This document shows positions 1 through 64,000 of a stretch of 64,000 nucleotides of DNA, piece after piece. This stretch comes from Manganibacter manganicus (GTDB lineage Bacteria > Pseudomonadota > Alphaproteobacteria > Rhizobiales > Rhizobiaceae): contig NZ_MDET01000003.1 of NCBI RefSeq assembly GCF_002075885.1, positions 88,862-152,861 of the forward strand, given 5' to 3'. The notes below the pieces were generated by a model. It was not told the origin of the DNA. It worked only from the letters and a program-made list of their open reading frames with translations, and made no database searches. The translations under genes were made by a program, and so were the position numbers. Position 1 is the first letter of the stretch. Every line of letters starts with the position of its first letter.

Positions 1-519
1 CACGCCATAGGCATCGAGGCCAAGCGAAGCCGCATGGCGCAGCACATCCACGGCCATCGTCGGCACACAGCCGAACTTGCGTGACAGTGGCCATTCAGCC
101 CCTTCGCCATCCGTCAGTACACGGCAGAAAACCTGCGCGCCCGGCGCAGCCCGTGCAATCTTCTCAACCTCTTCCACGCAATCGACGGCGAAAAGACGGA
201 TGCCGAGTTCATAGGCACGCGCGATATCGCGCTCCTTCTTGATCGTATTGCCGAAGGAGATGCGCTCAGCCGTGGCACCGGCATCGAGCGCCATTTCTAT
301 TTCGGCAACCGAAGCGGTATCGAAGGAAGAGCCCATGCGGGCCAGCAGGCGCAAAATCTCCGGCGCCGGATTGGCCTTGACGGCATAATAGATCTTCGAC
401 TGCGGCAGCGCCTTTTCGAAGGCGCGGAAATTCTCTGCGACAACGTCCAGATCGACGATGAGGCATGGCCCGGCCGGCCGCCGGCTGGCGAGGAAGTCGA
501 GGACACGCTGGGTAGCCAT
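1..519 (-). CDS. ornithine/lysine decarboxylase, PLP fold type III (N-terminal 173 codons; runs off the window)
   Basis: This is the N-terminal part of an alanine-racemase-fold decarboxylase that converts ornithine (possibly lysine) to the diamine, in the cytoplasm, at the entry to polyamine synthesis. The translation from the ATG at 519 shows the PLP-lysine motif YYAVKANP near residue 50, the strand SFDTASVAEIE, SFGNTIKK, and the family motif GAEWPLSRKFGC. The start is supported by GGAGA seven bases upstream. The C-terminal half, with the substrate cysteine, lies beyond base 1, so ornithine versus lysine preference cannot be judged. The homospermidine synthase at 23.4 kb would use the putrescine it makes. 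It is preceded by an unusually long, structured leader (separate entry). Confidence 0.93.
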   Translation of the reverse strand, partial: MATQRVLDFLASRRPAGPCLIVDLDVVAENFRAFEKALPQSKIYYAVKANPAPEILRLLARMGSSFDTASVAEIEMALDAGATAERISFGNTIKKERDIARAYELGIRLFAVDCVEEVEKIARAAPGAQVFCRVLTDGEGAEWPLSRKFGCVPTMAVDVLRHAASLGLDAYGV

Positions 520-611
520 CGGGTTTCTCCATCCGCGCCGATAAGGCGCGCGCAAGGGTTGCGTGGCGCGACAGTGTCACGCGAACACAAAATCAAACAA
601 AGGCAAGACGA

Positions 612-760
612 CCAGTCATGATGCCGGCCGGTGGAAACCCGGAACCATGAAACGCCGTCTCGCGGCGATGAACCTTAGCCTTGCCCGGCATCGGTTCGCT
701 TTGTCTGCCTTGGCTTGGATGGAGAACCCGTCCGCACTGCCGGCAATGAAGGTGTGCCTC
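612..760 (-). ncRNA. structured 5' leader of the decarboxylase gene, speF-motif candidate
   Basis: The gap of about 517 bases between the decarboxylase start (519) and the divergent LysR gene (1037) has no convincing gene but holds stacked stem-loops on the decarboxylase strand. Visible stems are 628-631 with 639-642, 653-657 with 663-667 (five GC-rich pairs, five-base loop), and a long-range helix of 673-676 and 681-690 with 738-746 and 749-752. The speF RNA motif is known upstream of ornithine decarboxylase genes in alphaproteobacteria, and the position fits. I recognise it by position and structure only and could not compare it with the covariance model. The part from about 760 to 1036 shows no clear further structure. 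Confidence 0.5.
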
Positions 761-1036
761 TTTGAGTAACCCCGATCTTTGGACGACCGGAAGAGAACCA
801 GAAAGGCCCGCACCGTCGTTGCTTCAAGGTGTCCTCGATTTCGCGGTTGGCCGCCAAACCGACTGGAGGGGTTAATTCCAGGTACCTTACCGATTGCCCT
901 CGCCATTCGAGGATCGGCGGACACCCACAGGCACGTGCGACTTTGGGCAAGCGCGATATAAGGACAAGCTCTTTCACAATCAATTAAAATCGCCACCCGA
1001 CTTGAAAAAAATGTCACAGGCAGCCAAAGCTGCGAC

Positions 1037-1936
1037 ATGGATACGCTTACCCGCATGCGCGCCTTCATTGATGTGGTTGAAGCGGAAGGATTTTCCGCCG
1101 CCGCGCGCAAGATCGGACGATCCAAGGCGCTGCTTTCCAAATATGTGCGCGAACTGGAAGACGAACTCGGTGCGCTGTTGTTGAACCGCACCACGCGCCA
1201 GTTTTCACTCACCGAGGCCGGTCATACCTATTATCAGCGGGCCTCCGAGATCGTGCGCGAAGTGGACAGCCTCTCGGATGCGGTGCGCGAATCGTCGAGT
1301 GACGTCCGCGGACGAATCAAGCTCTCTGCCCCGCGCACTTTTGCCGATGCCCCCATCGGCCAGTCTCTCATCGACTTCGCGAGAGAGCATCCCGACATCG
1401 TGCTCGATATCCGACTCGATGATCGCTTCGTCGATCTCGTGGAAGAAGGCTTCGATCTCGCCATCCGTATCTCCAGGCTGGAAAACTCCTCGCTCATCGC
1501 CAGACGGCTGGCGCCGTTTTCGATACGGTTATGCGGTTCGCCCGAACTTGTCGCCCGACATGGCATGCCGACCCGCCCGCAGGATCTGACACGCTTGCCA
1601 TGTATCGTCGATACCAATGGCCGCTGGATGGCCAACTGGCCGTTTCGGGGCGAAGGTGAAGACACGATCAGCGTGGCCGTATCGGGACCGATAGAGGTCA
1701 ACAGCCCCCTGGCCGCGCGCGCCGCTTCCGTCGCGGGGCTTGGTTTCGCGATGCTGCCTGATTTCATCGCGGCACCCGAACTTTCGAGCGGCCGCCTGCT
1801 CCCGGTGCTGGACGATCGCATCCTTCAGGGCAGCGGCATATTCGCGGTCTATCCGCATCGGCGCTACCTGCCTGCCAAGGTGCGTGTCTTTGTTGATTTT
1901 CTCGTTCAATGGTTCAAGACGCGCGAACCGGATTGA
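1037..1936 (+). CDS. LysR family transcriptional regulator
   Basis: A 299-residue LysR-type regulator of the usual length. The winged helix-turn-helix is at residues 1-60 (FSAAARKIGRSKALLSKYV), followed by the linker helix and a type 2 periplasmic-binding-fold effector domain from about residue 90 to 295. The helix-turn-helix and linker sequence (NRTTRQFSLTEAG) is of the broad CrgA/AaeR-like class common in rhizobia. It diverges from the decarboxylase gene and precedes the DUF1007-NicO pair by about 80 bases. LysR proteins often control a divergent neighbour, but the target and effector cannot be read from the sequence. The ATG at 1037 has only a weak ribosome binding site. Confidence 0.93.
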   Translation: MDTLTRMRAFIDVVEAEGFSAAARKIGRSKALLSKYVRELEDELGALLLNRTTRQFSLTEAGHTYYQRASEIVREVDSLSDAVRESSSDVRGRIKLSAPRTFADAPIGQSLIDFAREHPDIVLDIRLDDRFVDLVEEGFDLAIRISRLENSSLIARRLAPFSIRLCGSPELVARHGMPTRPQDLTRLPCIVDTNGRWMANWPFRGEGEDTISVAVSGPIEVNSPLAARAASVAGLGFAMLPDFIAAPELSSGRLLPVLDDRILQGSGIFAVYPHRRYLPAKVRVFVDFLVQWFKTREPD

Positions 1937-2015
1937 TTCCTTAGATCGGGTCCCAATTTCGCCCGCTTTCTGGTGAGGTTCGGCCAATTCTGGAACGAAT
2001 GGAATAGCAGCCAAC

Positions 2016-2675
2016 ATGCGCCAGACAAAAACGATCCTTCTGCTTGCCACTGCGCTGCCGCTTGTCGGCGTCTCAGCGCCAGTCGAGGCGCATCCGCATG
2101 TCTTCGCCGAGGCGCGCCTGGATGTCGTGCTGACAGCCGACCACAAGGCTGTGAAGTCACTGCGGCATCTGTGGCGGTTCGATGAACTCTTCTCCAGCAC
2201 CGTATTGATGGAATTTGACAAGAATTCGGACCGCAAGCTCGACGATTCGGAATTGAAAGAGGTCGCCGACACGATCTTTTCCTCGCTTGCCGAGTACGAC
2301 TATTTCCAACTCGTCACAGTGAACGGCAAGGAAATACGCATGAATGCGCCGCCGCATCTGGTGGCTGACATCACCGACAACCAACTTGTCGTGCTGTTCG
2401 AATCCGAACCGCCCGCGCCGATCGCACTCTCCGGCAAAATCGACTTCGGCGTCTATGATCCGACCTTCTATACCGCGATCGATTTCAGTGACGATGCCAA
2501 CATGAGCGTGGAGGGACTGCCTCCAAATTGCACGCGCACCGTCATCCGGCCGAATCCTGACGAAGCAATCTCCGAGAACCAAAAAATGCTCACCGATGCC
2601 TTCTTCAATGATCCGACCGGCAATGATCTCAGCAAGATCTTTGCCACCAAGCTGGAACTAACCTGCCAATCGTGA
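2016..2675 (+). CDS. DUF1007 family periplasmic protein, partner of the metal permease
   Basis: A 219-residue secreted protein with a signal peptide over about the first 24 residues (cleavage near PVEA-HPHV). The mature N-terminus begins HPHVFAEARLDVV, the hallmark of DUF1007, with two histidines well placed to bind a metal ion. The family is annotated as the periplasmic component of an uncharacterised transport system and is usually encoded next to a NicO/RcnA-type permease, as here with a ten-base gap. A role in delivering Ni, Co or Zn to or from the permease is inference. No obvious Zur or Nur palindrome was seen in the short upstream region. Confidence 0.85.
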   Translation: MRQTKTILLLATALPLVGVSAPVEAHPHVFAEARLDVVLTADHKAVKSLRHLWRFDELFSSTVLMEFDKNSDRKLDDSELKEVADTIFSSLAEYDYFQLVTVNGKEIRMNAPPHLVADITDNQLVVLFESEPPAPIALSGKIDFGVYDPTFYTAIDFSDDANMSVEGLPPNCTRTVIRPNPDEAISENQKMLTDAFFNDPTGNDLSKIFATKLELTCQS

Positions 2676-2685
2676 AAGCCGCCCG

Positions 2686-3750
2686 ATGAGAACGACACTT
2701 GCCTTGGCATTGAGTTTCGCGGCACTTGCACTGGCCCTTCATACGGCCACGTCCGCTTATGCCCAAAGTTCGCTCGGGATCGGCACCAACGACACCATGG
2801 GCGGGTCCACCGGGCTGTTCGCTCATCAGCTTCTGTGGATCAACCAGAAGCAGCAGGAGTTCTACCGGGCACTCGCCGATGCGATGAAGGCAATGCGGCA
2901 GGACGGAACCAAGCTGTGGCTGTTGATCGGCCTGTCTTTTCTCTACGGCATATTTCATGCCGCCGGTCCGGGCCACGGCAAGGCGGTAATCTCGTCCTAT
3001 ATGGTGGCGAACGAAGTCGCGCTGCGGCGCGGCATCCTGCTGTCATTTCTCTCGGCGCTGCTGCAATCGCTAACGGCGATTATCGTCATGCTTCTCGCCT
3101 ATTTCGCGCTGCGCGGCACCAGCATCTCGATGACCGACGCCGCCCGATTCCTCGAAATCTGCAGCTATGTATTCGTCACGGTTTTCGGCGCATGGCTCCT
3201 ATGGAAAAAGGCCGGCCGCTCACTGATACGTCTGCTCAGCGGTGCCCCTTTCTATGAACTGGCAACGGCGAATGCCGGCGACGGGCACCTTCACCATCAG
3301 AACCCTCCGGCGATCCATGCCCATAAGCACGATCACGCCCACGACCATCGCCATGATCATGGCCTCGGCGAAGTCTGCGAAACCTGCGGCCACAGCCATG
3401 CGCCCGATCCTGCCCTGCTTTCAGGTGATCGCTTCGACTGGCGCAGTGCCTGGGCGGCAGTGGTGGCGGTCGGCATCCGCCCATGCACCGGCGCGCTGAT
3501 CGTGCTGTCCTTCGCCCTGCTCAATGGTCTTTGGCTGGGCGGCGTCCTGTCGGTCCTGGCGATGGGGATAGGCACGGCTATCACCGTCTCCATGCTGGCA
3601 ACCATTGCCGTTACCGCAAAGGATTGGGCCGTGGTGCTGGCCGGCGAAGGACGGTTTGGCCACCGCATTCATTCAATCATCGAGATCGCTGGGGCGGCCT
3701 TCGTCTTTCTGTTCGGCGTCCTGCTTCTGTCGGCTAGCCTCAGCGCCTGA
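2686..3750 (+). CDS. nickel/cobalt transporter, NicO/RcnA family, with His-rich loop
   Basis: A 354-residue inner-membrane protein. After a signal-like hydrophobic N-terminus (residues 1-26) it carries the family motif FHAAGPGHGKAV near residue 90, two membrane segments, and a histidine-rich cytoplasmic or periplasmic loop around residues 200-245 (HAHKHDHAHDHRHDH). Then come ETCGHSH and the second family motif GIRPCTGALIVLSFALLNG. This is the NicO layout of two homologous halves split by a metal-binding loop. It is probably co-transcribed with the DUF1007 gene. RcnA members export Ni and Co, but others, paired with DUF1007, may import metal; the direction cannot be decided from sequence. Confidence 0.9.
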   Translation: MRTTLALALSFAALALALHTATSAYAQSSLGIGTNDTMGGSTGLFAHQLLWINQKQQEFYRALADAMKAMRQDGTKLWLLIGLSFLYGIFHAAGPGHGKAVISSYMVANEVALRRGILLSFLSALLQSLTAIIVMLLAYFALRGTSISMTDAARFLEICSYVFVTVFGAWLLWKKAGRSLIRLLSGAPFYELATANAGDGHLHHQNPPAIHAHKHDHAHDHRHDHGLGEVCETCGHSHAPDPALLSGDRFDWRSAWAAVVAVGIRPCTGALIVLSFALLNGLWLGGVLSVLAMGIGTAITVSMLATIAVTAKDWAVVLAGEGRFGHRIHSIIEIAGAAFVFLFGVLLLSASLSA

Positions 3751-3762
3751 TCGAACTATCCT

Positions 3763-4740
3763 TTATTCGGCAACCTTGCCGCCCAGTTCGTCGTCGATAT
3801 GGGCGCGGATGATCTCGTCGAAACTCGTTTCGGCCTTGAAGCCGAGCTCGCGCGCGCGGCGTGCCTCGAAACGGGTGGGCCAGCCCTTGACGATTGCCCA
3901 TATCGTCTCGTCGGGCTCTTCCCTGATCAGTTTCACCGTCTTCGATCCGGCGATTCGCTCCAACGCTTCGATTTGTTCCCCAACGGTTACCCCGACGCCG
4001 GGCATGGTGAGATTGCGACGCGGGCCAACCTTGTCGCCGTCGATCTCCGCTGCATGAACCAGGAAATTGACCGCCGAGCGCGGACTGGCATGCGTGTGAA
4101 CCACCGAGCGCGGCACCGGGAGGATCGCCTCCTGCCCGGCGAGCGGTTCGCGAATGATGCCTGAAAAGAAGCCTGATGCAGCCTTGTTGGGGCGACCGGG
4201 CCGCACACAAATCGTCGGTAGTCTGATCCCGATACCATCGAAGACGCCGCGTCGTGTATAATCCGCCAGAAGGACCTCACCGACAAGTTTCTGGGAGCCG
4301 TAGGAGGTCAACGGGGTCAGATGGAAATCGTCCGGGATCACTTCCGGGAACGGCGCCCCGAATACGGCGATGGACGAGGTGAAGACGAGACGCGGCGCAT
4401 AGCCGGCCAACCGCACCGCATCGAACAAAGCGCGCGTCCCATTTAGATTGACGCGATAACCCAATTCGAAATTGGCTTCGGCCTCGCCAGAGACGACGCC
4501 TGCCAGATGGAAGATCACATCGGGGCGCGCAGAAATCAATTTCTCACAAGCTCCGGCCTCTGCCAGATCGCCGGTATGTGCCATCACCTCGACGCCCTTC
4601 ATATCCGGCGCCTGCGGCGGAACGATATCATGGAGGTCGAGCGCCTTGATCTGGCTGCCGCGCAACTGGCCGTCATGCGTCAGCCGTGCAATAAGCTTGC
4701 GACCGACCATGCCGGCCGCGCCCGTGATCAGAATTCGCAT
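3763..4740 (-). CDS. denD: NAD-dependent epimerase/dehydratase, D-erythronate dehydrogenase-like
   Basis: A 325-residue extended short-chain dehydrogenase. It has the N-terminal NAD motif TGAAGMVG (residues 7-14), the active-site serine region FTSSIAVFG and the catalytic YGSQK. The length and the C-terminal segment (GWPTRFEARRARELGF) match the DenD family, which oxidises D-erythronate in acid-sugar catabolism. The usual partner genes (kinase, isomerase, decarboxylating aldolase) are absent nearby, so the substrate assignment rests on family resemblance. The ATG at 4740 was chosen over the upstream in-frame start because it begins directly with the NAD-binding strand and lies one base after the stop of the small membrane protein gene, implying translational coupling. 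Confidence 0.82.
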   Translation of the reverse strand: MRILITGAAGMVGRKLIARLTHDGQLRGSQIKALDLHDIVPPQAPDMKGVEVMAHTGDLAEAGACEKLISARPDVIFHLAGVVSGEAEANFELGYRVNLNGTRALFDAVRLAGYAPRLVFTSSIAVFGAPFPEVIPDDFHLTPLTSYGSQKLVGEVLLADYTRRGVFDGIGIRLPTICVRPGRPNKAASGFFSGIIREPLAGQEAILPVPRSVVHTHASPRSAVNFLVHAAEIDGDKVGPRRNLTMPGVGVTVGEQIEALERIAGSKTVKLIREEPDETIWAIVKGWPTRFEARRARELGFKAETSFDEIIRAHIDDELGGKVAE

Positions 4741-4741
4741 C

Positions 4742-4948
4742 TTATTGTCCCCTTCTACGCTGGGCGCGAGAGCGCAACCAGAACACCAAAAACAATGCAA
4801 AGATGAACAGGACTGCCACAAACGCGGCAAGAATGCCTGAAACTTTTCCGGCCGCCAGCATGATCGTCGGCAGATAGAAGGCGAACAAGCCAAACAGGAT
4901 CATGATTGAAATGGCGGCGATTGCCGCATTTCTGGTGTCGCGGTTCAT
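4742..4948 (-). CDS. small two-helix membrane protein, function unknown
   Basis: A 68-residue protein with two hydrophobic segments (about residues 9-32 and 36-57) and a basic C-terminal tail (RSRAQRRRGQ), which by the positive-inside rule would lie in the cytoplasm. It is not a member of any family I recognise. It is taken as real because it reads cleanly, has codon use like its neighbours, and its stop is one base from the start of the DenD-like gene on the same strand. The context gives no clear function; a helper or membrane anchor in the same operon is possible but not shown. Confidence 0.65.
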   Translation of the reverse strand: MNRDTRNAAIAAISIMILFGLFAFYLPTIMLAAGKVSGILAAFVAVLFIFALFLVFWLRSRAQRRRGQ

Positions 4949-5012
4949 GCTTACGTCCCATATGGAAATACCAGCCCAACGGACCTAAGGCGGTCTTAGC
5001 TAAGACCTGCCG

Positions 5013-6005
5013 CTAATGATAGTGCCCCGAATGCAACTCGTCGCCATGGTCAAGAGTATGCGCATGTCCGCCGTGCTCATGTGAACCGTCGGCGCAGTGG
5101 CCGAATTCAGGCTCCACTGTCGCATGGTCGATATCGTGCTGGTCGGCCAAGCGCCGCTTGATTGCACAAACCGCCTGATGTGCATCCACGCCCTCATCGA
5201 GGCAGGCATGGAGCGTTGCCATATGGCGGCTGCCATCGAGCGACCAAACATGCATGTGGTGGACCTCACGCACGCCAGGCACGTTCTTCTCGATATCACG
5301 TGCAATATCGTCGCGATCGAGACGCGGGGGCGTCCCTTCCAGCAGCACATGCGCCGCATCGCGCATCAATCTCCAAGCCGTGGAAAGGATCAGTACGGCT
5401 ACTAGAACTGATAGGATCGGATCGATGGGCGTCCAGCCGGTTACCAGTATAACCACCGCCGCGGCGATTGCCGCCACCGATCCCAACAGGTCGCCGAGAA
5501 CATGCAGAATGGCGCCGCGCATGTTGAGACTTTCGCGGTCGCCACCATGCAGGATGAGAAAGCCGGCAATGTTGACCACCAAACCGATCCCAGCGACGCC
5601 GAGCATCGGTCCACCCAGAACGAGCGGTGGCGCCTGGAATCGTTTCCACGCCTCATAGACGATCAGCAGGGCAATCACGAAGATGGCGATGCCATTGGTA
5701 TAGGCTACCAGCGTCTTCACGCGCCCGAATCCGTAAGTCAGTTGCGCTGTTGCCGGCCGCTCGCCAAGGTGGAAGGCATACCAGGCGAGCGCCAGCGCCA
5801 AGCAGTCCGTCAGCATATGGCCGGCATCCGCCAAAAGGGCGAGCGATCCGGTCAACCAACCGCCGAGTGCCTCGACCACCATGAAGCCGCCAGTGAGACA
5901 GGCGACAAGCAGCACCCGCTTCTTGTCGGAGGCCCCATGGAGACCGTGATCGTGCGAGTGGCCGGCATGATCGTGGCCGTCATCGTGATTGTGGGCATGG
6001 GTCAT
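5013..6005 (-). CDS. cation diffusion facilitator family metal exporter
   Basis: A 330-residue CDF transporter exporting divalent metal (Zn, Co, Ni or Cd) by proton antiport across the inner membrane. It has a His-rich N-terminus (residues 2-25, MTHAHNHDDGHDHAGHSHDH), then six predicted membrane helices including the metal site LADAGHMLTDCLALALAW (HxxxD in helix 2). The cytoplasmic domain has the family motif with a second His/Asp set, and a His-rich C-terminal tail ends in HSGHYH. The arrangement is CzcD/DmeF-like. The ATG at 6005 was chosen because the upstream extension is arginine-rich and lacks family similarity. Together with the DUF1007-NicO pair it makes this end of the window rich in metal-handling genes. 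Confidence 0.92.
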   Translation of the reverse strand: MTHAHNHDDGHDHAGHSHDHGLHGASDKKRVLLVACLTGGFMVVEALGGWLTGSLALLADAGHMLTDCLALALAWYAFHLGERPATAQLTYGFGRVKTLVAYTNGIAIFVIALLIVYEAWKRFQAPPLVLGGPMLGVAGIGLVVNIAGFLILHGGDRESLNMRGAILHVLGDLLGSVAAIAAAVVILVTGWTPIDPILSVLVAVLILSTAWRLMRDAAHVLLEGTPPRLDRDDIARDIEKNVPGVREVHHMHVWSLDGSRHMATLHACLDEGVDAHQAVCAIKRRLADQHDIDHATVEPEFGHCADGSHEHGGHAHTLDHGDELHSGHYH

Positions 6006-6045
6006 GAGACAGCCTTCCCTGTGGCGAAATAACCTTACGCCCCAA

Positions 6046-6744
6046 TTACTTACGGAAATCTTCGAGGCGCATCTTCTGTTTGCCCTCGGTATCAAAATTG
6101 TCCGGAGCGAGCCAGCCCTCGTAAGCTTTTTTCAGCGCCGGCCATTCCCGGTCAATGATTGAAAACCAGGCCGTGTCACGGTTTTTGCCCTTGACCACCA
6201 GATGCTGGCGAAAGACGCCCTCTGGTCTGAACCCGAACCGCTGGGCCGAACGTCTGGAAGGCACATTGTCATTGTCGCATTTCCATTCATAGCGGCGATA
6301 GCCGAGTTCATCGAAAACATATTGCATGAACAGGAACTGCGCTTCGGTCGCTCCCGGCCGCCGGGACAGGCTAGGTCCCCAATAGACATTGCCGATCTCG
6401 ATGACGCCGTGTTTGGGGTCGATACGCATCAGCGTCTGGCGCCCGACAGCCTTGCCGCTGGCCTTGTCGATCACTGCAAAGAAAAGCGGGTCCTGACTGG
6501 CTTCGGCATTGACCAGCCATGGCTGGAAAGCAGCACGACTTTGCGGCGGGTAATCAGGGAGCCAACAAAAGCGTTCATCGGCATCGGCTACTGAGGATGC
6601 TTCATAGAGGTCGTCACCATGCTTTTCGGCACTGAATGGCTCGAGCCGCACGAAACGCCCTTCCATCGCCTTGCGTTCGGGCCGCGGCCCCGGCTGCCAG
6701 TTTTTCAGTTCTTCCGGCACGGTCTTCTCCAATGTGTTTGACAT
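6046..6744 (-). CDS. GNAT family N-acetyltransferase, RimJ/RimL-like
   Basis: A 232-residue acetyltransferase of the Acetyltransf_3 type. It has an N-terminal lead (residues 1-30), then the core with FAVIDKASGKAVGRQTL, the strand IEIGNVYW and the acetyl-CoA helix (RRPGATEAQFLFMQYVFDELGYRR). The typical C-terminal NVPSRRSAQRFGFRPEGVFR follows. Members of this group acetylate protein N-termini, amino acids or antibiotics; the substrate here is unknown. It diverges from the aminotransferase gene with about 60 bases between the starts. The ATG at 6744 fits the family better than the upstream start, which would run into the divergent gene. Confidence 0.88.
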   Translation of the reverse strand: MSNTLEKTVPEELKNWQPGPRPERKAMEGRFVRLEPFSAEKHGDDLYEASSVADADERFCWLPDYPPQSRAAFQPWLVNAEASQDPLFFAVIDKASGKAVGRQTLMRIDPKHGVIEIGNVYWGPSLSRRPGATEAQFLFMQYVFDELGYRRYEWKCDNDNVPSRRSAQRFGFRPEGVFRQHLVVKGKNRDTAWFSIIDREWPALKKAYEGWLAPDNFDTEGKQKMRLEDFRK

Positions 6745-6803
6745 TTCCGGCGGGACGTTCACAAAACAATTCCGGGCCCACAAGAACCACCGGATCCATA
6801 AAA

Positions 6804-7988
6804 ATGCTCCACACAGTACCGGCTTTCGATCGCCTCGGGGAAGAAAACGCGTTCGCCGTTCTGGCGCGAGCGACAGCACTTGCCCATCAGGGGCGAGACA
6901 TCATCAATCTCGGTATCGGCCAGCCGGATTTCCAAACGCCACCGCATATTGTCGAAGCGGCGATCAAGGCGCTGCGTGACGGTCATCACGGCTATACTCC
7001 TGCCAACGGTCTGCTGGCTCTGCGTGAAGCGGTGGCACGCCGCACGCTTTCCACAACCGGTATCGAGGTGTCACCCGAGAGTGTGATGATCCTGCCCGGC
7101 GGCAAGCCGACCATGTTCGCCGCCATTCTGATGTTCGGCGAACCCGGCGTCGAAATCCTTTATCCCGACCCCGGCTTCCCGATCTACCGTTCGATGATCG
7201 AGTTCACCGGCGCCACCCCCATACCCGTGCCAATCCGCGAAGAAAACGGCTTTGCCTTTTCGACCGAGGAAACGCTGGCGCTGATTACACCGAAAACGCG
7301 CCTGCTCATCCTGAATTCACCGGCGAACCCGACAGGTGGCGTTACGCCGCAAGATGAAATCGAAAAGCTGGTCAAAGGGTTGGAGGCGCACCCGCAGGTT
7401 GCCATCCTGTCCGACGAGATCTACGACGTCATGACCTATGACGGTGAAAAGCACACCTCGCTGCTGCGCTTTCCCGAAATCCGCGACCGTCTTGTGGTGC
7501 TTAATGGCTGGTCGAAGACTTGGGCGATGACCGGCTGGCGCATGGGTTGGTCGATCTGGCCGAACGGCGAAAAGAGCGCCGATCTCTATGATAAGATTCG
7601 CAAGCTGGCGGTCAATTGCTGGTCCTGCGTCAACGCCCCCACCCAGTTTGCCGGCATCGCGGCAATCGACGGCCCACAGGACGAGGTTGAAAAGATGATG
7701 CACGCCTTTGACCGCCGCCGCAAGGTTGTGGTGGAAGGGCTGAACGCGCTACCCGGCATCTCCTGCATCATCCCCAAGGGCGCCTTTTACGCCTTCCCCA
7801 ACATCAGGGAGACAGGCTGGAAGGCCAAGAAACTCGCGTCGGCTCTACTGGACGACGCTGGTGTGGCGCTGATCGGCGGGCCGGACTTCGGCACACTCGG
7901 CGAAGGCTATATGCGGCTTTCCTACGCCAATTCGGAGGAAAACATCCTGCGCGCGCTGGAGAGGATCGAGCGGTTCCTGAAACGCTGA
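6804..7988 (+). CDS. pyridoxal-phosphate-dependent aminotransferase, class I/II
   Basis: A 394-residue fold-type I aminotransferase of the usual length. It has LGIGQPDFQTPPHIVEAA near the start and the cofactor-contacting HHGYTPANG. The segment ILNSPANPTGG contains the conserved Asn and Pro, DEIYDVM carries the Asp that pairs with the pyridine nitrogen, and the Schiff-base lysine lies in NGWSKTWAMTGWRMGW. It resembles the aspartate/aromatic aminotransferase subgroup; the amino donor cannot be fixed from sequence. The ATG at 6804 was preferred over an in-frame start 56 codons upstream, because that extension overlaps the divergent GNAT gene and is compositionally unlike a protein. Confidence 0.92.
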   Translation: MLHTVPAFDRLGEENAFAVLARATALAHQGRDIINLGIGQPDFQTPPHIVEAAIKALRDGHHGYTPANGLLALREAVARRTLSTTGIEVSPESVMILPGGKPTMFAAILMFGEPGVEILYPDPGFPIYRSMIEFTGATPIPVPIREENGFAFSTEETLALITPKTRLLILNSPANPTGGVTPQDEIEKLVKGLEAHPQVAILSDEIYDVMTYDGEKHTSLLRFPEIRDRLVVLNGWSKTWAMTGWRMGWSIWPNGEKSADLYDKIRKLAVNCWSCVNAPTQFAGIAAIDGPQDEVEKMMHAFDRRRKVVVEGLNALPGISCIIPKGAFYAFPNIRETGWKAKKLASALLDDAGVALIGGPDFGTLGEGYMRLSYANSEENILRALERIERFLKR

Positions 7989-7992
7989 ATAC

Positions 7993-8748
7993 TTATCCTC
8001 TACCGACGAATGGCATCTTGGTCGCCATCACGGTCATGAACAACACATTCGCGTCCAGCGGCAGGCTTGCCATGTGAAGCACGGCATCGGCGACGCGTTG
8101 CACGTCCATCACCGCTTCCGGCGCGATCGTGCCATTCGCCTGCGGCACGCCGACCGTCATCGGCACGGCCATCTCGGTCAGTGCATTGCCGATGTCGATC
8201 TGGCCGCAGGCAATGTCAAACGGCCGGCCATCGAGCGCGAGCGTCTTGGTGAGGCCGGTAATCGCGTGCTTTGTCGCCGTATAGGGCACGGAGCCGGGCC
8301 GCGGTGCGTAAGCCGAAACCGAACCGTTGTTGACGATGCGCCCGCCCATCGGTTTCTGGTGCCGCATGATGCCAAAAGCTGCGCGCGCGCACAGAAACGA
8401 ACCGGTCAGGTTGACCCCGACGACATCATTCCACACCTCGACAGGAATCTCATCGATCGGCGTCGATTTGTAACTCATGCCGGCATTGTTGAAGAGAAGG
8501 TCGAGATGGCCGAATTCGCGCGTGGTTTCGGCAAACAGGTGATCGACTTGGTTCGGCTTGGTAATATCGCATGCCACCGCCAGCGCCCTGCCTTCGGTCT
8601 TGCCGGCGGACGAGATGGCATCGTCGAGCAAGCGCTTGCGCCGGCCACACAATGCCACGTTCCATCCGGTCTTGAGCAGCGTAATGGCTACGCTCTTGCC
8701 CACACCGGTGCCTGCGCCGGTCACAATTGCGGTGTTCTGTGCTGCCAT
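7993..8748 (-). CDS. short-chain dehydrogenase/reductase
   Basis: A 251-residue classical SDR oxidoreductase. It has the nucleotide-binding TGAGTGVG (residues 10-17), NNAG, the catalytic serine in NNGSVSAYAPRPGS and the YTATK tyrosine-lysine pair. The third position of the glycine motif is Gly-Val-Gly rather than the common Gly-Ile-Gly. After TGAGTGVG the next strand ends in CGRRKR, basic residues that favour NADP(H). The substrate is unknown. It converges on the aminotransferase gene with four bases between the stops, and lies downstream of trhO, from which it is separated by a good terminator. Confidence 0.9.
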   Translation of the reverse strand: MAAQNTAIVTGAGTGVGKSVAITLLKTGWNVALCGRRKRLLDDAISSAGKTEGRALAVACDITKPNQVDHLFAETTREFGHLDLLFNNAGMSYKSTPIDEIPVEVWNDVVGVNLTGSFLCARAAFGIMRHQKPMGGRIVNNGSVSAYAPRPGSVPYTATKHAITGLTKTLALDGRPFDIACGQIDIGNALTEMAVPMTVGVPQANGTIAPEAVMDVQRVADAVLHMASLPLDANVLFMTVMATKMPFVGRG

Positions 8749-8823
8749 GACGATCTCTCCCGAAAAGAAGCCAGCCATCGCAAATGAAGCCGACCATGGC
8801 AAGCAGGCATCGCGCTTGCACAC

Positions 8824-8850
8824 AAAAAGGGCGGTCATTGGCGACCGCCC
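8824..8850 (-). terminator. Rho-independent terminator downstream of trhO
   Basis: Eight perfect pairs (8829-8836 with 8843-8850, GGGCGGTC/GACCGCCC), a six-base loop, and on the minus strand a run of five T residues (8828-8824). It lies about 115 bases past the trhO stop and before the SDR gene, so the two are probably not one transcript. A smaller GC stem (8939-8944 with 8952-8957) sits closer to the trhO stop but lacks a T run on that strand. Confidence 0.8.
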
Positions 8851-8963
8851 CAATCTGGACCAGCCTGGGAGGAGGAAAGCCGATCCGACTATCTAAAATG
8901 ATGCGCGCACTCGGTTAACAAAAGGTCAACGTGCGCACGGCCGCTTGGTTCGCGGCCTTTTGC

Positions 8964-9899
8964 TCAATCTGCCTTGGCACCGATATGTGGCCCGCTTCCC
9001 CTCACCTGCGCCAATTCGACCTGCTTTTGGCGCTCACGATAACGGGCGCGGTCGGCATCGCTACGCGCCTCGAAGCAATGCGGGCATGAAACGCCCTCGA
9101 TAAAGTGCGGGGAAAGTCGTTCTTGCTTTGTGAGCGGCTGGCGGCACGCCCTGCATAACTGTGCCTCCCCCTCAGTTAATCCATGCGTGACGGAAACACG
9201 CTCATCGAAAACAAAGCATTCGCCTTGCCAAAGACTTTTTTCAGCCGGCACGTCCTCAAGATATTTCAATATCCCGCCTTTGAGATGAAACACGGCATTA
9301 AAGCCGGCGGCCTTGGCATAGGCTGTCGCCTTCTCGCAGCGTATGCCGCCGGTGCAGAACATCGCCAATTTCTTGTCTTTCAGCGCCGAACGGTTATCCT
9401 CAAGCCAAGCTGGAAAATCGCGAAAGCTCGCCGTTTCAGGATCGACCGCTCCCCGAAAAGTGCCGAGCGAAATCTCATAAGTATTGCGCGTATCGACGAC
9501 GACCGTCTCAGGATCGGAAATCAGCGCATTCCATTCGGTCGGCTCGACATAGGTGCCGACACTTCGGGTTGGATCGATGCCTTTCACACCCATGGTGACG
9601 ATTTCACGCTTCAGCCGCACCTTCATGCGATGGAATGGCATCGTGGTCGCACGGCTGAATTTTACTTCCAAGCCACTCAATTCGGGAATTGATTCCAGAT
9701 ATGCAATCAAATCGGCAATCGCCGCGTCGCTACCAGCTACGGTGCCGTTTATCCCCTCAGCGGCCAGAAGAAGCGTGCCCTTGATGCCGCGCTCATGGCA
9801 AAAGACGGCAAGAGGCGCACGCAACGCCTCAAAATTGTCTACGCGGGAGAAGCGGTAGAGAGCCGCGACCTGGAAGGATTGTTGTTGTTGGGTATTCAT
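8964..9899 (-). CDS. trhO: tRNA uridine(34) 5-hydroxylase TrhO, rhodanese family
   Basis: A 311-residue protein of the UPF0176/YceA family, which hydroxylates the wobble uridine of certain tRNAs in an oxygen-dependent way. It has an N-terminal alpha/beta domain (residues 1-110, with [14 protein letters not shown]), then a rhodanese domain with [18 protein letters not shown]. The active-site cysteine loop is [12 protein letters not shown]. The C-terminal tail has four cysteines in two pairs (CRAC, CPHC) suited to zinc. The start at 9899 gives a short glutamine run (MNTQQQQSF) before the first strand. Confidence 0.94.
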
Positions 9900-10078
9900 G
9901 CGCTTTCCGTAATGGTTAAAGGGCGTGGATACAAGAATTTGTCGGGTCGCAGCCGGACACAAGTTTTTATAATGTTTTCAGTGGCGTCCATGCGCGGCGC
10001 GGAAGGCCCATCCAAAAATTCATCCACGGCCCCAACGTGATAGGCGAGACTTCCTGGATACAGGAACGAGGCCCCAAA

Positions 10079-10954
10079 ATGTTCGATGACAACGTTATCC
10101 ATCAAATCTCCTCGGCAGCGCGCGCCGCCGGATTGGAACCGTCCTTGCTGCTCGCCATCGCCGATATCGAAAGCGCCGGCAATGTCTTTGCCCTTGTAAA
10201 TGGCCGTAAAGAACCGCTTATTCGCTTCGAGGGCCACTATTTCGACCGCCGCCTGAACGAGCAGGATCGGGCGCTTGCCCGCGCCAAAGGCCTGGCCTCG
10301 CCGGTCGCCGGCGCCATCGCCAACCCGCCTTCCCAACAACAACGCTGGCGAATGTTGGAACAGGCGGCGGCGATTGATGCAAAAGCGGCCTATGAATCCA
10401 CCTCCTGGGGGCTTGGACAGGTGATGGGCGCGCATTGGCAAATGTTGGGTTTTGTTGGAATCGAATCACTGGTGGCCGAAGCCCGCTCGGGCGCGCAAGG
10501 CCAAGCCCGGCTGATGGTGCTCTACATCGAAAAGACCGGCCTCGCCGACGCCTTGCGCGCGCACGACTGGGAAACCTTCGCGCGCGGCTATAACGGGCCG
10601 GGCTTCAGGCGCAACGATTACGACGCCAGGATCGCCGCCGCCTATCATTACTATGCGGACAGCGCGGCATCCGGCGGCACGCCCGCGCCGCGTGCTCCCC
10701 TGTTGCGGCGTGGCTCGAAAGGCGAAGCGGTGGCCGAACTCCAGCGGCGCCTTGCGACGTTGGGTTACGGCAGCGGCGCGGATGGCATGTATGGCCCGGC
10801 AACGGCCAAGATGGTGATGCGCTTCCAGACCGATCACGGGTTGGCCGCCGACGGCATTGCCGGGCCGCGAACCATGGACGCGCTGGAAAAGGCGCTTGCG
10901 CCGGGCGGCCTGCTCAAGCGGCTCTGGACAAGGCTTCGCGATTGGCTGAAATGA
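10079..10954 (+). CDS. N-acetylmuramidase-type lysozyme with C-terminal peptidoglycan-binding domain
   Basis: A 291-residue endolysin-like protein. Residues 1-185 match the N-acetylmuramidase (DUF3380) fold, with the catalytic-region IADIESAGNVFALVNG and the family motif IRFEGHYFDRRL. The segment SWGLGQVMGAHW and the closing FARGYNGPGFRRNDYDARIA also belong to this domain. Residues about 205-270 are a PG_binding_1 repeat (RGSKGEAVAELQRRLATLGY). It ends in a basic amphipathic tail (LLKRLWTRLRDWLK). There is no signal peptide, holin or spanin gene nearby. The ATG at 10079, with ACGAGG upstream, was chosen over a GTG 42 bases earlier. It may be a phage lysis gene kept by the host, or a cell-wall remodelling enzyme. 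Confidence 0.88.
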   Translation: MFDDNVIHQISSAARAAGLEPSLLLAIADIESAGNVFALVNGRKEPLIRFEGHYFDRRLNEQDRALARAKGLASPVAGAIANPPSQQQRWRMLEQAAAIDAKAAYESTSWGLGQVMGAHWQMLGFVGIESLVAEARSGAQGQARLMVLYIEKTGLADALRAHDWETFARGYNGPGFRRNDYDARIAAAYHYYADSAASGGTPAPRAPLLRRGSKGEAVAELQRRLATLGYGSGADGMYGPATAKMVMRFQTDHGLAADGIAGPRTMDALEKALAPGGLLKRLWTRLRDWLK

Positions 10955-11044
10955 TGATCGCGGCCGGCCACCGGCGCGGAATGGACTCGCCCTCCACCCT
11001 TTGTTAAATCGTTTGAATTCCGATCCGCCACCGAAAGACGAAAA

Positions 11045-11689
11045 ATGCCCAGCAAGACCGAAAAACTCCTTTCGCTGCTCAACGGCCAGCCGGTCATCCC
11101 GGTCCTCAAGATCAACGACCCGGCACATGCAGCGCCGCTGGCATACGCATTGGCGCGCGGCGGCCTGCCGGTCATCGAGATCACCCTGCGCACGCCCGGC
11201 GCGCTGGAAGCGATCCGGCGCGTGATCGCGGAGGTTGAAGAGGCGATCGTCGGCGCCGGCACCATCCTCAACGCCGCACAATTCGAGGAAGCGGCAAGCG
11301 CCGGCGCGAAATTCATCGTCAGCCCCGGCCTGACGAAAGAATTGCTGACCGCCGCGGACGCCAGCCCCGTGCCGCTGCTGCCGGGCGCGATCACGCCGGG
11401 CGAGATCATGACCGCGCGCGAGGCCGGGCTCGATTTCCTGAAATTCTTCCCCGCCGAACAGGCCGGCGGCGCCGCCTTCCTGAAGGCCCTCGCCTCTCCG
11501 ATTGCCGATGTGAAATTCTGCCCGACCGGCGGCGTGAGTTCCGGCAACGCCATGGATTACCTCAGCCTGCCCAATGTCGTGTGTGTCGGCGGCTCCTGGG
11601 TGGCGCCCGACGCGATGGTCAGGGAAGGCCGCTGGGATGAGATAGAGGCTCTTGCAAGGCAGGCGAGCGAACTAGTGGAGCGAATTTGA
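11045..11689 (+). CDS. eda: 2-dehydro-3-deoxy-phosphogluconate aldolase (KDPG aldolase)
   Basis: A 214-residue class I aldolase that splits 2-keto-3-deoxy-6-phosphogluconate to pyruvate and glyceraldehyde 3-phosphate, the last step of the Entner-Doudoroff pathway. It has the catalytic glutamate in VIEITLRTPGALEAI, GAGTIL, the SPGLTKELL strand and the Schiff-base lysine in DFLKFFPAEQAGG. The phosphate-binding CPTGGVSSGNAMDYL follows. The length is typical. It stands alone on the plus strand, 90 bases after the muramidase gene; no edd gene is in the window. Some members also act on related keto-acids, so the exact substrate is inferred. Confidence 0.93.
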   Translation: MPSKTEKLLSLLNGQPVIPVLKINDPAHAAPLAYALARGGLPVIEITLRTPGALEAIRRVIAEVEEAIVGAGTILNAAQFEEAASAGAKFIVSPGLTKELLTAADASPVPLLPGAITPGEIMTAREAGLDFLKFFPAEQAGGAAFLKALASPIADVKFCPTGGVSSGNAMDYLSLPNVVCVGGSWVAPDAMVREGRWDEIEALARQASELVERI

Positions 11690-11874
11690 CATTTGAGTCC
11701 CGGTTTGCATCGAGCGTCGTTTCAAATATCAAATTCAAAGCTCCATTAGAATCATATACTTGCTTGGTGGTTTTATGATTCAGACATTTGCCTGAGCGCC
11801 TTGCATGAGACGGATGCAAATGCCTGAATCAAACCACCAGGCAGGCGCTGGACCGCCCGGCCGGCGGGTGGATT

Positions 11875-12306
11875 TCAGGAATAGGTGATCGCAGCGGCGA
11901 CCACCCCGGCAAGCGCCAGCAGCACGCCGGACAGGAACCATTTGAGCGTGACCCGATAAACCGGCACATTGTCGTCTTCCACCTGCAGCGAGCGCCACAG
12001 CGCGACAGACAGGCAGACTGCCGACAGGAAAATGGGCACCGTGGCGAGGAATGTCGGCAGCGTCCACTCGCCGGAAGCTTCCAGCCCCCAGAAACGCAGG
12101 AAATAAAGCGAAAAGCCCAGCATCACCGTTATGGCGGTAATCACGCCCTGACGGTAGCCGTTCGGAAGCGGCCGGTGGTTTTCCGCTGCTTCCGCAAATG
12201 GCGCTTCACTTGTTGGCTCGTCACCGTCCATGCGACCGCGCTCTTCAAATGCCCTGGCTATTCGGTCTGCCGAGGCCAATCGTCGAACAAAAAGGCTCCG
12301 CTGCAT
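11875..12306 (-). CDS. hypothetical membrane protein with three hydrophobic segments
   Basis: A 143-residue protein, or 118 residues if it starts at the second Met (12231). It has an acidic hydrophilic N-terminus (to about residue 50) and then three membrane-length hydrophobic stretches: ITAITVMLGFSLYFLRFWGL, FLATVPIFLSAVCLSVALW and FLSGVLLALAGVVAAAITY. I do not recognise the family. Codon use matches the neighbouring core genes rather than the AT-rich gene beyond it, and no frameshift is seen. It lies between the KDPG aldolase and AIPR genes with no shared operon; the function is unknown. Confidence 0.6.
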   Translation of the reverse strand: MQRSLFVRRLASADRIARAFEERGRMDGDEPTSEAPFAEAAENHRPLPNGYRQGVITAITVMLGFSLYFLRFWGLEASGEWTLPTFLATVPIFLSAVCLSVALWRSLQVEDDNVPVYRVTLKWFLSGVLLALAGVVAAAITYS

Positions 12307-12709
12307 AGCCTAAAGCATTTTTCAGGCAGACGGAATCGTCTGGCGTCGCACTAATGCGGCTAAGGAAATCAAGCGAGTGCAGCGGGAACCACACTCGTCA
12401 GAACGCCCGCTGCTCTTATCCCGATAACCGTCCCCACTTTCGGGCGGCATGCTTTGGCTGTTGGCCGAAAACGGGTGGAAAGCAGAATGGCGGCTTCCGG
12501 ATGTGTATGCCGTAAGTCTGCCATTCACCCAGCCAACGAGCTTCAGGAATTTTGCGCCAATTGCGGACATTTGGGTTAGATGCAGCACGGCTCCGCAACC
12601 GATAAAACAAGAGTGTCTCTAACGCACCCTTATAAGCCCGCAGATTCAATTACTATCGGTACCACAATGTACAATTATAATGCTGAATATACATCAATTA
12701 CAATATATT
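12307..12709. other. intergenic stretch at the boundary of the AT-rich gene, with one hairpin element
   Basis: No believable gene is seen in these 400 bases. Near the left end a hairpin (12327-12332 CAGACG with 12337-12342 CGTCTG, loop GAAT) lies in a context like the intergenic palindromes common in Rhizobiales. From about 12600 the base composition shifts clearly to AT-rich, continuing into the AIPR gene, which marks the downstream edge of the probable insertion. Two short open frames here have no protein-like features. Confidence 0.55.
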
Positions 12710-14380
12710 TTATTTTGGCGAAATTAATGACTCGATCTTGGTTCTAGTACCATAGTCTTTGAAAAATCTATTGAAAGAGAAAGTTTCATTCATATTGCTC
12801 TTCACACATGATCGAACAGCCTCAATAGCCTCGTCAATCCGAGAGAGAGCATCATGTGAAAATTCATCTATGCCATCCCGATCGCAGATGCGGCGAACCG
12901 CAAAAAGAACGTGATAGGCACCATCAATAATGAACAGGTCTTCTTGGTCTACCTTCTCGTCCCTTCTCAGGCGGCGCTGCACGTCCTTCTTGAAAGCATC
13001 GATCTTTTTCAAAACCGCCAGCGGGATGAGCAGGTTTTCGGGCAAGAGGTCATCTGAGAAAACTGTCTCAAACAAGTCGCCAAAGACACGACCGCGATCT
13101 TTTTTCGCTACCTCTGGCATATCAAGGGCGTAAGCTAAATAAGCTTGGCCAGCCGTTTGAGCGTCGACTCGCTTTTCGCGTGGCTGGTCTGCAAACTGGC
13201 CCGTTTTCCGTTCATAAAAATAGCCTTTGGCAGCCAATGCCTCTTCAATTTTGCGCTGTACAAGAGAGTTCGCACGTAGATCACGGCTTTTAATTGGAGT
13301 TTGGCTATTCGTTGTCTCCGAAACCTTGTGCCCAACGGATTGCTCTTTCGCTTCAATTATTCTTACCAGTAATAAAACATCAGCCACTCGCTCAAGATCG
13401 CGCGCAGATGCTTCGAACAGCGCATTCGAAGTTTGACCTCCATTCACTATTTGCACGTCTTTCAACGAAACTACCGGAGCTCGAGCGCCCTTTGCATATG
13501 AGAACGATGAACACGTTATAGTGAGGCCATTGTTTAGATACCAAAACAGGTGCCGATCTTCAGATAGTGCCGTTGAAATTATCTCTTTATTAATATTATT
13601 GCGATTGGAAAGATAAACGCGAACATTCTCATCAAATATCGGCCTATAAACGGAGTCCTTATCATCTGGGTCAGAAATTAGTTTTACCAGCTCAGCCGTG
13701 TCGATTGTGCAAATCAGAGCTCGAACATTTCCGTCAGTTCTATCGTAGTAGTCTTTATCAATAATACGGATATCTCGATCAATCTTCGGGCGTTTTATCG
13801 AAAGAAAAAGATTTATGATTTCATCTAGGCCGTAGTGATTTTCGCCCACGCCATTCCACTTTTCAATGGCTTTCCGGAGCCGATTGCGCTCATCTGGCAC
13901 CATCGGCAGCGTATTCGAACAAAAATGAACTTCAATGGCAGGATTTTTCTTGGCGAGACTCTGCCAAGCTTCCTTTACTTTCTCGAAAAGTATAGGATTG
14001 CAATTATTCTGCGATATATCTTTATCTAGTAAATCATTCAAAAATGAAAGTATTTTATCAATTTCGTTAGATGGAAAATTAGATTTTGATTTTATAAAGT
14101 CTTCAGTAAATTTTAATTGAAATACATGTATCGTGTTTTTACCATCACGATCATCAATAAATAAAGCGTCAACTCCTCGGTCTTGGCCGCCATCTGTTAT
14201 CGAGTCGTATGCTTCCTCTTCAGTTATATCTAAAATTGACGCAACCATGAGAGGCATGAATGCTTTACTGGCGGTGTCGATGCCGAGCTCTGCGTCGATC
14301 CACTCATTAACCTTATGAGTCACCGTGCTAAAATCTATCAGTGTTGCCATTGCCGTCCCGCTAATTTCTTCATTGCTCAC
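12710..14380 (-). CDS. AIPR family protein (abortive infection / phage resistance), PD-(D/E)xK-like N-terminus
   Basis: A 556-residue protein of the AIPR family (Pfam AIPR, defined on abortive phage-resistance proteins). Residues about 60-92 look like a restriction-endonuclease-like core: GGQDRGVDALFIDD followed by IHVFQLKF, giving Asp71 and the Gln88-x-Lys90 pair. The AIPR signature is in the second half, with FWYLNNGLTITC and the very conserved IVNGGQTSNALFEA, then TTNSQTPIKSRDLRAN. The start at 14380 has a perfect AAGGAGGT site. The gene is visibly AT-rich with rare-type codons against its GC-rich surroundings, so transfer is likely. No methylase, helicase or integrase neighbour is present, so it seems to be a single-gene system. 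The biochemical activity is inferred. Confidence 0.88.
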   Translation of the reverse strand: MSNEEISGTAMATLIDFSTVTHKVNEWIDAELGIDTASKAFMPLMVASILDITEEEAYDSITDGGQDRGVDALFIDDRDGKNTIHVFQLKFTEDFIKSKSNFPSNEIDKILSFLNDLLDKDISQNNCNPILFEKVKEAWQSLAKKNPAIEVHFCSNTLPMVPDERNRLRKAIEKWNGVGENHYGLDEIINLFLSIKRPKIDRDIRIIDKDYYDRTDGNVRALICTIDTAELVKLISDPDDKDSVYRPIFDENVRVYLSNRNNINKEIISTALSEDRHLFWYLNNGLTITCSSFSYAKGARAPVVSLKDVQIVNGGQTSNALFEASARDLERVADVLLLVRIIEAKEQSVGHKVSETTNSQTPIKSRDLRANSLVQRKIEEALAAKGYFYERKTGQFADQPREKRVDAQTAGQAYLAYALDMPEVAKKDRGRVFGDLFETVFSDDLLPENLLIPLAVLKKIDAFKKDVQRRLRRDEKVDQEDLFIIDGAYHVLFAVRRICDRDGIDEFSHDALSRIDEAIEAVRSCVKSNMNETFSFNRFFKDYGTRTKIESLISPK

Positions 14381-14591
14381 CTACCTCCTTGCAGGTTGTG
14401 CCGCAAGATGAGGCAAGTCCCTATGCCAAGTAGGTACCACGTTTATATGAAGTATGCTCGAACGGCAGCTTTCTTGTCACGGTTGCCACAAACTTGCCCG
14501 TCTCCAATCAACGTTCGAAAGCACTGGAACGCCAGCAGCCGCGAAACTCCCAATCAAGCGACAATTTGCGATCCGAATTCTGTGGTGGATA

Positions 14592-14939
14592 TCAGGGATT
14601 GTACGGGGCGAGGTTGCGCAGAGGCACCCAGCCCTCATCGCCTGCTGCAGAGCGACACCAGGCCCAACCATGTGTTTCTTCGACAACGATCAGGATTTCG
14701 TTCCTGGCGCAGGTCAGTTCTGCGGCCGAATAATCTCGATTGGCGTGCCAACGCCCGCCTCTGTTTTCCACGATGGCGTCAGGCACCCACCCAACTTTGC
14801 CGTCCAGCCCTTCGGCCCAAAGCCATGTATGGCCATCCCATTCGTCGGCTTTCTCCGTCAGAATGACAGGATCACCGGCATTCACGCTGACCGGATCGGC
14901 ATAGGAGGCGGAATGGCCTTCAATGACAATCACCTGCAT
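14592..14939 (-). CDS. small protein with two SH3-like repeats
   Basis: A 115-residue cytosolic protein (no signal peptide) made of two bacterial SH3-like repeats. The first spans residues about 20-57 (GDPVILTEKADEWDG and GKVGWVPDAIV), the second about 75-112 (ARNEILIVVEETHGW and GDEGWVPLRNL). Each repeat ends in the GWVP motif typical of this fold. Such variant-SH3 proteins are widespread and poorly characterised; binding to a peptide or ligand is assumed. The ATG at 14939 is preferred because AAAGG lies upstream; a start 13 codons earlier is possible. Its composition is normal for the genome, so it marks the upstream flank of the AT-rich AIPR gene, not part of it. Confidence 0.75.
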   Translation of the reverse strand: MQVIVIEGHSASYADPVSVNAGDPVILTEKADEWDGHTWLWAEGLDGKVGWVPDAIVENRGGRWHANRDYSAAELTCARNEILIVVEETHGWAWCRSAAGDEGWVPLRNLAPYNP

Positions 14940-15047
14940 GATCGCCTTTCCCGTCGCAAATTGCCAAACCGGCAACAACAGGCACCGCTTTCCGCGGCAA
15001 AACCGTAGCCAGGAACCAGCTATCTTTTTGCCGGGGAACGCACTCGC

Positions 15048-16940
15048 CTACTTGAAATGCGCCACCGAGAGGAATTTCACCGCTGAGCCGGTGAAGCGGC
15101 TGGAGTTGGCCACCTCGGCGTTCGGCTCGAAGCCGACCGTATAGACCTCTCTCGGCGGCGTGCGCACGAGGTTATACGCGAAACGCGGCGCCGTGGTGGA
15201 ACCCTTGATCGTCGCCACATAGTCGGTGCTGTGCAAGGCCCAGCGCGCAACCTGCGGCGCCGCCGCCACGACGACCGCCCTGGCTTCCGGCCTGGCATCC
15301 GCCGCGCTTGCCCGCGCTTCCTTCGGCGTCGTCTTTGCCGACCCGGCAATGGCGGCCGAGTGACTGTCTGCGGAAGGCCGTTCGATGGATGCGAGTTTCG
15401 GCGACGCGGCGTCGATCCCCGACGGATCGCTGAAGACGGAGCGTTTGGCCGAAAGCGACGCGACGCCGGCTTGTTCCGCCGAGGCCTTTTCCAGAAGAGC
15501 CTTCACCTCGTCGGTGCCCGCTCTGTCGGATGCCCGGTTATCGGGCCGCGCGGATGGCAATGCGGAAAAAACGCCGCCGGTGAGCGAAGCCTGCTTCGGC
15601 GCTTCGGCCAGCGCCATCAAGACCGGCTTTTCAGATTGGGAGGCGACGGCCTGCGCCTCGTCGGGCCGCCAGCTTGGCAGCGGAGCCGGGCGCGCCTCGC
15701 TCGTTTCGGCATTTTCGAGCGCCTGTAGCGTGCTGGCGTCGGTCATGCCAAACGGAATGTCCTGTGGGGCGACCGGCGCGGCAGATGCAACCTGCACGGA
15801 AGCGGTCTTGATCGTTTCAGGCGCATTGGCATCGGCCATGCCGAAGGGGATATTTTCGGGTGTTTCGACACCGGTCTCGGCTTTCGGCCGCGGTGCGAAG
15901 CCCGGCAGCGGAATGTCGCCCGCCGGCAGCGCGGCGATGATGGTTTCGGGCGTGTCCTGTTCCGGCTGCGGAATCTCGACGCGGTTGGCATCCTGCGGCG
16001 CGACGATTGCGATGCGCGTCTCGCTCTTGGCCGGTTCCGGTTTGCTCGCCTTGGCTTTCGCCTTCGGCGCGGGTGCGGAAGCGACATCGGCATTGTCGTC
16101 CGCCTCGTCTTCGCCGCCGCCGAACAGGGCGGCCAACAGGCCATGCGACTTGCTGCTCGACCCGCCGGCGCTGGCCAGCGCAATCGCCGGCTCGCCATTG
16201 GCCTTGCGCGATTTATAGGCGGCGAGCGCCTGCTGATAGCCGGGCAACGGCTTGCCGTCGGACGGCACATGCAGCGTCTTGCCATTGGGGAACACGCGCA
16301 CCAGTTCCTTGCGGCTGATGCCCGGCCAGTGGCGCACATTGCCGACGTCCATGTGAACGAAGGGCGAGCCGGAGGTCGGGTAATAACCGACGCCGCCGCC
16401 CTGCATTTTCAGGCCGATATCGCGCAGTTTCTTGAGCGGCACGCCGGGGATGTAGAAATCCATCGCCTTGCCGAGCACATGCTGGCTTTTCTTGGCCACG
16501 CCTCTGGAGCGGCTGCGCAGCATGGAATTGGTCTCGGGCGCGCGATAGCCGCAAATGATATTGATGTAGCCGGTGGCGCCGCTGGCCTTGTAGGCTTCCC
16601 ACACCAGGTCCAGCAGCCGCGGGTCCGTCCTGACGGATTCGTTGCGGCGCCAGTCGCGCAGGATATGGTCGATCTTCTTCAGCCCGGCCTTGTCGTAGCG
16701 GCCGTTGCGCTTGTAGACGATCTCCGCCTTTTCGTGCGTGTGCAGATGATAGAGCTTCAGCGAGCGGACTTCGGCCTTGGCGACGGCCATGCTGGCGGCG
16801 AGAAACCCTATCGCGGCCAGGGCCGCCATCGGCCATCTGGGCCAGAGGTTCCGTTTAGAGGTCCGCCCGTTCTTGTGTCGTTCGATTCTGTTCAAATCAA
16901 ATGGCCCTGCAGGCTGCCGTTTGTCCCCGGATTTGCCCAA
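15048..16940 (-). CDS. DUF882 family M15-like peptidase with long disordered C-terminal tail
   Basis: Up to 630 residues. Residues about 38-56 form a signal or anchor segment (MAALAAIGFLAASMAVAKA). Residues about 58-235 are the DUF882/YcbK domain, with the zinc ligands in SQHVLGKAMDFYIPG (SxHxxGxAxD) and the final HMDVG, as in D,D-carboxypeptidase-like M15 enzymes. A role in trimming cell-wall cross-links in the periplasm is inferred. The remaining 390 residues are low-complexity, rich in Ala, Pro and Glu, with a twice-repeated IPFGM(A/T)DA motif, and end in a short ordered block. The start is uncertain: a TTG at 16940 opens the frame without a clear ribosome site, and the Met at 16829 is an alternative. 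Confidence 0.85.
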   Translation of the reverse strand: MGKSGDKRQPAGPFDLNRIERHKNGRTSKRNLWPRWPMAALAAIGFLAASMAVAKAEVRSLKLYHLHTHEKAEIVYKRNGRYDKAGLKKIDHILRDWRRNESVRTDPRLLDLVWEAYKASGATGYINIICGYRAPETNSMLRSRSRGVAKKSQHVLGKAMDFYIPGVPLKKLRDIGLKMQGGGVGYYPTSGSPFVHMDVGNVRHWPGISRKELVRVFPNGKTLHVPSDGKPLPGYQQALAAYKSRKANGEPAIALASAGGSSSKSHGLLAALFGGGEDEADDNADVASAPAPKAKAKASKPEPAKSETRIAIVAPQDANRVEIPQPEQDTPETIIAALPAGDIPLPGFAPRPKAETGVETPENIPFGMADANAPETIKTASVQVASAAPVAPQDIPFGMTDASTLQALENAETSEARPAPLPSWRPDEAQAVASQSEKPVLMALAEAPKQASLTGGVFSALPSARPDNRASDRAGTDEVKALLEKASAEQAGVASLSAKRSVFSDPSGIDAASPKLASIERPSADSHSAAIAGSAKTTPKEARASAADARPEARAVVVAAAPQVARWALHSTDYVATIKGSTTAPRFAYNLVRTPPREVYTVGFEPNAEVANSSRFTGSAVKFLSVAHFK

Positions 16941-17088
16941 ACGGATGTGATCAATCTACATCCGACTATCGATCCTAATGGTTAATCCCACCTTATTGAA
17001 GTTGAATTACGGTAACATGGTGGCAACTTCCCGGCAAAAAATTGCCCCGCCCATCGTGGTAAATGATCGGTTTAGGCGCCCGGGGCGC

Positions 17089-18576
<1,488 letters not shown>

Positions 18577-18651
18577 GTGTGCCCGAAACGACGTTCCGCC
18601 TGTTTTGCCCTATGGATCATCTTGGCACAGGATTCTAAACAAGCTTTCAAA

Positions 18652-18690
18652 AAAGCCGGTGAACGAAATCCATAGGATTTGACCGGCTTT
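18652..18690. promoter_or_regulatory. nested inverted repeat between the sigma-54 regulator and the peptidase gene
   Basis: Outer arms AAAGCCGGT (18652-18660) and ACCGGCTTT (18682-18690) are perfect; inside them AAATCC (18666-18671) and GGATTT (18675-18680) pair around a three-base loop. It ends 20 bases before the peptidase ATG, just ahead of its GGAAAGG ribosome site. As RNA it would be a long hairpin in the peptidase leader; as DNA it is a two-fold symmetric site suited to a dimeric regulator. Which of these applies cannot be told from sequence. Confidence 0.6.
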
Positions 18691-18710
18691 CGCTCGGAAA
18701 GGACATTGCA

Positions 18711-20546
18711 ATGCCCGCAGCTTCGGCCAACCAGCACGCAACCGCATCCACGCCAGGGCAGCGGGCCGCTCCGGGCGATCTGCCGGAATGGAACCTGGCC
18801 GACCTCTACCCGGCCATGGATGCGCCGGAACTCAAGCGCGACATCGACAAAGCTATGGCGGACTCGGCCGCCTTCGAGGCGCGATGGAAAGGCCAATTGG
18901 GTGATGAGGCCGCCCGCGCCGAGCAGGGAAGACTGGGCACGGCGCTGCGCGCCTATGAGGCGCTGGAAGAACTGATCGGCCGCATCGTTTCCTATGCCGG
19001 GCTGGTCTATGCCGGCGACACCTCCGATCCCAGGCGTGCCAAGCTTTACGGCGATATCCAGGAGAAGATGACGGACGCCAGTTCCCATCTTTTGTTTTTC
19101 GCGCTCGAACTCAACCAGATCGAAGATGCGACCATCGAGAAGGCCCTCGAAGCCGATCCAGTCTTCGGTCATTACCGTCCTTGGGTGATCGATCTCAGGA
19201 AGGACAAACCGCACCAGCTCGACGACCGCATCGAGCAATTGTTCCACGAAAAGTCGATCACCGGGCGCGGCGCGTGGAACCGCCTGTTCGACGAGACGAT
19301 GACCGACCTGCGCTTCACCGTCGATGGCGAGGAACTGACACTGGAGCCGACACTGAACCGGTTGCAGGATCAGGATGGCGAAGTACGCCGCAAGGCATCC
19401 GAGGCGCTCGCGGCAACCTTCTCGGAAAACCTGCGCACGTTCACGCTGATCACCAATACGCTGGCCAAGGATCTGGAGATTTCCAACCGCTGGCGCGGCT
19501 TTCAGGATATCGCCGATTCCCGCCATCTGGCGAATCGCGTCGAGCCGGAGGTCGTGAACGCGCTGACGGCTGCCGTTCACGACGCCTATCCTCGCCTATC
19601 GCACCGCTACTATCGGATGAAGGCCCGCTGGCTCGGCATGAAGCAGATGAACCACTGGGATCGTAACGCGCCGTTGCCCGAAACGCCGAAAGCGACAATC
19701 CCCTGGGACACCGCGAAGGACACCGTGCTTTCGGCCTATCACCGTTTTTCGCCTCAGATGGCGGACATTGCCCGTACCTTTTTCGACCGGCGCTGGATCG
19801 ACGCTTCGGTGCGGCCCGGCAAGTCGCCCGGAGCCTTCGCCCATCCAACCGTGCCGTCGGTGCATCCTTACGTGCTTCTGAACTATATGGGCAAGCCGCG
19901 CGACGTGATGACGCTGGCCCATGAACTCGGCCACGGCGTGCATCAGGTGCTGGCCGGCGGCCAGGGCGCGCTGATGGCATCGACGCCGCTGACGCTCGCC
20001 GAAACGGCCTCGGTGTTCGGCGAGATGCTGACCTTCCGTTCCCTGCTCGATGCCAGCACCGACCGGCGTGAGCGCAAGGCGATGCTCGCCCAGAAGGTCG
20101 AGGACATGATCAACACGGTGGTGCGCCAAATCGCCTTCTACGAGTTCGAGCGCAAGGTCCACACGGAGCGCCGCAACGGCGAGCTCACCGCCGACCGGCT
20201 GGGCGAGTTCTGGCTGGAGGTGCAGGCCGAAAGCCTCGGCCCGGCGATCAAGCTGCGCGAAGGCTACGAGACCTTCTGGACCTATATCCCGCACTTCATC
20301 CATTCACCGTTCTATGTCTATGCCTATGCCTTCGGCGACTGCCTGGTGAACTCGCTCTACGCGGTTTACCAGAATGCCGAGCGCGGCTTTCAGGACAAGT
20401 ATTTCGACATGCTGAAGGCCGGCGGCACCAAGCATCACACCGAACTCTTGAAGCCTTTCGGATTGAATGCTTCCGACCCCGCATTCTGGCAGATCGGTCT
20501 CGGCGTCATCTCCGGCCTGATCGACGAACTGGAAGAACTGGATTGA
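18711..20546 (+). CDS. pepF: M3 family oligoendopeptidase (PepF-like)
   Basis: A 611-residue zinc metallopeptidase of family M3 that breaks down short peptides in the cytoplasm. The zinc motif HELGHG is near residue 404 (LAHELGHGVHQ), with the third ligand glutamate in LAETASVFGEML about 27 residues on. The C-terminal helix cluster has the family motif HFIHSPFYVYAYAFGDCL, which shapes the substrate channel. The length and N-terminal helical domain match the alphaproteobacterial oligoendopeptidase F clade. The ATG at 18711 has GGAAAGG upstream. The stop overlaps the TTG start of pabB by four bases, so the two are translationally coupled although functionally unrelated. Confidence 0.94.
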   Translation: MPAASANQHATASTPGQRAAPGDLPEWNLADLYPAMDAPELKRDIDKAMADSAAFEARWKGQLGDEAARAEQGRLGTALRAYEALEELIGRIVSYAGLVYAGDTSDPRRAKLYGDIQEKMTDASSHLLFFALELNQIEDATIEKALEADPVFGHYRPWVIDLRKDKPHQLDDRIEQLFHEKSITGRGAWNRLFDETMTDLRFTVDGEELTLEPTLNRLQDQDGEVRRKASEALAATFSENLRTFTLITNTLAKDLEISNRWRGFQDIADSRHLANRVEPEVVNALTAAVHDAYPRLSHRYYRMKARWLGMKQMNHWDRNAPLPETPKATIPWDTAKDTVLSAYHRFSPQMADIARTFFDRRWIDASVRPGKSPGAFAHPTVPSVHPYVLLNYMGKPRDVMTLAHELGHGVHQVLAGGQGALMASTPLTLAETASVFGEMLTFRSLLDASTDRRERKAMLAQKVEDMINTVVRQIAFYEFERKVHTERRNGELTADRLGEFWLEVQAESLGPAIKLREGYETFWTYIPHFIHSPFYVYAYAFGDCLVNSLYAVYQNAERGFQDKYFDMLKAGGTKHHTELLKPFGLNASDPAFWQIGLGVISGLIDELEELD

Positions 20547-21700
20547 TTTCTGCGCCTGACGCCCCCTTCATTCTCCTGCGCGACGACCTCGCCGGCAGCG
20601 AAGCTCTGTTCGAGCGGCCGGCGGAGATAATCGTTGCCGACAGCGCGGAAAGTTTCGAGCCGGCATTGGCCGCCGCGCAGGCCGCCCATGACACCGGCAA
20701 ATGGCTGGCAGGCTATTTCTCCTACGAGGCCGGCTATCTGCTGGAGGACAAGCTCAAGCCACGCCTGCCGGAAGGCCGGCGCGCGCCGCTCGTCTGCCTC
20801 GGCGTCTTCGACAAACCCGTGCTGCGCGCAATCGCCTCGGCGGGCCGTCCCGCCACCAACGGCCCGATCTTCGACGCACGCGCAACTTGGTCGTTCCAGG
20901 ATTATGAACGGCGCTTCGCACGCCTGCACCGGCATCTGCGCGAGGGCGACTGCTATCAGGGCAATCTGACGTTTCCGGTCCATGCGCACTGGTCGGGCCA
21001 ACCGCTCGCCGCGTTCGACGCGCTGACGGAGCGCCAGCCGGTGCGCTATGGTGCGCTGGTCGATCTCGGCGGACCCGTCGTCCTGTCGCGCTCGCCGGAA
21101 CTCTTCTTTGAGGTGGACAGGCAAGGCTGGATCGAAACGCATCCGATGAAGGGCACCGCGCCGCGCGGCGCGACCCCACAAGAAGACGAGCGGCTGAAGG
21201 AATTCCTGCGCAACGACGAGAAGAACCAGGCGGAGAACCGCATGATCGTCGATCTCTTGCGCAACGACATATCGCTGATCAGCGAGGTGGGCACGCTCGA
21301 CGTACCGGAGCTTTTCCGCATCGAAAGCTATCCGACCGTGCATCAGATGGTCAGCCGGGTGAGGGCAAAGCTCCTGCCCGACCTCTCGATCCGCCGCATC
21401 CTTGCCGCCCTTTTCCCTTGCGGCTCGATCACCGGTGCGCCGAAAATCCGCGCCATGGAAATCCTGCGCGAACTGGAAGGTAAGCCGCGCGACGTCTATT
21501 GCGGCGCCATCGGCTGGATCGCTCCGGACAAGCGCATGCGCTTTTCGGTGGCCATCCGCACCATCTCGCTCTTTCGCGATGGGGAAGCGGTCTACAATGT
21601 CGGCGGCGGCATCGTCTTCGATTCTACCGCCAGTGAGGAGTATCAGGAGTGTCTGCTGAAGGCGCGCTTCGCAACGGGAACGTCCCCGGCTTCGAGTTGA
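20543..21700 (+). CDS. pabB: aminodeoxychorismate synthase component I (PabB)
   Basis: A 385-residue chorismate-utilising enzyme that makes 4-amino-4-deoxychorismate for folate synthesis. It has the N-terminal part typical of the short PabB form, then the catalytic core with EGDCYQGNLTFP, the key motif ETHPMKGTAPRG, and RNDEKNQAENRMIVDLLRND. The last blocks are GSITGAPKIRAMEIL and YCGAIGWI. The start is a TTG at 20543, overlapping the pepF stop as TTGA; no ATG fits the family better. The glutamine amidotransferase partner PabA is not in the window. Its 3' end overlaps the aminotransferase class IV gene by 52 bases. Confidence 0.92.
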   Translation: MISAPDAPFILLRDDLAGSEALFERPAEIIVADSAESFEPALAAAQAAHDTGKWLAGYFSYEAGYLLEDKLKPRLPEGRRAPLVCLGVFDKPVLRAIASAGRPATNGPIFDARATWSFQDYERRFARLHRHLREGDCYQGNLTFPVHAHWSGQPLAAFDALTERQPVRYGALVDLGGPVVLSRSPELFFEVDRQGWIETHPMKGTAPRGATPQEDERLKEFLRNDEKNQAENRMIVDLLRNDISLISEVGTLDVPELFRIESYPTVHQMVSRVRAKLLPDLSIRRILAALFPCGSITGAPKIRAMEILRELEGKPRDVYCGAIGWIAPDKRMRFSVAIRTISLFRDGEAVYNVGGGIVFDSTASEEYQECLLKARFATGTSPASS

Positions 21701-22311
21701 TCGAGACACTGCGCTGGCAGCCCGATACGGGATTCCTACGCGGCGATCTTCACCTGGCACGGCTGGCTGCCTCGGCCGGCGCGCTCGGCTTCAGCCACGA
21801 CCCGGATCGGATTGGCACGGCATTGCATGACGCCATCGTCGGCTCTAACGAGCCGCAGCGCGTCCGGTTGACGCTGGCACGCGACGGCGCCGCGCAATGC
21901 TCGGCTCAGCCTTTCCAGCCGCTCCCCGCAGGCACGGTCTGGCGCTTGAAACCGGCCAGGGCGCGACTGGATTCGGCCAATCCGCTTCTGTGCCACAAGA
22001 CAAGCAGGCGCGAGATCTTTGCGCAGGCGCGCGCCGAATACCCGCCGGATGCAGCCGACGAGGTGTTGCTTGCCAATGAGCGGGGCGAGATTTGCGAGGG
22101 CAGTTTCACCAATCTGTTCGCCGATTTCGGCGATGGCCTGCTTGCCACTCCGCCGCTCGATTGCGGACTTCTACCAGGTATTCTGCGCGCCGAACTGCTT
22201 CGGCAAGGCAAAGCACGCGAGGAAATCCTCACTCTCGATCGGCTGAACACAGCCAGGGCGCTTTATGTCGGCAATTCGCTGCGCGGCCTGATTTTAGCAC
22301 GGCTGGTCTAA
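21649..22311 (+). CDS. pabC: aminotransferase class IV, probable aminodeoxychorismate lyase (PabC)
   Basis: A 220-residue class IV PLP enzyme, short for the family but with its recognisable blocks. These are FELIETLRWQPDTGFLRGDLHLARLAASAGALGF, the PLP-lysine region CHKTSRREIF, ANERGEICEGSFTNLF with the conserved Glu, and PPLDCGLLPGILR. Placed directly after pabB and overlapping it by 52 bases, it very likely carries out the next step, releasing pyruvate to give 4-aminobenzoate. The start is GTG at 21649 with GAGGAG eight bases upstream. Known rhizobial genes of this type are often annotated only as aminotransferase class IV, so the lyase role is inferred from context. Confidence 0.85.
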   Translation: MSAEGALRNGNVPGFELIETLRWQPDTGFLRGDLHLARLAASAGALGFSHDPDRIGTALHDAIVGSNEPQRVRLTLARDGAAQCSAQPFQPLPAGTVWRLKPARARLDSANPLLCHKTSRREIFAQARAEYPPDAADEVLLANERGEICEGSFTNLFADFGDGLLATPPLDCGLLPGILRAELLRQGKAREEILTLDRLNTARALYVGNSLRGLILARLV

Positions 22312-22381
22312 GCGGCAGAGATTGCAGCCGAGACGGCGCTGCGATATCGCCTTGGCCAAACAAATGAGACGACAGTTTACC

Positions 22382-23308
22382 ATGCCGGGACAAACGCCCA
22401 TCCACACGCCCTATGACGGCTCGTCCAAGCCTTTCACCATCGGCCTGAGCCCTCTCGATCTCAAAGACTGGATCGAGGTGGATGAAAATCTCCTGCCGCA
22501 TCTGGCCGAAAAGCAGCGGCTTTACTCCGAAATTCCCACCGACATCTTCGTCGAGAAAAACGAGACGCGCGATGCACAGCGCGAAGTGCTCGGCCTGATC
22601 GAGTCGCATCTGGCGGAGACCTGTCCCCGGACGCACCGCCGCAAAGGCGACCGCGTTGCAGTGATCGGCTTCGACGACGACAATATCGCTCTCCCCGATG
22701 CACCACTGGCCAAGGCCTCGATGCTGGTTCAGGAAGATTTGATCCTGATGCGGCGCCATAACGATGGCTGGCGCCTTGACGCCGGCGCGCTCTGCTTTCC
22801 TTCGTCCTGGTCGCTCACCGAAAAATTCGGCCGCCCCTTGCAGGAAATTCATATTCCGATCCCCGGCTTCGGCCCCGGCACGCGGCCCGACATCCTGATC
22901 GAACGCATGTTCGACAAGCTTCAGGTGGAGCAGCCGGTGCAGCGTTACAACTGGTCGATGCAGGCGGGCGATGCGCTTTACCTGCCGCTTTCGAACAGCC
23001 AACGCGATATCCGCGCCACTGAGCGACCTTCCAATTATCCGGATGGCGACATCAACGCCCATGCGTTCATCCGCGTCGAACGCCAGACATTGAGGAAACT
23101 TCCCACGTCGCAGGATATCCTGTTCACCATCCGCATTCACCTCGATCCGCTGCGGACCCTGGAGAAACATCCCGAGCGGGCGCGGATCGCCGCCTCCTTC
23201 GCCACCCAACTCGAGGCATTGGACGAGGCCCAACTCGACTATAAGGGCCTGACCGCCGACCGCGATGCGCTGGTCGCGTTTCTCAGGCAAGCAGCCGTAC
23301 AGGCGTAG
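22382..23308 (+). CDS. DUF3445 family, haem-dependent oxidative N-demethylase-like protein
   Basis: A 308-residue protein of the DUF3445 family, whose studied member is the haem-binding alpha subunit of an oxidative N-demethylase acting on small methylamines. Visible family blocks are IGLSPLDLKDWIEVDENL, ALCFPSSWSLTEKFGRPL with the HIPIPGFGPGTRPDILIERMF segment, NWSMQAGDALYLPL and the C-terminal RVERQTLRKLPTSQDILFTIR. No reductase or ferredoxin subunit genes are next to it, unlike the studied operon, so the substrate and redox partner are unknown. The Met at 22382 was chosen; two earlier in-frame starts exist (22322, 22364). It stands directly upstream of homospermidine synthase. Confidence 0.82.
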   Translation: MPGQTPIHTPYDGSSKPFTIGLSPLDLKDWIEVDENLLPHLAEKQRLYSEIPTDIFVEKNETRDAQREVLGLIESHLAETCPRTHRRKGDRVAVIGFDDDNIALPDAPLAKASMLVQEDLILMRRHNDGWRLDAGALCFPSSWSLTEKFGRPLQEIHIPIPGFGPGTRPDILIERMFDKLQVEQPVQRYNWSMQAGDALYLPLSNSQRDIRATERPSNYPDGDINAHAFIRVERQTLRKLPTSQDILFTIRIHLDPLRTLEKHPERARIAASFATQLEALDEAQLDYKGLTADRDALVAFLRQAAVQA

Positions 23309-23409
23309 CCAATTTCGCCTTTTTGCTGGCAGGCCATTCCGATCTGTGGTTTAGCGCCTCATTATTGGTCAGCCACAACGGCGAGCCGATTTTTCAGAGG
23401 TTCTGCAGA

Positions 23410-24855
23410 ATGGCACAGGAAAACTGGCCCGTTTACGGCGAGATCACCGGTCCGATCGTCATGCTCGGTTTCGGTTCCATCGGCCGGGGCGCACTCCCTC
23501 TGGTCGAGCGTCATTTCAAATTCGACCGCTCGCGCATGGTCGTCATCGATCCCAGCGATCACAACCGCCGGTTTCTCGATGAAAGCGGCGTCGCATTCGT
23601 CCAGCAGGCGGTGACCAAAGCCAATTACAGGGAACTTCTGACCCCCCTGCTGCAAAAGGGCGAAGGCCAGGGCTTCTGCATCAATCTGTCGGTCGATACC
23701 GGCTCGGTCGATCTGATGCGACTGTGCCGTGAACTCGGCGTTCTTTACGTCGATACTGTGATCGAGCCCTGGCTCGGCTTCTATTTCGACACCGATGCCG
23801 ATAATGCCTCGCGCACCAATTACGCGTTGCGCGAAAGCCTGTTGGCCGAGAAGCGCGGCAATCCGGGCGGCAGCACCGCCGTATCCACCTGCGGAGCCAA
23901 TCCCGGCATGGTGTCGTGGTTCGTCAAGCAGGCGCTGGTCAATCTGGCGAACGATCTCGGCATGGAATTCACCACGCCTGGACCGCGAGACCGCGACGGC
24001 TGGGCGAAGCTGATGCAGAAGGCCGGCGTCAAGGGTATCCACATTGCCGAACGAGACACCCAGCGCGCGGCGAAACCCAAGCCGCTGGACACGTTCTGGA
24101 ATACCTGGTCGGTCGAAGGCTTCATTGCCGAGGGCCTGCAGCCGGCTGAGCTTGGCTGGGGCACGCATGAAAACTGGACGCCCGACAATGCACGCAGCTT
24201 TGAAACCGGCTGCAAGGCGGCGATCTATCTCGACCAGCCTGGCGCCAATACGCGCGTGCGCTCATGGACGCCGACGCCAGGGCCGCAATATGGTTTCCTG
24301 GTGACGCACAATGAATCCATTTCCATCGCCGATTTCTTCACCGTGCGCGGCAAGGACGGACAGGCCGAATATCGCCCGACCTGCCATTATGCCTATCACC
24401 CGTGCAACGACGCCGTACTGTCGTTGCACGAAATGTTCGGCGCCGCGGGCAAGGCGCAATCTGTCCAGCATGTGCTGGATGAGGACGAACTTGTCGACGG
24501 CCTCGATGAACTCGGCGTGCTGCTCTACGGCCATGCCAAAAACGCCTATTGGTACGGTTCGCAACTGTCGCTGGCGGAAGCGCGCAAACTGGCGCCCAAC
24601 CAGAACGCGACCGGCCTGCAAGTGAGTTCGGCCGTGCTGGCCGGCATGGTCTGGGCATTGGAAAACCCGCTGGCCGGCATCGTCGAAGCCGACGAAATGG
24701 ACTACCAGCGTTGCCTTGAGGTGCAGTCGCCCTATCTCGGCCCCATGGAGGGTTATTACACCGATTGGACACCGCTGGACGGCCGGCCGGGCCTTTTCCC
24801 CGAGGACATCGACGCGAACGATCCGTGGCAGTTCCGCAACATATTGGTACGATAA
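23410..24855 (+). CDS. hss: homospermidine synthase
   Basis: A 481-residue NAD-dependent enzyme joining two putrescine units (or putrescine and spermidine) to sym-homospermidine, a main polyamine of alphaproteobacteria. The N-terminal Rossmann motif is VMLGFGSIGRG (about residues 15-25). Characteristic blocks follow: STCGANPGMVSWFVKQAL, WNTWSVEGFIAEGLQPAELGWGTHE, and YHPCNDAVLSLHEMFG, ending with SPYLGPMEGYYTDWTPLD. The length is standard. The start at 23410 omits an upstream extension that lies in the leader. With the ornithine decarboxylase at the left edge of the window this gives both steps from ornithine to homospermidine, although they are 23 kb apart here. Confidence 0.96.
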   Translation: MAQENWPVYGEITGPIVMLGFGSIGRGALPLVERHFKFDRSRMVVIDPSDHNRRFLDESGVAFVQQAVTKANYRELLTPLLQKGEGQGFCINLSVDTGSVDLMRLCRELGVLYVDTVIEPWLGFYFDTDADNASRTNYALRESLLAEKRGNPGGSTAVSTCGANPGMVSWFVKQALVNLANDLGMEFTTPGPRDRDGWAKLMQKAGVKGIHIAERDTQRAAKPKPLDTFWNTWSVEGFIAEGLQPAELGWGTHENWTPDNARSFETGCKAAIYLDQPGANTRVRSWTPTPGPQYGFLVTHNESISIADFFTVRGKDGQAEYRPTCHYAYHPCNDAVLSLHEMFGAAGKAQSVQHVLDEDELVDGLDELGVLLYGHAKNAYWYGSQLSLAEARKLAPNQNATGLQVSSAVLAGMVWALENPLAGIVEADEMDYQRCLEVQSPYLGPMEGYYTDWTPLDGRPGLFPEDIDANDPWQFRNILVR

Positions 24856-24940
24856 CGTGAGACCGATCACATCCCGCCCCATTGCAATCGCCGGGAAATC
24901 GGGGGATGGATTGATAGCGGACCGAGTAAAGGACTTTCTC

Positions 24941-25318
24941 ATGATGACTGTGCGCAATATTCTTTCCGCCGGGCTGATGACCGCCGCCGCTGCGGCGCTT
25001 GCCGCCTGCACGACGGGTGGCCCTGGCGGGCCGGGTCTGCCTGGAACGCCTCGCGGCGTCGAAGGCTCGTGGATCGACGCGCAAGGCACCGGCCTCTCGA
25101 CCTTCCAGGGCGGCAGGTTCCAGACGGTTGCGACCGATACGGGACAGAAACTTTCCGACGGCAGCTACCGGATGACCGGCGCAACCTCGGTGGAAATCAG
25201 CGGCACCTCGCTGATCCGCCAGGCGCCAGTCGCCTTCAACTGCCTGATGGTATCGACCAGTCAACTTAACTGCACCAGCTCCAGCGGGCAGAATTTCGTG
25301 CTGACCCGACGCGGATGA
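24941..25318 (+). CDS. outer membrane lipoprotein, Brucella Omp10-like
   Basis: A 125-residue lipoprotein precursor. The signal peptide (residues 1-22) ends in the lipobox LAAC, followed by a Gly/Pro-rich spacer (TTGGPGGPGLPG). The mature domain aligns with Brucella Omp10: GVEGSWIDAQG, FQGGRFQTVATDTGQKLSDGSYR, and NCLMVSTSQLNCTSSSG with two cysteines, ending FVLTRRG. Omp10 is a surface-exposed lipoprotein affecting envelope properties and virulence in Brucella. It is a separate unit some 85 bases after hss with a hairpin downstream. The tandem ATG at 24941 and 24944 leaves the start open by one codon. Confidence 0.83.
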   Translation: MMTVRNILSAGLMTAAAAALAACTTGGPGGPGLPGTPRGVEGSWIDAQGTGLSTFQGGRFQTVATDTGQKLSDGSYRMTGATSVEISGTSLIRQAPVAFNCLMVSTSQLNCTSSSGQNFVLTRRG

Positions 25319-25339
25319 TTTCTTCACTCATGGTTTGCG

Positions 25340-25359
25340 GGCGGCGCCTTGTCGCCGCC
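25340..25359 (+). terminator. GC-rich hairpin after the Omp10-like gene
   Basis: Seven pairs (25340-25346 GGCGGCG with 25353-25359 CGCCGCC) around a six-base loop, starting 21 bases after the stop codon. The following bases (TCATGCCCTCTTC) are only weakly T-rich, so termination may be partial. The rest of the gap to hemH (to 25507) shows nothing further that I can name. Confidence 0.5.
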
Positions 25360-25507
25360 TCATGCCCTCTTCGATTCTGCTTGCGTGACACAATCGGCGG
25401 TGGAAGGATGGCCGCCGCCCTTTAGCGTTCCACACAGGTGCGGCCAGACGCGACATTGAAATGGCGCGCCATATCGCTAGTTTCGCGCCTGTCCTCGGAG
25501 CGTTTTC

Positions 25508-26551
25508 ATGACCCTGTCCAGTCCTGTCACGACAATTGCCGAAGCCGGTGCGTCACCGCGTGGCAATTCCACGAAGACTGGCGTCATGCTGGTCAATCTC
25601 GGCACGCCGGAAGGCACGGACGCACGCTCCATGCGCCGCTATCTCGCGGAATTTCTATCCGACCGCCGGGTCATCGAATGGCCGCGCGCGATCTGGTATC
25701 CGATCCTGTACGGCATCGTGCTCAACACCCGGCCGAAGAAATCCGGTGCTCTTTATGACAAGATATGGAACACCGAGCAGAATGAATCGCCGCTGCGTAC
25801 ATTCACCCGCGCGCAGGGCGAGAAACTGGCGGCTACGCTGGCGGACTCGGGCATTCATGTGGATTGGGCGATGCGCTATGGCACGCCGTCCATCGAGAGC
25901 GTGCTCGAAAACATGCTGGCCGCCGGTTGCGAGCGCATCGTCATGTTTCCGCTCTATCCGCAATATTCGGCCACGACCACGGCGACGGTCAACGACAAGT
26001 TCTTCGAGTCTCTATCAAAGCTGCGGCTGATGCCGTCCGTGCGCATCGTACCGCCCTATTACAATGAGCCCGTCTATATCGACGCGCTCGCCCATTCCAT
26101 CGAGACCCATCTGGCCGCTCTCGATTTCGAGCCCGAAGTGGTGATCGCGTCCTATCATGGCATCCCGCAAAGCTATGTGAAACGCGGCGACCCCTACCCC
26201 AGCCATTGCGAGGAAACGACGCGCCTTTTGCGCGAGCGCCTTGGCTGGGACGACAAGAAACTCATCATGACCTACCAGTCACGCTTCGGGCCGGAGCAAT
26301 GGCTGCAACCCTATACCGACAAGACCGTGGAAAAACTGGCGCGTGACGGCGTGAAATCCGTTGCCGCCTTCAATCCGGGTTTCGTCGTCGATTGTCTGGA
26401 GACGTTGGAGGAGATCGCTGGCGAGGCTGCCGATATATTCCGCCATGCCGGCGGCAAGAACTTCACCCACATTCCCTGCCTGAACGATGGCCCGGACGGC
26501 ATGGCCGTGATCGAACAACTGGTTCGCCGCGAATTATCCGGCTGGGCCTGA
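25508..26551 (+). CDS. hemH: ferrochelatase
   Basis: A 347-residue enzyme inserting ferrous iron into protoporphyrin IX, the last step of haem synthesis, cytoplasmic or loosely membrane-bound. It has the N-terminal MLVNLGTPEG, YGTPSIESVLENMLAAG, LYPQYSATTTAT and the metal-site histidine in ASYHGIPQSYVKRGDPY. QSRFGPEQWLQPYTDKTVEKL and the second-site region PGFVVDCLETLEEI follow. The two-domain length is typical of Gram-negative ferrochelatases and lacks a C-terminal iron-sulfur tail. The ATG at 25508 begins a 30-residue lead not conserved in sequence; a start inside this lead cannot be excluded. Confidence 0.96.
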   Translation: MTLSSPVTTIAEAGASPRGNSTKTGVMLVNLGTPEGTDARSMRRYLAEFLSDRRVIEWPRAIWYPILYGIVLNTRPKKSGALYDKIWNTEQNESPLRTFTRAQGEKLAATLADSGIHVDWAMRYGTPSIESVLENMLAAGCERIVMFPLYPQYSATTTATVNDKFFESLSKLRLMPSVRIVPPYYNEPVYIDALAHSIETHLAALDFEPEVVIASYHGIPQSYVKRGDPYPSHCEETTRLLRERLGWDDKKLIMTYQSRFGPEQWLQPYTDKTVEKLARDGVKSVAAFNPGFVVDCLETLEEIAGEAADIFRHAGGKNFTHIPCLNDGPDGMAVIEQLVRRELSGWA

Positions 26552-26643
26552 CGGCGCCTGCCTGCGCCCGATTGTAACGCGGACGAAACGTCCTTAAGTG
26601 GTTGATGCACACGCCGGGCGCAAGTCCAGCCGTATAGCGGGGT

Positions 26644-27597
26644 ATGTCCATGGGTTTCACCGGTTTCGATCTCGTCATTCCGATCCTGATCGTGCTTGTC
26701 CTCCTGGTGCTGTTCACCGGCATCAAGACCGTGCCGCAAGGTTACAATTATACGGTTGAACGCTTCGGCCGCTACACTAGGACGCTGTCGCCGGGGCTTA
26801 ACCTGATCGTTCCGTTCGTCGATCGCGTCGGCGCGAAGATGAACATGATGGAACAGGTTCTCGATGTACCGACGCAGGAGATCATCACCCGTGACAATGC
26901 CATCGTCGCGGTCGATGGCGTCGCCTTCTATCAGGTTCTGTCCGCGCCTCAGGCGGCTTATCAGGTCGCCGGCCTGCAAAACGCCATCCTCAACCTGACC
27001 ATGACCAACATCCGCACCGTCATGGGCTCGATGGTGCTGGATGAATTGCTGTCCAACCGCGACGCCATCAACGAAAGGCTGCTGCGCGTCGTCGATGAGG
27101 CGGCGCATCCATGGGGCATCAAGGTTACGCGCGTCGAAATCAAGGACATCAACCCGCCGGCCAATCTGGTCGATTCCATGGCCCGCCAGATGATGGCCGA
27201 ACGCGACAAGCGCGCCCAGATCCTCAAGGCGGAAGGCCTGAAGCAATCGCAGATATTGGAAGCCGAAGGCCGCCGGGAAGCCGCGTTCCGCGACGCGGAA
27301 GCGCGCGAACGATCGGCCGAGGCGGAGGCCCGCGCAACGCAGGTCGTCTCCGAAGCCATTTCCAAGGGCGATGTGCAGGCACTCAACTATTTCGTCGCGC
27401 AGAAATACACCGATGCCCTCACCCGCATTGGTTCGGCCGGCAATTCCAAGATCGTGCTGATGCCGCTGGAGGCTTCATCGCTGATCGGAACGCTCGGCGG
27501 CATCGGCGAGATCGCCAAGGAGGTCTTTGGGGCCGACGCCCCCGGCGAACGGCCGCGGCATTCTTCCTCACGCCCGCCAGCCGTGCGGTCGGATTAA
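26644..27597 (+). CDS. SPFH/band 7 (stomatin-like) membrane protein, QmcA type
   Basis: A 317-residue protein with one N-terminal membrane helix (residues 7-27, [18 protein letters not shown]), then the band 7 domain ([26 protein letters not shown] to about residue 190). A long coiled-coil-forming segment rich in Ala, Glu and Arg (about 190-245, [22 protein letters not shown]) precedes a short tail. It belongs to the group that assembles large membrane-associated cages and can modulate FtsH-type proteases or membrane microdomains. It is followed 15 bases later by an NfeD gene, the standard stomatin-NfeD pairing, which supports joint function in membrane quality control. Confidence 0.93.
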
Positions 27598-27612
27598 AGC
27601 TGATGCGCGGGA

Positions 27613-28089
27613 ATGGACATCATGCTCGAGCAAATCCTGCTGGCGCTTGGGCCATGGAACTGGATTGTTCTCGGGCTCGTGCTGCTGGGCCTGGAAATTC
27701 TCGTTCCCGGCATTTTCCTGCTGTGGATCGGCATTGCCGCACTGCTGGTCGGAGCCGCATCCTTGCAATTCTGGGGCGCAGGCTTCTGGACCTGGCAGGT
27801 CCAGATCGTCATTTTCCTGATAATCTCGCTGGTCTCGGCCTATGTCGGCAAACAGATCGTCAGGTCGCGCGAAGGCGATACCGACCAGCCATTGCTCAAT
27901 CGCCGCGGCCAGCAGATGATCGGCCGCTCGGCAACGCTGAGCGAACCCATCCGCGAGGGCCGCGGCCATGTCCAGCTTGGCGATACGCTATGGCGTGTTT
28001 CCGGCCCTGATCTCGCGGCCGGCACGCGCGTACGCGTAACGGGCGCCAGCGATACCGACCTGGAACTGATCGTCGAAAAGATCGAGTAG
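27613..28089 (+). CDS. NfeD family protein, short form
   Basis: A 158-residue membrane protein with two or three N-terminal hydrophobic segments (residues about 10-75), then a soluble C-terminal OB-fold domain. Its typical strand pattern is RGQQMIGRSATLSEPIREGRGHVQLGDTLWRVSG and GTRVRVTGASDTDLELIVEKIE. This is the short NfeD without the ClpP-like serine protease domain. NfeD proteins partner with stomatin/SPFH proteins, and here the gene follows one directly. A second Met three codons in (27622) is possible as start. The downstream gap carries an intergenic palindrome before the convergent kpsF gene. Confidence 0.92.
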   Translation: MDIMLEQILLALGPWNWIVLGLVLLGLEILVPGIFLLWIGIAALLVGAASLQFWGAGFWTWQVQIVIFLIISLVSAYVGKQIVRSREGDTDQPLLNRRGQQMIGRSATLSEPIREGRGHVQLGDTLWRVSGPDLAAGTRVRVTGASDTDLELIVEKIE

Positions 28090-28202
28090 AGCATTCCAGC
28101 AAAAATGTGGCGCGGTCTTGCGTCTGAAAATTCGCCTTAACACTTTGATGGAGCATCGGAATAATCCGAGAACCGGTAACCACTTTTCGGTCCGGTGCTC
28201 TA
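28090..28202. repeat. Rhizobiales-type intergenic palindromic repeat
   Basis: The whole gap between nfeD and the convergent isomerase gene is filled by sequence resembling dispersed extragenic repeats of this order (GAGCATTCCAGCAAAAATG and the paired block). The second half is a clear palindrome: GAGCATCGGA (28151-28160) against TCCGGTGCTC (28191-28200), nine of ten positions pairing, with CCGAGAACCGG and CACTTTTCGG inside. It may act as a bidirectional transcription stop. Copy number elsewhere cannot be tested here. Confidence 0.6.
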
Positions 28203-28207
28203 AATGT

Positions 28208-29209
28208 TCAGGCCGCGCCGATGCGCAGCAGATCGTGGAAATGCACCACGCCGATCGGCTTGCCGGCCTCAGTCACCACCAACGCACTGATATTATGCTT
28301 GTTGATGAGCGCGATCGCAGCCCCGGCGAACATTGTCGGCTCGATGGTCTTGGGCGCGCGCGTCATGATCTCGTCCACTGTCGTGTCGGCAAGATTGCGG
28401 TTGAGATTGCGGGCCAGATCGCCATCGGTGACGATCCCGGCCAATCGGCCCTCATCGTCCACCACGCATACGCAGCCGACCTTCTTTTGCGACAGCGTCA
28501 TCACCGCTTCCGGCATTCCCGTGCCAAGCCGCACCAGCGGAATCTGGTCGCCGACACGCATGATCTCGGAAATCCGCGTGAGATTTGCGCCAAGCTGGCC
28601 GCCGGGGTGGAAGGTGCGGAAATGATCCGGCGTGAAGCCCCTCGCCTCCAGCAGCGCGATCGCCAGCGCATCGCCCATCACCAGTTGCAGCAAGGTCGAG
28701 GTCGTCGGAGCCAGACCGTGTGGACAGGCCTCCGCCGCGCGCGGCAGAAGCAGCACCACATCCGCCTCGCGCGCCAGCGCGGAGGTTTCGCCTGCCGTGA
28801 TGGCGATAAGCGGAATGGAGAAACGCCGGGAATAGGCGATGATGCCCTTCAATTCCTGCGTCTCGCCCGACCATGACAGTGCGATAATAGCGTCGTCGCC
28901 GGCGATCATGCCCAAATCGCCGTGATTGGCTTCGGCTGGATGCACGAAGAAGGCCGGCGTGCCGGTGGATGCCAGAGTCGCCGCGACCTTGGCGCCGATA
29001 TGGCCGCTCTTGCCGACACCAGTGACGATGACCCGACCGCTGGTCGTGGACAGAAATTCGACCGCGCGTGCGAAAGGCTCGGCCAGGCCGCCTTCGAGCG
29101 CCGCCGCCAATGCCTCCACACCTGCCCGCTCCGTCTCCAGCGTACGCATCGCAGAGGCAATCGAAGCCTGGTGATCGGCCGGTATCTTGTTCAATATCTG
29201 AGCCCGCAT
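28208..29209 (-). CDS. arabinose-5-phosphate isomerase, KpsF/GutQ/KdsD family
   Basis: A 333-residue enzyme converting ribulose 5-phosphate to arabinose 5-phosphate, the first step towards Kdo for lipopolysaccharide or capsule. It has a SIS domain at about residues 40-180 (VIVTGVGKSGHIGAKVAATLASTGTPAFF, HGDLGMI, ALSWSGETQEL). The family block LAPTTSTLLQLVMGDALA follows. Two CBS repeats occupy about 205-333 (MRVGDQIPLV and VGCVCVVDDEGRLAGIVTDGDL). The length fits. The start at 29209 was chosen because the upstream extension overlaps the divergent gene leader. The barrel protein and galU genes beside it make an envelope carbohydrate setting. Confidence 0.94.
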   Translation of the reverse strand: MRAQILNKIPADHQASIASAMRTLETERAGVEALAAALEGGLAEPFARAVEFLSTTSGRVIVTGVGKSGHIGAKVAATLASTGTPAFFVHPAEANHGDLGMIAGDDAIIALSWSGETQELKGIIAYSRRFSIPLIAITAGETSALAREADVVLLLPRAAEACPHGLAPTTSTLLQLVMGDALAIALLEARGFTPDHFRTFHPGGQLGANLTRISEIMRVGDQIPLVRLGTGMPEAVMTLSQKKVGCVCVVDDEGRLAGIVTDGDLARNLNRNLADTTVDEIMTRAPKTIEPTMFAGAAIALINKHNISALVVTEAGKPIGVVHFHDLLRIGAA

Positions 29210-29360
29210 GCACGACGCGTTAGCGCGTCGCCGCCGCTTTGTCCAACCCATTCGGAAAACCCGCGTCAAGGCGGTGTGGCGCATTCCGCTTCAACGCTCC
29301 ATTAACCATCACGGTTTACGGTTCGGTAAGCATGGCGCGCGTGCGCCTCTTGGGGTGACA

Positions 29361-31121
29361 ATGCCGCGTTCCCGGCCCGAAACAAGGCGCTACCGCCGCA
29401 GCGAAGCGATCTCTGCGCTTTTGCTGGCCGGCAGTCTTTGCGCGTTGACAACAGTCGTCCCGGCGATGGCGCAAGATCTCGAATTGCGCGGCGAAGTCTC
29501 TGAATCGGCGATCCAGAACGACCAGCAGGCAAAGACACGGCGGCTCGCAGAGGCGCAAGCGGCATTGGCCGCCGCAGATGCCGGCAACAGCGGCCCGACC
29601 GGCTTGTCCTCCGCACCTTATCAACCCGCAAGCCCCGACCCATTCGCCGACGACGATTCGACGGGTTCAATCTCCGGCTCCATTTTCGACGAAAGATCCG
29701 GCAATGCTGCCGGTGCCCCGGCAGTTACGAACCGGCGCAGCAAGTCCGGCAGCCGGGAAAAAATCATGGGGCAGGATCGGCAGGGCATCGATCAACCCGA
29801 ACAAAAGAAGTCAAAGCCTACCAGCATCGACAGCCACGCGGACGGCGTCGCACGACTGGATAAGGACACGGAAACCACCGCCCTCAATCCGCGCGCCCTG
29901 ACCGCGAACGCACAGGAACGTGAGCCGCTGGACCGGGGCGCCGAACGCGTGGAGGCCATCGAAGGGCACGACGCGAAGCCGGAGGACGACCCCTTCGCGC
30001 CCGTTGGCATCCGGCTCGGCTCCTTCGTACTGCGGCCGGCGATCGAGCAGGGCATTACCGCCACGTCGAACGCCGACTCCGCCCCGGATGGCCAGTCGGC
30101 GACACTTTCCGAAACGACACTACGTTTGAATGCGGCATCCGACTGGACGCGCCATTCCGCGATGGTCAACGGTTACGGCACCTTCCGCAAATCGCTTTCA
30201 GGCGAGGAACTGCACGACGCGACCGGCCGCATCGAGGGGCAACTCGATCTCGATCTCGGCAATGAATGGCGTGCCATCGGCAAACTCGGTTATGAAACGG
30301 CGCCGGAATCCGCTTCTTCTCCGGTGGTCATTCAGGGCACACTCTCCCAACCGCAACGTCAGACGTTTGACGGCAGCCTCGGCATTGAAAAGCACCTCGG
30401 CAAATTGAGGTTCGGCCTCACCGGCGCCGCCGAGCATGACAGTTATGGCGACGCCGACCTGTCATCCGGTGGAACGATCTCGCAGAAGGATCGCGACTCC
30501 ACGCTTTACACCGCAACTCTACGCGGCGGTTATGAAATCTCTCCGGCGCTGATGCCCTTTGTCGAGGCTGAACTCGGTCACCGGGCGTACAACCAGCGTA
30601 TCGACCAGAGCGGCTTCGAACGCTCCTCCAATCGAATTGGTTTGCGCACCGGCCTGAAACTCGATTTCGGCGAGAAACTCGGCGGCGAGTTTTCGGCCGG
30701 CTGGATCAGGGAAACTTTCGATGACGACCGGCTGGGATCGATTTCCGCTCCGACGCTGGCCGCGGAACTGAAATGGTCGCCCGAGCGCGGCACGGTCGTC
30801 GGATTGCGTGGAACGACCACGCTCGAAGATACGACCACCGCAGGCGAAAGCGGCTCGGTGCTTTATTCGAGCCGCCTGACTGCCGAACGGCAAATTCGTG
30901 CCAATCTGACGGCCGAAGCGGCACTCGGTCTGGACTGGCGCGACTACAGCGGCACAAATGGCCACGATCTCATCTGGAGCGCCGAAGCCGGCCTGACCTG
31001 GTGGATGAACCGCTATGCCGGCATTCGCACCCGCCTACGCCACGAATCCGTGACATCGAACCTGCCGGGTCGTGACAGCCACACTAACAGCGTCTATCTC
31101 GGCCTGATCCTGCAACGCTGA
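29361..31121 (+). CDS. outer membrane beta-barrel protein (BBP2-like) with disordered N-terminal region
   Basis: A 586-residue secreted protein. The signal peptide ends near VPAMAQ (about residue 37). Residues about 38-220 are polar and low in hydrophobic content (runs of Ala, Asp, Ser, Lys), probably disordered in the periplasm. From FAPVGIRLGSFVLRPAIEQGITATSN near residue 215 to the end are alternating amphipathic strands with Gly and aromatic girdles, closing with SVYLGLILQR, whose terminal hydrophobic strand is typical of barrels. The barrel part resembles the outer membrane beta-barrel family linked to exopolysaccharide export (BBP2/OMP_b-brl_2). The ATG at 29361, after GGGGT, gives a proper signal peptide. 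The function is unknown. Confidence 0.85.
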   Translation: MPRSRPETRRYRRSEAISALLLAGSLCALTTVVPAMAQDLELRGEVSESAIQNDQQAKTRRLAEAQAALAAADAGNSGPTGLSSAPYQPASPDPFADDDSTGSISGSIFDERSGNAAGAPAVTNRRSKSGSREKIMGQDRQGIDQPEQKKSKPTSIDSHADGVARLDKDTETTALNPRALTANAQEREPLDRGAERVEAIEGHDAKPEDDPFAPVGIRLGSFVLRPAIEQGITATSNADSAPDGQSATLSETTLRLNAASDWTRHSAMVNGYGTFRKSLSGEELHDATGRIEGQLDLDLGNEWRAIGKLGYETAPESASSPVVIQGTLSQPQRQTFDGSLGIEKHLGKLRFGLTGAAEHDSYGDADLSSGGTISQKDRDSTLYTATLRGGYEISPALMPFVEAELGHRAYNQRIDQSGFERSSNRIGLRTGLKLDFGEKLGGEFSAGWIRETFDDDRLGSISAPTLAAELKWSPERGTVVGLRGTTTLEDTTTAGESGSVLYSSRLTAERQIRANLTAEAALGLDWRDYSGTNGHDLIWSAEAGLTWWMNRYAGIRTRLRHESVTSNLPGRDSHTNSVYLGLILQR

Positions 31122-31154
31122 GCATAGGGCCGAAAATTGGGCACGCGGCGGCTC

Positions 31155-32060
31155 TTATTGGGCGGCCACGGAGGACGCGACGGGCTTCAATTCATCGAGC
31201 AGGGTGCGGATCATGCTCGCCATGCTCGCGTTCATCGTGTTGCGGCTGAGCGCGAAAGCGACATTGGCTTCGACGAAGCCCTCCGGCGAGCCGCAGTCGA
31301 ACGTGCGGCCATGATAGTGATAGCCATAGAATGGGCGCTGCTTCTCAAGCTTGAGCATGGCGTCGGTGAGTTGGATCTCGTTGCCGGCGCCGCGTTCCTG
31401 ACCTTCGAGGATAGCGAATATTTCGGGCTGCAGAATATAGCGTCCATTGATGTAGAGATTGGACGGCGCCGTGCCGGGCTTGGGCTTTTCCACCATGCCG
31501 GTAATCGCAAAACCGCTATGGACATCGGCGCCTTTGCCGACAATGCCGTATTTATGCGTTTCGGACGGATCGCATTCCTCGACGGCGATGATACTGCCGC
31601 CGGTCCGTTCGTAGAGCGACACCATGTCCTTCATGCAACCATGCTGCGGCAACGTGATCATGTCGGGCAAAAGCAGGGCGAAAGGCTCGTCCCCAACCAG
31701 TTCGCGGGCGCACCATACCGCGTGGCCAAGGCCAAGCGGCTCTTGCTGGCGTGTGAAGCTTGTTTGTCCGGCCTTCGGCTGCAACTGGTCCAGTTTCGCC
31801 AGTTGCTCGTCCTTGCCACGACGCGCCAGCGTATGATTCAGTTCGAACTGGATATCGAAATGATCCTCAATGACGCCCTTGTTGCGTCCGGTGACGAAGA
31901 TGAAATGCTCGATTCCCGCTTCGCGTGCCTCGTCCACCACATACTGGATGACCGGGCGGTCGACCACCGTCAGCATTTCCTTCGGAATGGCCTTGGTCGC
32001 CGGAAGGAAACGAGTGCCCAGCCCCGCAACGGGAAAAACAGCCTTTCGAACTTTTTTCAT
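31155..32060 (-). CDS. galU: UTP--glucose-1-phosphate uridylyltransferase
   Basis: A 301-residue nucleotidyltransferase making UDP-glucose for polysaccharide, glucan and lipopolysaccharide synthesis. It has the nucleotide-binding [24 protein letters not shown] at the N-terminus, then [35 protein letters not shown] and [10 protein letters not shown]. The closing catalytic region is [21 protein letters not shown]. The Met at 32060 is preceded by AAGGCAGG; a Met five codons earlier (32075) is the alternative. It converges on the beta-barrel gene with about 30 bases between the stops. Confidence 0.96.
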
Positions 32061-32311
32061 GCCTGCCTTATCCATTTTTACATAATCCGCGGGAACCCTC
32101 CCCCACACGATCCGACTTTTTCACGCCATTGTCATGCCCGAATTGAGGAATCCTGAAAACGTCGGCAAAGCCCGCTCGCAGCCTCCATCTGCGGCCCTCA
32201 CGGCGACTTGAAATGAAATACCGATTTTCGTTCCCGGCGCGGTCTATGGTAAACTAAATCCTAACCCAGTTCGGTGATGATACTTGTTCTGTCATGATCA
32301 AGGAGGGAAAG

Positions 32312-33544
32312 ATGCCCGCTCGCACCGCCGCAAAACGTCTGGCTCGCATGGCGACGGTTGCAGGTCTGTCCATGGCGCTGCTGATGCCGGCTGGCACAGC
32401 CTTTGCCGATGCCGGCTTCCGCCACTGGGTCAAAAGTTTCCGTGCCACTGCCGTCAGCCACGGCGTTTCAGGGCGGGTGTACGACGCGGCCTTCCGCAAT
32501 ATCACCGACATCGATCCTGTCGTTCTGGAAAAAGCCAGGTATCAGCCCGAATTCACGGCGCCCGCCTGGGATTATTTCGACAATCGCGTGCAGGAGCATT
32601 CGATTGCCGTCGGCCGCGAGATGGCGCGCAAATGGAAACCCTGGCTGGACCGGATCGAACGGCGTTTCGGCGTGGATCGCTATGTGCTGCTCGCCATCTG
32701 GTCGATGGAATCCAATTACGGCGAGATCCTCAAACGCGACGATGTGATGCGCAATGTCGTACGCTCGCTGGCCACGTTGGGCTATGCCGACAAACGCCGC
32801 TCCAAATTCGCGCGCACCCAGTTGATCGCGGCGCTGAAAATCCTGCAACGCGGCGATATCGACGAAAGCCATCTTTCCGGCTCGTGGGCCGGCGCCATGG
32901 GCCACACGCAGTTCATCCCCACCAGCTACCAGGCCTATGCCGTCGACATGGATGGCAATGGCCGCCGCGACATCTGGAATTCGGTGCCCGACGCCTTGGC
33001 AACGGCCGCCAATCTGCTGCAGAAGAATGGTTGGCGCACCGGCGAAACCTGGGGTTACGAGGTGACGCTTCCAGCGGGCCGGAAATTCCCCGCGGGGTCG
33101 ATGTCTTTGGCCAAATGGGAATCGATCGGCGTCGTGCGCGCACGCGACAAGCCGTATCCCGATCGTTCGATGAACGCGGAACTCAAGGTTCCGGACGGCC
33201 GCAAGGGTCCCGCTTTCCTGATGACGAAGAATTTCTTTGTTATCAAGCGTTACAACAACGCCGACAAATACGCCATTGCCGTCGGTCTTCTCGCCGACGC
33301 GATTGCCGGCTATGGCGGACTGGTGAACGATTGGAACAGGCCGTTCACCAAGCTGTCCTTCGAACAAAAACAGGAATTGCAGCAGCGGCTTTCCGCGCGC
33401 GGCTATTATGACGGCAAGTTCGACGGCAAGATCGGCCAGGCTTCCAAGGCCGCGATCGTATCGTTCCAGGCGAAAGCCGGGCTGCCGCAAGACGGCCATC
33501 CAAGCATGGAAGTGCTCGAATCGCTGCGGCAGACGGCAAGATAA
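32312..33544 (+). CDS. lytic murein transglycosylase (MltB/SLT_2 type) with peptidoglycan-binding domain
   Basis: A 410-residue periplasmic enzyme that cleaves peptidoglycan glycan strands with anhydro-muramyl formation. The signal peptide covers residues 1-34 (ending GTAFADA). The SLT_2 catalytic domain spans about 36-320, with the catalytic glutamate in WSMESNYGEILKR, GSWAGAMGHTQFIPTSYQAYA and DGNGRRDIW. A PG_binding_1 domain (about 345-405: LQQRLSARGYYDGKFDGKIG) ends the protein. The ATG at 32312 has a perfect AGGAGG site six bases upstream; an earlier in-frame ATG (32294) overlaps that site and is rejected. There is no lipobox, so it is soluble. Confidence 0.95.
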   Translation: MPARTAAKRLARMATVAGLSMALLMPAGTAFADAGFRHWVKSFRATAVSHGVSGRVYDAAFRNITDIDPVVLEKARYQPEFTAPAWDYFDNRVQEHSIAVGREMARKWKPWLDRIERRFGVDRYVLLAIWSMESNYGEILKRDDVMRNVVRSLATLGYADKRRSKFARTQLIAALKILQRGDIDESHLSGSWAGAMGHTQFIPTSYQAYAVDMDGNGRRDIWNSVPDALATAANLLQKNGWRTGETWGYEVTLPAGRKFPAGSMSLAKWESIGVVRARDKPYPDRSMNAELKVPDGRKGPAFLMTKNFFVIKRYNNADKYAIAVGLLADAIAGYGGLVNDWNRPFTKLSFEQKQELQQRLSARGYYDGKFDGKIGQASKAAIVSFQAKAGLPQDGHPSMEVLESLRQTAR

Positions 33545-33577
33545 GACTGAGCCTGGTCGCCCGTGTAGGAAACGGCA

Positions 33578-34795
33578 ATGCACTGGTCGGCGCGTATCCT
33601 GAAGATCATGCCGCAAGCACCGGCCCTGTTGTTGGCGGCGGCAATGGCGCTGGTTGCCGTTCTTGCCGTGCAAGCGCCCGCCCAGGCGCAGGAGCGGCGT
33701 CATTGGTCATTACGCGATCTGTTCTTTCCGCGGCGCGAGGAGCGAGTTCGCCCCCCGGCCGATGCGTTCCCGCCGCGCCCGAAGGTGCGCAAGCCGCGCC
33801 GCTTCGCGCCGGCCGAAACCGCCGAGCCCGAGACGCCCGCAGTGGAAAAGGCGCCCGACGCCCGCACGGTGCTTGTGGTCGGTGACTTCATGGCGGGCGG
33901 CTTGGCAGAGGGCCTGCAAGACATCTTTGCCGACAACCCGTCTGTCAGGATCGTGGATCGCACCAAAGGGTCCTCAGGCTTCGTCCGTGATGACTTCTAC
34001 GATTGGCCGAAGGAGATCGGGCCGCTTATCCAGCAGGAAAAGCCGGCCGTCGTCGCGGTCATGATCGGCTCCAACGATCGGCAGTCGCTGAGCGTGGATG
34101 GCACGCGGGAATCACCGCGTTCCGATGCCTGGACAACGGCCTACAAGGTTCGCATCGCTTCATTCGGCAAGATCGTCCACGACAGCAAGGTTCCGCTTCT
34201 TTGGATCGGCATGCCATCGTTCAAGCCCGGCACGATGACTGCCGATATGCTGGCCTTCAACGACCTCTATCGTTCGGCCGCCGAAGCGGTTGGCGGCGAG
34301 TTCGTGGACATATGGGACGGCTTCGTTGATGAGAATGGCGCCTTCGTCTTCAATGGCCCTGACGTCAATGGCCAGTCGGCGCGCTTGCGCGGCGACGATG
34401 GCATCAACATGACGAAAGCAGGCAAACGCAAGGTCGCCTTTTATGCGGAAAAGCCGCTCCTCAAGCTTCTCGGTTTAGGCGGCGGCCCGGATGCGGCTCC
34501 CGCGTCGCCAGTCGATTCCCTCTCTCCCGTCCCCGGCGCAGCGGCTTCGACAGGCCGTACGCCACCTATGTTGCTGGACGATCCGAAACTGGACGGAGAC
34601 ACCACCCTGCTCGGCAGTGCGCCCCAATCAATTCTCAAATCCGATTCCGCGGCAGACAGGCTTGTTACGGACGGAATTGTTCCGTCGGCCCCGCCCGGTC
34701 GGGCCGATCATTTCGATATCTCAGAGAAACCCGCCGTTGCGAACCCCGATGCCGAGACCACAACTCCGCCCACAGTACCGGCGCCGGTCCACTGA
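33578..34795 (+). CDS. DUF459 family SGNH-hydrolase-fold protein, possibly catalytically inactive
   Basis: A 405-residue secreted protein. The signal peptide ends near VQAPAQA (residue 37), then a Pro/Arg-rich linker to about 95, and the SGNH-fold domain at about 97-300. Block I reads VVGDFMAGGLAEGL, where classical enzymes have GDS; block III GSND is intact (VAVMIGSND); block V reads DGINMTKAGKRK, where a His is expected in place of Asn. Two of the catalytic positions thus look replaced. A low-complexity Pro/Ala/Ser tail of 100 residues follows. Relatives act on, or are thought to bind, exported polysaccharide or peptidoglycan. It follows the transglycosylase by 33 bases and is probably in one operon with it. 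Confidence 0.82.
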   Translation: MHWSARILKIMPQAPALLLAAAMALVAVLAVQAPAQAQERRHWSLRDLFFPRREERVRPPADAFPPRPKVRKPRRFAPAETAEPETPAVEKAPDARTVLVVGDFMAGGLAEGLQDIFADNPSVRIVDRTKGSSGFVRDDFYDWPKEIGPLIQQEKPAVVAVMIGSNDRQSLSVDGTRESPRSDAWTTAYKVRIASFGKIVHDSKVPLLWIGMPSFKPGTMTADMLAFNDLYRSAAEAVGGEFVDIWDGFVDENGAFVFNGPDVNGQSARLRGDDGINMTKAGKRKVAFYAEKPLLKLLGLGGGPDAAPASPVDSLSPVPGAAASTGRTPPMLLDDPKLDGDTTLLGSAPQSILKSDSAADRLVTDGIVPSAPPGRADHFDISEKPAVANPDAETTTPPTVPAPVH

Positions 34796-34801
34796 ACAAA
34801 C

Positions 34802-36256
34802 TCAGCGCGGCAACACTGTCGCGCCCATCAGGGCCTTGTCGATGGCGTGAGCCGCTTGCCGCCCCTCGCGAATAGCCCACACGACAAGCGACTGGCCCCG
34901 TCGCGCGTCTCCGGCTGCATAAAGCTTGTCAACGCTGGTGCGATACTCGCGATCGTTAGCCGTTACATTTCTGGAACGGCGTGCATCCGCGGTAAACTCC
35001 AGCCGTTCGCCGAGTTCGCTTTTCACACCCGCTTCAAACGGCCCGGCAAAGCCGATGGCGATGAAGGCAAGATCGGCACGAATGACGAACTCGGTGCCCG
35101 GAACCGGTTTGCGCTTATCGTCCACCTCGCAGCATTTGACCCCGGTAAGTTGGCCGTCTTCGCCAATGAACTCCAGAGTCGCCACCTGGAATTCGCGTTC
35201 CGCGCCTTCGGCCTGGCTGGATGAGGTGCGCATCTTGGTAGCCCAATAGGGCCAGACGGCAAGCTTGTCTTCCTTTTCCGGCGGCTGCGGACGGATGTCG
35301 AGTTGGGTGACACGCACGGCGCCCTGACGAAACGCGGTGCCGACACAGTCAGACGCGGTGTCGCCGCCGCCGACGACGACGACGTGCTGGCCGCCGGCAA
35401 GGATAGGCTCCGAAGCCCAGGCGGCGGACTGGATGTCCTCACCGCCAATGCGCCGGTTTTGCTGCACAAGGTAAGGCATGGCGTCATGCACGCCGTCCAG
35501 ACCGTCGCCGGGAATGCCGGCTGCGCGCGGCGTTTCCGACCCGCCGCAATAGAGCACCGCGTCATAGTCGGCGAGCAAGTCTTCCACCTTCTTGTCGGCG
35601 CCGATATTGACGCCGCAGAAGAAGGTCACGCCCTCGCCCTGCATCTGCTCGATACGGCGGTCAATGAAATGCTTCTCGATCTTGAAGTCGGGAATACCGT
35701 AGCGCATCAGCCCGCCGGGGCGGCTTTCGCGCTCATAGACATGCACCTCATGTCCGGTGCGGCCTAGCTGTTGGGCAGCCGCCATGCCGGAAGGGCCGGA
35801 CCCGATGATGGCGACGCGCTTGCCGGTATGGGTTTGCGCCGGATAGGGCCGGATATAGCCCGTCTCATAGGCCTTGTCGGCCAGCGCCTGCTCGATCGTC
35901 TTGATCGCAACCGGAATATCCTCGAGGTTAAGCGTGCAGGCTTCCTCGCAAGGCGCGGGGCAGATACGCCCGGTAAATTCAGGGAAATTATTGGTTGAGT
36001 GCAGATTGGCGATCGCCGTGTCCCAATCGCCGCGATAGGCGAGGTCGTTCCAGTCGGGGATCTGGTTGTTGACCGGACAGCCGGTCGGGCCGTGACAGTA
36101 CGGAACGCCGCAATCCATGCAGCGTGCGGCCTGCTTCTCGACCTCCTTGTCCGACATCGGCAGGGTGAATTCGCGAAAATGCCGAATGCGGTCGGATGCC
36201 GGCTGATACTTGTGCACCTGCCGGTCGATCTCGAGAAAACCTGTTACCTTACCCAT
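34802..36256 (-). CDS. gltD: glutamate synthase small (beta) subunit
   Basis: A 484-residue flavoprotein feeding NADPH electrons to the large subunit. The N-terminal iron-sulfur region has CMDCGVPYCHG and a further Cys pair (ICPAPCEEAC). The FAD domain begins VAIIGSGPSGMAAAQQLG with ERESRPGGLMRYGIPDFK. The NADPH domain has VVVVGGGDTASDCVG, and the C-terminal FAD closing motif is YAAGDARRGQSLVVWAIREGR. The length is normal. It lies nine bases downstream of gltB on the same strand, the usual two-gene operon in the reverse order to enterobacteria only in naming, and converges on the DUF459 gene with six bases between stops. Confidence 0.97.
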   Translation of the reverse strand: MGKVTGFLEIDRQVHKYQPASDRIRHFREFTLPMSDKEVEKQAARCMDCGVPYCHGPTGCPVNNQIPDWNDLAYRGDWDTAIANLHSTNNFPEFTGRICPAPCEEACTLNLEDIPVAIKTIEQALADKAYETGYIRPYPAQTHTGKRVAIIGSGPSGMAAAQQLGRTGHEVHVYERESRPGGLMRYGIPDFKIEKHFIDRRIEQMQGEGVTFFCGVNIGADKKVEDLLADYDAVLYCGGSETPRAAGIPGDGLDGVHDAMPYLVQQNRRIGGEDIQSAAWASEPILAGGQHVVVVGGGDTASDCVGTAFRQGAVRVTQLDIRPQPPEKEDKLAVWPYWATKMRTSSSQAEGAEREFQVATLEFIGEDGQLTGVKCCEVDDKRKPVPGTEFVIRADLAFIAIGFAGPFEAGVKSELGERLEFTADARRSRNVTANDREYRTSVDKLYAAGDARRGQSLVVWAIREGRQAAHAIDKALMGATVLPR

Positions 36257-36265
36257 CGTTCGGTC

Positions 36266-40996
<4,731 letters not shown>

Positions 40997-41442
40997 GGTC
41001 TTAATCCTTTACTCTATATCCGTCAGGCCAACTGCCGTGCTTGCGCCTTCGAACGGCAGCGCCACATCCGGCAAATTGCGGCCCCCATCCAGGCACACGC
41101 CATAGCCATCGGCATGCGAGCGCAAACTTGCGTCCTCCTCATGGCAGCAACCGGAGAAGCGTCAATGATACGCCAATCCGGGCCCAGCTTGTGCAAATAA
41201 ATAAGACAGCAATGCTGTCCTAAATTTATGACAGAAATCCGACCGATGGACAAGACCGATTCACAAAAAACTTTCGTGATCTGCGACATAAAATTTCAAA
41301 ACTTTTGCCCGATATGAAGCTTTCCTACGCGGCCGCCCTGCAAAAAGTTGGCATTACGGACTCCACGAGATCGGACCTTGCCAACCCCTATCCGGATCGC
41401 CAAAGGTCGCCTCATCTCACACGCTCATACGGACATCATCAT
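40997..41442. other. intergenic region between gltB and the threonine aldolase gene, with one palindrome
   Basis: About 446 bases hold the divergent leaders. The only strong element is a perfect palindrome GACAGCA-A-TGCTGTC at 41205-41219, with flanking A/T. It is set in an AT-rich stretch (41195-41300), the likely promoter zone, and could bind a dimeric regulator. An in-frame extension of the aldolase back to 41305 has no family similarity (basic, low complexity) and is regarded as noncoding. Nothing else was recognised. Confidence 0.5.
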
Positions 41443-42489
41443 ATGCATTTCGCTTCTGACAATTGGGCAGGCGCTCATCCGGCCATTGCCGCGAACCTCT
41501 CGCATCAGGCCGCAGGATACAGCGCAGCCTACGGCGACGGCGAACTCGACCATGCGGTCTATCGGCGTTTCAGCGAAATTTTCGAGCGCGAGGTGGCTGT
41601 GTTCTTCGTCGCCACTGGCACTGCGGCCAACACGCTTTCCCTTGCTGCCTGCAACAAGACGGGTGGCATAGCCTTCTGCCACCGCGAAGCGCATCTGATC
41701 GAGGACGAATGCGGGGCGGCGGAGTACCTGACCGGCGGTTCCCGGCTTTTCCCGGTGGGTGGCGCACTGGGAAGGATGGATGCCGGCAGTCTCGAAAGGG
41801 CGCTTGCCCGCTTTGTGCCCGAATTCGTTCATGCGGGCCGGCCGATGGCGGTGTCCCTAACCCAGTCCACCGAGATCGGCACCGTCTATAGCCTCGACCA
41901 GATCGATGAAATTGCCTCATTGGCGAAAAAGCACGACCTGCCACTGCACATGGATGGCGCGCGCTTTGCCAATGCGCTGGTTTCGTTGGGAACGACGCCC
42001 GCCGAAATGACCTGGAAGCGCGGCGTCGACATCCTCTCTTTCGGCGGCACCAAGAATGGCTGCTGGTGCGCGGAGGCGATCGTTCTTTTCGATCTCGATC
42101 GAGCGAAGGAGCTTTCGTTCCTGCGCAAGCGCGCAGCTCAGCTCTTTTCGAAATCACGTTTCATCGCCGCTCAGTTCGACGCTTATCTCGACGGCGGCCT
42201 GTGGCTGGAAAGCGCACGTCACGCCAACACCATGGCGACGCGCCTCGCCAGTGCCATCGAAGCTTCGCGGGTCGCACAACTCGCCTGGCAGCCGCAAGCC
42301 AACGAGGTGTTCGCCATCATCGGCAAATCGCAAGCCGACCGGCTGCAGGCGGCAGGCGCGCATTTCCACGATTGGCATATGCCGCACGGCTTTGCCGGTT
42401 CCATCACCGAAGACGAAGCCCTCTACCGGTTCGTCACGTCCTTTGCGACGACAGCCGAAGACGTCGAGCGCTTCGGCAAACTGATCTAA
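41443..42489 (+). CDS. ltaE: low-specificity L-threonine aldolase
   Basis: A 348-residue PLP enzyme splitting threonine (and allo-threonine) to glycine and acetaldehyde. It begins MHFASDNWAGAHP, corresponding to the family start, with YGDGELDHAVYRRFSEIF and VFFVATGTAANTLSL. The LIEDECGAAEYLTGG block carries the conserved stacking region, and LHMDGARFANALVSLG holds the Asp and Arg. The Schiff-base lysine is in FGGTKNGCW. The start at 41443 matches the family length; 46 upstream in-frame codons are excluded. A strong bidirectional terminator follows, shared with the convergent small heat-shock gene. Confidence 0.93.
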   Translation: MHFASDNWAGAHPAIAANLSHQAAGYSAAYGDGELDHAVYRRFSEIFEREVAVFFVATGTAANTLSLAACNKTGGIAFCHREAHLIEDECGAAEYLTGGSRLFPVGGALGRMDAGSLERALARFVPEFVHAGRPMAVSLTQSTEIGTVYSLDQIDEIASLAKKHDLPLHMDGARFANALVSLGTTPAEMTWKRGVDILSFGGTKNGCWCAEAIVLFDLDRAKELSFLRKRAAQLFSKSRFIAAQFDAYLDGGLWLESARHANTMATRLASAIEASRVAQLAWQPQANEVFAIIGKSQADRLQAAGAHFHDWHMPHGFAGSITEDEALYRFVTSFATTAEDVERFGKLI

Positions 42490-42494
42490 TAAAA

Positions 42495-42523
42495 AAGGCG
42501 GTGCGGTCATCCCGCACCGCCTT
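42495..42523. terminator. bidirectional Rho-independent terminator
   Basis: Twelve perfect pairs, AAGGCGGTGCGG (42495-42506) with CCGCACCGCCTT (42512-42523), around a five-base loop. Six A residues (42491-42496) precede it, giving a T run for the minus strand, and CCTTCTC follows on the plus strand. It sits between the convergent stops of ltaE (42489) and hsp20 (42546) and should serve both. Confidence 0.92.
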
Positions 42524-42545
42524 CCTTCTCGGGAGGATGAGAAGG

Positions 42546-43013
42546 TCAGTTCGCGGTTTTAGCCTCGATCTGCTTGGATTTGACCGGTGCCGCAGTGATG
42601 GCGATCTTGCGCGGTTTCAGTTCCTCGGGAACGTTGCGCTTGAGGTCGACATAAAGCAGGCCGTTCTTCAACGTCGCGCCCTCGACATCGACATGCTCGG
42701 CAAGCTGGAACCGGCGCTCGAAGCTACGGCTGGCGATACCGCGGAAAAGCAGTTCGGCTCCGTCGTCCTCGCTCTCGTCCTTGCGTTCACCCTTGATGGT
42801 CAACACGTTGCGATGGGCTTCGATCGAAATCTCGTCATCCGAGAAGCCGGCCACCGCGACCGAGATGCGATAGGCGTTCTCGCCTGTCTTTTCGATGTTG
42901 TAGGGCGGATAAGTCTGGCCGCCGTCAGGCTGGGCAAGCGAGTCCAGCATTGTGAAAAGGCGGTCGAAACCAACGGTCGAGCGATAGAGTGGGGAAAAAT
43001 CGACATGACGCAT
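42546..43013 (-). CDS. Hsp20/alpha-crystallin family small heat-shock protein
   Basis: A 155-residue IbpA-like chaperone that holds unfolding proteins in a refoldable state. It has the class A start MRHVDFSPLYRSTVGFDRLF, NIEKTGENAYRISVAVAGFSDDEI opening the alpha-crystallin domain (about residues 38-130), and the family motif FRGIASRSFERRFQLAEHV. The C-terminal NGLLYVDLKRNVPEELKPRKIAI contains the I-x-I anchor. The start at 43013 is set by GGAG eight bases upstream, itself paired in a ROSE-like hairpin. A sigma-32-like promoter lies about 105 bases upstream, so control at both transcription and translation is expected. Confidence 0.95.
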   Translation of the reverse strand: MRHVDFSPLYRSTVGFDRLFTMLDSLAQPDGGQTYPPYNIEKTGENAYRISVAVAGFSDDEISIEAHRNVLTIKGERKDESEDDGAELLFRGIASRSFERRFQLAEHVDVEGATLKNGLLYVDLKRNVPEELKPRKIAITAAPVKSKQIEAKTAN

Positions 43014-43110
43014 GATGTGTTCTCCTGTTGAGCAACAAGTTTGCGTTATGGCCCGGTACGAAACCCGTATGGCGTCCCGGTTGGACCAACGGCCCCTTAT
43101 TGGCGACCGC
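43014..43110 (-). promoter_or_regulatory. ROSE-type RNA thermometer in the hsp20 leader
   Basis: The last hairpin before the start codon reads TTGCT (43035-43031), loop CAAC (43030-43027), then AGGA (43026-43023) with the Shine-Dalgarno GGAG at 43025-43022. This is the diagnostic ROSE arrangement: U(U/C)GCU paired to the ribosome site with a bulged G. Extra U-A pairs extend the stem past a mismatch. From the inferred promoter the leader would be about 97 bases, the usual ROSE length. Melting on heating would free the ribosome site. Confidence 0.75.
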
Positions 43111-43117
43111 ATCCATC

Positions 43118-43146
43118 ATCTGGGGACCGTCAAAACCGCTTTCAAG
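43118..43146 (-). promoter_or_regulatory. sigma-32 (RpoH) type heat-shock promoter of hsp20
   Basis: On the minus strand CTTGAAA (43146-43140), a 14-base spacer, and CCCCAGAT (43125-43118) match the RpoH consensus CTTGAAA/CCCCAT-T with one deviation in the -10 part. The start of transcription would fall near 43110. The remainder of the gap, from 43147 to the alpha/beta hydrolase start at 43446, shows no gene and no other signal I can support. Confidence 0.75.
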
Positions 43147-43445
43147 GCCTTTTGGGTCACTCGTTTTCGAATGAACGGCGGATGAACAGCGACTTCGGCC
43201 ATCATTCAGCCTGGCCATCATAGGATTGCAGCAACAACGGAAAAAGCGGTGCAACCGCGCCGCAGAAAGGCGAACCGGGTGTAACGTCCCTTCCTCCCGG
43301 ATCGACAGGGGCTGGAGGCTGTTCGCAGCTTCCAGCCTCGCCTGCCATACGCCGCACTCCGCTGGCTTTGCTTTTGCCCTGATTATCTCTATCACCATGC
43401 AGGGCCGGCCCGTTTGCCGGTACGATATGCCAGCCAGGGCACTGC

Positions 43446-44405
43446 ATGACGGACCTGTTCCACGAAATCCCGGACAATCCTGTCCCCGAGCATGCCAATG
43501 GCGGTTATCTGACAGCCACCGACGGCAAGCGGCTTCGCTATGCCTGTTTTGCTGCGTCCAGCCGACCGATCAGGGGTACGGTGCTCCTGCTCACCGGGCG
43601 CAACGAATGCATCGAAAAATATTTCGAGACCATCCGCAATCTGACAGAACGCGGGTTCGGCGTCGCGGTCTTCGATTGGCGGGGCCAGGGCGGCTCCGAC
43701 CGGCTTCTGCGCAATGTCGAACGCGGTTATGTGAAGAGCTTTCCCGATTACACCCGCGATCTGGATCAGTTTTTTGGCGAGATCGTCCTGCCCGATTGTC
43801 GCGGCCCCTATTACGTGCTGGCCCATTCATCCGGCGCCCTGATCGCTCTGCTTGCGGCGCGCTCCATGGTCAACCGCGTCCGCCGCATGGTGCTGATTGC
43901 GCCGTTTCTGGCGCTCCCCGGCCAGCCTGTTTCGATGAAGACGGTGGGTCGCGTGGCGCGGCTGTTATGCTGGCTGGGGCTTGGCCGGCTCTATGTCACC
44001 GGTGGGCCGCGCGCGCGACAAAAGGTTACCTTCGAGACGAACAAAGTCACGTCCGATGCAGCGCGCTACAGGCGCAATCGGCTGATCTACGAAACGTTCC
44101 CCCAGCTTGCACTCGGTGGGCCGACACTGCGCTGGCTGCGCGGCGCCTGCGAGGCGGCAATTGCCGTCTGCGAACCGAACTTCATGGCCGCCAACAATAT
44201 TCCAACACTGGTGGTCGCGGCCGGGGCGGACCAGGTCGTCTCGACCAAGGCCATCGAGGACTATGCACGCCACCTGCGGCTAGGCGGGTTGGTGACCATC
44301 GATGGCGCCCGCCACGAGATCCTGCAGGAAGCCGATCTTTATCGTGAACAGTTCCTCGCCGCCTTCGACGCCTTCATTCCAGGCTCCGACGCAGAGACGC
44401 CATAG
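43446..44405 (+). CDS. alpha/beta hydrolase, lysophospholipase-like
   Basis: A 319-residue serine hydrolase of the PldB/monoglyceride-lipase group. It has an N-terminal cap strand (GGYLTATDGKRLRYACF), then VLLLTGRNECIEKYFETI and the oxyanion-side FDWRGQGGSDRLL. The nucleophile elbow is AHSSGALIALLAAR (GxSxG in the AHSSG form). The Asp lies in VVAAGADQVVS and the His in DGARHEILQE. A hydrophobic cap segment lies at about residues 150-200. No signal peptide is seen, so it acts in the cytoplasm or at the inner membrane. The substrate is probably a lysophospholipid or monoacylglycerol, by family. It converges on hisN with one base between the stops. Confidence 0.9.
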   Translation: MTDLFHEIPDNPVPEHANGGYLTATDGKRLRYACFAASSRPIRGTVLLLTGRNECIEKYFETIRNLTERGFGVAVFDWRGQGGSDRLLRNVERGYVKSFPDYTRDLDQFFGEIVLPDCRGPYYVLAHSSGALIALLAARSMVNRVRRMVLIAPFLALPGQPVSMKTVGRVARLLCWLGLGRLYVTGGPRARQKVTFETNKVTSDAARYRRNRLIYETFPQLALGGPTLRWLRGACEAAIAVCEPNFMAANNIPTLVVAAGADQVVSTKAIEDYARHLRLGGLVTIDGARHEILQEADLYREQFLAAFDAFIPGSDAETP

Positions 44406-44406
44406 G

Positions 44407-45177
44407 TCAGCGCAGTTCGGCCATCGCGGCGGCATGAAGCTCAGGCGTCGCGGCAGCCAGTATATCGCCACCCTTTTCAGCCGGTCCTCCGTTGAAAGTG
44501 GTGACGATGCCGCCCGCCTTTTCAATGATCGGAATGAGCGCGACAATATCGTAGGGCTTCAATCCGGGATCGACGACGATATCGACATGGCCTGCCGCCA
44601 GCATGGCGAAGGCATAGCAGTCCGTGCCGTAGCGGGCCAACCGGGCCTTGCTCTCGAGCCGGTCATAGAGGTCTCGCAACGGCCCTTCGAACAGGGCTGG
44701 CGTGGTGGTGAACAGCGTCGCCTCGGCAAGGCTGGTCGTGTTGCGGGTGGCAAGTTTGCGTGCGCCGCCCGGCCCCTCGTAATACGCGCCGGAAGCATTG
44801 GCATAAAATAATTCGCCGGTGAATGGCTGCGACATCATGCCGGCGACGGCATCGCCATCCTCGACCAGCCCGACCAGCGTGCCCCATACCGGCAGGCCGG
44901 AGATAAAAGCGCGCGTGCCATCGATAGGGTCGATTACCCAGACGTGGCTGCTGTCCAGATTCTCGCTGCCATGTTCTTCGCCCAGAATGCCATGATCGGG
45001 GAATTCGGCGCCAATCACCTGGCGGATCGCCAGTTCCGCCTGCCGATCGGCTTCCGTTACCGGATCGAAACTGTCCGTCAGTTTGTTGACGACCGCGCCC
45101 TCACTGCGAAAGCGCGGCAGGGTTTCGGCCGCGGCCGCTTCGGCAAGCCGCCGCATGAAGTCTCTGGATATGTCCAT
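44407..45177 (-). CDS. hisN: histidinol-phosphatase, inositol-monophosphatase family
   Basis: A 256-residue Mg-dependent phosphatase. It has GEEHG (Glu67-Glu68), the metal motif WVIDPIDGTRAFISGLP with Asp83, Asp86 and Thr88, and the closing LKPYDIVALIPIIEKAGG. The phrase IDGTRAFISGLPVWGTLVGL is that of the alphaproteobacterial HisN branch, which removes phosphate from histidinol phosphate in histidine synthesis. Plain inositol monophosphatase activity is the alternative. The ATG at 45177 has AGGAG five bases upstream. No other his genes are nearby, as is usual for this unlinked enzyme. Confidence 0.88.
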   Translation of the reverse strand: MDISRDFMRRLAEAAAAETLPRFRSEGAVVNKLTDSFDPVTEADRQAELAIRQVIGAEFPDHGILGEEHGSENLDSSHVWVIDPIDGTRAFISGLPVWGTLVGLVEDGDAVAGMMSQPFTGELFYANASGAYYEGPGGARKLATRNTTSLAEATLFTTTPALFEGPLRDLYDRLESKARLARYGTDCYAFAMLAAGHVDIVVDPGLKPYDIVALIPIIEKAGGIVTTFNGGPAEKGGDILAAATPELHAAAMAELR

Positions 45178-45281
45178 GATATCTCCTGAACGGCACAACG
45201 ACCAGTCGAGCATCGAAAGCATTCAGCGCTGTCTTAGCAATGCAGCCGGCGGCCTGTCACCTGCGACTTCGCGCGCGGCGC

Positions 45282-46175
45282 TTACTCCGCCGCAAGCGGC
45301 AGCCCTAGCAGATGATGGTCGGGCAAGGCCATCAGATCAGCCGAAAAGCGCGTCAGATCTTCCAACAGAGCGCCAAAACCTGCTTTCTTCTCGAAGGTAC
45401 GCTCATCCATATAAAGCCCGCGATTGACCTCGATCTGCAAGGCATGGAGATTGCGCGCCGGACGGCCATAATGCTCGGTTATGAAGCCCCCCGCATAGGG
45501 TTTGTTGTGCGCCACGACATAACCCATGGCGGAAAGCAGATCGATGGCATGCGCAGTGAGGGCCGCCGGCGCCGAAATGCCGAAACGATCTCCTATGATG
45601 AAATCCGGCTTCAGGCCGCCATCTCCGATCCGCACACTTCCCGGCATCGAATGGCAGTCAACCAGAACGGCAAAGCCGAAGCCGGCATGGGTGCGGGTGA
45701 GAAGTCGCTTCAGGGTCTGGTGATAGGGTTTGTAGATCACCTCGATTCGCGAAACGGCTTCGGCCAGCGGCAGCCGACCGGGGTAGATGTCGAGCCCCTC
45801 TCCCACCAGCCGCGGAACCGTGCCAAGACCGCCGGCAACGCGAGCGGAGCGAACGTTGCAATAAGACGGCACCGGTTCGCAGAACATGCGCGGATCGAGT
45901 TCCCATGGCTCGCGGTTCACATCAAGGTAAGCGCGTGGGAAATTCGCCGCCAGAAGCGGCGCTCCCAGCCCGACCACGCCGCCGAACAATTCATCGACAT
46001 AACAATCCTCAGAGCGGCGGATCGCTGTCCTGTCCAGCCGCGCCATACCCAGAAAACGTGGGGGATAATAGCGCCCGCTATGCGGCGAATTGAAAATGAA
46101 CGGCACACGCTGTTCCGCACCTGAGCGAATCTCAAAAGGCGGAACGGTCGAAAAATCTTCGTTTGCCGTCGTCAA
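45282..46175 (-). CDS. N-formylglutamate amidohydrolase family protein
   Basis: A 297-residue zinc hydrolase of the FGase (HutG-type) family, which releases formate and glutamate in histidine breakdown, though many members act on other N-formyl or N-acyl substrates. It has FIFNSPHSGRYYP at the start (first metal histidine), RSEDCYVDELF with the Asp/Glu set, and NREPWELDPRMF. LVDCHSMPGS carries the second metal residues, with GRPARNLHALQIEVNRGLYMDE at the end. No hut genes are in the window; the nearest histidine gene is hisN, which belongs to synthesis. The substrate is therefore uncertain. Confidence 0.88.
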   Translation of the reverse strand: MTTANEDFSTVPPFEIRSGAEQRVPFIFNSPHSGRYYPPRFLGMARLDRTAIRRSEDCYVDELFGGVVGLGAPLLAANFPRAYLDVNREPWELDPRMFCEPVPSYCNVRSARVAGGLGTVPRLVGEGLDIYPGRLPLAEAVSRIEVIYKPYHQTLKRLLTRTHAGFGFAVLVDCHSMPGSVRIGDGGLKPDFIIGDRFGISAPAALTAHAIDLLSAMGYVVAHNKPYAGGFITEHYGRPARNLHALQIEVNRGLYMDERTFEKKAGFGALLEDLTRFSADLMALPDHHLLGLPLAAE

Positions 46176-46373
46176 TGTCCAAAATCCGAAGCACCGGTGC
46201 CTTCATAAAACTTGCCATCCTGCTCGCGCCATGTCCAGCGCCGACGCCAGGCAATCGCAGCGGCAAATACGCTCCCCCATCATTCACTTGATCTTTACCC
46301 TCACCCATTCATATATCGCATGGTTAACGGGGCGGTGTGAAACGCGCCTCGCGCGGTGAATCGGACGGGAAAT

Positions 46374-46736
46374 ATGGCACGCATTCTTCTGGCTGAAGAT
46401 GACAACGACATGCGTCGCTTTCTGGTCAAGGCGCTGGAGCGCGCCGGCTATCAGGTCAGCGATTTCGACAATGGCGCCAGCGCCTATGAGCGTTTGCGTG
46501 AGGAACCCTTCTCGCTGCTGCTCACCGATATCGTCATGCCGGAAATGGACGGCATCGAACTGGCGCGCCGCGCCACCGAAATCGACCCCGATCTCAAGGT
46601 AATGTTTATTACCGGCTTCGCCGCGGTTGCCCTCAACCCCGATTCCAACGCCCCTAAGGATGCCAAGGTTCTGTCGAAGCCCTTCCACCTGCGTGACCTC
46701 GTCGATGAGGTCGAAAAGATGTTGCAAGCTGCCTGA
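46374..46736 (+). CDS. cpdR: CpdR-type single-domain response regulator
   Basis: A 120-residue receiver with no output domain. It begins MARILLAEDDNDMRRFLVKAL; Asp52 in LLLTDIVMPEMDG is the phosphoacceptor, the switch Thr is in MFITGFAAVALNPDS, and Lys102 is in VLSKPFHLRDLV. The sequence is the very conserved alphaproteobacterial CpdR, which when unphosphorylated directs ClpXP to degrade cell-cycle regulators and localises it to the pole; it is controlled by the CckA-ChpT relay. The protein ends in Ala-Ala, a feature suited to ClpXP recognition. The Met at 46374 is used, six codons after another in-frame Met. Confidence 0.95.
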   Translation: MARILLAEDDNDMRRFLVKALERAGYQVSDFDNGASAYERLREEPFSLLLTDIVMPEMDGIELARRATEIDPDLKVMFITGFAAVALNPDSNAPKDAKVLSKPFHLRDLVDEVEKMLQAA

Positions 46737-46823
46737 TTGCGGCCATTATCGGCTGGAAATGGCCTAAGGATTCCCGCTTACGCACACGACAGCCACAAAG
46801 GCTGACTTTCCCGCTTTGATCTA

Positions 46824-46854
46824 TTGACGCGCCGCATCAAAAATGATGTATGCG
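46824..46854 (+). promoter_or_regulatory. possible promoter of the tRNA-Val gene
   Basis: TTGACG (46824-46829) and TATGCG (46849-46854) stand 19 bases apart, with the second box 12 bases before the tRNA. The spacing is wide for sigma-70, and the -10 box is weak, so this is only a suggestion. Confidence 0.4.
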
Positions 46855-46865
46855 CGACGTCGGAT

Positions 46866-46940
<75 letters not shown>

Positions 46941-46954
46941 TCCATTCAGAAAAT

Positions 46955-48109
46955 TCAGACGCCGGCCACCGCGCATAGGTTTTTCATGCGCGACACGGCA
47001 AGTTCGGGGTCGGCAAGCAAGCCGGCCGCGTCGGCCAGACGGAATACCTCGGCGTAATGGCAGATGCCGCGCGCCGACTGCATGCCGCCGACCATGGTGA
47101 AATGATCCTGATGGCCGTTGAGCCAGGCCATGTAGACAATGCCGGCCTTGTAATATTCAGTCGGCGCCTCGAAGATCTTGCGCGACAGCGGCACGGTCGG
47201 CGCCATCAACCGGTCATAGCCGGCGCGGTCACCGGCACCGAGCCGCGCCAATGCTGCATTGGCCGCCGGAGCAATGGCGTCGAAAATGCCAAGCAGGGCA
47301 TGGGAGTGCCGTGTTCCGTCGCCCGCGATCAGTTCCGGGTAGTTGAAATCGTCACCCGTAAACATGACAACGCCACCTGGCAGGCGCGCGCGCAGCGCGA
47401 TTTCCTTGTCGGCGTCGAGCAGCGATATCTTGATCCCCTCGATCTTCGCCGCATGGCGTTCGATAATGGCGACCACGGTGTCCAATGCGGTCTCGAAATC
47501 GCCCGCGCCCCAATAGCCTTTCAGCGCGGGATCGAACATTTCGCCCAGCCAGTGCAGGATGACCTTATCGGATGCTTGCGACAGAATGCGATCATAGACA
47601 CGGGCGTAATCATCAGGGCCTTTGGCAAGCGCGGCCAGCGCACGGCTTGCCATCATGATGGCCTTGCCACCTTGTCCCTCGATAAAGCCGAACTGGTCTT
47701 CATAGGCTGCAATCACGTCATCGAGCGACGTCGCCGCGCCGGGTTCCAGATGGTCGGTGCCGACACCTGAAGCGAGATCGGCGCCCTCCACACTGCGCGC
47801 CTCGGCAATCGAACGGCGGATCAGTTCCCTGGCATTTTCCCAATCGAAACCCATGCCGCGCTGCGAAGTGTCCATCGCCTCGGCAATGCGAAAGCCCAGC
47901 CGCCATAGATGGTGGCGAAATGCCATGGTTCGATCCCAATCGACTGCGGCCGACCGCCAGGGATCAACGGCCTTCAGCGGATCGGCGACGACATGGGCGG
48001 CAGCATAGGCGACGCGCGGGAAATGAGCCCCCGGCACGGCCTCCACCGGCGTTCCAATCAGGCGATACAGCCTGCTGCGGCCATCGCTTTCGGGTAGCAC
48101 GATTTCCAT
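46955..48109 (-). CDS. DUF993 family protein, dihydrodipicolinate-synthase-fold lyase/aldolase candidate
   Basis: A 384-residue protein of the DUF993 family, which has the TIM-barrel pattern of DHDPS/N-acetylneuraminate lyase enzymes. ASGVGTDHL (about 113-121) stands where these have the GTTGE loop. Lys227 in EGIKISLLDADKE matches the Schiff-base lysine, followed by MFTGDDFNYPELIAGDG, like their second glycine-rich loop. Retro-aldol cleavage or dehydration of a keto-acid or keto-sugar derivative is therefore likely, but no substrate is known to me. AGGGAGAG precedes the ATG. It diverges from lacI, and a perfect 12-base palindrome lies between its -35 and -10 boxes, so it is the most direct target of the regulator. 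Confidence 0.85.
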   Translation of the reverse strand: MEIVLPESDGRSRLYRLIGTPVEAVPGAHFPRVAYAAAHVVADPLKAVDPWRSAAVDWDRTMAFRHHLWRLGFRIAEAMDTSQRGMGFDWENARELIRRSIAEARSVEGADLASGVGTDHLEPGAATSLDDVIAAYEDQFGFIEGQGGKAIMMASRALAALAKGPDDYARVYDRILSQASDKVILHWLGEMFDPALKGYWGAGDFETALDTVVAIIERHAAKIEGIKISLLDADKEIALRARLPGGVVMFTGDDFNYPELIAGDGTRHSHALLGIFDAIAPAANAALARLGAGDRAGYDRLMAPTVPLSRKIFEAPTEYYKAGIVYMAWLNGHQDHFTMVGGMQSARGICHYAEVFRLADAAGLLADPELAVSRMKNLCAVAGV

Positions 48110-48129
48110 GGAACTCTCCCTTTAACCGA

Positions 48130-48158
48130 GTCATAAATGGAACGTTCCAATAATTCAA
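48130..48158 (-). promoter_or_regulatory. promoter of the DUF993 gene with LacI-type operator in the spacer
   Basis: On the minus strand TTGAAT (48158-48153), a spacer of exactly 17 bases and TATGAC (48135-48130) form a sigma-70-like promoter. The spacer contains TGGAACGTTCCA (48149-48138), a perfect palindrome centred on CG as LacI-family operators are. Binding here would block RNA polymerase. The promoter ends about 20 bases before the start codon. Confidence 0.75.
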
Positions 48159-48240
48159 CTGAATTGATCCGATGATTATGATTCAGATTCTACCCCTATT
48201 CCGTTTGTTTTATTGCATTTCATGCGAGGATAAATTCCGG

Positions 48241-48279
48241 TTGACGACAGCTTGCTAAATGTTATTAGAACGTTCCAAT
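48241..48279 (+). promoter_or_regulatory. lacI promoter with second operator over the -10 box
   Basis: TTGACG (48241-48246), 16 bases, then TATTAG (48263-48268) form the promoter of the regulator gene. ATTAGAACGTTCCAAT (48264-48279) is an almost perfect palindrome sharing the GAACGTTC core with the operator at 48138-48149 and overlapping the -10 box. The two operators are about 128 bases apart centre to centre, so negative autoregulation and looping between them are both possible. Confidence 0.75.
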
Positions 48280-48309
48280 AAATTGCTAACCCTGGAGGTT
48301 TGGGAGGTC

Positions 48310-50366
<2,057 letters not shown>

Positions 50367-50393
50367 CGCGCAGGGAATTGTCGAGAACCAAAA

Positions 50394-51980
50394 ATGACCA
50401 AACTCATCACCGCCGCTGAAGCCGCCAATCTCATCAAGGACGGCATGACCGTCTCGGTTTCCTCTTCGTCCGGCCTCGGCTGTCCGGATGCGGTGCTGGC
50501 CGCCATCGGCGCACGGTTTGAGGCGGAGGGTCATCCACGCGACCTCACCACGCTGCACCCCATCGCCGCCGGCGATATGTGGGGCATCAAGGGTATCGAC
50601 CATCTGGCCAAGCCCGGCCTTCTGAAGACGGTCCTTGCCGGTTCCTACCCCTCCGGTCCCTCCTCCGCCGAGCCGCCGCTGATCTGGCAGATGATCGCGG
50701 ACAATAGCGTCGCGGCCTACAATGTGCCGTCCGGCATCATGTTCGACATACATCGCGAGGCGGCGGCCAAGCGCCCCGGCGTGCTCACCAAGGTTGGCCT
50801 CGACACTTTCGTCGATCCGCGTCAACAGGGCTGCGCCATGAACGAGGCGGCCAGCGACGCCATCGTTCGCCTGGAAAATTTCGACGGCCAAGAATGGCTG
50901 TACTTCCCCGCCATCGTTCCGCAAATCGCCATCATCCGCGCCACCAGCGCCGACGAGCGCGGCAATCTCACCTATGAGCACGAGGGCGCTTATCTCGGCG
51001 GGCTCGATCAGGCACTGGCCGCGCGCAACAATGGCGGCATCGTCATCGCGCAAGTCAAGCGCATGGTCGAAAACGGCACGCTGAAGCCGCATGACGTGCG
51101 GGTGCCCGGTGTGCTGATCGATCATATCGTGGTCGATCCCGACCAGTTGCAGACCACGCAGACACCCTACGATCCGGCGATCTCCGGCGAGATCTTCCGG
51201 CCGCTTTCCACCTTCCGCACCCCGGCACTCGATGTGCAGAAGGCAATTGCGCGCCGCGTGGCCATGGAGTTGCACGATGGTTGGGCGGTCAATATCGGCT
51301 TCGGCATCTCGGCCAATGTGCCGCGCATCCTTCTGGAGGAAGGTCAGCACGGCAAGGTCACCTGGGTGATCGAACAGGGCGCCGTCGGTGGCGTGCCGCT
51401 GCTCGATTTCAAATTCGGCTGTTCGTCAAACGCCGAGGCCATCGTGCCTTCGCCGTACCAGTTCACTTACTTTCAGGGCGGCGGCTTCGACGCTTCACTG
51501 CTCTCCTTCCTGCAGATCGACCGCCATGGCTCGGTCAACGTCTCCAGGCTTGCCGTGCGCCCGCATGTCACCGCCGGCTGCGGCGGCTTCGTGGACATTA
51601 CGGCACGCGCGAAAAAGATCGTCTTTTCCGGCTTCTTCAATGCCGGCGCCAAGCTGTCGCTGGCCGATGGCCGCATCCGAATCGACAAGGAAGGAAAGGT
51701 CCGCAAGATCGTCGATGAGGTCGATCACATCTCCTTCTCCGGCCGCCGCGCCATCGAGCAGGGGCAGGACATCACCTATGTCACCGAGCGCTGCGTAATG
51801 AAGCTGGCGCCACAGGGCCTTCTGGTCACGGAAATCGCGCCCGGCATCGACCTTGAGCGCGACGTGCTGGCGCAGGCTGGGACCACATTGGCGGTATCGC
51901 CGCATTTGAAGACCATGCCAGCGGCGCTTTATCAGGGTCAGCCGATCGGCATGTCGCTGGATGGAGGCGGCAATGTCTGA
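50394..51980 (+). CDS. family I acyl-CoA transferase, propionate/acetoacetate CoA-transferase-like
   Basis: A 528-residue enzyme with both CoA-transferase domains fused, as in propionate CoA-transferases. Domain 1 runs to about residue 260 (DGMTVSVSSSSGLGCPDAVLAAIG, YNVPSGIMFDIHREAA and RTSADERGN-like RATSADERGNLTYEHEG). Domain 2 has the catalytic glutamate, about residue 327, in VIEQGAVGGVPL, and then the TYFQGGGFDASLL block. It moves CoA from an acyl-CoA donor to a carboxylic acid. Inside an ABC sugar-type locus this implies that an acid intermediate is activated as its thioester, probably for the hydratase encoded next. The substrate is unknown. Confidence 0.9.
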   Translation: MTKLITAAEAANLIKDGMTVSVSSSSGLGCPDAVLAAIGARFEAEGHPRDLTTLHPIAAGDMWGIKGIDHLAKPGLLKTVLAGSYPSGPSSAEPPLIWQMIADNSVAAYNVPSGIMFDIHREAAAKRPGVLTKVGLDTFVDPRQQGCAMNEAASDAIVRLENFDGQEWLYFPAIVPQIAIIRATSADERGNLTYEHEGAYLGGLDQALAARNNGGIVIAQVKRMVENGTLKPHDVRVPGVLIDHIVVDPDQLQTTQTPYDPAISGEIFRPLSTFRTPALDVQKAIARRVAMELHDGWAVNIGFGISANVPRILLEEGQHGKVTWVIEQGAVGGVPLLDFKFGCSSNAEAIVPSPYQFTYFQGGGFDASLLSFLQIDRHGSVNVSRLAVRPHVTAGCGGFVDITARAKKIVFSGFFNAGAKLSLADGRIRIDKEGKVRKIVDEVDHISFSGRRAIEQGQDITYVTERCVMKLAPQGLLVTEIAPGIDLERDVLAQAGTTLAVSPHLKTMPAALYQGQPIGMSLDGGGNV

Positions 51981-52749
51981 ACCACTCGTCACCTTCGAAG
52001 CCGATGGCGCTATCGGCACGATAACATTGCGCCGAGCGGGCAAGTTCAATGCGCTCGACATACCGATGCTGCGCGCGCTGGAAAACGCATTGCGCGAAGC
52101 GGAAGATGCCGATGACGTGCGCGTCATCCTGCTTTGCGGCGAAGGCAAGGGGTTTTGCGCCGGCGGCGACATCGAGGCATGGTCGGGGATGAGCGCCGCC
52201 GATTTCCAGGTAAAGTGGGTGCGCTATGGCCACCGCGTCTTCGACCGGCTCGCCCGTCTTCGCCAGCCCACCATCGCCGTGCTTTCCGGTCATGCGCTGG
52301 GCGGCGGGCTGGAACTGGCCGCTGCCTGCGATCTGCGCATCGCCGAAACGCAAGTGAAGCTCGGCTTCCCCGAAACCTCACTTGGCGTCGTACCGGGCTG
52401 GTCGGGAACGCAACGCGCCGTGCGCCGCTTCGGCGCGCAGGCGGTGCGGCGCATGGCGATCGGTGGCGAAGTCTTCACCGCCGCGCAGGCGCTTTCCCTC
52501 GGCATTGTCGATCGTGTGGTGGACACTGGCACGGCACGAAACGAGGCAAAGGAATGGGCCGGAAAAATCGCCCGGCGCGGGCCTCTGGCGACGGAAGCGA
52601 CCAAGCTGATGATCGCCATTGCCGAAGGCGAGGAAACGGCGTCTTCAACCGAAACATTAGCCAGTGGATTCATTGCATTAACTGGCGATCTCAAGACCGG
52701 CGTCGACGCGTTTCGGCGCAAAAACGATCCCGATTTTTCAAGAACTTAG
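51973..52749 (+). CDS. enoyl-CoA hydratase/isomerase family protein
   Basis: A 258-residue crotonase-fold enzyme. It has the oxyanion-hole motif CAGGDIEAWSGM near residue 65, and the second helix region VLSGHALGGGLELAAACDLRIA. The active-site region ETSLGVVPGWSGTQRAVR follows; Glu in PETSLGVVPG is retained where hydratases have the first catalytic glutamate, while the second position (Gly-Trp-Ser) differs from classic double-Glu hydratases, so an isomerase, lyase or hydrolase reaction is possible. The start at 51973 has GGAGGCGG upstream and overlaps the CoA-transferase stop by eight bases. It surely works on the thioester made by that enzyme. Confidence 0.9.
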   Translation: MSEPLVTFEADGAIGTITLRRAGKFNALDIPMLRALENALREAEDADDVRVILLCGEGKGFCAGGDIEAWSGMSAADFQVKWVRYGHRVFDRLARLRQPTIAVLSGHALGGGLELAAACDLRIAETQVKLGFPETSLGVVPGWSGTQRAVRRFGAQAVRRMAIGGEVFTAAQALSLGIVDRVVDTGTARNEAKEWAGKIARRGPLATEATKLMIAIAEGEETASSTETLASGFIALTGDLKTGVDAFRRKNDPDFSRT

Positions 52750-52775
52750 CGGCAGATACGGACTCAGAAAATCAC

Positions 52776-54287
52776 ATGAACGCGCCTCTCCAAATCGACA
52801 TGCCTCCCGAGGCATCTTCCGCCCCGAAAGCCTATAAGCTTCTCATTGGCGGTCGGCAGGTCGATGCCCACGACGGGCGCATCATCGAACGCGTCTCGCC
52901 CGGCCACGGCTTTATCGTATCGCGGTACGCGCAGGCCGGCGAAACCGATGTCGAAGCCGCCGTCCAGTCAGCCCACAAGGCCTTCGAGGCCGGCCCATGG
53001 CCGCGCATGAAAGCAGTGGAGCGCGCCGCGATCCTGTTGAAAGCCGCCGACCGGATCGAGACTCGGCTGGAGGAAATCGCGCGGCTCGACGCACTGGAAT
53101 CCGGCAAGCCGATCGCCCAGGCCCGCAGCGAGATCGCCGGGGCGGTGGACATCTGGCGCTATGCCGCCGCCCTTGCCCGCACGCTCAACGGCGAATCCTA
53201 CGCCAATCTCGGCGATACGATGCTTGGCGTCGTGCTGCGTGAACCGATTGGCGTCGTCTCGATCATCACGCCCTGGAACTTTCCTTTCCTGATCGTCAGT
53301 CAGAAATTGCCCTTTGCGCTCGCCGCCGGCTGTACGGCGGTGGTGAAGCCCAGCGAAATGACATCGGCCTCGACCTTTGTGCTCGGTGATATTTTGTTAG
53401 AAGCCGGCCTGCCGGCAGGGGTGGTCAACATCGTCGCCGGGTTCGGCAGCGATGTCGGCGCCACCATGGTTTCGCACCCGCTGGTCGAGATGGTGTCCTT
53501 TACCGGCTCGACCCGCGTCGGCAAATTGACGATGGCCTCGGCAGCCGCCTCGCTGAAGAAAGTTTCGATGGAACTCGGCGGCAAGAACGGCCAGATCGTG
53601 TTTCCCGACGCCGATCTCGAAGCGGCAGCCGACGCGGCCGTCTTCGGCGGGTTCTTCAACGCCGGCGAGTGTTGCAATGCCGGCAGTCGGCTGATCGTCC
53701 ATGAAGCTATTGCCGCCGAATTCCTCGACGCCGTTCGGGCATTGACCGCGAAGGTCAAGGTGGGCGATCCTCTCGACGATACCACCAAGGTGGGGGCGAT
53801 GATCTCGGCTGAGCATCTCGACAAGGTGCGGGGTTACATTGGCGAGGCCGCCAAAGCCGGCGTCGTGGTCCACGCCGGCGGGCAGTCACTGCCCGCAGGC
53901 AAGGGGGTTTATCTCGACCCCACGATCCTCAGCGGCGTGAAAGCCGATATGGCTGTGGCGCGCGAGGAGGTGTTCGGGCCGGTCCTGTCCATGCTGACTT
54001 TTGAATCGATTGAAAAGGCGTTGCACATCGCCAATGACACGCCTTATGGTCTATCGGCCGGGGTGTGGAGCAAGGACATCGACACCTGCATGGCGATAGC
54101 GCGCGGGGTGCGCTCCGGAACCGTTTGGGTGAACACGTTCATGGACGGATATCCCGAATTGCCGTTCGGCGGCTACAAGCAGTCCGGTCTCGGCCGCGAA
54201 CTCGGGAAACGCGCGGTTGAAGACTACACGGAGGAGAAGACAATCCAGTTTCATCGCGGCCCCCGCACTGCAAAGTGGGTCGGCTGA
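52776..54287 (+). CDS. NAD(P)-dependent aldehyde dehydrogenase
   Basis: A 503-residue ALDH-superfamily enzyme oxidising an aldehyde to the acid. It has the cofactor and substrate channel blocks [31 protein letters not shown] and the general base Glu in [12 protein letters not shown]. The catalytic Cys, near residue 300, is in GECCNAGSR. The closing [11 protein letters not shown] and [14 protein letters not shown] motifs are present. The start is the Met at 52776; the very long in-frame upstream extension is antisense-free noise over the hydratase gene. It follows that gene by 26 bases. It may produce the acid that the CoA-transferase activates. Confidence 0.94.
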
Positions 54288-54345
54288 GTTGAGAAGAACC
54301 CGGTGGAACCCACCGGCCATGCCAATGCAACAAGGGAGGAAGTTC

Positions 54346-55602
54346 ATGTTGCGTAAACTGCTTATCGGAACCCTGCTGGCCACGGGCCTGACGGCCGGCT
54401 ATGCCGTAACAACCCAGGCAGCCGGGGAATCGGTCGAGGTCCTGCATTGGTGGACCTCCGGCGGCGAAGCGGCCGCACTCAACGTGCTGAAGAAGAAACT
54501 CGAAAGCCAGGGCATCACCTGGAAGGACATGCCCGTTGCCGGCGGCGGTGGCGAGCAGGCGATGGCTGCGCTGCGCGCTCGCGTCACCGCCGGCGATCCG
54601 CCTACCGCGGTGCAGGCGCTCGGCTTCGACATCACCGACTGGGCCAAGCAAGGCGTCGTCGGCGATCTGGATTCGGTCGCAGGCAAGGAAGGCTGGGACA
54701 AGGTCATTCCCGCCGCGCTACAGAAATTCGCCAAATTTGATGGCAAGTGGATCGCCGCGCCGGTGAACGTCCATTCCACCAACTGGATCTGGATCAACAA
54801 GAAGGCGCTCGACGCTGCAGGCGGCAAGGCTCCCGAGACCTGGGACGAACTGATCGCCGTTCTCGACAAGATGAAGGCCAATGGCATCATCCCGATCGTC
54901 GGCGGCGGCAACGCCTGGAACGCAGCCACCATGTTCGATTCCATGGTCCTTTCGCTCGGCACCGATTTCTACCAGAAATCGCTGATCGATCTTGACCCGG
55001 AGGCACTCGGTTCCGACAAGATGGTCGAAGCCTTCACGCGCCTGTCCAAGCTGCGTTCCTATGTCGATGACAACTTTTCGGGCCGCGAATGGAACCTCGA
55101 TTCCGCCATGGTCATCGACGGCAAGGCCGGCATGCAGATCATGGGCGACTGGGCCAAGGGCGAGTTCGTCAACGCCGGCAAGAAGCCGGGTGAAGACTTC
55201 GTCTGCATCCGCTTCCCCGGCACGCAAGGTGCGGTCACCTTCAACTCCGATATGTTCATGATGTTCAAGGTCGGCAAGGACAAGCAGGCGGCCCAACTCC
55301 AGATGGCCTCCGACATCGAGGACCCGGCCTTCCAGTCGTCGTTCAACGTCGTCAAGGGTTCGGCTCCGGCGCGTACCGATGTGCCGGACACCGCTTTCGA
55401 CGCTTGCGGCAAGAAGGCGATCAAGGATCTCGCGGAAGCCAATGAGAAGGGCACGCTGCTCGGCTCCATGTCGCAGGGTTATGCCAGCCCGGCTGCGATC
55501 AAGAACGCCATGTATGACGTGATCACCCGCGAATATAACGGCGATCTCGATCCCAAGGCGGCTGCCGAGGCGCTCGTCGACGCTGTCGCTGCGGCTCAAT
55601 AA
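54346..55602 (+). CDS. ABC sugar transporter, substrate-binding protein (CUT1 type)
   Basis: A 418-residue periplasmic protein of the family 1 extracellular solute-binding class. The signal peptide spans residues 1-26 ([19 protein letters not shown], cleaved after TTQA). The mature part starts [29 protein letters not shown], typical of glucoside- and oligosaccharide-binding members, and [21 protein letters not shown] is the hinge region. It delivers substrate to the two permeases encoded next. AAGGGAGGAAG precedes the ATG at 54346. No lipobox is seen. The family member set suggests a mono- or disaccharide-like ligand, not decidable further. Confidence 0.94.
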
Positions 55603-55663
55603 GCCAAAGAAGCCCGTGCCCCGGTGTTGACCGGGGCACATTCCAGCGAACCGGATTATCATC

Positions 55664-56581
55664 ATGGCCGACGCCACCATGACCGCGCCCGGCGCGGTGA
55701 CTACTGCGAAAACAACGTTACAGGACCTGCTGCCGAAGATCGTGCTGGCGCCCAGCTTCGCCATCATCCTCGTTTTCGTCTATGGCTTCATCATCTTCAC
55801 CGGCTTTCTCTCCTTTTCCGGCTCGAAACTCCTGCCCGATTTCTCGACATGGGTCGGGTTCGAAAATTACGTGCGCCTGTTCCGGCACCCGAACTGGATC
55901 GTCTCACTCCAGAACCTCGCCATCTTCTCGGTGCTCTACATCGTCATCTGCTCGGTGATCGGCCTCGGGCTTGCCATCCTGCTCGACCAGAAGATTCGCG
56001 GCGAAGGCTTCCTGCGGCCGATCTACCTCTATCCGATGGCGCTATCCTTCATCGTCACCGGCGTAGCCTGGAAATGGTTTCTCGACCCCGGCATCGGGCT
56101 TGAGCACGCCATGCATCAGATTGGCTGGGAAAGCTTTTCCTTCCGCTGGATCAAGGATCGCGATTTCGCCATCTACACCATCGTCATTGCCGCGATCTGG
56201 CAGTCGTCCGGCTTTGTGATGGCGATGTTCCTTGCCGGCTTGCGCGGCGTCGACAACGAGATCATCAAAGCCGCCCAGATCGACGGCGCGTCAACATTCA
56301 TGATCTACCGGCGCATCATCATCCCGCTGATGCGCCCGGTTTTCCTGTCGGCCTTCGTCGTGCTCGCCCACCTTGCCATCAAATCCTACGATCTGGTGGT
56401 CGCCATGACGGATGGTGGGCCCGGCACATCAACCTGGACGCCCGCTCTGTTCATGACGAAATTCACCTTCGGCCGCAACGAGATGGGCATGGGCGCGGCA
56501 TCCGCCATGGTCATGATGATGATGATCTTCGCGATCATCGTGCCCTATCTCTATTCAGAACTCGGAGGGCACAAGAAATGA
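55664..56581 (+). CDS. ABC sugar transporter permease, MalF type
   Basis: A 305-residue inner-membrane subunit with six predicted helices and a soluble N-terminal lead of about 25 residues. The cytoplasmic EAA loop, which contacts the ATPase, reads IIKAAQIDGASTFMIYRRIIIPLMRPV near residue 205. The first helix is FAIILVFVYGFIIFTGFL. It pairs with the MalG-type subunit, whose start overlaps its stop as ATGA. It forms the translocation channel for the substrate bound by the upstream protein. Confidence 0.93.
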   Translation: MADATMTAPGAVTTAKTTLQDLLPKIVLAPSFAIILVFVYGFIIFTGFLSFSGSKLLPDFSTWVGFENYVRLFRHPNWIVSLQNLAIFSVLYIVICSVIGLGLAILLDQKIRGEGFLRPIYLYPMALSFIVTGVAWKWFLDPGIGLEHAMHQIGWESFSFRWIKDRDFAIYTIVIAAIWQSSGFVMAMFLAGLRGVDNEIIKAAQIDGASTFMIYRRIIIPLMRPVFLSAFVVLAHLAIKSYDLVVAMTDGGPGTSTWTPALFMTKFTFGRNEMGMGAASAMVMMMMIFAIIVPYLYSELGGHKK

Positions 56582-57459
56582 GCCGGCCTTCCGCCGATGT
56601 CGCCACCCGCAACGGCGTTTTTGCCCGCGCCTTCATCTACGCCGTTCTGATCCTGTTTGTGGTCTATTACCTGTTGCCGCTCTACGTGATGCTGGTCAAT
56701 TCGTTGAAGCCGCTCGACGAAATCCGCAAGGGCAACATGCTGGCGCTGCCGCATGTATGGACGATCGCGCCGTGGCTCGAAGCCTGGTCGACGGCGCAGA
56801 TCGGCGTACAGCCCATCGGCCTTAAACCCTATTTCCTCAATTCCATCATGATGGTGGTGCCGGCGGTTGCCATCTCGACGCTGCTCGGCGCGCTCAACGG
56901 CTATGTGCTGACCAAATGGCGCTTCCGGGGCGACAATGTCGTCTTCGGCATGATGCTGCTGGCCTGCTTCATCCCCTTCCAGATCGTGCTGATCCCCGCC
57001 GCGCGTATTCTCGGCCTGCTGGGGCTGGCTGGGTCGGTGCCCGGACTGATCCTCATCCACACCGTCTATGGCCTCGGCTTCACCACCCTGTTCTTCCGCA
57101 ATTATTACGAGGCCTTCCCGACCGAACTGATACGCGCCGCCCAGATCGACGGCGCCTCATTCTTCCAGATCTTCCGGCGTATCCTCCTCCCGTCCTCGGG
57201 ACCGATCATCGTCGTCACCGTCATCTGGCAGTTCACCAATATCTGGAACGACTTCCTGTTCGGCTCCTCATTCTCGAGCTTCGACTCCATCCCCATCACG
57301 GTGGCGCTGAACAATCTGGTGAACTCGTCCACCGGCGTGAAGGCCTACAACGTCCATTTCGCGGGAGCGATTCTGGCGGCGCTGCCCACCCTCATCGTTT
57401 ACATCGTCTCCGGACGCTATTTCGTGCGCGGCCTGATGGCCGGCGCCGTGAAGGGATAG
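56578..57459 (+). CDS. ABC sugar transporter permease, MalG type
   Basis: A 293-residue inner-membrane subunit with six helices, opening FIYAVLILFVVYYLLPLYVMLVNSLKP, the usual MalG start. Its EAA loop is LIRAAQIDGASFFQIFRRILLPSSGPI near residue 190. The C-terminus is VRGLMAGAVKG, the standard carbohydrate permease ending. It overlaps the previous gene by four bases and ends three bases before the ATPase start, so the three are co-translated in a tight block. Confidence 0.94.
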   Translation: MSRPSADVATRNGVFARAFIYAVLILFVVYYLLPLYVMLVNSLKPLDEIRKGNMLALPHVWTIAPWLEAWSTAQIGVQPIGLKPYFLNSIMMVVPAVAISTLLGALNGYVLTKWRFRGDNVVFGMMLLACFIPFQIVLIPAARILGLLGLAGSVPGLILIHTVYGLGFTTLFFRNYYEAFPTELIRAAQIDGASFFQIFRRILLPSSGPIIVVTVIWQFTNIWNDFLFGSSFSSFDSIPITVALNNLVNSSTGVKAYNVHFAGAILAALPTLIVYIVSGRYFVRGLMAGAVKG

Positions 57460-57462
57460 CCA

Positions 57463-58578
<1,116 letters not shown>

Positions 58579-58585
58579 ACCAGCC

Positions 58586-60088
58586 ATGACCTCCCCGGAT
58601 ATCGTCATCATCGGCTCCGGCATTGGCGGCGCCACGATTGCTGCCGGTCTGGCCGGAAGCGGTGCCAACATCCTGATCCTGGAACGCGGCGAACCTTTGC
58701 CGGTAACGCCGCATGCCCGCGACAGCCGCGCGATTTTCGTGGACGGCCACTACCGTCCAAAGGAGTTTTGGCGTGAGGCCGGCGGCCAGCCCTTCAATCC
58801 CGGCAACTACTACTACGTCGGCGGCAATTCAAAATTCTACGGCGCGGTACTGATCCGCTACCGTAGGGAAGATTTCGCCGAACTGGAGCATTTCGGCGGG
58901 CTCTCTCCCGCTTGGCCCTTTCCCTACGAAGAACTGGAGCCATGGTACTCTAGGGCCGAGCAGCTTTTCCGGGTGCGCGGTGCGCTGGGCGACGACCCGA
59001 CCGAGCCTTTCCACTCGACCCCCTACCCTTTCGATCCGGTACCGGACGAACCTGCCATCGCGCGTGCCCGCTCCGAACTGCAAGACCTCGGCCTGCATCC
59101 CGCCTCGCTGCCGCTTGGTGTCGACATAGACGCCTGGCTGAAGGACGGCAAGACGCCGTGGGACGCCTTTCCCAATACCGGCGAAGGCAAGGTCGATGCC
59201 CAGAGCGGCCCGCTGACGGCAGCTCTTGTCGACAAAAACATCCGGCTTGAAACCGGCGCTTATGTCGAGCATCTGGAGGTGTCGCCGGATGGCAGTGCCA
59301 TCGTCGCGATTCATTACCGGCAGGGTAATGAATTGAAGGTCGTCACACCCCGACTGGTCATCCTCTCCGCCGGTGCCATCAATTCCGCCGCGATCCTGCT
59401 GCGCTCGCCCTCCCCTGCCGGCAAAGGCCTTGCCAACTCGTCCGATCATGTCGGCCGCAATTTCATGAATCACAATTCCAGCGCGATGCTGGCCATCGAC
59501 CCCCGCCGGCGCAACGACAGCGTCTATCAGAAAACCCTGATGCTGAACGACTACTACCTTTCCGACGGCAAGGGCGGCAGGCCACTCGGCAATGTCCAGC
59601 TACTCGGCAAGATCGACGGCAACATCCTCAAGGCCAATGTGAACTGGGCACCGAAATTCGCCACCGATTTCATGGCCGGCCACGCCATCGACTGGTATCT
59701 GATGTGCGAGGATCTGCCCGATCCTGAAAGCCGCGTCATGGTCGATGGCAAGGGCATCGTGCTGCAATGGCACCGCTCCAACATGGAGGCGCTGGCCGGC
59801 CTAACCAAAGTCATGCGCGAGAATTTCCGCGCCTGCGGCTACCCGATCGTGCTGTCACGGCCATTCGACAAGCGCACGCCCTCGCACCAGTGCGGCACAG
59901 TGCGCATGGGCAGCGACCCGGCAGCCGCGCCGCTCGATCCCTGGTGCCGGTCGTTCGACCACCAGAACCTGTTTGTCGTCGATGGCGGTTTCCTACCGAC
60001 CTCAGCTGCCGTCAATCCGGCATTGACCATCGCCGCGCAGGCGCTGCGGGTTGCCGATCATATTCGCAAGACGGAACTCAGCTCATGA
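58586..60088 (+). CDS. GMC family FAD-dependent oxidoreductase, first copy
   Basis: A 500-residue flavoprotein. It has FAD motif IVIIGSGIGGATIAAGLAG with the ribose Glu in ILILERGEPLP, and YYYVGGNSKFYGAVLIRYR, the FAD-contact block in its gluconate/fructose-dehydrogenase-like variant. The C-terminal GMC domain has the active-site SHQCGTVRMGSD, then DGGFLPTSAAVNPALTIAAQALRVADHI. It is closer to the sugar 3-dehydrogenase/2-keto-type branch than to choline dehydrogenase. There is no twin-arginine signal or cytochrome partner, so it may be cytoplasmic and use a soluble acceptor. It probably oxidises a hydroxyl of the imported substrate. Confidence 0.9.
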   Translation: MTSPDIVIIGSGIGGATIAAGLAGSGANILILERGEPLPVTPHARDSRAIFVDGHYRPKEFWREAGGQPFNPGNYYYVGGNSKFYGAVLIRYRREDFAELEHFGGLSPAWPFPYEELEPWYSRAEQLFRVRGALGDDPTEPFHSTPYPFDPVPDEPAIARARSELQDLGLHPASLPLGVDIDAWLKDGKTPWDAFPNTGEGKVDAQSGPLTAALVDKNIRLETGAYVEHLEVSPDGSAIVAIHYRQGNELKVVTPRLVILSAGAINSAAILLRSPSPAGKGLANSSDHVGRNFMNHNSSAMLAIDPRRRNDSVYQKTLMLNDYYLSDGKGGRPLGNVQLLGKIDGNILKANVNWAPKFATDFMAGHAIDWYLMCEDLPDPESRVMVDGKGIVLQWHRSNMEALAGLTKVMRENFRACGYPIVLSRPFDKRTPSHQCGTVRMGSDPAAAPLDPWCRSFDHQNLFVVDGGFLPTSAAVNPALTIAAQALRVADHIRKTELSS

Positions 60089-60846
60089 CCCGCCCCGTCG
60101 CCATAGTCACTGGCGGAGCGCGCGGCATCGGCCTTGCCTGCGCCGAGGCTCTGGCCGAAGCCGGCTTCGATATTCTTCTTGCCGATCTGGCCACACCGCC
60201 AGCCGAAGGTTTGCATGCCCGTATCGAAAAGCGTGGCGCCGCCTTCGGCTACGCCTCCTGCGATATCGCCGATCTGGCGACACATGAGCGGCTGGTTGCC
60301 GCCGCGCTGGAAAAATTCGGCCGCATCGATTGCCTCGTCAACAATGCCGGTATCGGCGCAGTAGAGCGCGGCGATCTGCTGGACCTGAAGCCGGAGAATT
60401 TCGACCGGATCGTTTCGGTCAACCTGCGCGGCACGGTCTTTCTCAGCCAATCCGTTGCCAAGGCGATGCTGGCAACGCCCACCGACCACCCGAAGTCGGT
60501 CGTCACCATCACCTCGGTCAGCGCCGAAATGGCGTCACCGGAGCGGCCCGACTACTGCGTTTCCAAGGCCGGCCTTTCCATGTGGGTGAAGAATCTGGCG
60601 TTGCGGCTTGCACCCGAAAACATCGGCGTGTTCGAGGTCCGCCCCGGCATCGTTCGAACCGACATGACCGCCGGGGTCGCGCACAAATACGACGCCCTGA
60701 TCGAAAGCGGGCTGGTGCCGGCAAGACGCTGGGGCGAGCCGGCCGATATCGGCGCGGCGGTGGCTGCCCTCGCTTCCGGCAAACTCGGCTTCGCCACCGG
60801 CTCGATCGTCAATCTCGACGGCGCACTTTCCGTGCCCAGACTATGA
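60085..60846 (+). CDS. short-chain dehydrogenase/reductase, 3-ketoacyl-ACP-reductase-like
   Basis: A 253-residue SDR with the NAD motif TGGARGIGLACAEAL (residues 9-23), Asp at the end of strand 2 (ILLADLA) favouring NAD, NNAGIGAV, the catalytic serine in ITSVSAEMASPERPDY and the YCVSKAG tyrosine-lysine. It ends with FATGSIVNLDGALS, the normal closing. Its start overlaps the GMC stop by four bases and its stop overlaps the second GMC start (ATGA at both ends), so it is embedded between two flavoproteins. It presumably oxidises or reduces a neighbouring hydroxyl or keto group of the same intermediate. Confidence 0.92.
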   Translation: MTRPVAIVTGGARGIGLACAEALAEAGFDILLADLATPPAEGLHARIEKRGAAFGYASCDIADLATHERLVAAALEKFGRIDCLVNNAGIGAVERGDLLDLKPENFDRIVSVNLRGTVFLSQSVAKAMLATPTDHPKSVVTITSVSAEMASPERPDYCVSKAGLSMWVKNLALRLAPENIGVFEVRPGIVRTDMTAGVAHKYDALIESGLVPARRWGEPADIGAAVAALASGKLGFATGSIVNLDGALSVPRL

Positions 60847-62483
60847 GCAAGATCATGACCGATTTCATCATTGTCGGCGCCGGACCAGCCGGCTGCGTGC
60901 TGGCCAACCGGCTTTCCGAAGATCCCGCCAACAAGGTGCTGCTGCTGGAGGCCGGCGGCAAGGACTGGCATCCGCTGATCCACATGCCCGCCGGCTTTGC
61001 CAAGATGACCAAGGGCATCGCCTCCTGGGGCTGGTCCACCGTGCCGCAGAAACACATGAACGACCGCGTCTTCTGGTACACGCAGGCCAAGGTACTGGGC
61101 GGCGGTTCCTCCATCAACGCGCAGATCTACACGCGCGGCAATGCCCGCGATTACGACGCCTGGGAACACGAGGAAGGGCTTGCCGGCTGGGGTTATCGCG
61201 ACGTGCTGCCCTATTTCAAGCGCGCCGAAGACAACCAGCGTTTTTCCAACGACTATCACGGTGACGCCGGCCCGCTCGGTGTCTCCAACCCGATCGCGCC
61301 GCTGCCGATCTGCGAGGCTTATTTCCGCGCGGCCCAGCAATTGGGCATTCCCTTCAACCCGGATTTCAACGGCGCGAGCCAGGAAGGCGTCGGCTATTAC
61401 CAGTTGACCCAGAAGGACGCCCGCCGCTCGTCGGCCTCCGTCGCCTATCTGAAGCCGATCCGCGACCGGAAAAATCTCACGGTGAAAACCGGTATTATGG
61501 TCACGCGCGTTGTCGTGGAAAACGGCCGTGCCGTCGGCGTCGAGATCGTGGACAAGCCAGGCAGCCGTCCGCAAATCCTGCATGCCGAGCGCGAAATCAT
61601 CGTTTCCTCCGGCACCATCGGCTCGCCGAAGCTGCTGATGCAATCCGGTATCGGCCCCGCCGATCATCTGAAGTCGGTCGGCATCGCCCCGGTCCACGAC
61701 CTGCCCGGCGTCGGCTCCAACATGCAGGACCATCTCGACCTGTTCGTGATCTGCGAATGCACCGGCGATCACACCTACGACAATTACGCAAAACTGCACC
61801 GCACCGCCTGGGCCGGCCTCCAGTATCTGCTGCTGAAAAAGGGGCCGGCAGCCTCCTCGCTGTTCGAGACCGGCGGCTTCTGGTATGCCGATCCGACCGC
61901 CGCCTCGCCGGATATCCAATTCCATCTCGGTCTCGGCTCCGGCATCGAGGCCGGCGTGGAGAAGCTGAACAATCCCGGTGTCACGCTCAACTCCGCCTAT
62001 CTCAGGCCGCGCTCACGCGGCACGGTGCGGTTGGCCAGCGCCGACCCTGCCGCCATGCCGCTGATCGACCCGAATTACTGGGCCGATCCGCATGACAAGG
62101 CAATGGCGATCAAGGGGCTGCGCCTTGCCCGCGAGATCATGCGCCAGCAGGCGCTGAAACCCTATGTGCTGCGCGAGGTGCTGCCGGGCGAGCGGTTAGA
62201 CACCGACGACGAGTTGTTCGACTACGCCTGCCGTTCGGCCAAGACCGATCATCATCCGGTCGGCACCTGCCGCATGGGCCATGGCGAGGACGCGGTGGTA
62301 ACGCCCGAACTGAAGGTGCGCGGCATCGACGCCTTGCGCGTTTGCGATGCCTCGGTGATGCCGCGCGTGCCGTCGTCCAACACCAATGCACCGACCATCA
62401 TGGTGGGCGAAAAGGGCGCCGACATCATCCTTGGTCGCGAGCCGCTGCCGCCGGCGGTCTTTTCGGGCAATCGCGCGGCCTGA
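60843..62483 (+). CDS. GMC family FAD-dependent oxidoreductase, second copy, choline/alcohol dehydrogenase-like
   Basis: A 546-residue flavoprotein of the choline dehydrogenase/BetA-AlkJ branch. It has FAD motif FIIVGAGPAGCVLANRLSEDP, LLLEAGGKD, WGWSTVPQKHMNDRVFWYTQAKVLGGGSSINAQIYTRG for FAD contact, and SSGTIGSPKLLMQSGIG. The catalytic histidine is in DHHPVGTCRMGHG and the second active-site residue in SSNTNAPTIMVGEKGADIIL. It is only distantly related to the first GMC gene, so the pair is not a recent duplication and may oxidise different positions or intermediates. The start overlaps the SDR stop. It ends four bases before the convergent transporter gene. Confidence 0.92.
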   Translation: MSKIMTDFIIVGAGPAGCVLANRLSEDPANKVLLLEAGGKDWHPLIHMPAGFAKMTKGIASWGWSTVPQKHMNDRVFWYTQAKVLGGGSSINAQIYTRGNARDYDAWEHEEGLAGWGYRDVLPYFKRAEDNQRFSNDYHGDAGPLGVSNPIAPLPICEAYFRAAQQLGIPFNPDFNGASQEGVGYYQLTQKDARRSSASVAYLKPIRDRKNLTVKTGIMVTRVVVENGRAVGVEIVDKPGSRPQILHAEREIIVSSGTIGSPKLLMQSGIGPADHLKSVGIAPVHDLPGVGSNMQDHLDLFVICECTGDHTYDNYAKLHRTAWAGLQYLLLKKGPAASSLFETGGFWYADPTAASPDIQFHLGLGSGIEAGVEKLNNPGVTLNSAYLRPRSRGTVRLASADPAAMPLIDPNYWADPHDKAMAIKGLRLAREIMRQQALKPYVLREVLPGERLDTDDELFDYACRSAKTDHHPVGTCRMGHGEDAVVTPELKVRGIDALRVCDASVMPRVPSSNTNAPTIMVGEKGADIILGREPLPPAVFSGNRAA

Positions 62484-62486
62484 AGG

Positions 62487-63332
62487 TCAGCTCATCCTCA
62501 GCGCGATCATGCCGACGACGATGGAGAGCGCCGCCGCACCGCGCCAGCCGGTCATTTTTTCGCCGAGCGCGAAGACCGAGATCGCCATGGCGAACAGGAT
62601 GGAAGTCTCGCGCAACGAGGCGACCGTGGCGATGGGCGCCTTCGTCATCGCCCACATGACGATGCCGTAGGCGGCGGCGCTCAAGAACCCGGTAACGAAA
62701 CCGACCTGCCATTCCTTCGCCAGCGTGGTCATCAGCCGCCGGCCACGATAGGCGAAACCGATCGTGGTGGCGAACAGACCGTCGCATACGAACATCCACG
62801 CCGCATAGCTGACCGGCGTGCTGGCAAGGCGCGCGCCGATGCCGTCGCAAAGCGTATAGCTTGCTATGAACAGCGAGGTGAGCAGTGCGTAGGACACGGC
62901 CTTGCCGTTCAGCTTGCCGATATCTCCCCCGCCGCGCAGTGACATCAGGAATGTGCCCGCCGAAAGCAGCAGGATGCCGACAAGCGCCAGCGGCGCCGGC
63001 ACCTCCGCCACCAGCACGATGCCGCCCACCGTGGTGAGCAGTGGCGCGGTGCCGCGCGCCAGCGGATAGGTCTGGGCCATGTCGCCCACCTCATAGGCGC
63101 GCACCAGATAGAGCCGGTAGCCAATGTGAATAACGAGCGAGGCGATGATCCATGGCCAGGCAGCCAGGCCCGGCATGGGCACGAAAGGCAGCACCGGCAA
63201 AGAACAGACGGTCATGCCGAGCGTGGTGAGCGTGATCGAGGCAAAGCGATCGGTCCTGATCTTGATCAGCGCGTTCCACGATGCATGCATGATGGCCGCG
63301 GCCAGCACGGCGATGAACACCAAAGGCGTCAT
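62487..63332 (-). CDS. DMT superfamily transporter (EamA-type)
   Basis: A 281-residue inner-membrane protein with about ten hydrophobic helices and the two-repeat layout of EamA transporters, e.g. FIAVLAAAIMHASWNALIKI at the N-terminus and GYRLYLVRAYEVGDMAQTYPLARGTAPLLT, then a second half ending AISVFALGEKMTGWRGAAALSIVVGMIAL. The family exports or exchanges small metabolites. It converges on the GMC gene, so it is not in that transcript, although removal of a by-product is conceivable. The Met at 63332 was chosen because the upstream extension is hydrophilic and outside the family. Confidence 0.88.
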   Translation of the reverse strand: MTPLVFIAVLAAAIMHASWNALIKIRTDRFASITLTTLGMTVCSLPVLPFVPMPGLAAWPWIIASLVIHIGYRLYLVRAYEVGDMAQTYPLARGTAPLLTTVGGIVLVAEVPAPLALVGILLLSAGTFLMSLRGGGDIGKLNGKAVSYALLTSLFIASYTLCDGIGARLASTPVSYAAWMFVCDGLFATTIGFAYRGRRLMTTLAKEWQVGFVTGFLSAAAYGIVMWAMTKAPIATVASLRETSILFAMAISVFALGEKMTGWRGAAALSIVVGMIALRMS

Positions 63333-63952
63333 GACCACATCATTCCCTTGCCGGAGAGCGGCCCGACGGGCCAGGGCCGCATGCCATATGGGATATGGAA
63401 GGTTTTCACGATTAACCGGCTCACTTTCGAGGTCCGGCACTACCCTGTCAAAGCCAGACCCGCAATGGCGGCGCCAAGATTGTCTTGTGGACCAGAAATT
63501 TGGCGCGTTTCACCGCTGCCACGCTGCCTTCGGCCCTGGCCATTTCAAAGAACGGACCTTTCGAGGTGAAAGGTCGGGAAGCGGGCGCGGGGCCGTACCT
63601 CCTAAGTTCAATTATATGGCACGGTTGTCCGCGCCCGCCGGCGTTTCTACCCTTGCCTTTCCCGGCCCATCGCCCATTTGCGGGCGCGAGCATCTCAGGT
63701 CCGGTTCGGGCCGGGCGGTTCCGTTCACTGTTACGGATAACGCACCCGGCGCCACACTTGCCTGGATGCTCGAGTGTGCACACCCGTTCCCGCTGGCAAG
63801 CTGCTGAGACGGATTATGCGGGAAGGATGGCGGGTGTGGATAAAGCGGGAGAAGAAAATCGTCGTTAACGGGGCAAGCGCCTGATTGGCAACGGATCTAT
63901 TCTTATCGGCTGCGGCAGACGACAAATTTCCATCCACGCGAACTGGAGCCGC
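63333..63952. other. intergenic region at the right end, no gene recognised
   Basis: About 620 bases with several short open frames on both strands, none with a protein-like composition, a good ribosome site or a known motif. A short inverted repeat TTTCGAGGTGAAAGG lies near 63560. The next gene must begin beyond the window. Confidence 0.5.
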
Positions 63953-63998
63953 CCTCGTGGTTCGAGGCTCCGCTTCGCTGCGCACCTCACCATGAGGG
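63953..63998. repeat. palindromic intergenic repeat
   Basis: The outer arms CCCTCGTGG and CCATGAGGG pair with one mismatch, and TTCGAGG/CCTCA and the centre GCTTCGCTGC continue the stem. The sequence is of the well-known dispersed type in Mesorhizobium/Brucella-group genomes. Only one copy is visible in this window. Confidence 0.65.
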
Positions 63999-64000
63999 CT

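Follow-up and report, generated by a model that had tools for sequence, protein, structure and literature searches.

The 13 genes at positions 46955-62483 of the analysed window, a 64,000-nucleotide stretch of Manganibacter manganicus DNA, are likely to serve the import and aerobic breakdown of 1,5-anhydro sugars such as 1,5-anhydroglucitol. We propose, with a probability of roughly 0.4, that 1,5-anhydroglucitol, 1,5-anhydrofructose and 1,5-anhydromannitol are catabolized via a C6 acid, its CoA thioester and cleavage by a DUF993 protein. This scheme is suggested by the relationship of one gene product to 1,5-anhydro-D-fructose reductases (AFRs), a corresponding cluster in S. meliloti, a glucose-type binding protein and the conservation of the block, as well as by the co-occurrence of its genes within the genus and by the fold and a conserved lysine of the DUF993 protein. 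1,5-Anhydroglucitol is one of the main human polyols, and a build-up of its phosphate accompanies the neutropenia seen in glycogen storage disease Ib and in G6PC3 deficiency. The cluster names candidate genes for an aerobic route in tractable bacteria, while DUF993, a large family, gains a first testable reaction.

All 13 genes are open frames, one more than originally counted. The gene for the DUF993 protein (46955..48109) alone lies on the minus strand. It is followed on the plus strand by genes for a LacI-family regulator (48310..49356; PF00356 and PF13377), a Gfo/Idh/MocA protein (49353..50366), a CoA-transferase (50394..51980), a crotonase (51973..52749), an aldehyde dehydrogenase (52776..54287; PF00171, 557 bits), a solute-binding protein (54346..55602), two ABC sugar permeases (55664..56581 and 56578..57459; PF00528, 57.5 and 59.2 bits), an ABC transporter ATPase (57463..58578; PF00005 and OB_MalK PF17912), a first GMC flavoprotein (GMC1, 58586..60088), an SDR (60085..60846) and a second GMC flavoprotein (GMC2, 60843..62483). 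The coordinates give 4 bp overlaps for LacI/MocA, permease/permease, GMC1/SDR and SDR/GMC2, an overlap of 8 bp between CoA-transferase and crotonase, and a gap of 7 bp between ATPase and GMC1. The original prediction had described such tight spacing and a bias toward one strand, and it had named protein families with which Pfam and NCBIfam concur. It had also reported no sugar kinase, and Pfam/NCBIfam domain searches found none in the block. Two palindromic operator-like sites, with the cores TGGAACGTTCCA (48137..48151) and TAGAACGTTCCA (48265..48279), are the only places in the 4.84 Mb genome at which this palindrome occurs with up to two mismatches, and the palindromes were paired in all 30 cluster loci scanned.

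The substrate class is indicated foremost by the Gfo/Idh/MocA protein. In phmmer searches it matched the solved AFRs 2glx (479.5 bits, 4.4e-143) and 4koa (475.4 bits, 8.1e-142) over residues 3-332 and thus at full length, while the next family, glucose-fructose oxidoreductase, reached 117 bits. Lys94, Asp176 and His180, which by position and role we take to be the catalytic residues of AFRs, are all present. Judged by this similarity and these residues, the protein is an AFR relative and a predicted NADPH-dependent reductase of anhydrofructose to anhydromannitol; the family originally assigned stands, whereas its description as a generic sugar oxidoreductase does not. In S. meliloti Ak57 a 4koa-type reductase gene is found within the same gene order as in the window. 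Its product is 67.5% identical to the window protein and matches 4koa across 333 residues, so that, by sequence, this cluster gene is that of the 4koa protein or of a near-identical one. Thus, 1,5-anhydro sugars are already known as the substrate class of one enzyme. The original prediction would have fallen had a homologous cluster already been assigned to a substrate; this applies to one enzyme, but the pathway has no such assignment. In S. meliloti 1021 the cluster presumably spans about SMc04390-SMc04401, with SMc04400 as the presumed AFR locus tag and SMc04396, by gene order, as the presumed solute-binding protein; of these tags, SMc04390-04392 were observed directly. Two literature findings count in favor of the scheme: dextrin is reported to induce SMc04396 (PMC4960864), and glucan lyase produces anhydrofructose from starch and glycogen (PMC2974679).

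The importer fits such a substrate. The solute-binding protein matches 4r2b with 660 bits (1e-197; PF01547) and the sugar-binding proteins 5dvf, 5xpj and 8hqq at 1e-105 or better. We assume that 4r2b holds glucose and that the other three are glucose-binding proteins from Pseudomonas; on these similarities, the window protein is of the glucose-binding type. In its solute-binding protein and transporter order the system resembles the glucose ABC importer type that we take to be named Gts, but in the window it forms part of a 13-gene catabolic block. Related loci were fetched by the solute-binding protein alone, so that transporter genes are present by construction in the 80 loci considered, the best of 587 confirmed. 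Among these best 80, the CoA-transferase is present in 32 and absent from 48, which again sets the window apart from a Gts-type importer.

The remaining enzymes suggest the chemistry. The CoA-transferase carries a CoA_trans domain (PF01144, 114.7 bits; YdiF 2ahu, 3.5e-114) and Glu327, presumably the active-site Glu, within an IEQGAVGG motif; by these features it fits family I (YdiF/FadX type). The crotonase (PF00378) has the 3-hydroxypropionyl-CoA dehydratase 5zai as its nearest PDB entry. Two glutamates, E114 and E134, are conserved in all 13 sequences compared and align with glutamates of 5zai; presumably they are the catalytic pair of crotonase-type dehydratases. The enzyme is thus a predicted beta-hydroxyacyl-CoA dehydratase, which counts for the scheme. 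GMC1 (PF05199/PF00732) is a predicted pyranose (C2) dehydrogenase, with FAD-glucose dehydrogenase 8hdd/6a2u and fructose dehydrogenase 7w2j as nearest PDB entries. GMC2 (PF00732/PF05199; 9lq0 7e-111, 8b7s 1e-110) is choline-dehydrogenase-like and a predicted primary-alcohol dehydrogenase. The SDR (PRK12745 family; NF009386, 362.6 bits at a cut-off of 250) may act on three-carbon products. The L-sorbose/L-sorbosone dehydrogenase pair, which oxidizes a primary sugar alcohol to the acid, is a comparable combination of GMC protein and aldehyde dehydrogenase. This likeness is by label only: SMc04390 is labelled L-sorbose dehydrogenase and the cluster aldehyde dehydrogenase of Rhizobium sp. ACO-34A sorbosone dehydrogenase.

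From these parts the following route can be envisioned. Uptake of the anhydrohexitol, whose shape is that of 1-deoxyglucopyranose, would fall to the glucose-type ABC importer. Anhydroglucitol would be oxidized at C2 by GMC1, and reduction of the resulting anhydrofructose by the AFR relative would give 1,5-anhydromannitol, in net effect a C2 epimerization. This step is included because only the manno isomer would give a D-erythro acid and D-glyceraldehyde, while the gluco isomer would give L-glyceraldehyde. GMC2 and the aldehyde dehydrogenase would then convert the C6 alcohol via the aldehyde to the acid, and the CoA-transferase would form the C6 thioester, acidifying H5. The crotonase could now remove the beta (C4) hydroxyl and hydrate the enol ether at C5, and the hemiketal would open to 2-keto-3-deoxy-D-gluconate. 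The DUF993 protein would cleave this product through a Schiff-base lysine to pyruvate and D-glyceraldehyde, the latter would be oxidized, and glycerate kinase would phosphorylate the glycerate formed. That all of this holds together, i.e., a complete aerobic 1,5-anhydroglucitol pathway with C2 epimerization, a ring opened without oxygenase or radical, the crotonase as uronyl-CoA lyase/hydratase, and a sugar-acid aldolase splitting 2-keto-3-deoxygluconate as the first function of the DUF993 family, is a tentative proposal. No complete aerobic gene set for such breakdown was found in the literature searched. No carboxylate or CoA intermediate of the route has been observed, which counts against the scheme.

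For the last step, the DUF993 protein offers a TIM-barrel fold that matches DHDPS, as originally suggested, and it is a predicted class I aldolase. Its K227 is invariant in 21 of 21 sequences and lies at the end of strand 223-228; this residue aligns with the DapA-like lysine in a profile alignment that is not significant (probability 0.65%). PF00701 gave no match at E<=0.001, DTSQ/DTAQ replaces the GTTGE motif of KDG aldolases, and His186 takes the place of their catalytic Tyr. Consequently, we do not file the protein with the KDG aldolases or DapA, and these differences, like the insignificant alignment, count against the scheme. Glycerate kinase is encoded in the same cluster as, or adjoining, DUF993 in five of the loci (L032, L061, L082, L083, L087) and in pAO1, P. 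versutus and O. arcticus, which speaks for the scheme. Against it, the window block is without glycerate kinase, and the genome carries one elsewhere. The pAO1 cluster of Paenarthrobacter nicotinovorans shares the GMC, AldH, Gfo/Idh/MocA and DUF993 families. This likeness is at family level, also for its Gfo/Idh/MocA protein; moreover, its ABC layout is annotated differently (two permeases after the ATPase), and CoA-transferase and crotonase are absent from the pAO1 stretch examined.

Other routes for the same substrates are known. E. coli degrades anhydroglucitol and anhydromannitol anaerobically by the glycyl-radical enzymes YbiW and PflD (PMC12441222). That route relies on PTS phosphorylation and an oxygen-sensitive radical ring opening, and such genes are absent from the window block. 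The 1,5-anhydro-D-fructose catabolism of S. morelense S-30.7.5 is alike in its full-length AFR, but there anhydromannitol is reported to be converted to D-mannose by C1 oxygenation and not by C6 oxidation, through an oxygenase yet to be identified, and the description of the route names neither a CoA arm nor DUF993 or GMC enzymes (PMC12441222). This argues against our scheme and for its main rival, which we consider rather unlikely: the AFR would make 1,5-anhydromannitol, to be C1-oxygenated to D-mannose inside or outside the cluster, while the CoA genes would serve a later or separate step, e.g., a D-mannonate-type dehydration. A plausible gene set exists, since two loci with an AFR relative and no CoA genes (L039, L048) carry PF07350 (DUF1479-type) beside a glucose-type ABC transporter, and L039 also has a gene of the GlcNAc_2-epim family, to which mannose isomerases belong. 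However, oxygenase, mannose isomerase and mannose kinase genes are absent from the 13-gene block by Pfam/NCBIfam. PF07350 was found in none of nine genomes (the window genome and eight with cluster genes) by a search whose sensitivity is in doubt, as the E. coli control also went undetected even though YbiU of K-12 clearly belongs to the family (515 bits).

Alternatively, the substrate might be another glucose-like pyranoside or a 2-keto-aldose (osone) reduced by the AFR relative, within a general glucoside or osone pathway. AFRs reportedly also reduce osones (Kuhn 2006), the binding protein has glucose-binding proteins as close relatives, and some loci show that the core can serve other inputs, namely an AFR-less variant with swapped ABC (L155, L156) and minimal GMC2-CoA-transferase-crotonase loci with SDR and DUF993 (L161, L168, L169, L171). 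Yet the block lacks glycosidase and glucokinase, and the AFR accompanies the CoA-transferase in 28 of 32 loci (among the best 80 of 587). Among solved structures, moreover, AFRs score highest by far at 480 bits, with the next family at 117. We thus regard this explanation as improbable.

The anhydro-sugar scheme further draws on the cohesion of the block. Among the best 80 of 587 loci, 24 contain all 13 genes. In the 32 of these 80 with CoA-transferase, crotonase and GMC2 are found in 32, GMC1 and LacI in 31, aldehyde dehydrogenase in 29, SDR, like the AFR, in 28, and DUF993 in 26; of the other 48, 42 hold none of the seven other enzyme genes and 6 hold at least one. Within the genus, 33 of 37 genomes carry DUF993, CoA-transferase and GMC1 together, and the remaining four are without all three. 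Of the 33 carriers, 31 have DUF993 and GMC1 on a single contig, within a span of 12.4-13.4 kb, while two fragmented assemblies (G007, G024) have them on separate contigs. Gene order and content are also retained in loci of Mesorhizobium, Aminobacter, Rhizobium, Roseibium and Azospirillum. The association of the genes exceeds chance. A chance proximity of two unrelated operons, one for a CoA ester and one for a sugar, is therefore highly improbable, given order and content kept across five genera and 33 of 37 genomes that carry markers of both halves, despite the 58 bp gap with a hairpin between the halves and the 48 of the best 80 loci with a glucose-type ABC transporter and no CoA-transferase, some on short contigs where absence may be truncation. 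Consequently, the halves (46955-54287 and 54346-62483), whose separation in related genomes would have spoken against the original prediction of one catabolic locus, belong together.

Two genomes of the genus (G014, G030) keep the other cluster enzymes, lack the AFR and have a different ABC transporter; GMC1 is thus not strictly tied to the AFR, which counts against the scheme. In its favor, on a Bradyrhizobium plasmid, an AFR relative (59%) adjoins a GMC1 relative, and the other cluster genes are absent from the 27 kb examined. We also checked the prediction that a kinase replaces DUF993 in six cluster loci without it. A PfkB kinase directly follows an FAD protein in three of the six (W01, G062, G064); the W01 kinase, with which the other two share 60% and 56% identity, has KDG kinase as its best NCBIfam match. 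The five whole genomes among the six gave no DUF993 match. These results count for the scheme. Against it, the KDG-kinase-like matches, at 248-257 bits, fall short of the family's cut-off of 400, and the model matched in all 13 genomes or records and in 14 of 14 control genomes. In three of the five DUF993-less genomes the locus is also without AFR (L041, L043, L049), which likewise counts against the scheme. The FAD protein that accompanies the KDG-type kinase is outside the proposed scheme, as is a levoglucosan-dehydrogenase-like protein that is encoded at five of these six loci; both count against it. So does a DUF993 relative (H58) on another replicon of Rhizobium CCGE531, the strain of W01.

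The cluster at 46955..62483 comprises 13 open genes, which family scans assign to DUF993 (46955..48109, minus strand), LacI (48310..49356), Gfo/Idh/MocA (49353..50366), CoA-transferase (50394..51980), crotonase (51973..52749), aldehyde dehydrogenase (ALDH; 52776..54287), a family 1 solute-binding protein (54346..55602), two ABC permeases, an ABC ATPase, a GMC protein (GMC1; 58586..60088), an SDR and a second GMC protein (GMC2; 60843..62483). The plus-strand run overlaps tightly and DUF993 is the sole divergent gene of the block. The source genome comprises 4.84 Mb in 60 contigs, the window being C3:88862-152861. Among the search matches, its closest named relatives belong to Mesorhizobium, which makes membership of this genus likely. 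A tRNA-Val gene (46866-46940) borders the cluster on its DUF993 side. The gene at 45282-46175 adjoins DUF993 in two relatives (L090, L110) as well, so that the site hardly resembles a newly inserted island. Hairpins were found at 54300-54316, in the gap between ALDH and the solute-binding gene, and at 55619-55638, after the latter; perhaps both act in mRNA processing or in setting expression ratios within the transporter operon.

According to the original prediction, 46955-54287 and 54346-62483 are two halves of one catabolic locus. A search with the solute-binding protein confirmed 587 loci, of which the best 80 were retained; in these the transporter is present by construction, and the presence of other genes was called by preset identity thresholds. 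The CoA-transferase occurs in 32 of these best 80 of 587 loci, accompanied by crotonase and GMC2 in all 32, GMC1 and LacI in 31 each, ALDH in 29, the MocA gene of the 1,5-anhydro-D-fructose reductase (AFR) type and the SDR in 28 each, and DUF993 in 26; the complete 13-gene set is found in 24 of the 80. Among the 48 loci without CoA-transferase, 42 lack all seven other enzyme genes, and several of the six exceptions (L006, L018, L027, L039, L047, L048) lie on short contigs. Within the genus, DUF993, CoA-transferase and GMC1 were each detected in 33 of 37 genomes, our own included (the GMC1 copy of genome G024 reaches only 64%), and G005, G006, G013 and G035 lack all three alike. In 31 of the 33 carriers, DUF993 and GMC1 are located on a single contig, spanning 12.4-13.4 kb. 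The AFR relative is present at 76% or more in 31/37 genomes (the G024 copy is cut by a contig end); at this threshold it is missing from G014 and G030 plus the same four genomes. Thus GMC1 as an obligate partner of AFR is contradicted by G014 and G030. Among 24 genomes from other genera of the order, GMC1 was found in none at E<=1e-80 and DUF993 in five, and consequently DUF993 also works elsewhere. Since markers of both halves occur in the same 33 genomes and the full set recurs among the best 80 loci, the two halves belong together; mere chance neighbourhood is rejected on the basis of this co-occurrence across loci and genomes. The locus is real and conserved.

Its likely function is aerobic 1,5-anhydro-sugar catabolism. 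Along its entire length, the MocA protein aligns to 2glx and 4koa with about 480 bits; both structures are deposited as 1,5-anhydro-D-fructose reductase. The next-best family scores 117 bits, and a generic MocA/inositol dehydrogenase identity was rejected, AFR being better by more than 360 bits. S. meliloti Ak57 has this gene order too, around a gene annotated as 1,5-anhydro-D-fructose reductase, the product of which is nearly identical to 4koa over all 333 residues and matches the AFR relative of the window at 67.5%. For the solute-binding protein, the match to 4r2b reaches 1e-197 and those to other sugar-binding proteins 1e-105 or better; we take all of these to bind glucose. Based on S. meliloti gene order, SMc04396 is presumably the binding protein of the cluster. 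The DUF993 protein of structure 4dnh is SMc04132. Published work reports SMc04396 as dextrin-induced (PMC4960864) and, in a PhaR comparison, groups SMc04390, SMc04391, SMc04392 and SMc04132 into a single module of altered proteins (PMC12542648). Within the literature searched, 4R2B/Oant_3817 returned unrelated content only and DUF993 was not mentioned.

The presence of CoA-transferase and crotonase implies that the pathway needs a carboxylate and a beta-hydroxyl. In the route we propose, oxidation would target C6 of 1,5-anhydromannitol, its only primary alcohol, with GMC2 and ALDH as putative alcohol-to-acid pair. A CoA thioester at C6 would acidify H5, with the C4 hydroxyl sitting beta to it, and elimination with subsequent addition of water at C5 would break the ring open, leaving a 2-keto-3-deoxy acid. 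The closest solved relative of the crotonase is 3-hydroxypropionyl-CoA dehydratase, and both glutamates are invariant (13/13). From the manno isomer, the D-erythro acid 2-keto-3-deoxy-D-gluconate would arise and yield pyruvate and D-glyceraldehyde; the gluco isomer would lead via the L-threo acid to L-glyceraldehyde. That only the manno isomer would give D-glyceraldehyde offers a reason for AFR making this isomer. Both the ring-opening chemistry and the DUF993 reaction are predicted. Local profile alignments of DUF993 with DHDPS were not significant, so that this relationship rests on the fold match.

The strongest rival is a published route via mannose. According to a 2025 review, anhydromannitol arises in Rhizobiaceae by reduction of anhydrofructose and is then converted to mannose, the latter step being a P450-like C1 hydroxylation by an unidentified enzyme (PMC12441222). 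Should this cluster be the one used by S. morelense, that route contradicts the C6 oxidation, CoA activation and crotonase steps. A candidate C1 oxygenase acting on anhydro sugars is the Gig2-like/DUF1479 protein (PF07350) scanned in loci L039 (7386-8636, minus strand) and L048 (6931-8172, minus strand). Copies in L033, L034, L036, L037, L040, L054 and L056 are 46-51% identical to that of L048, and in all nine loci the PF07350-type proteins sit near a glucose-type ABC transporter; L048 also carries AFR, and L039 both AFR and a GlcNAc_2-epim gene. YbiU of E. coli K-12 scores 515 bits against PF07350 and is 40-46% identical to these proteins, its gene lying two genes from ybiW, the reported anhydroglucitol-6-phosphate lyase. 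A C1 route via mannonate would likewise end in 2-keto-3-deoxy-D-gluconate, and the DUF993 step would thus be independent of the end oxidised. The same review attributes anaerobic breakdown of anhydroglucitol and anhydromannitol in E. coli to YbiW and PflD and states that no analogous oxidative anhydroglucitol route is described (PMC12441222). In titles, abstract openings and matches listed for anhydroglucitol, anhydromannitol, pAO1 and ybiW, no aerobic cluster is described; titles and abstract openings on DUF993, the S. meliloti locus tags, anhydro sugars and ybiW/ybiU nowhere assign the gene set. GMC2 together with ALDH might also hint at a betaine/choline operon, which we reject given an importer of sugar type: GMC2 scores 519.6 against the NCBIfam betA cut-off of 732.1 for choline dehydrogenase and narrowly misses subfamily NF002550 (601.5; cut-off 605), and ALDH falls below the cut-offs for BADH. 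A deoxyribonate-type cleavage of a beta-keto acid is dismissed as the block holds no DUF849-type gene.

If DUF993 consumes 2-keto-3-deoxygluconate (KDG), cluster loci lacking it should dispose of KDG differently. Six such loci were compared (L041, L043, L046, L049, L053, L085); five of them belong to whole genomes in which no DUF993 match was detected, and the sixth comes from Rhizobium CCGE531, which carries a DUF993 relative on a different replicon. All six share an uncharacterised FAD_binding_2 family protein of some 700 residues, its copies being 68-74% identical to that of L085. To this protein, the four DUF993 genomes tested (G000, G066, G067 and G078) gave only weak partial matches (best 41 bits). 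Directly after it, three of six loci encode a PfkB kinase. The CCGE531 copy, to which the other two show 56-60% identity, has KDG kinase as its best NCBIfam match; scores of 248-257 bits stay under the family's cut-off of 400, and the model matched in each of the 13 genomes or records searched as well as in 14/14 controls. This KDG-kinase-like PfkB would fit with DUF993 consuming KDG. Five of the six loci encode a levoglucosan-dehydrogenase-like MocA protein, and five lack the SDR. Our scheme accounts for neither the FAD protein nor the levoglucosan-dehydrogenase-like protein.

Two same-genus loci, L155 (G014) and L156 (G030), carry the enzyme set without AFR, next to a different ABC transporter with a solute-binding protein at 59%; in L155 the GMC genes lie beyond the fetched stretch, but this contig does carry GMC1. 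Absence of AFR and exchange of the transporter suggest a switch of substrate. Minimal loci with GMC2, CoA-transferase, crotonase, SDR and DUF993 also lack AFR (L161, L168, L169, L171, L019). Taken with the swapped-transporter variants, they show more than one input feeding into the CoA core. In view of these inputs and the reported mannose route, we put the probability of 1,5-anhydro sugars as substrate class at about 0.75, while the specific route through C6, CoA, crotonase and DUF993 is tentative, with the odds slightly against it. A xylose-isomerase-like TIM protein accompanies the minimal set in L161, L168, L169, L171 and L190 (P. versutus). An acyl-CoA dehydrogenase is added in L168 and L190, the latter also carrying ETF and glycerate kinase.

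Between DUF993 and LacI, two near-perfect palindromes, AATGGAACGTTCCAAT and ATTAGAACGTTCCAAT, were detected. Allowing up to two mismatches to WTTGGAACGTTCCAAW, these are the only places in the genome; the reversed pattern gave one place per strand. A further operator ahead of the solute-binding gene was considered and rejected, with no such palindrome in 54240-54360. In every one of the 27 same-genus DUF993 loci, the ten-base core recurs two or more times with one mismatch at most. Likewise, each of 30 cluster loci scanned matches TTGGAACGTTCCAA at two or more places when up to two mismatches are allowed, giving 64 places in total, compared to 0 in one shuffled copy per locus. We infer that LacI binds these palindromes. 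Places matching TTGGAACGTTCCAA extend to Azospirillum (L061), Roseibium (L044, L050) and the DUF993-less loci L041, L043 and L085.
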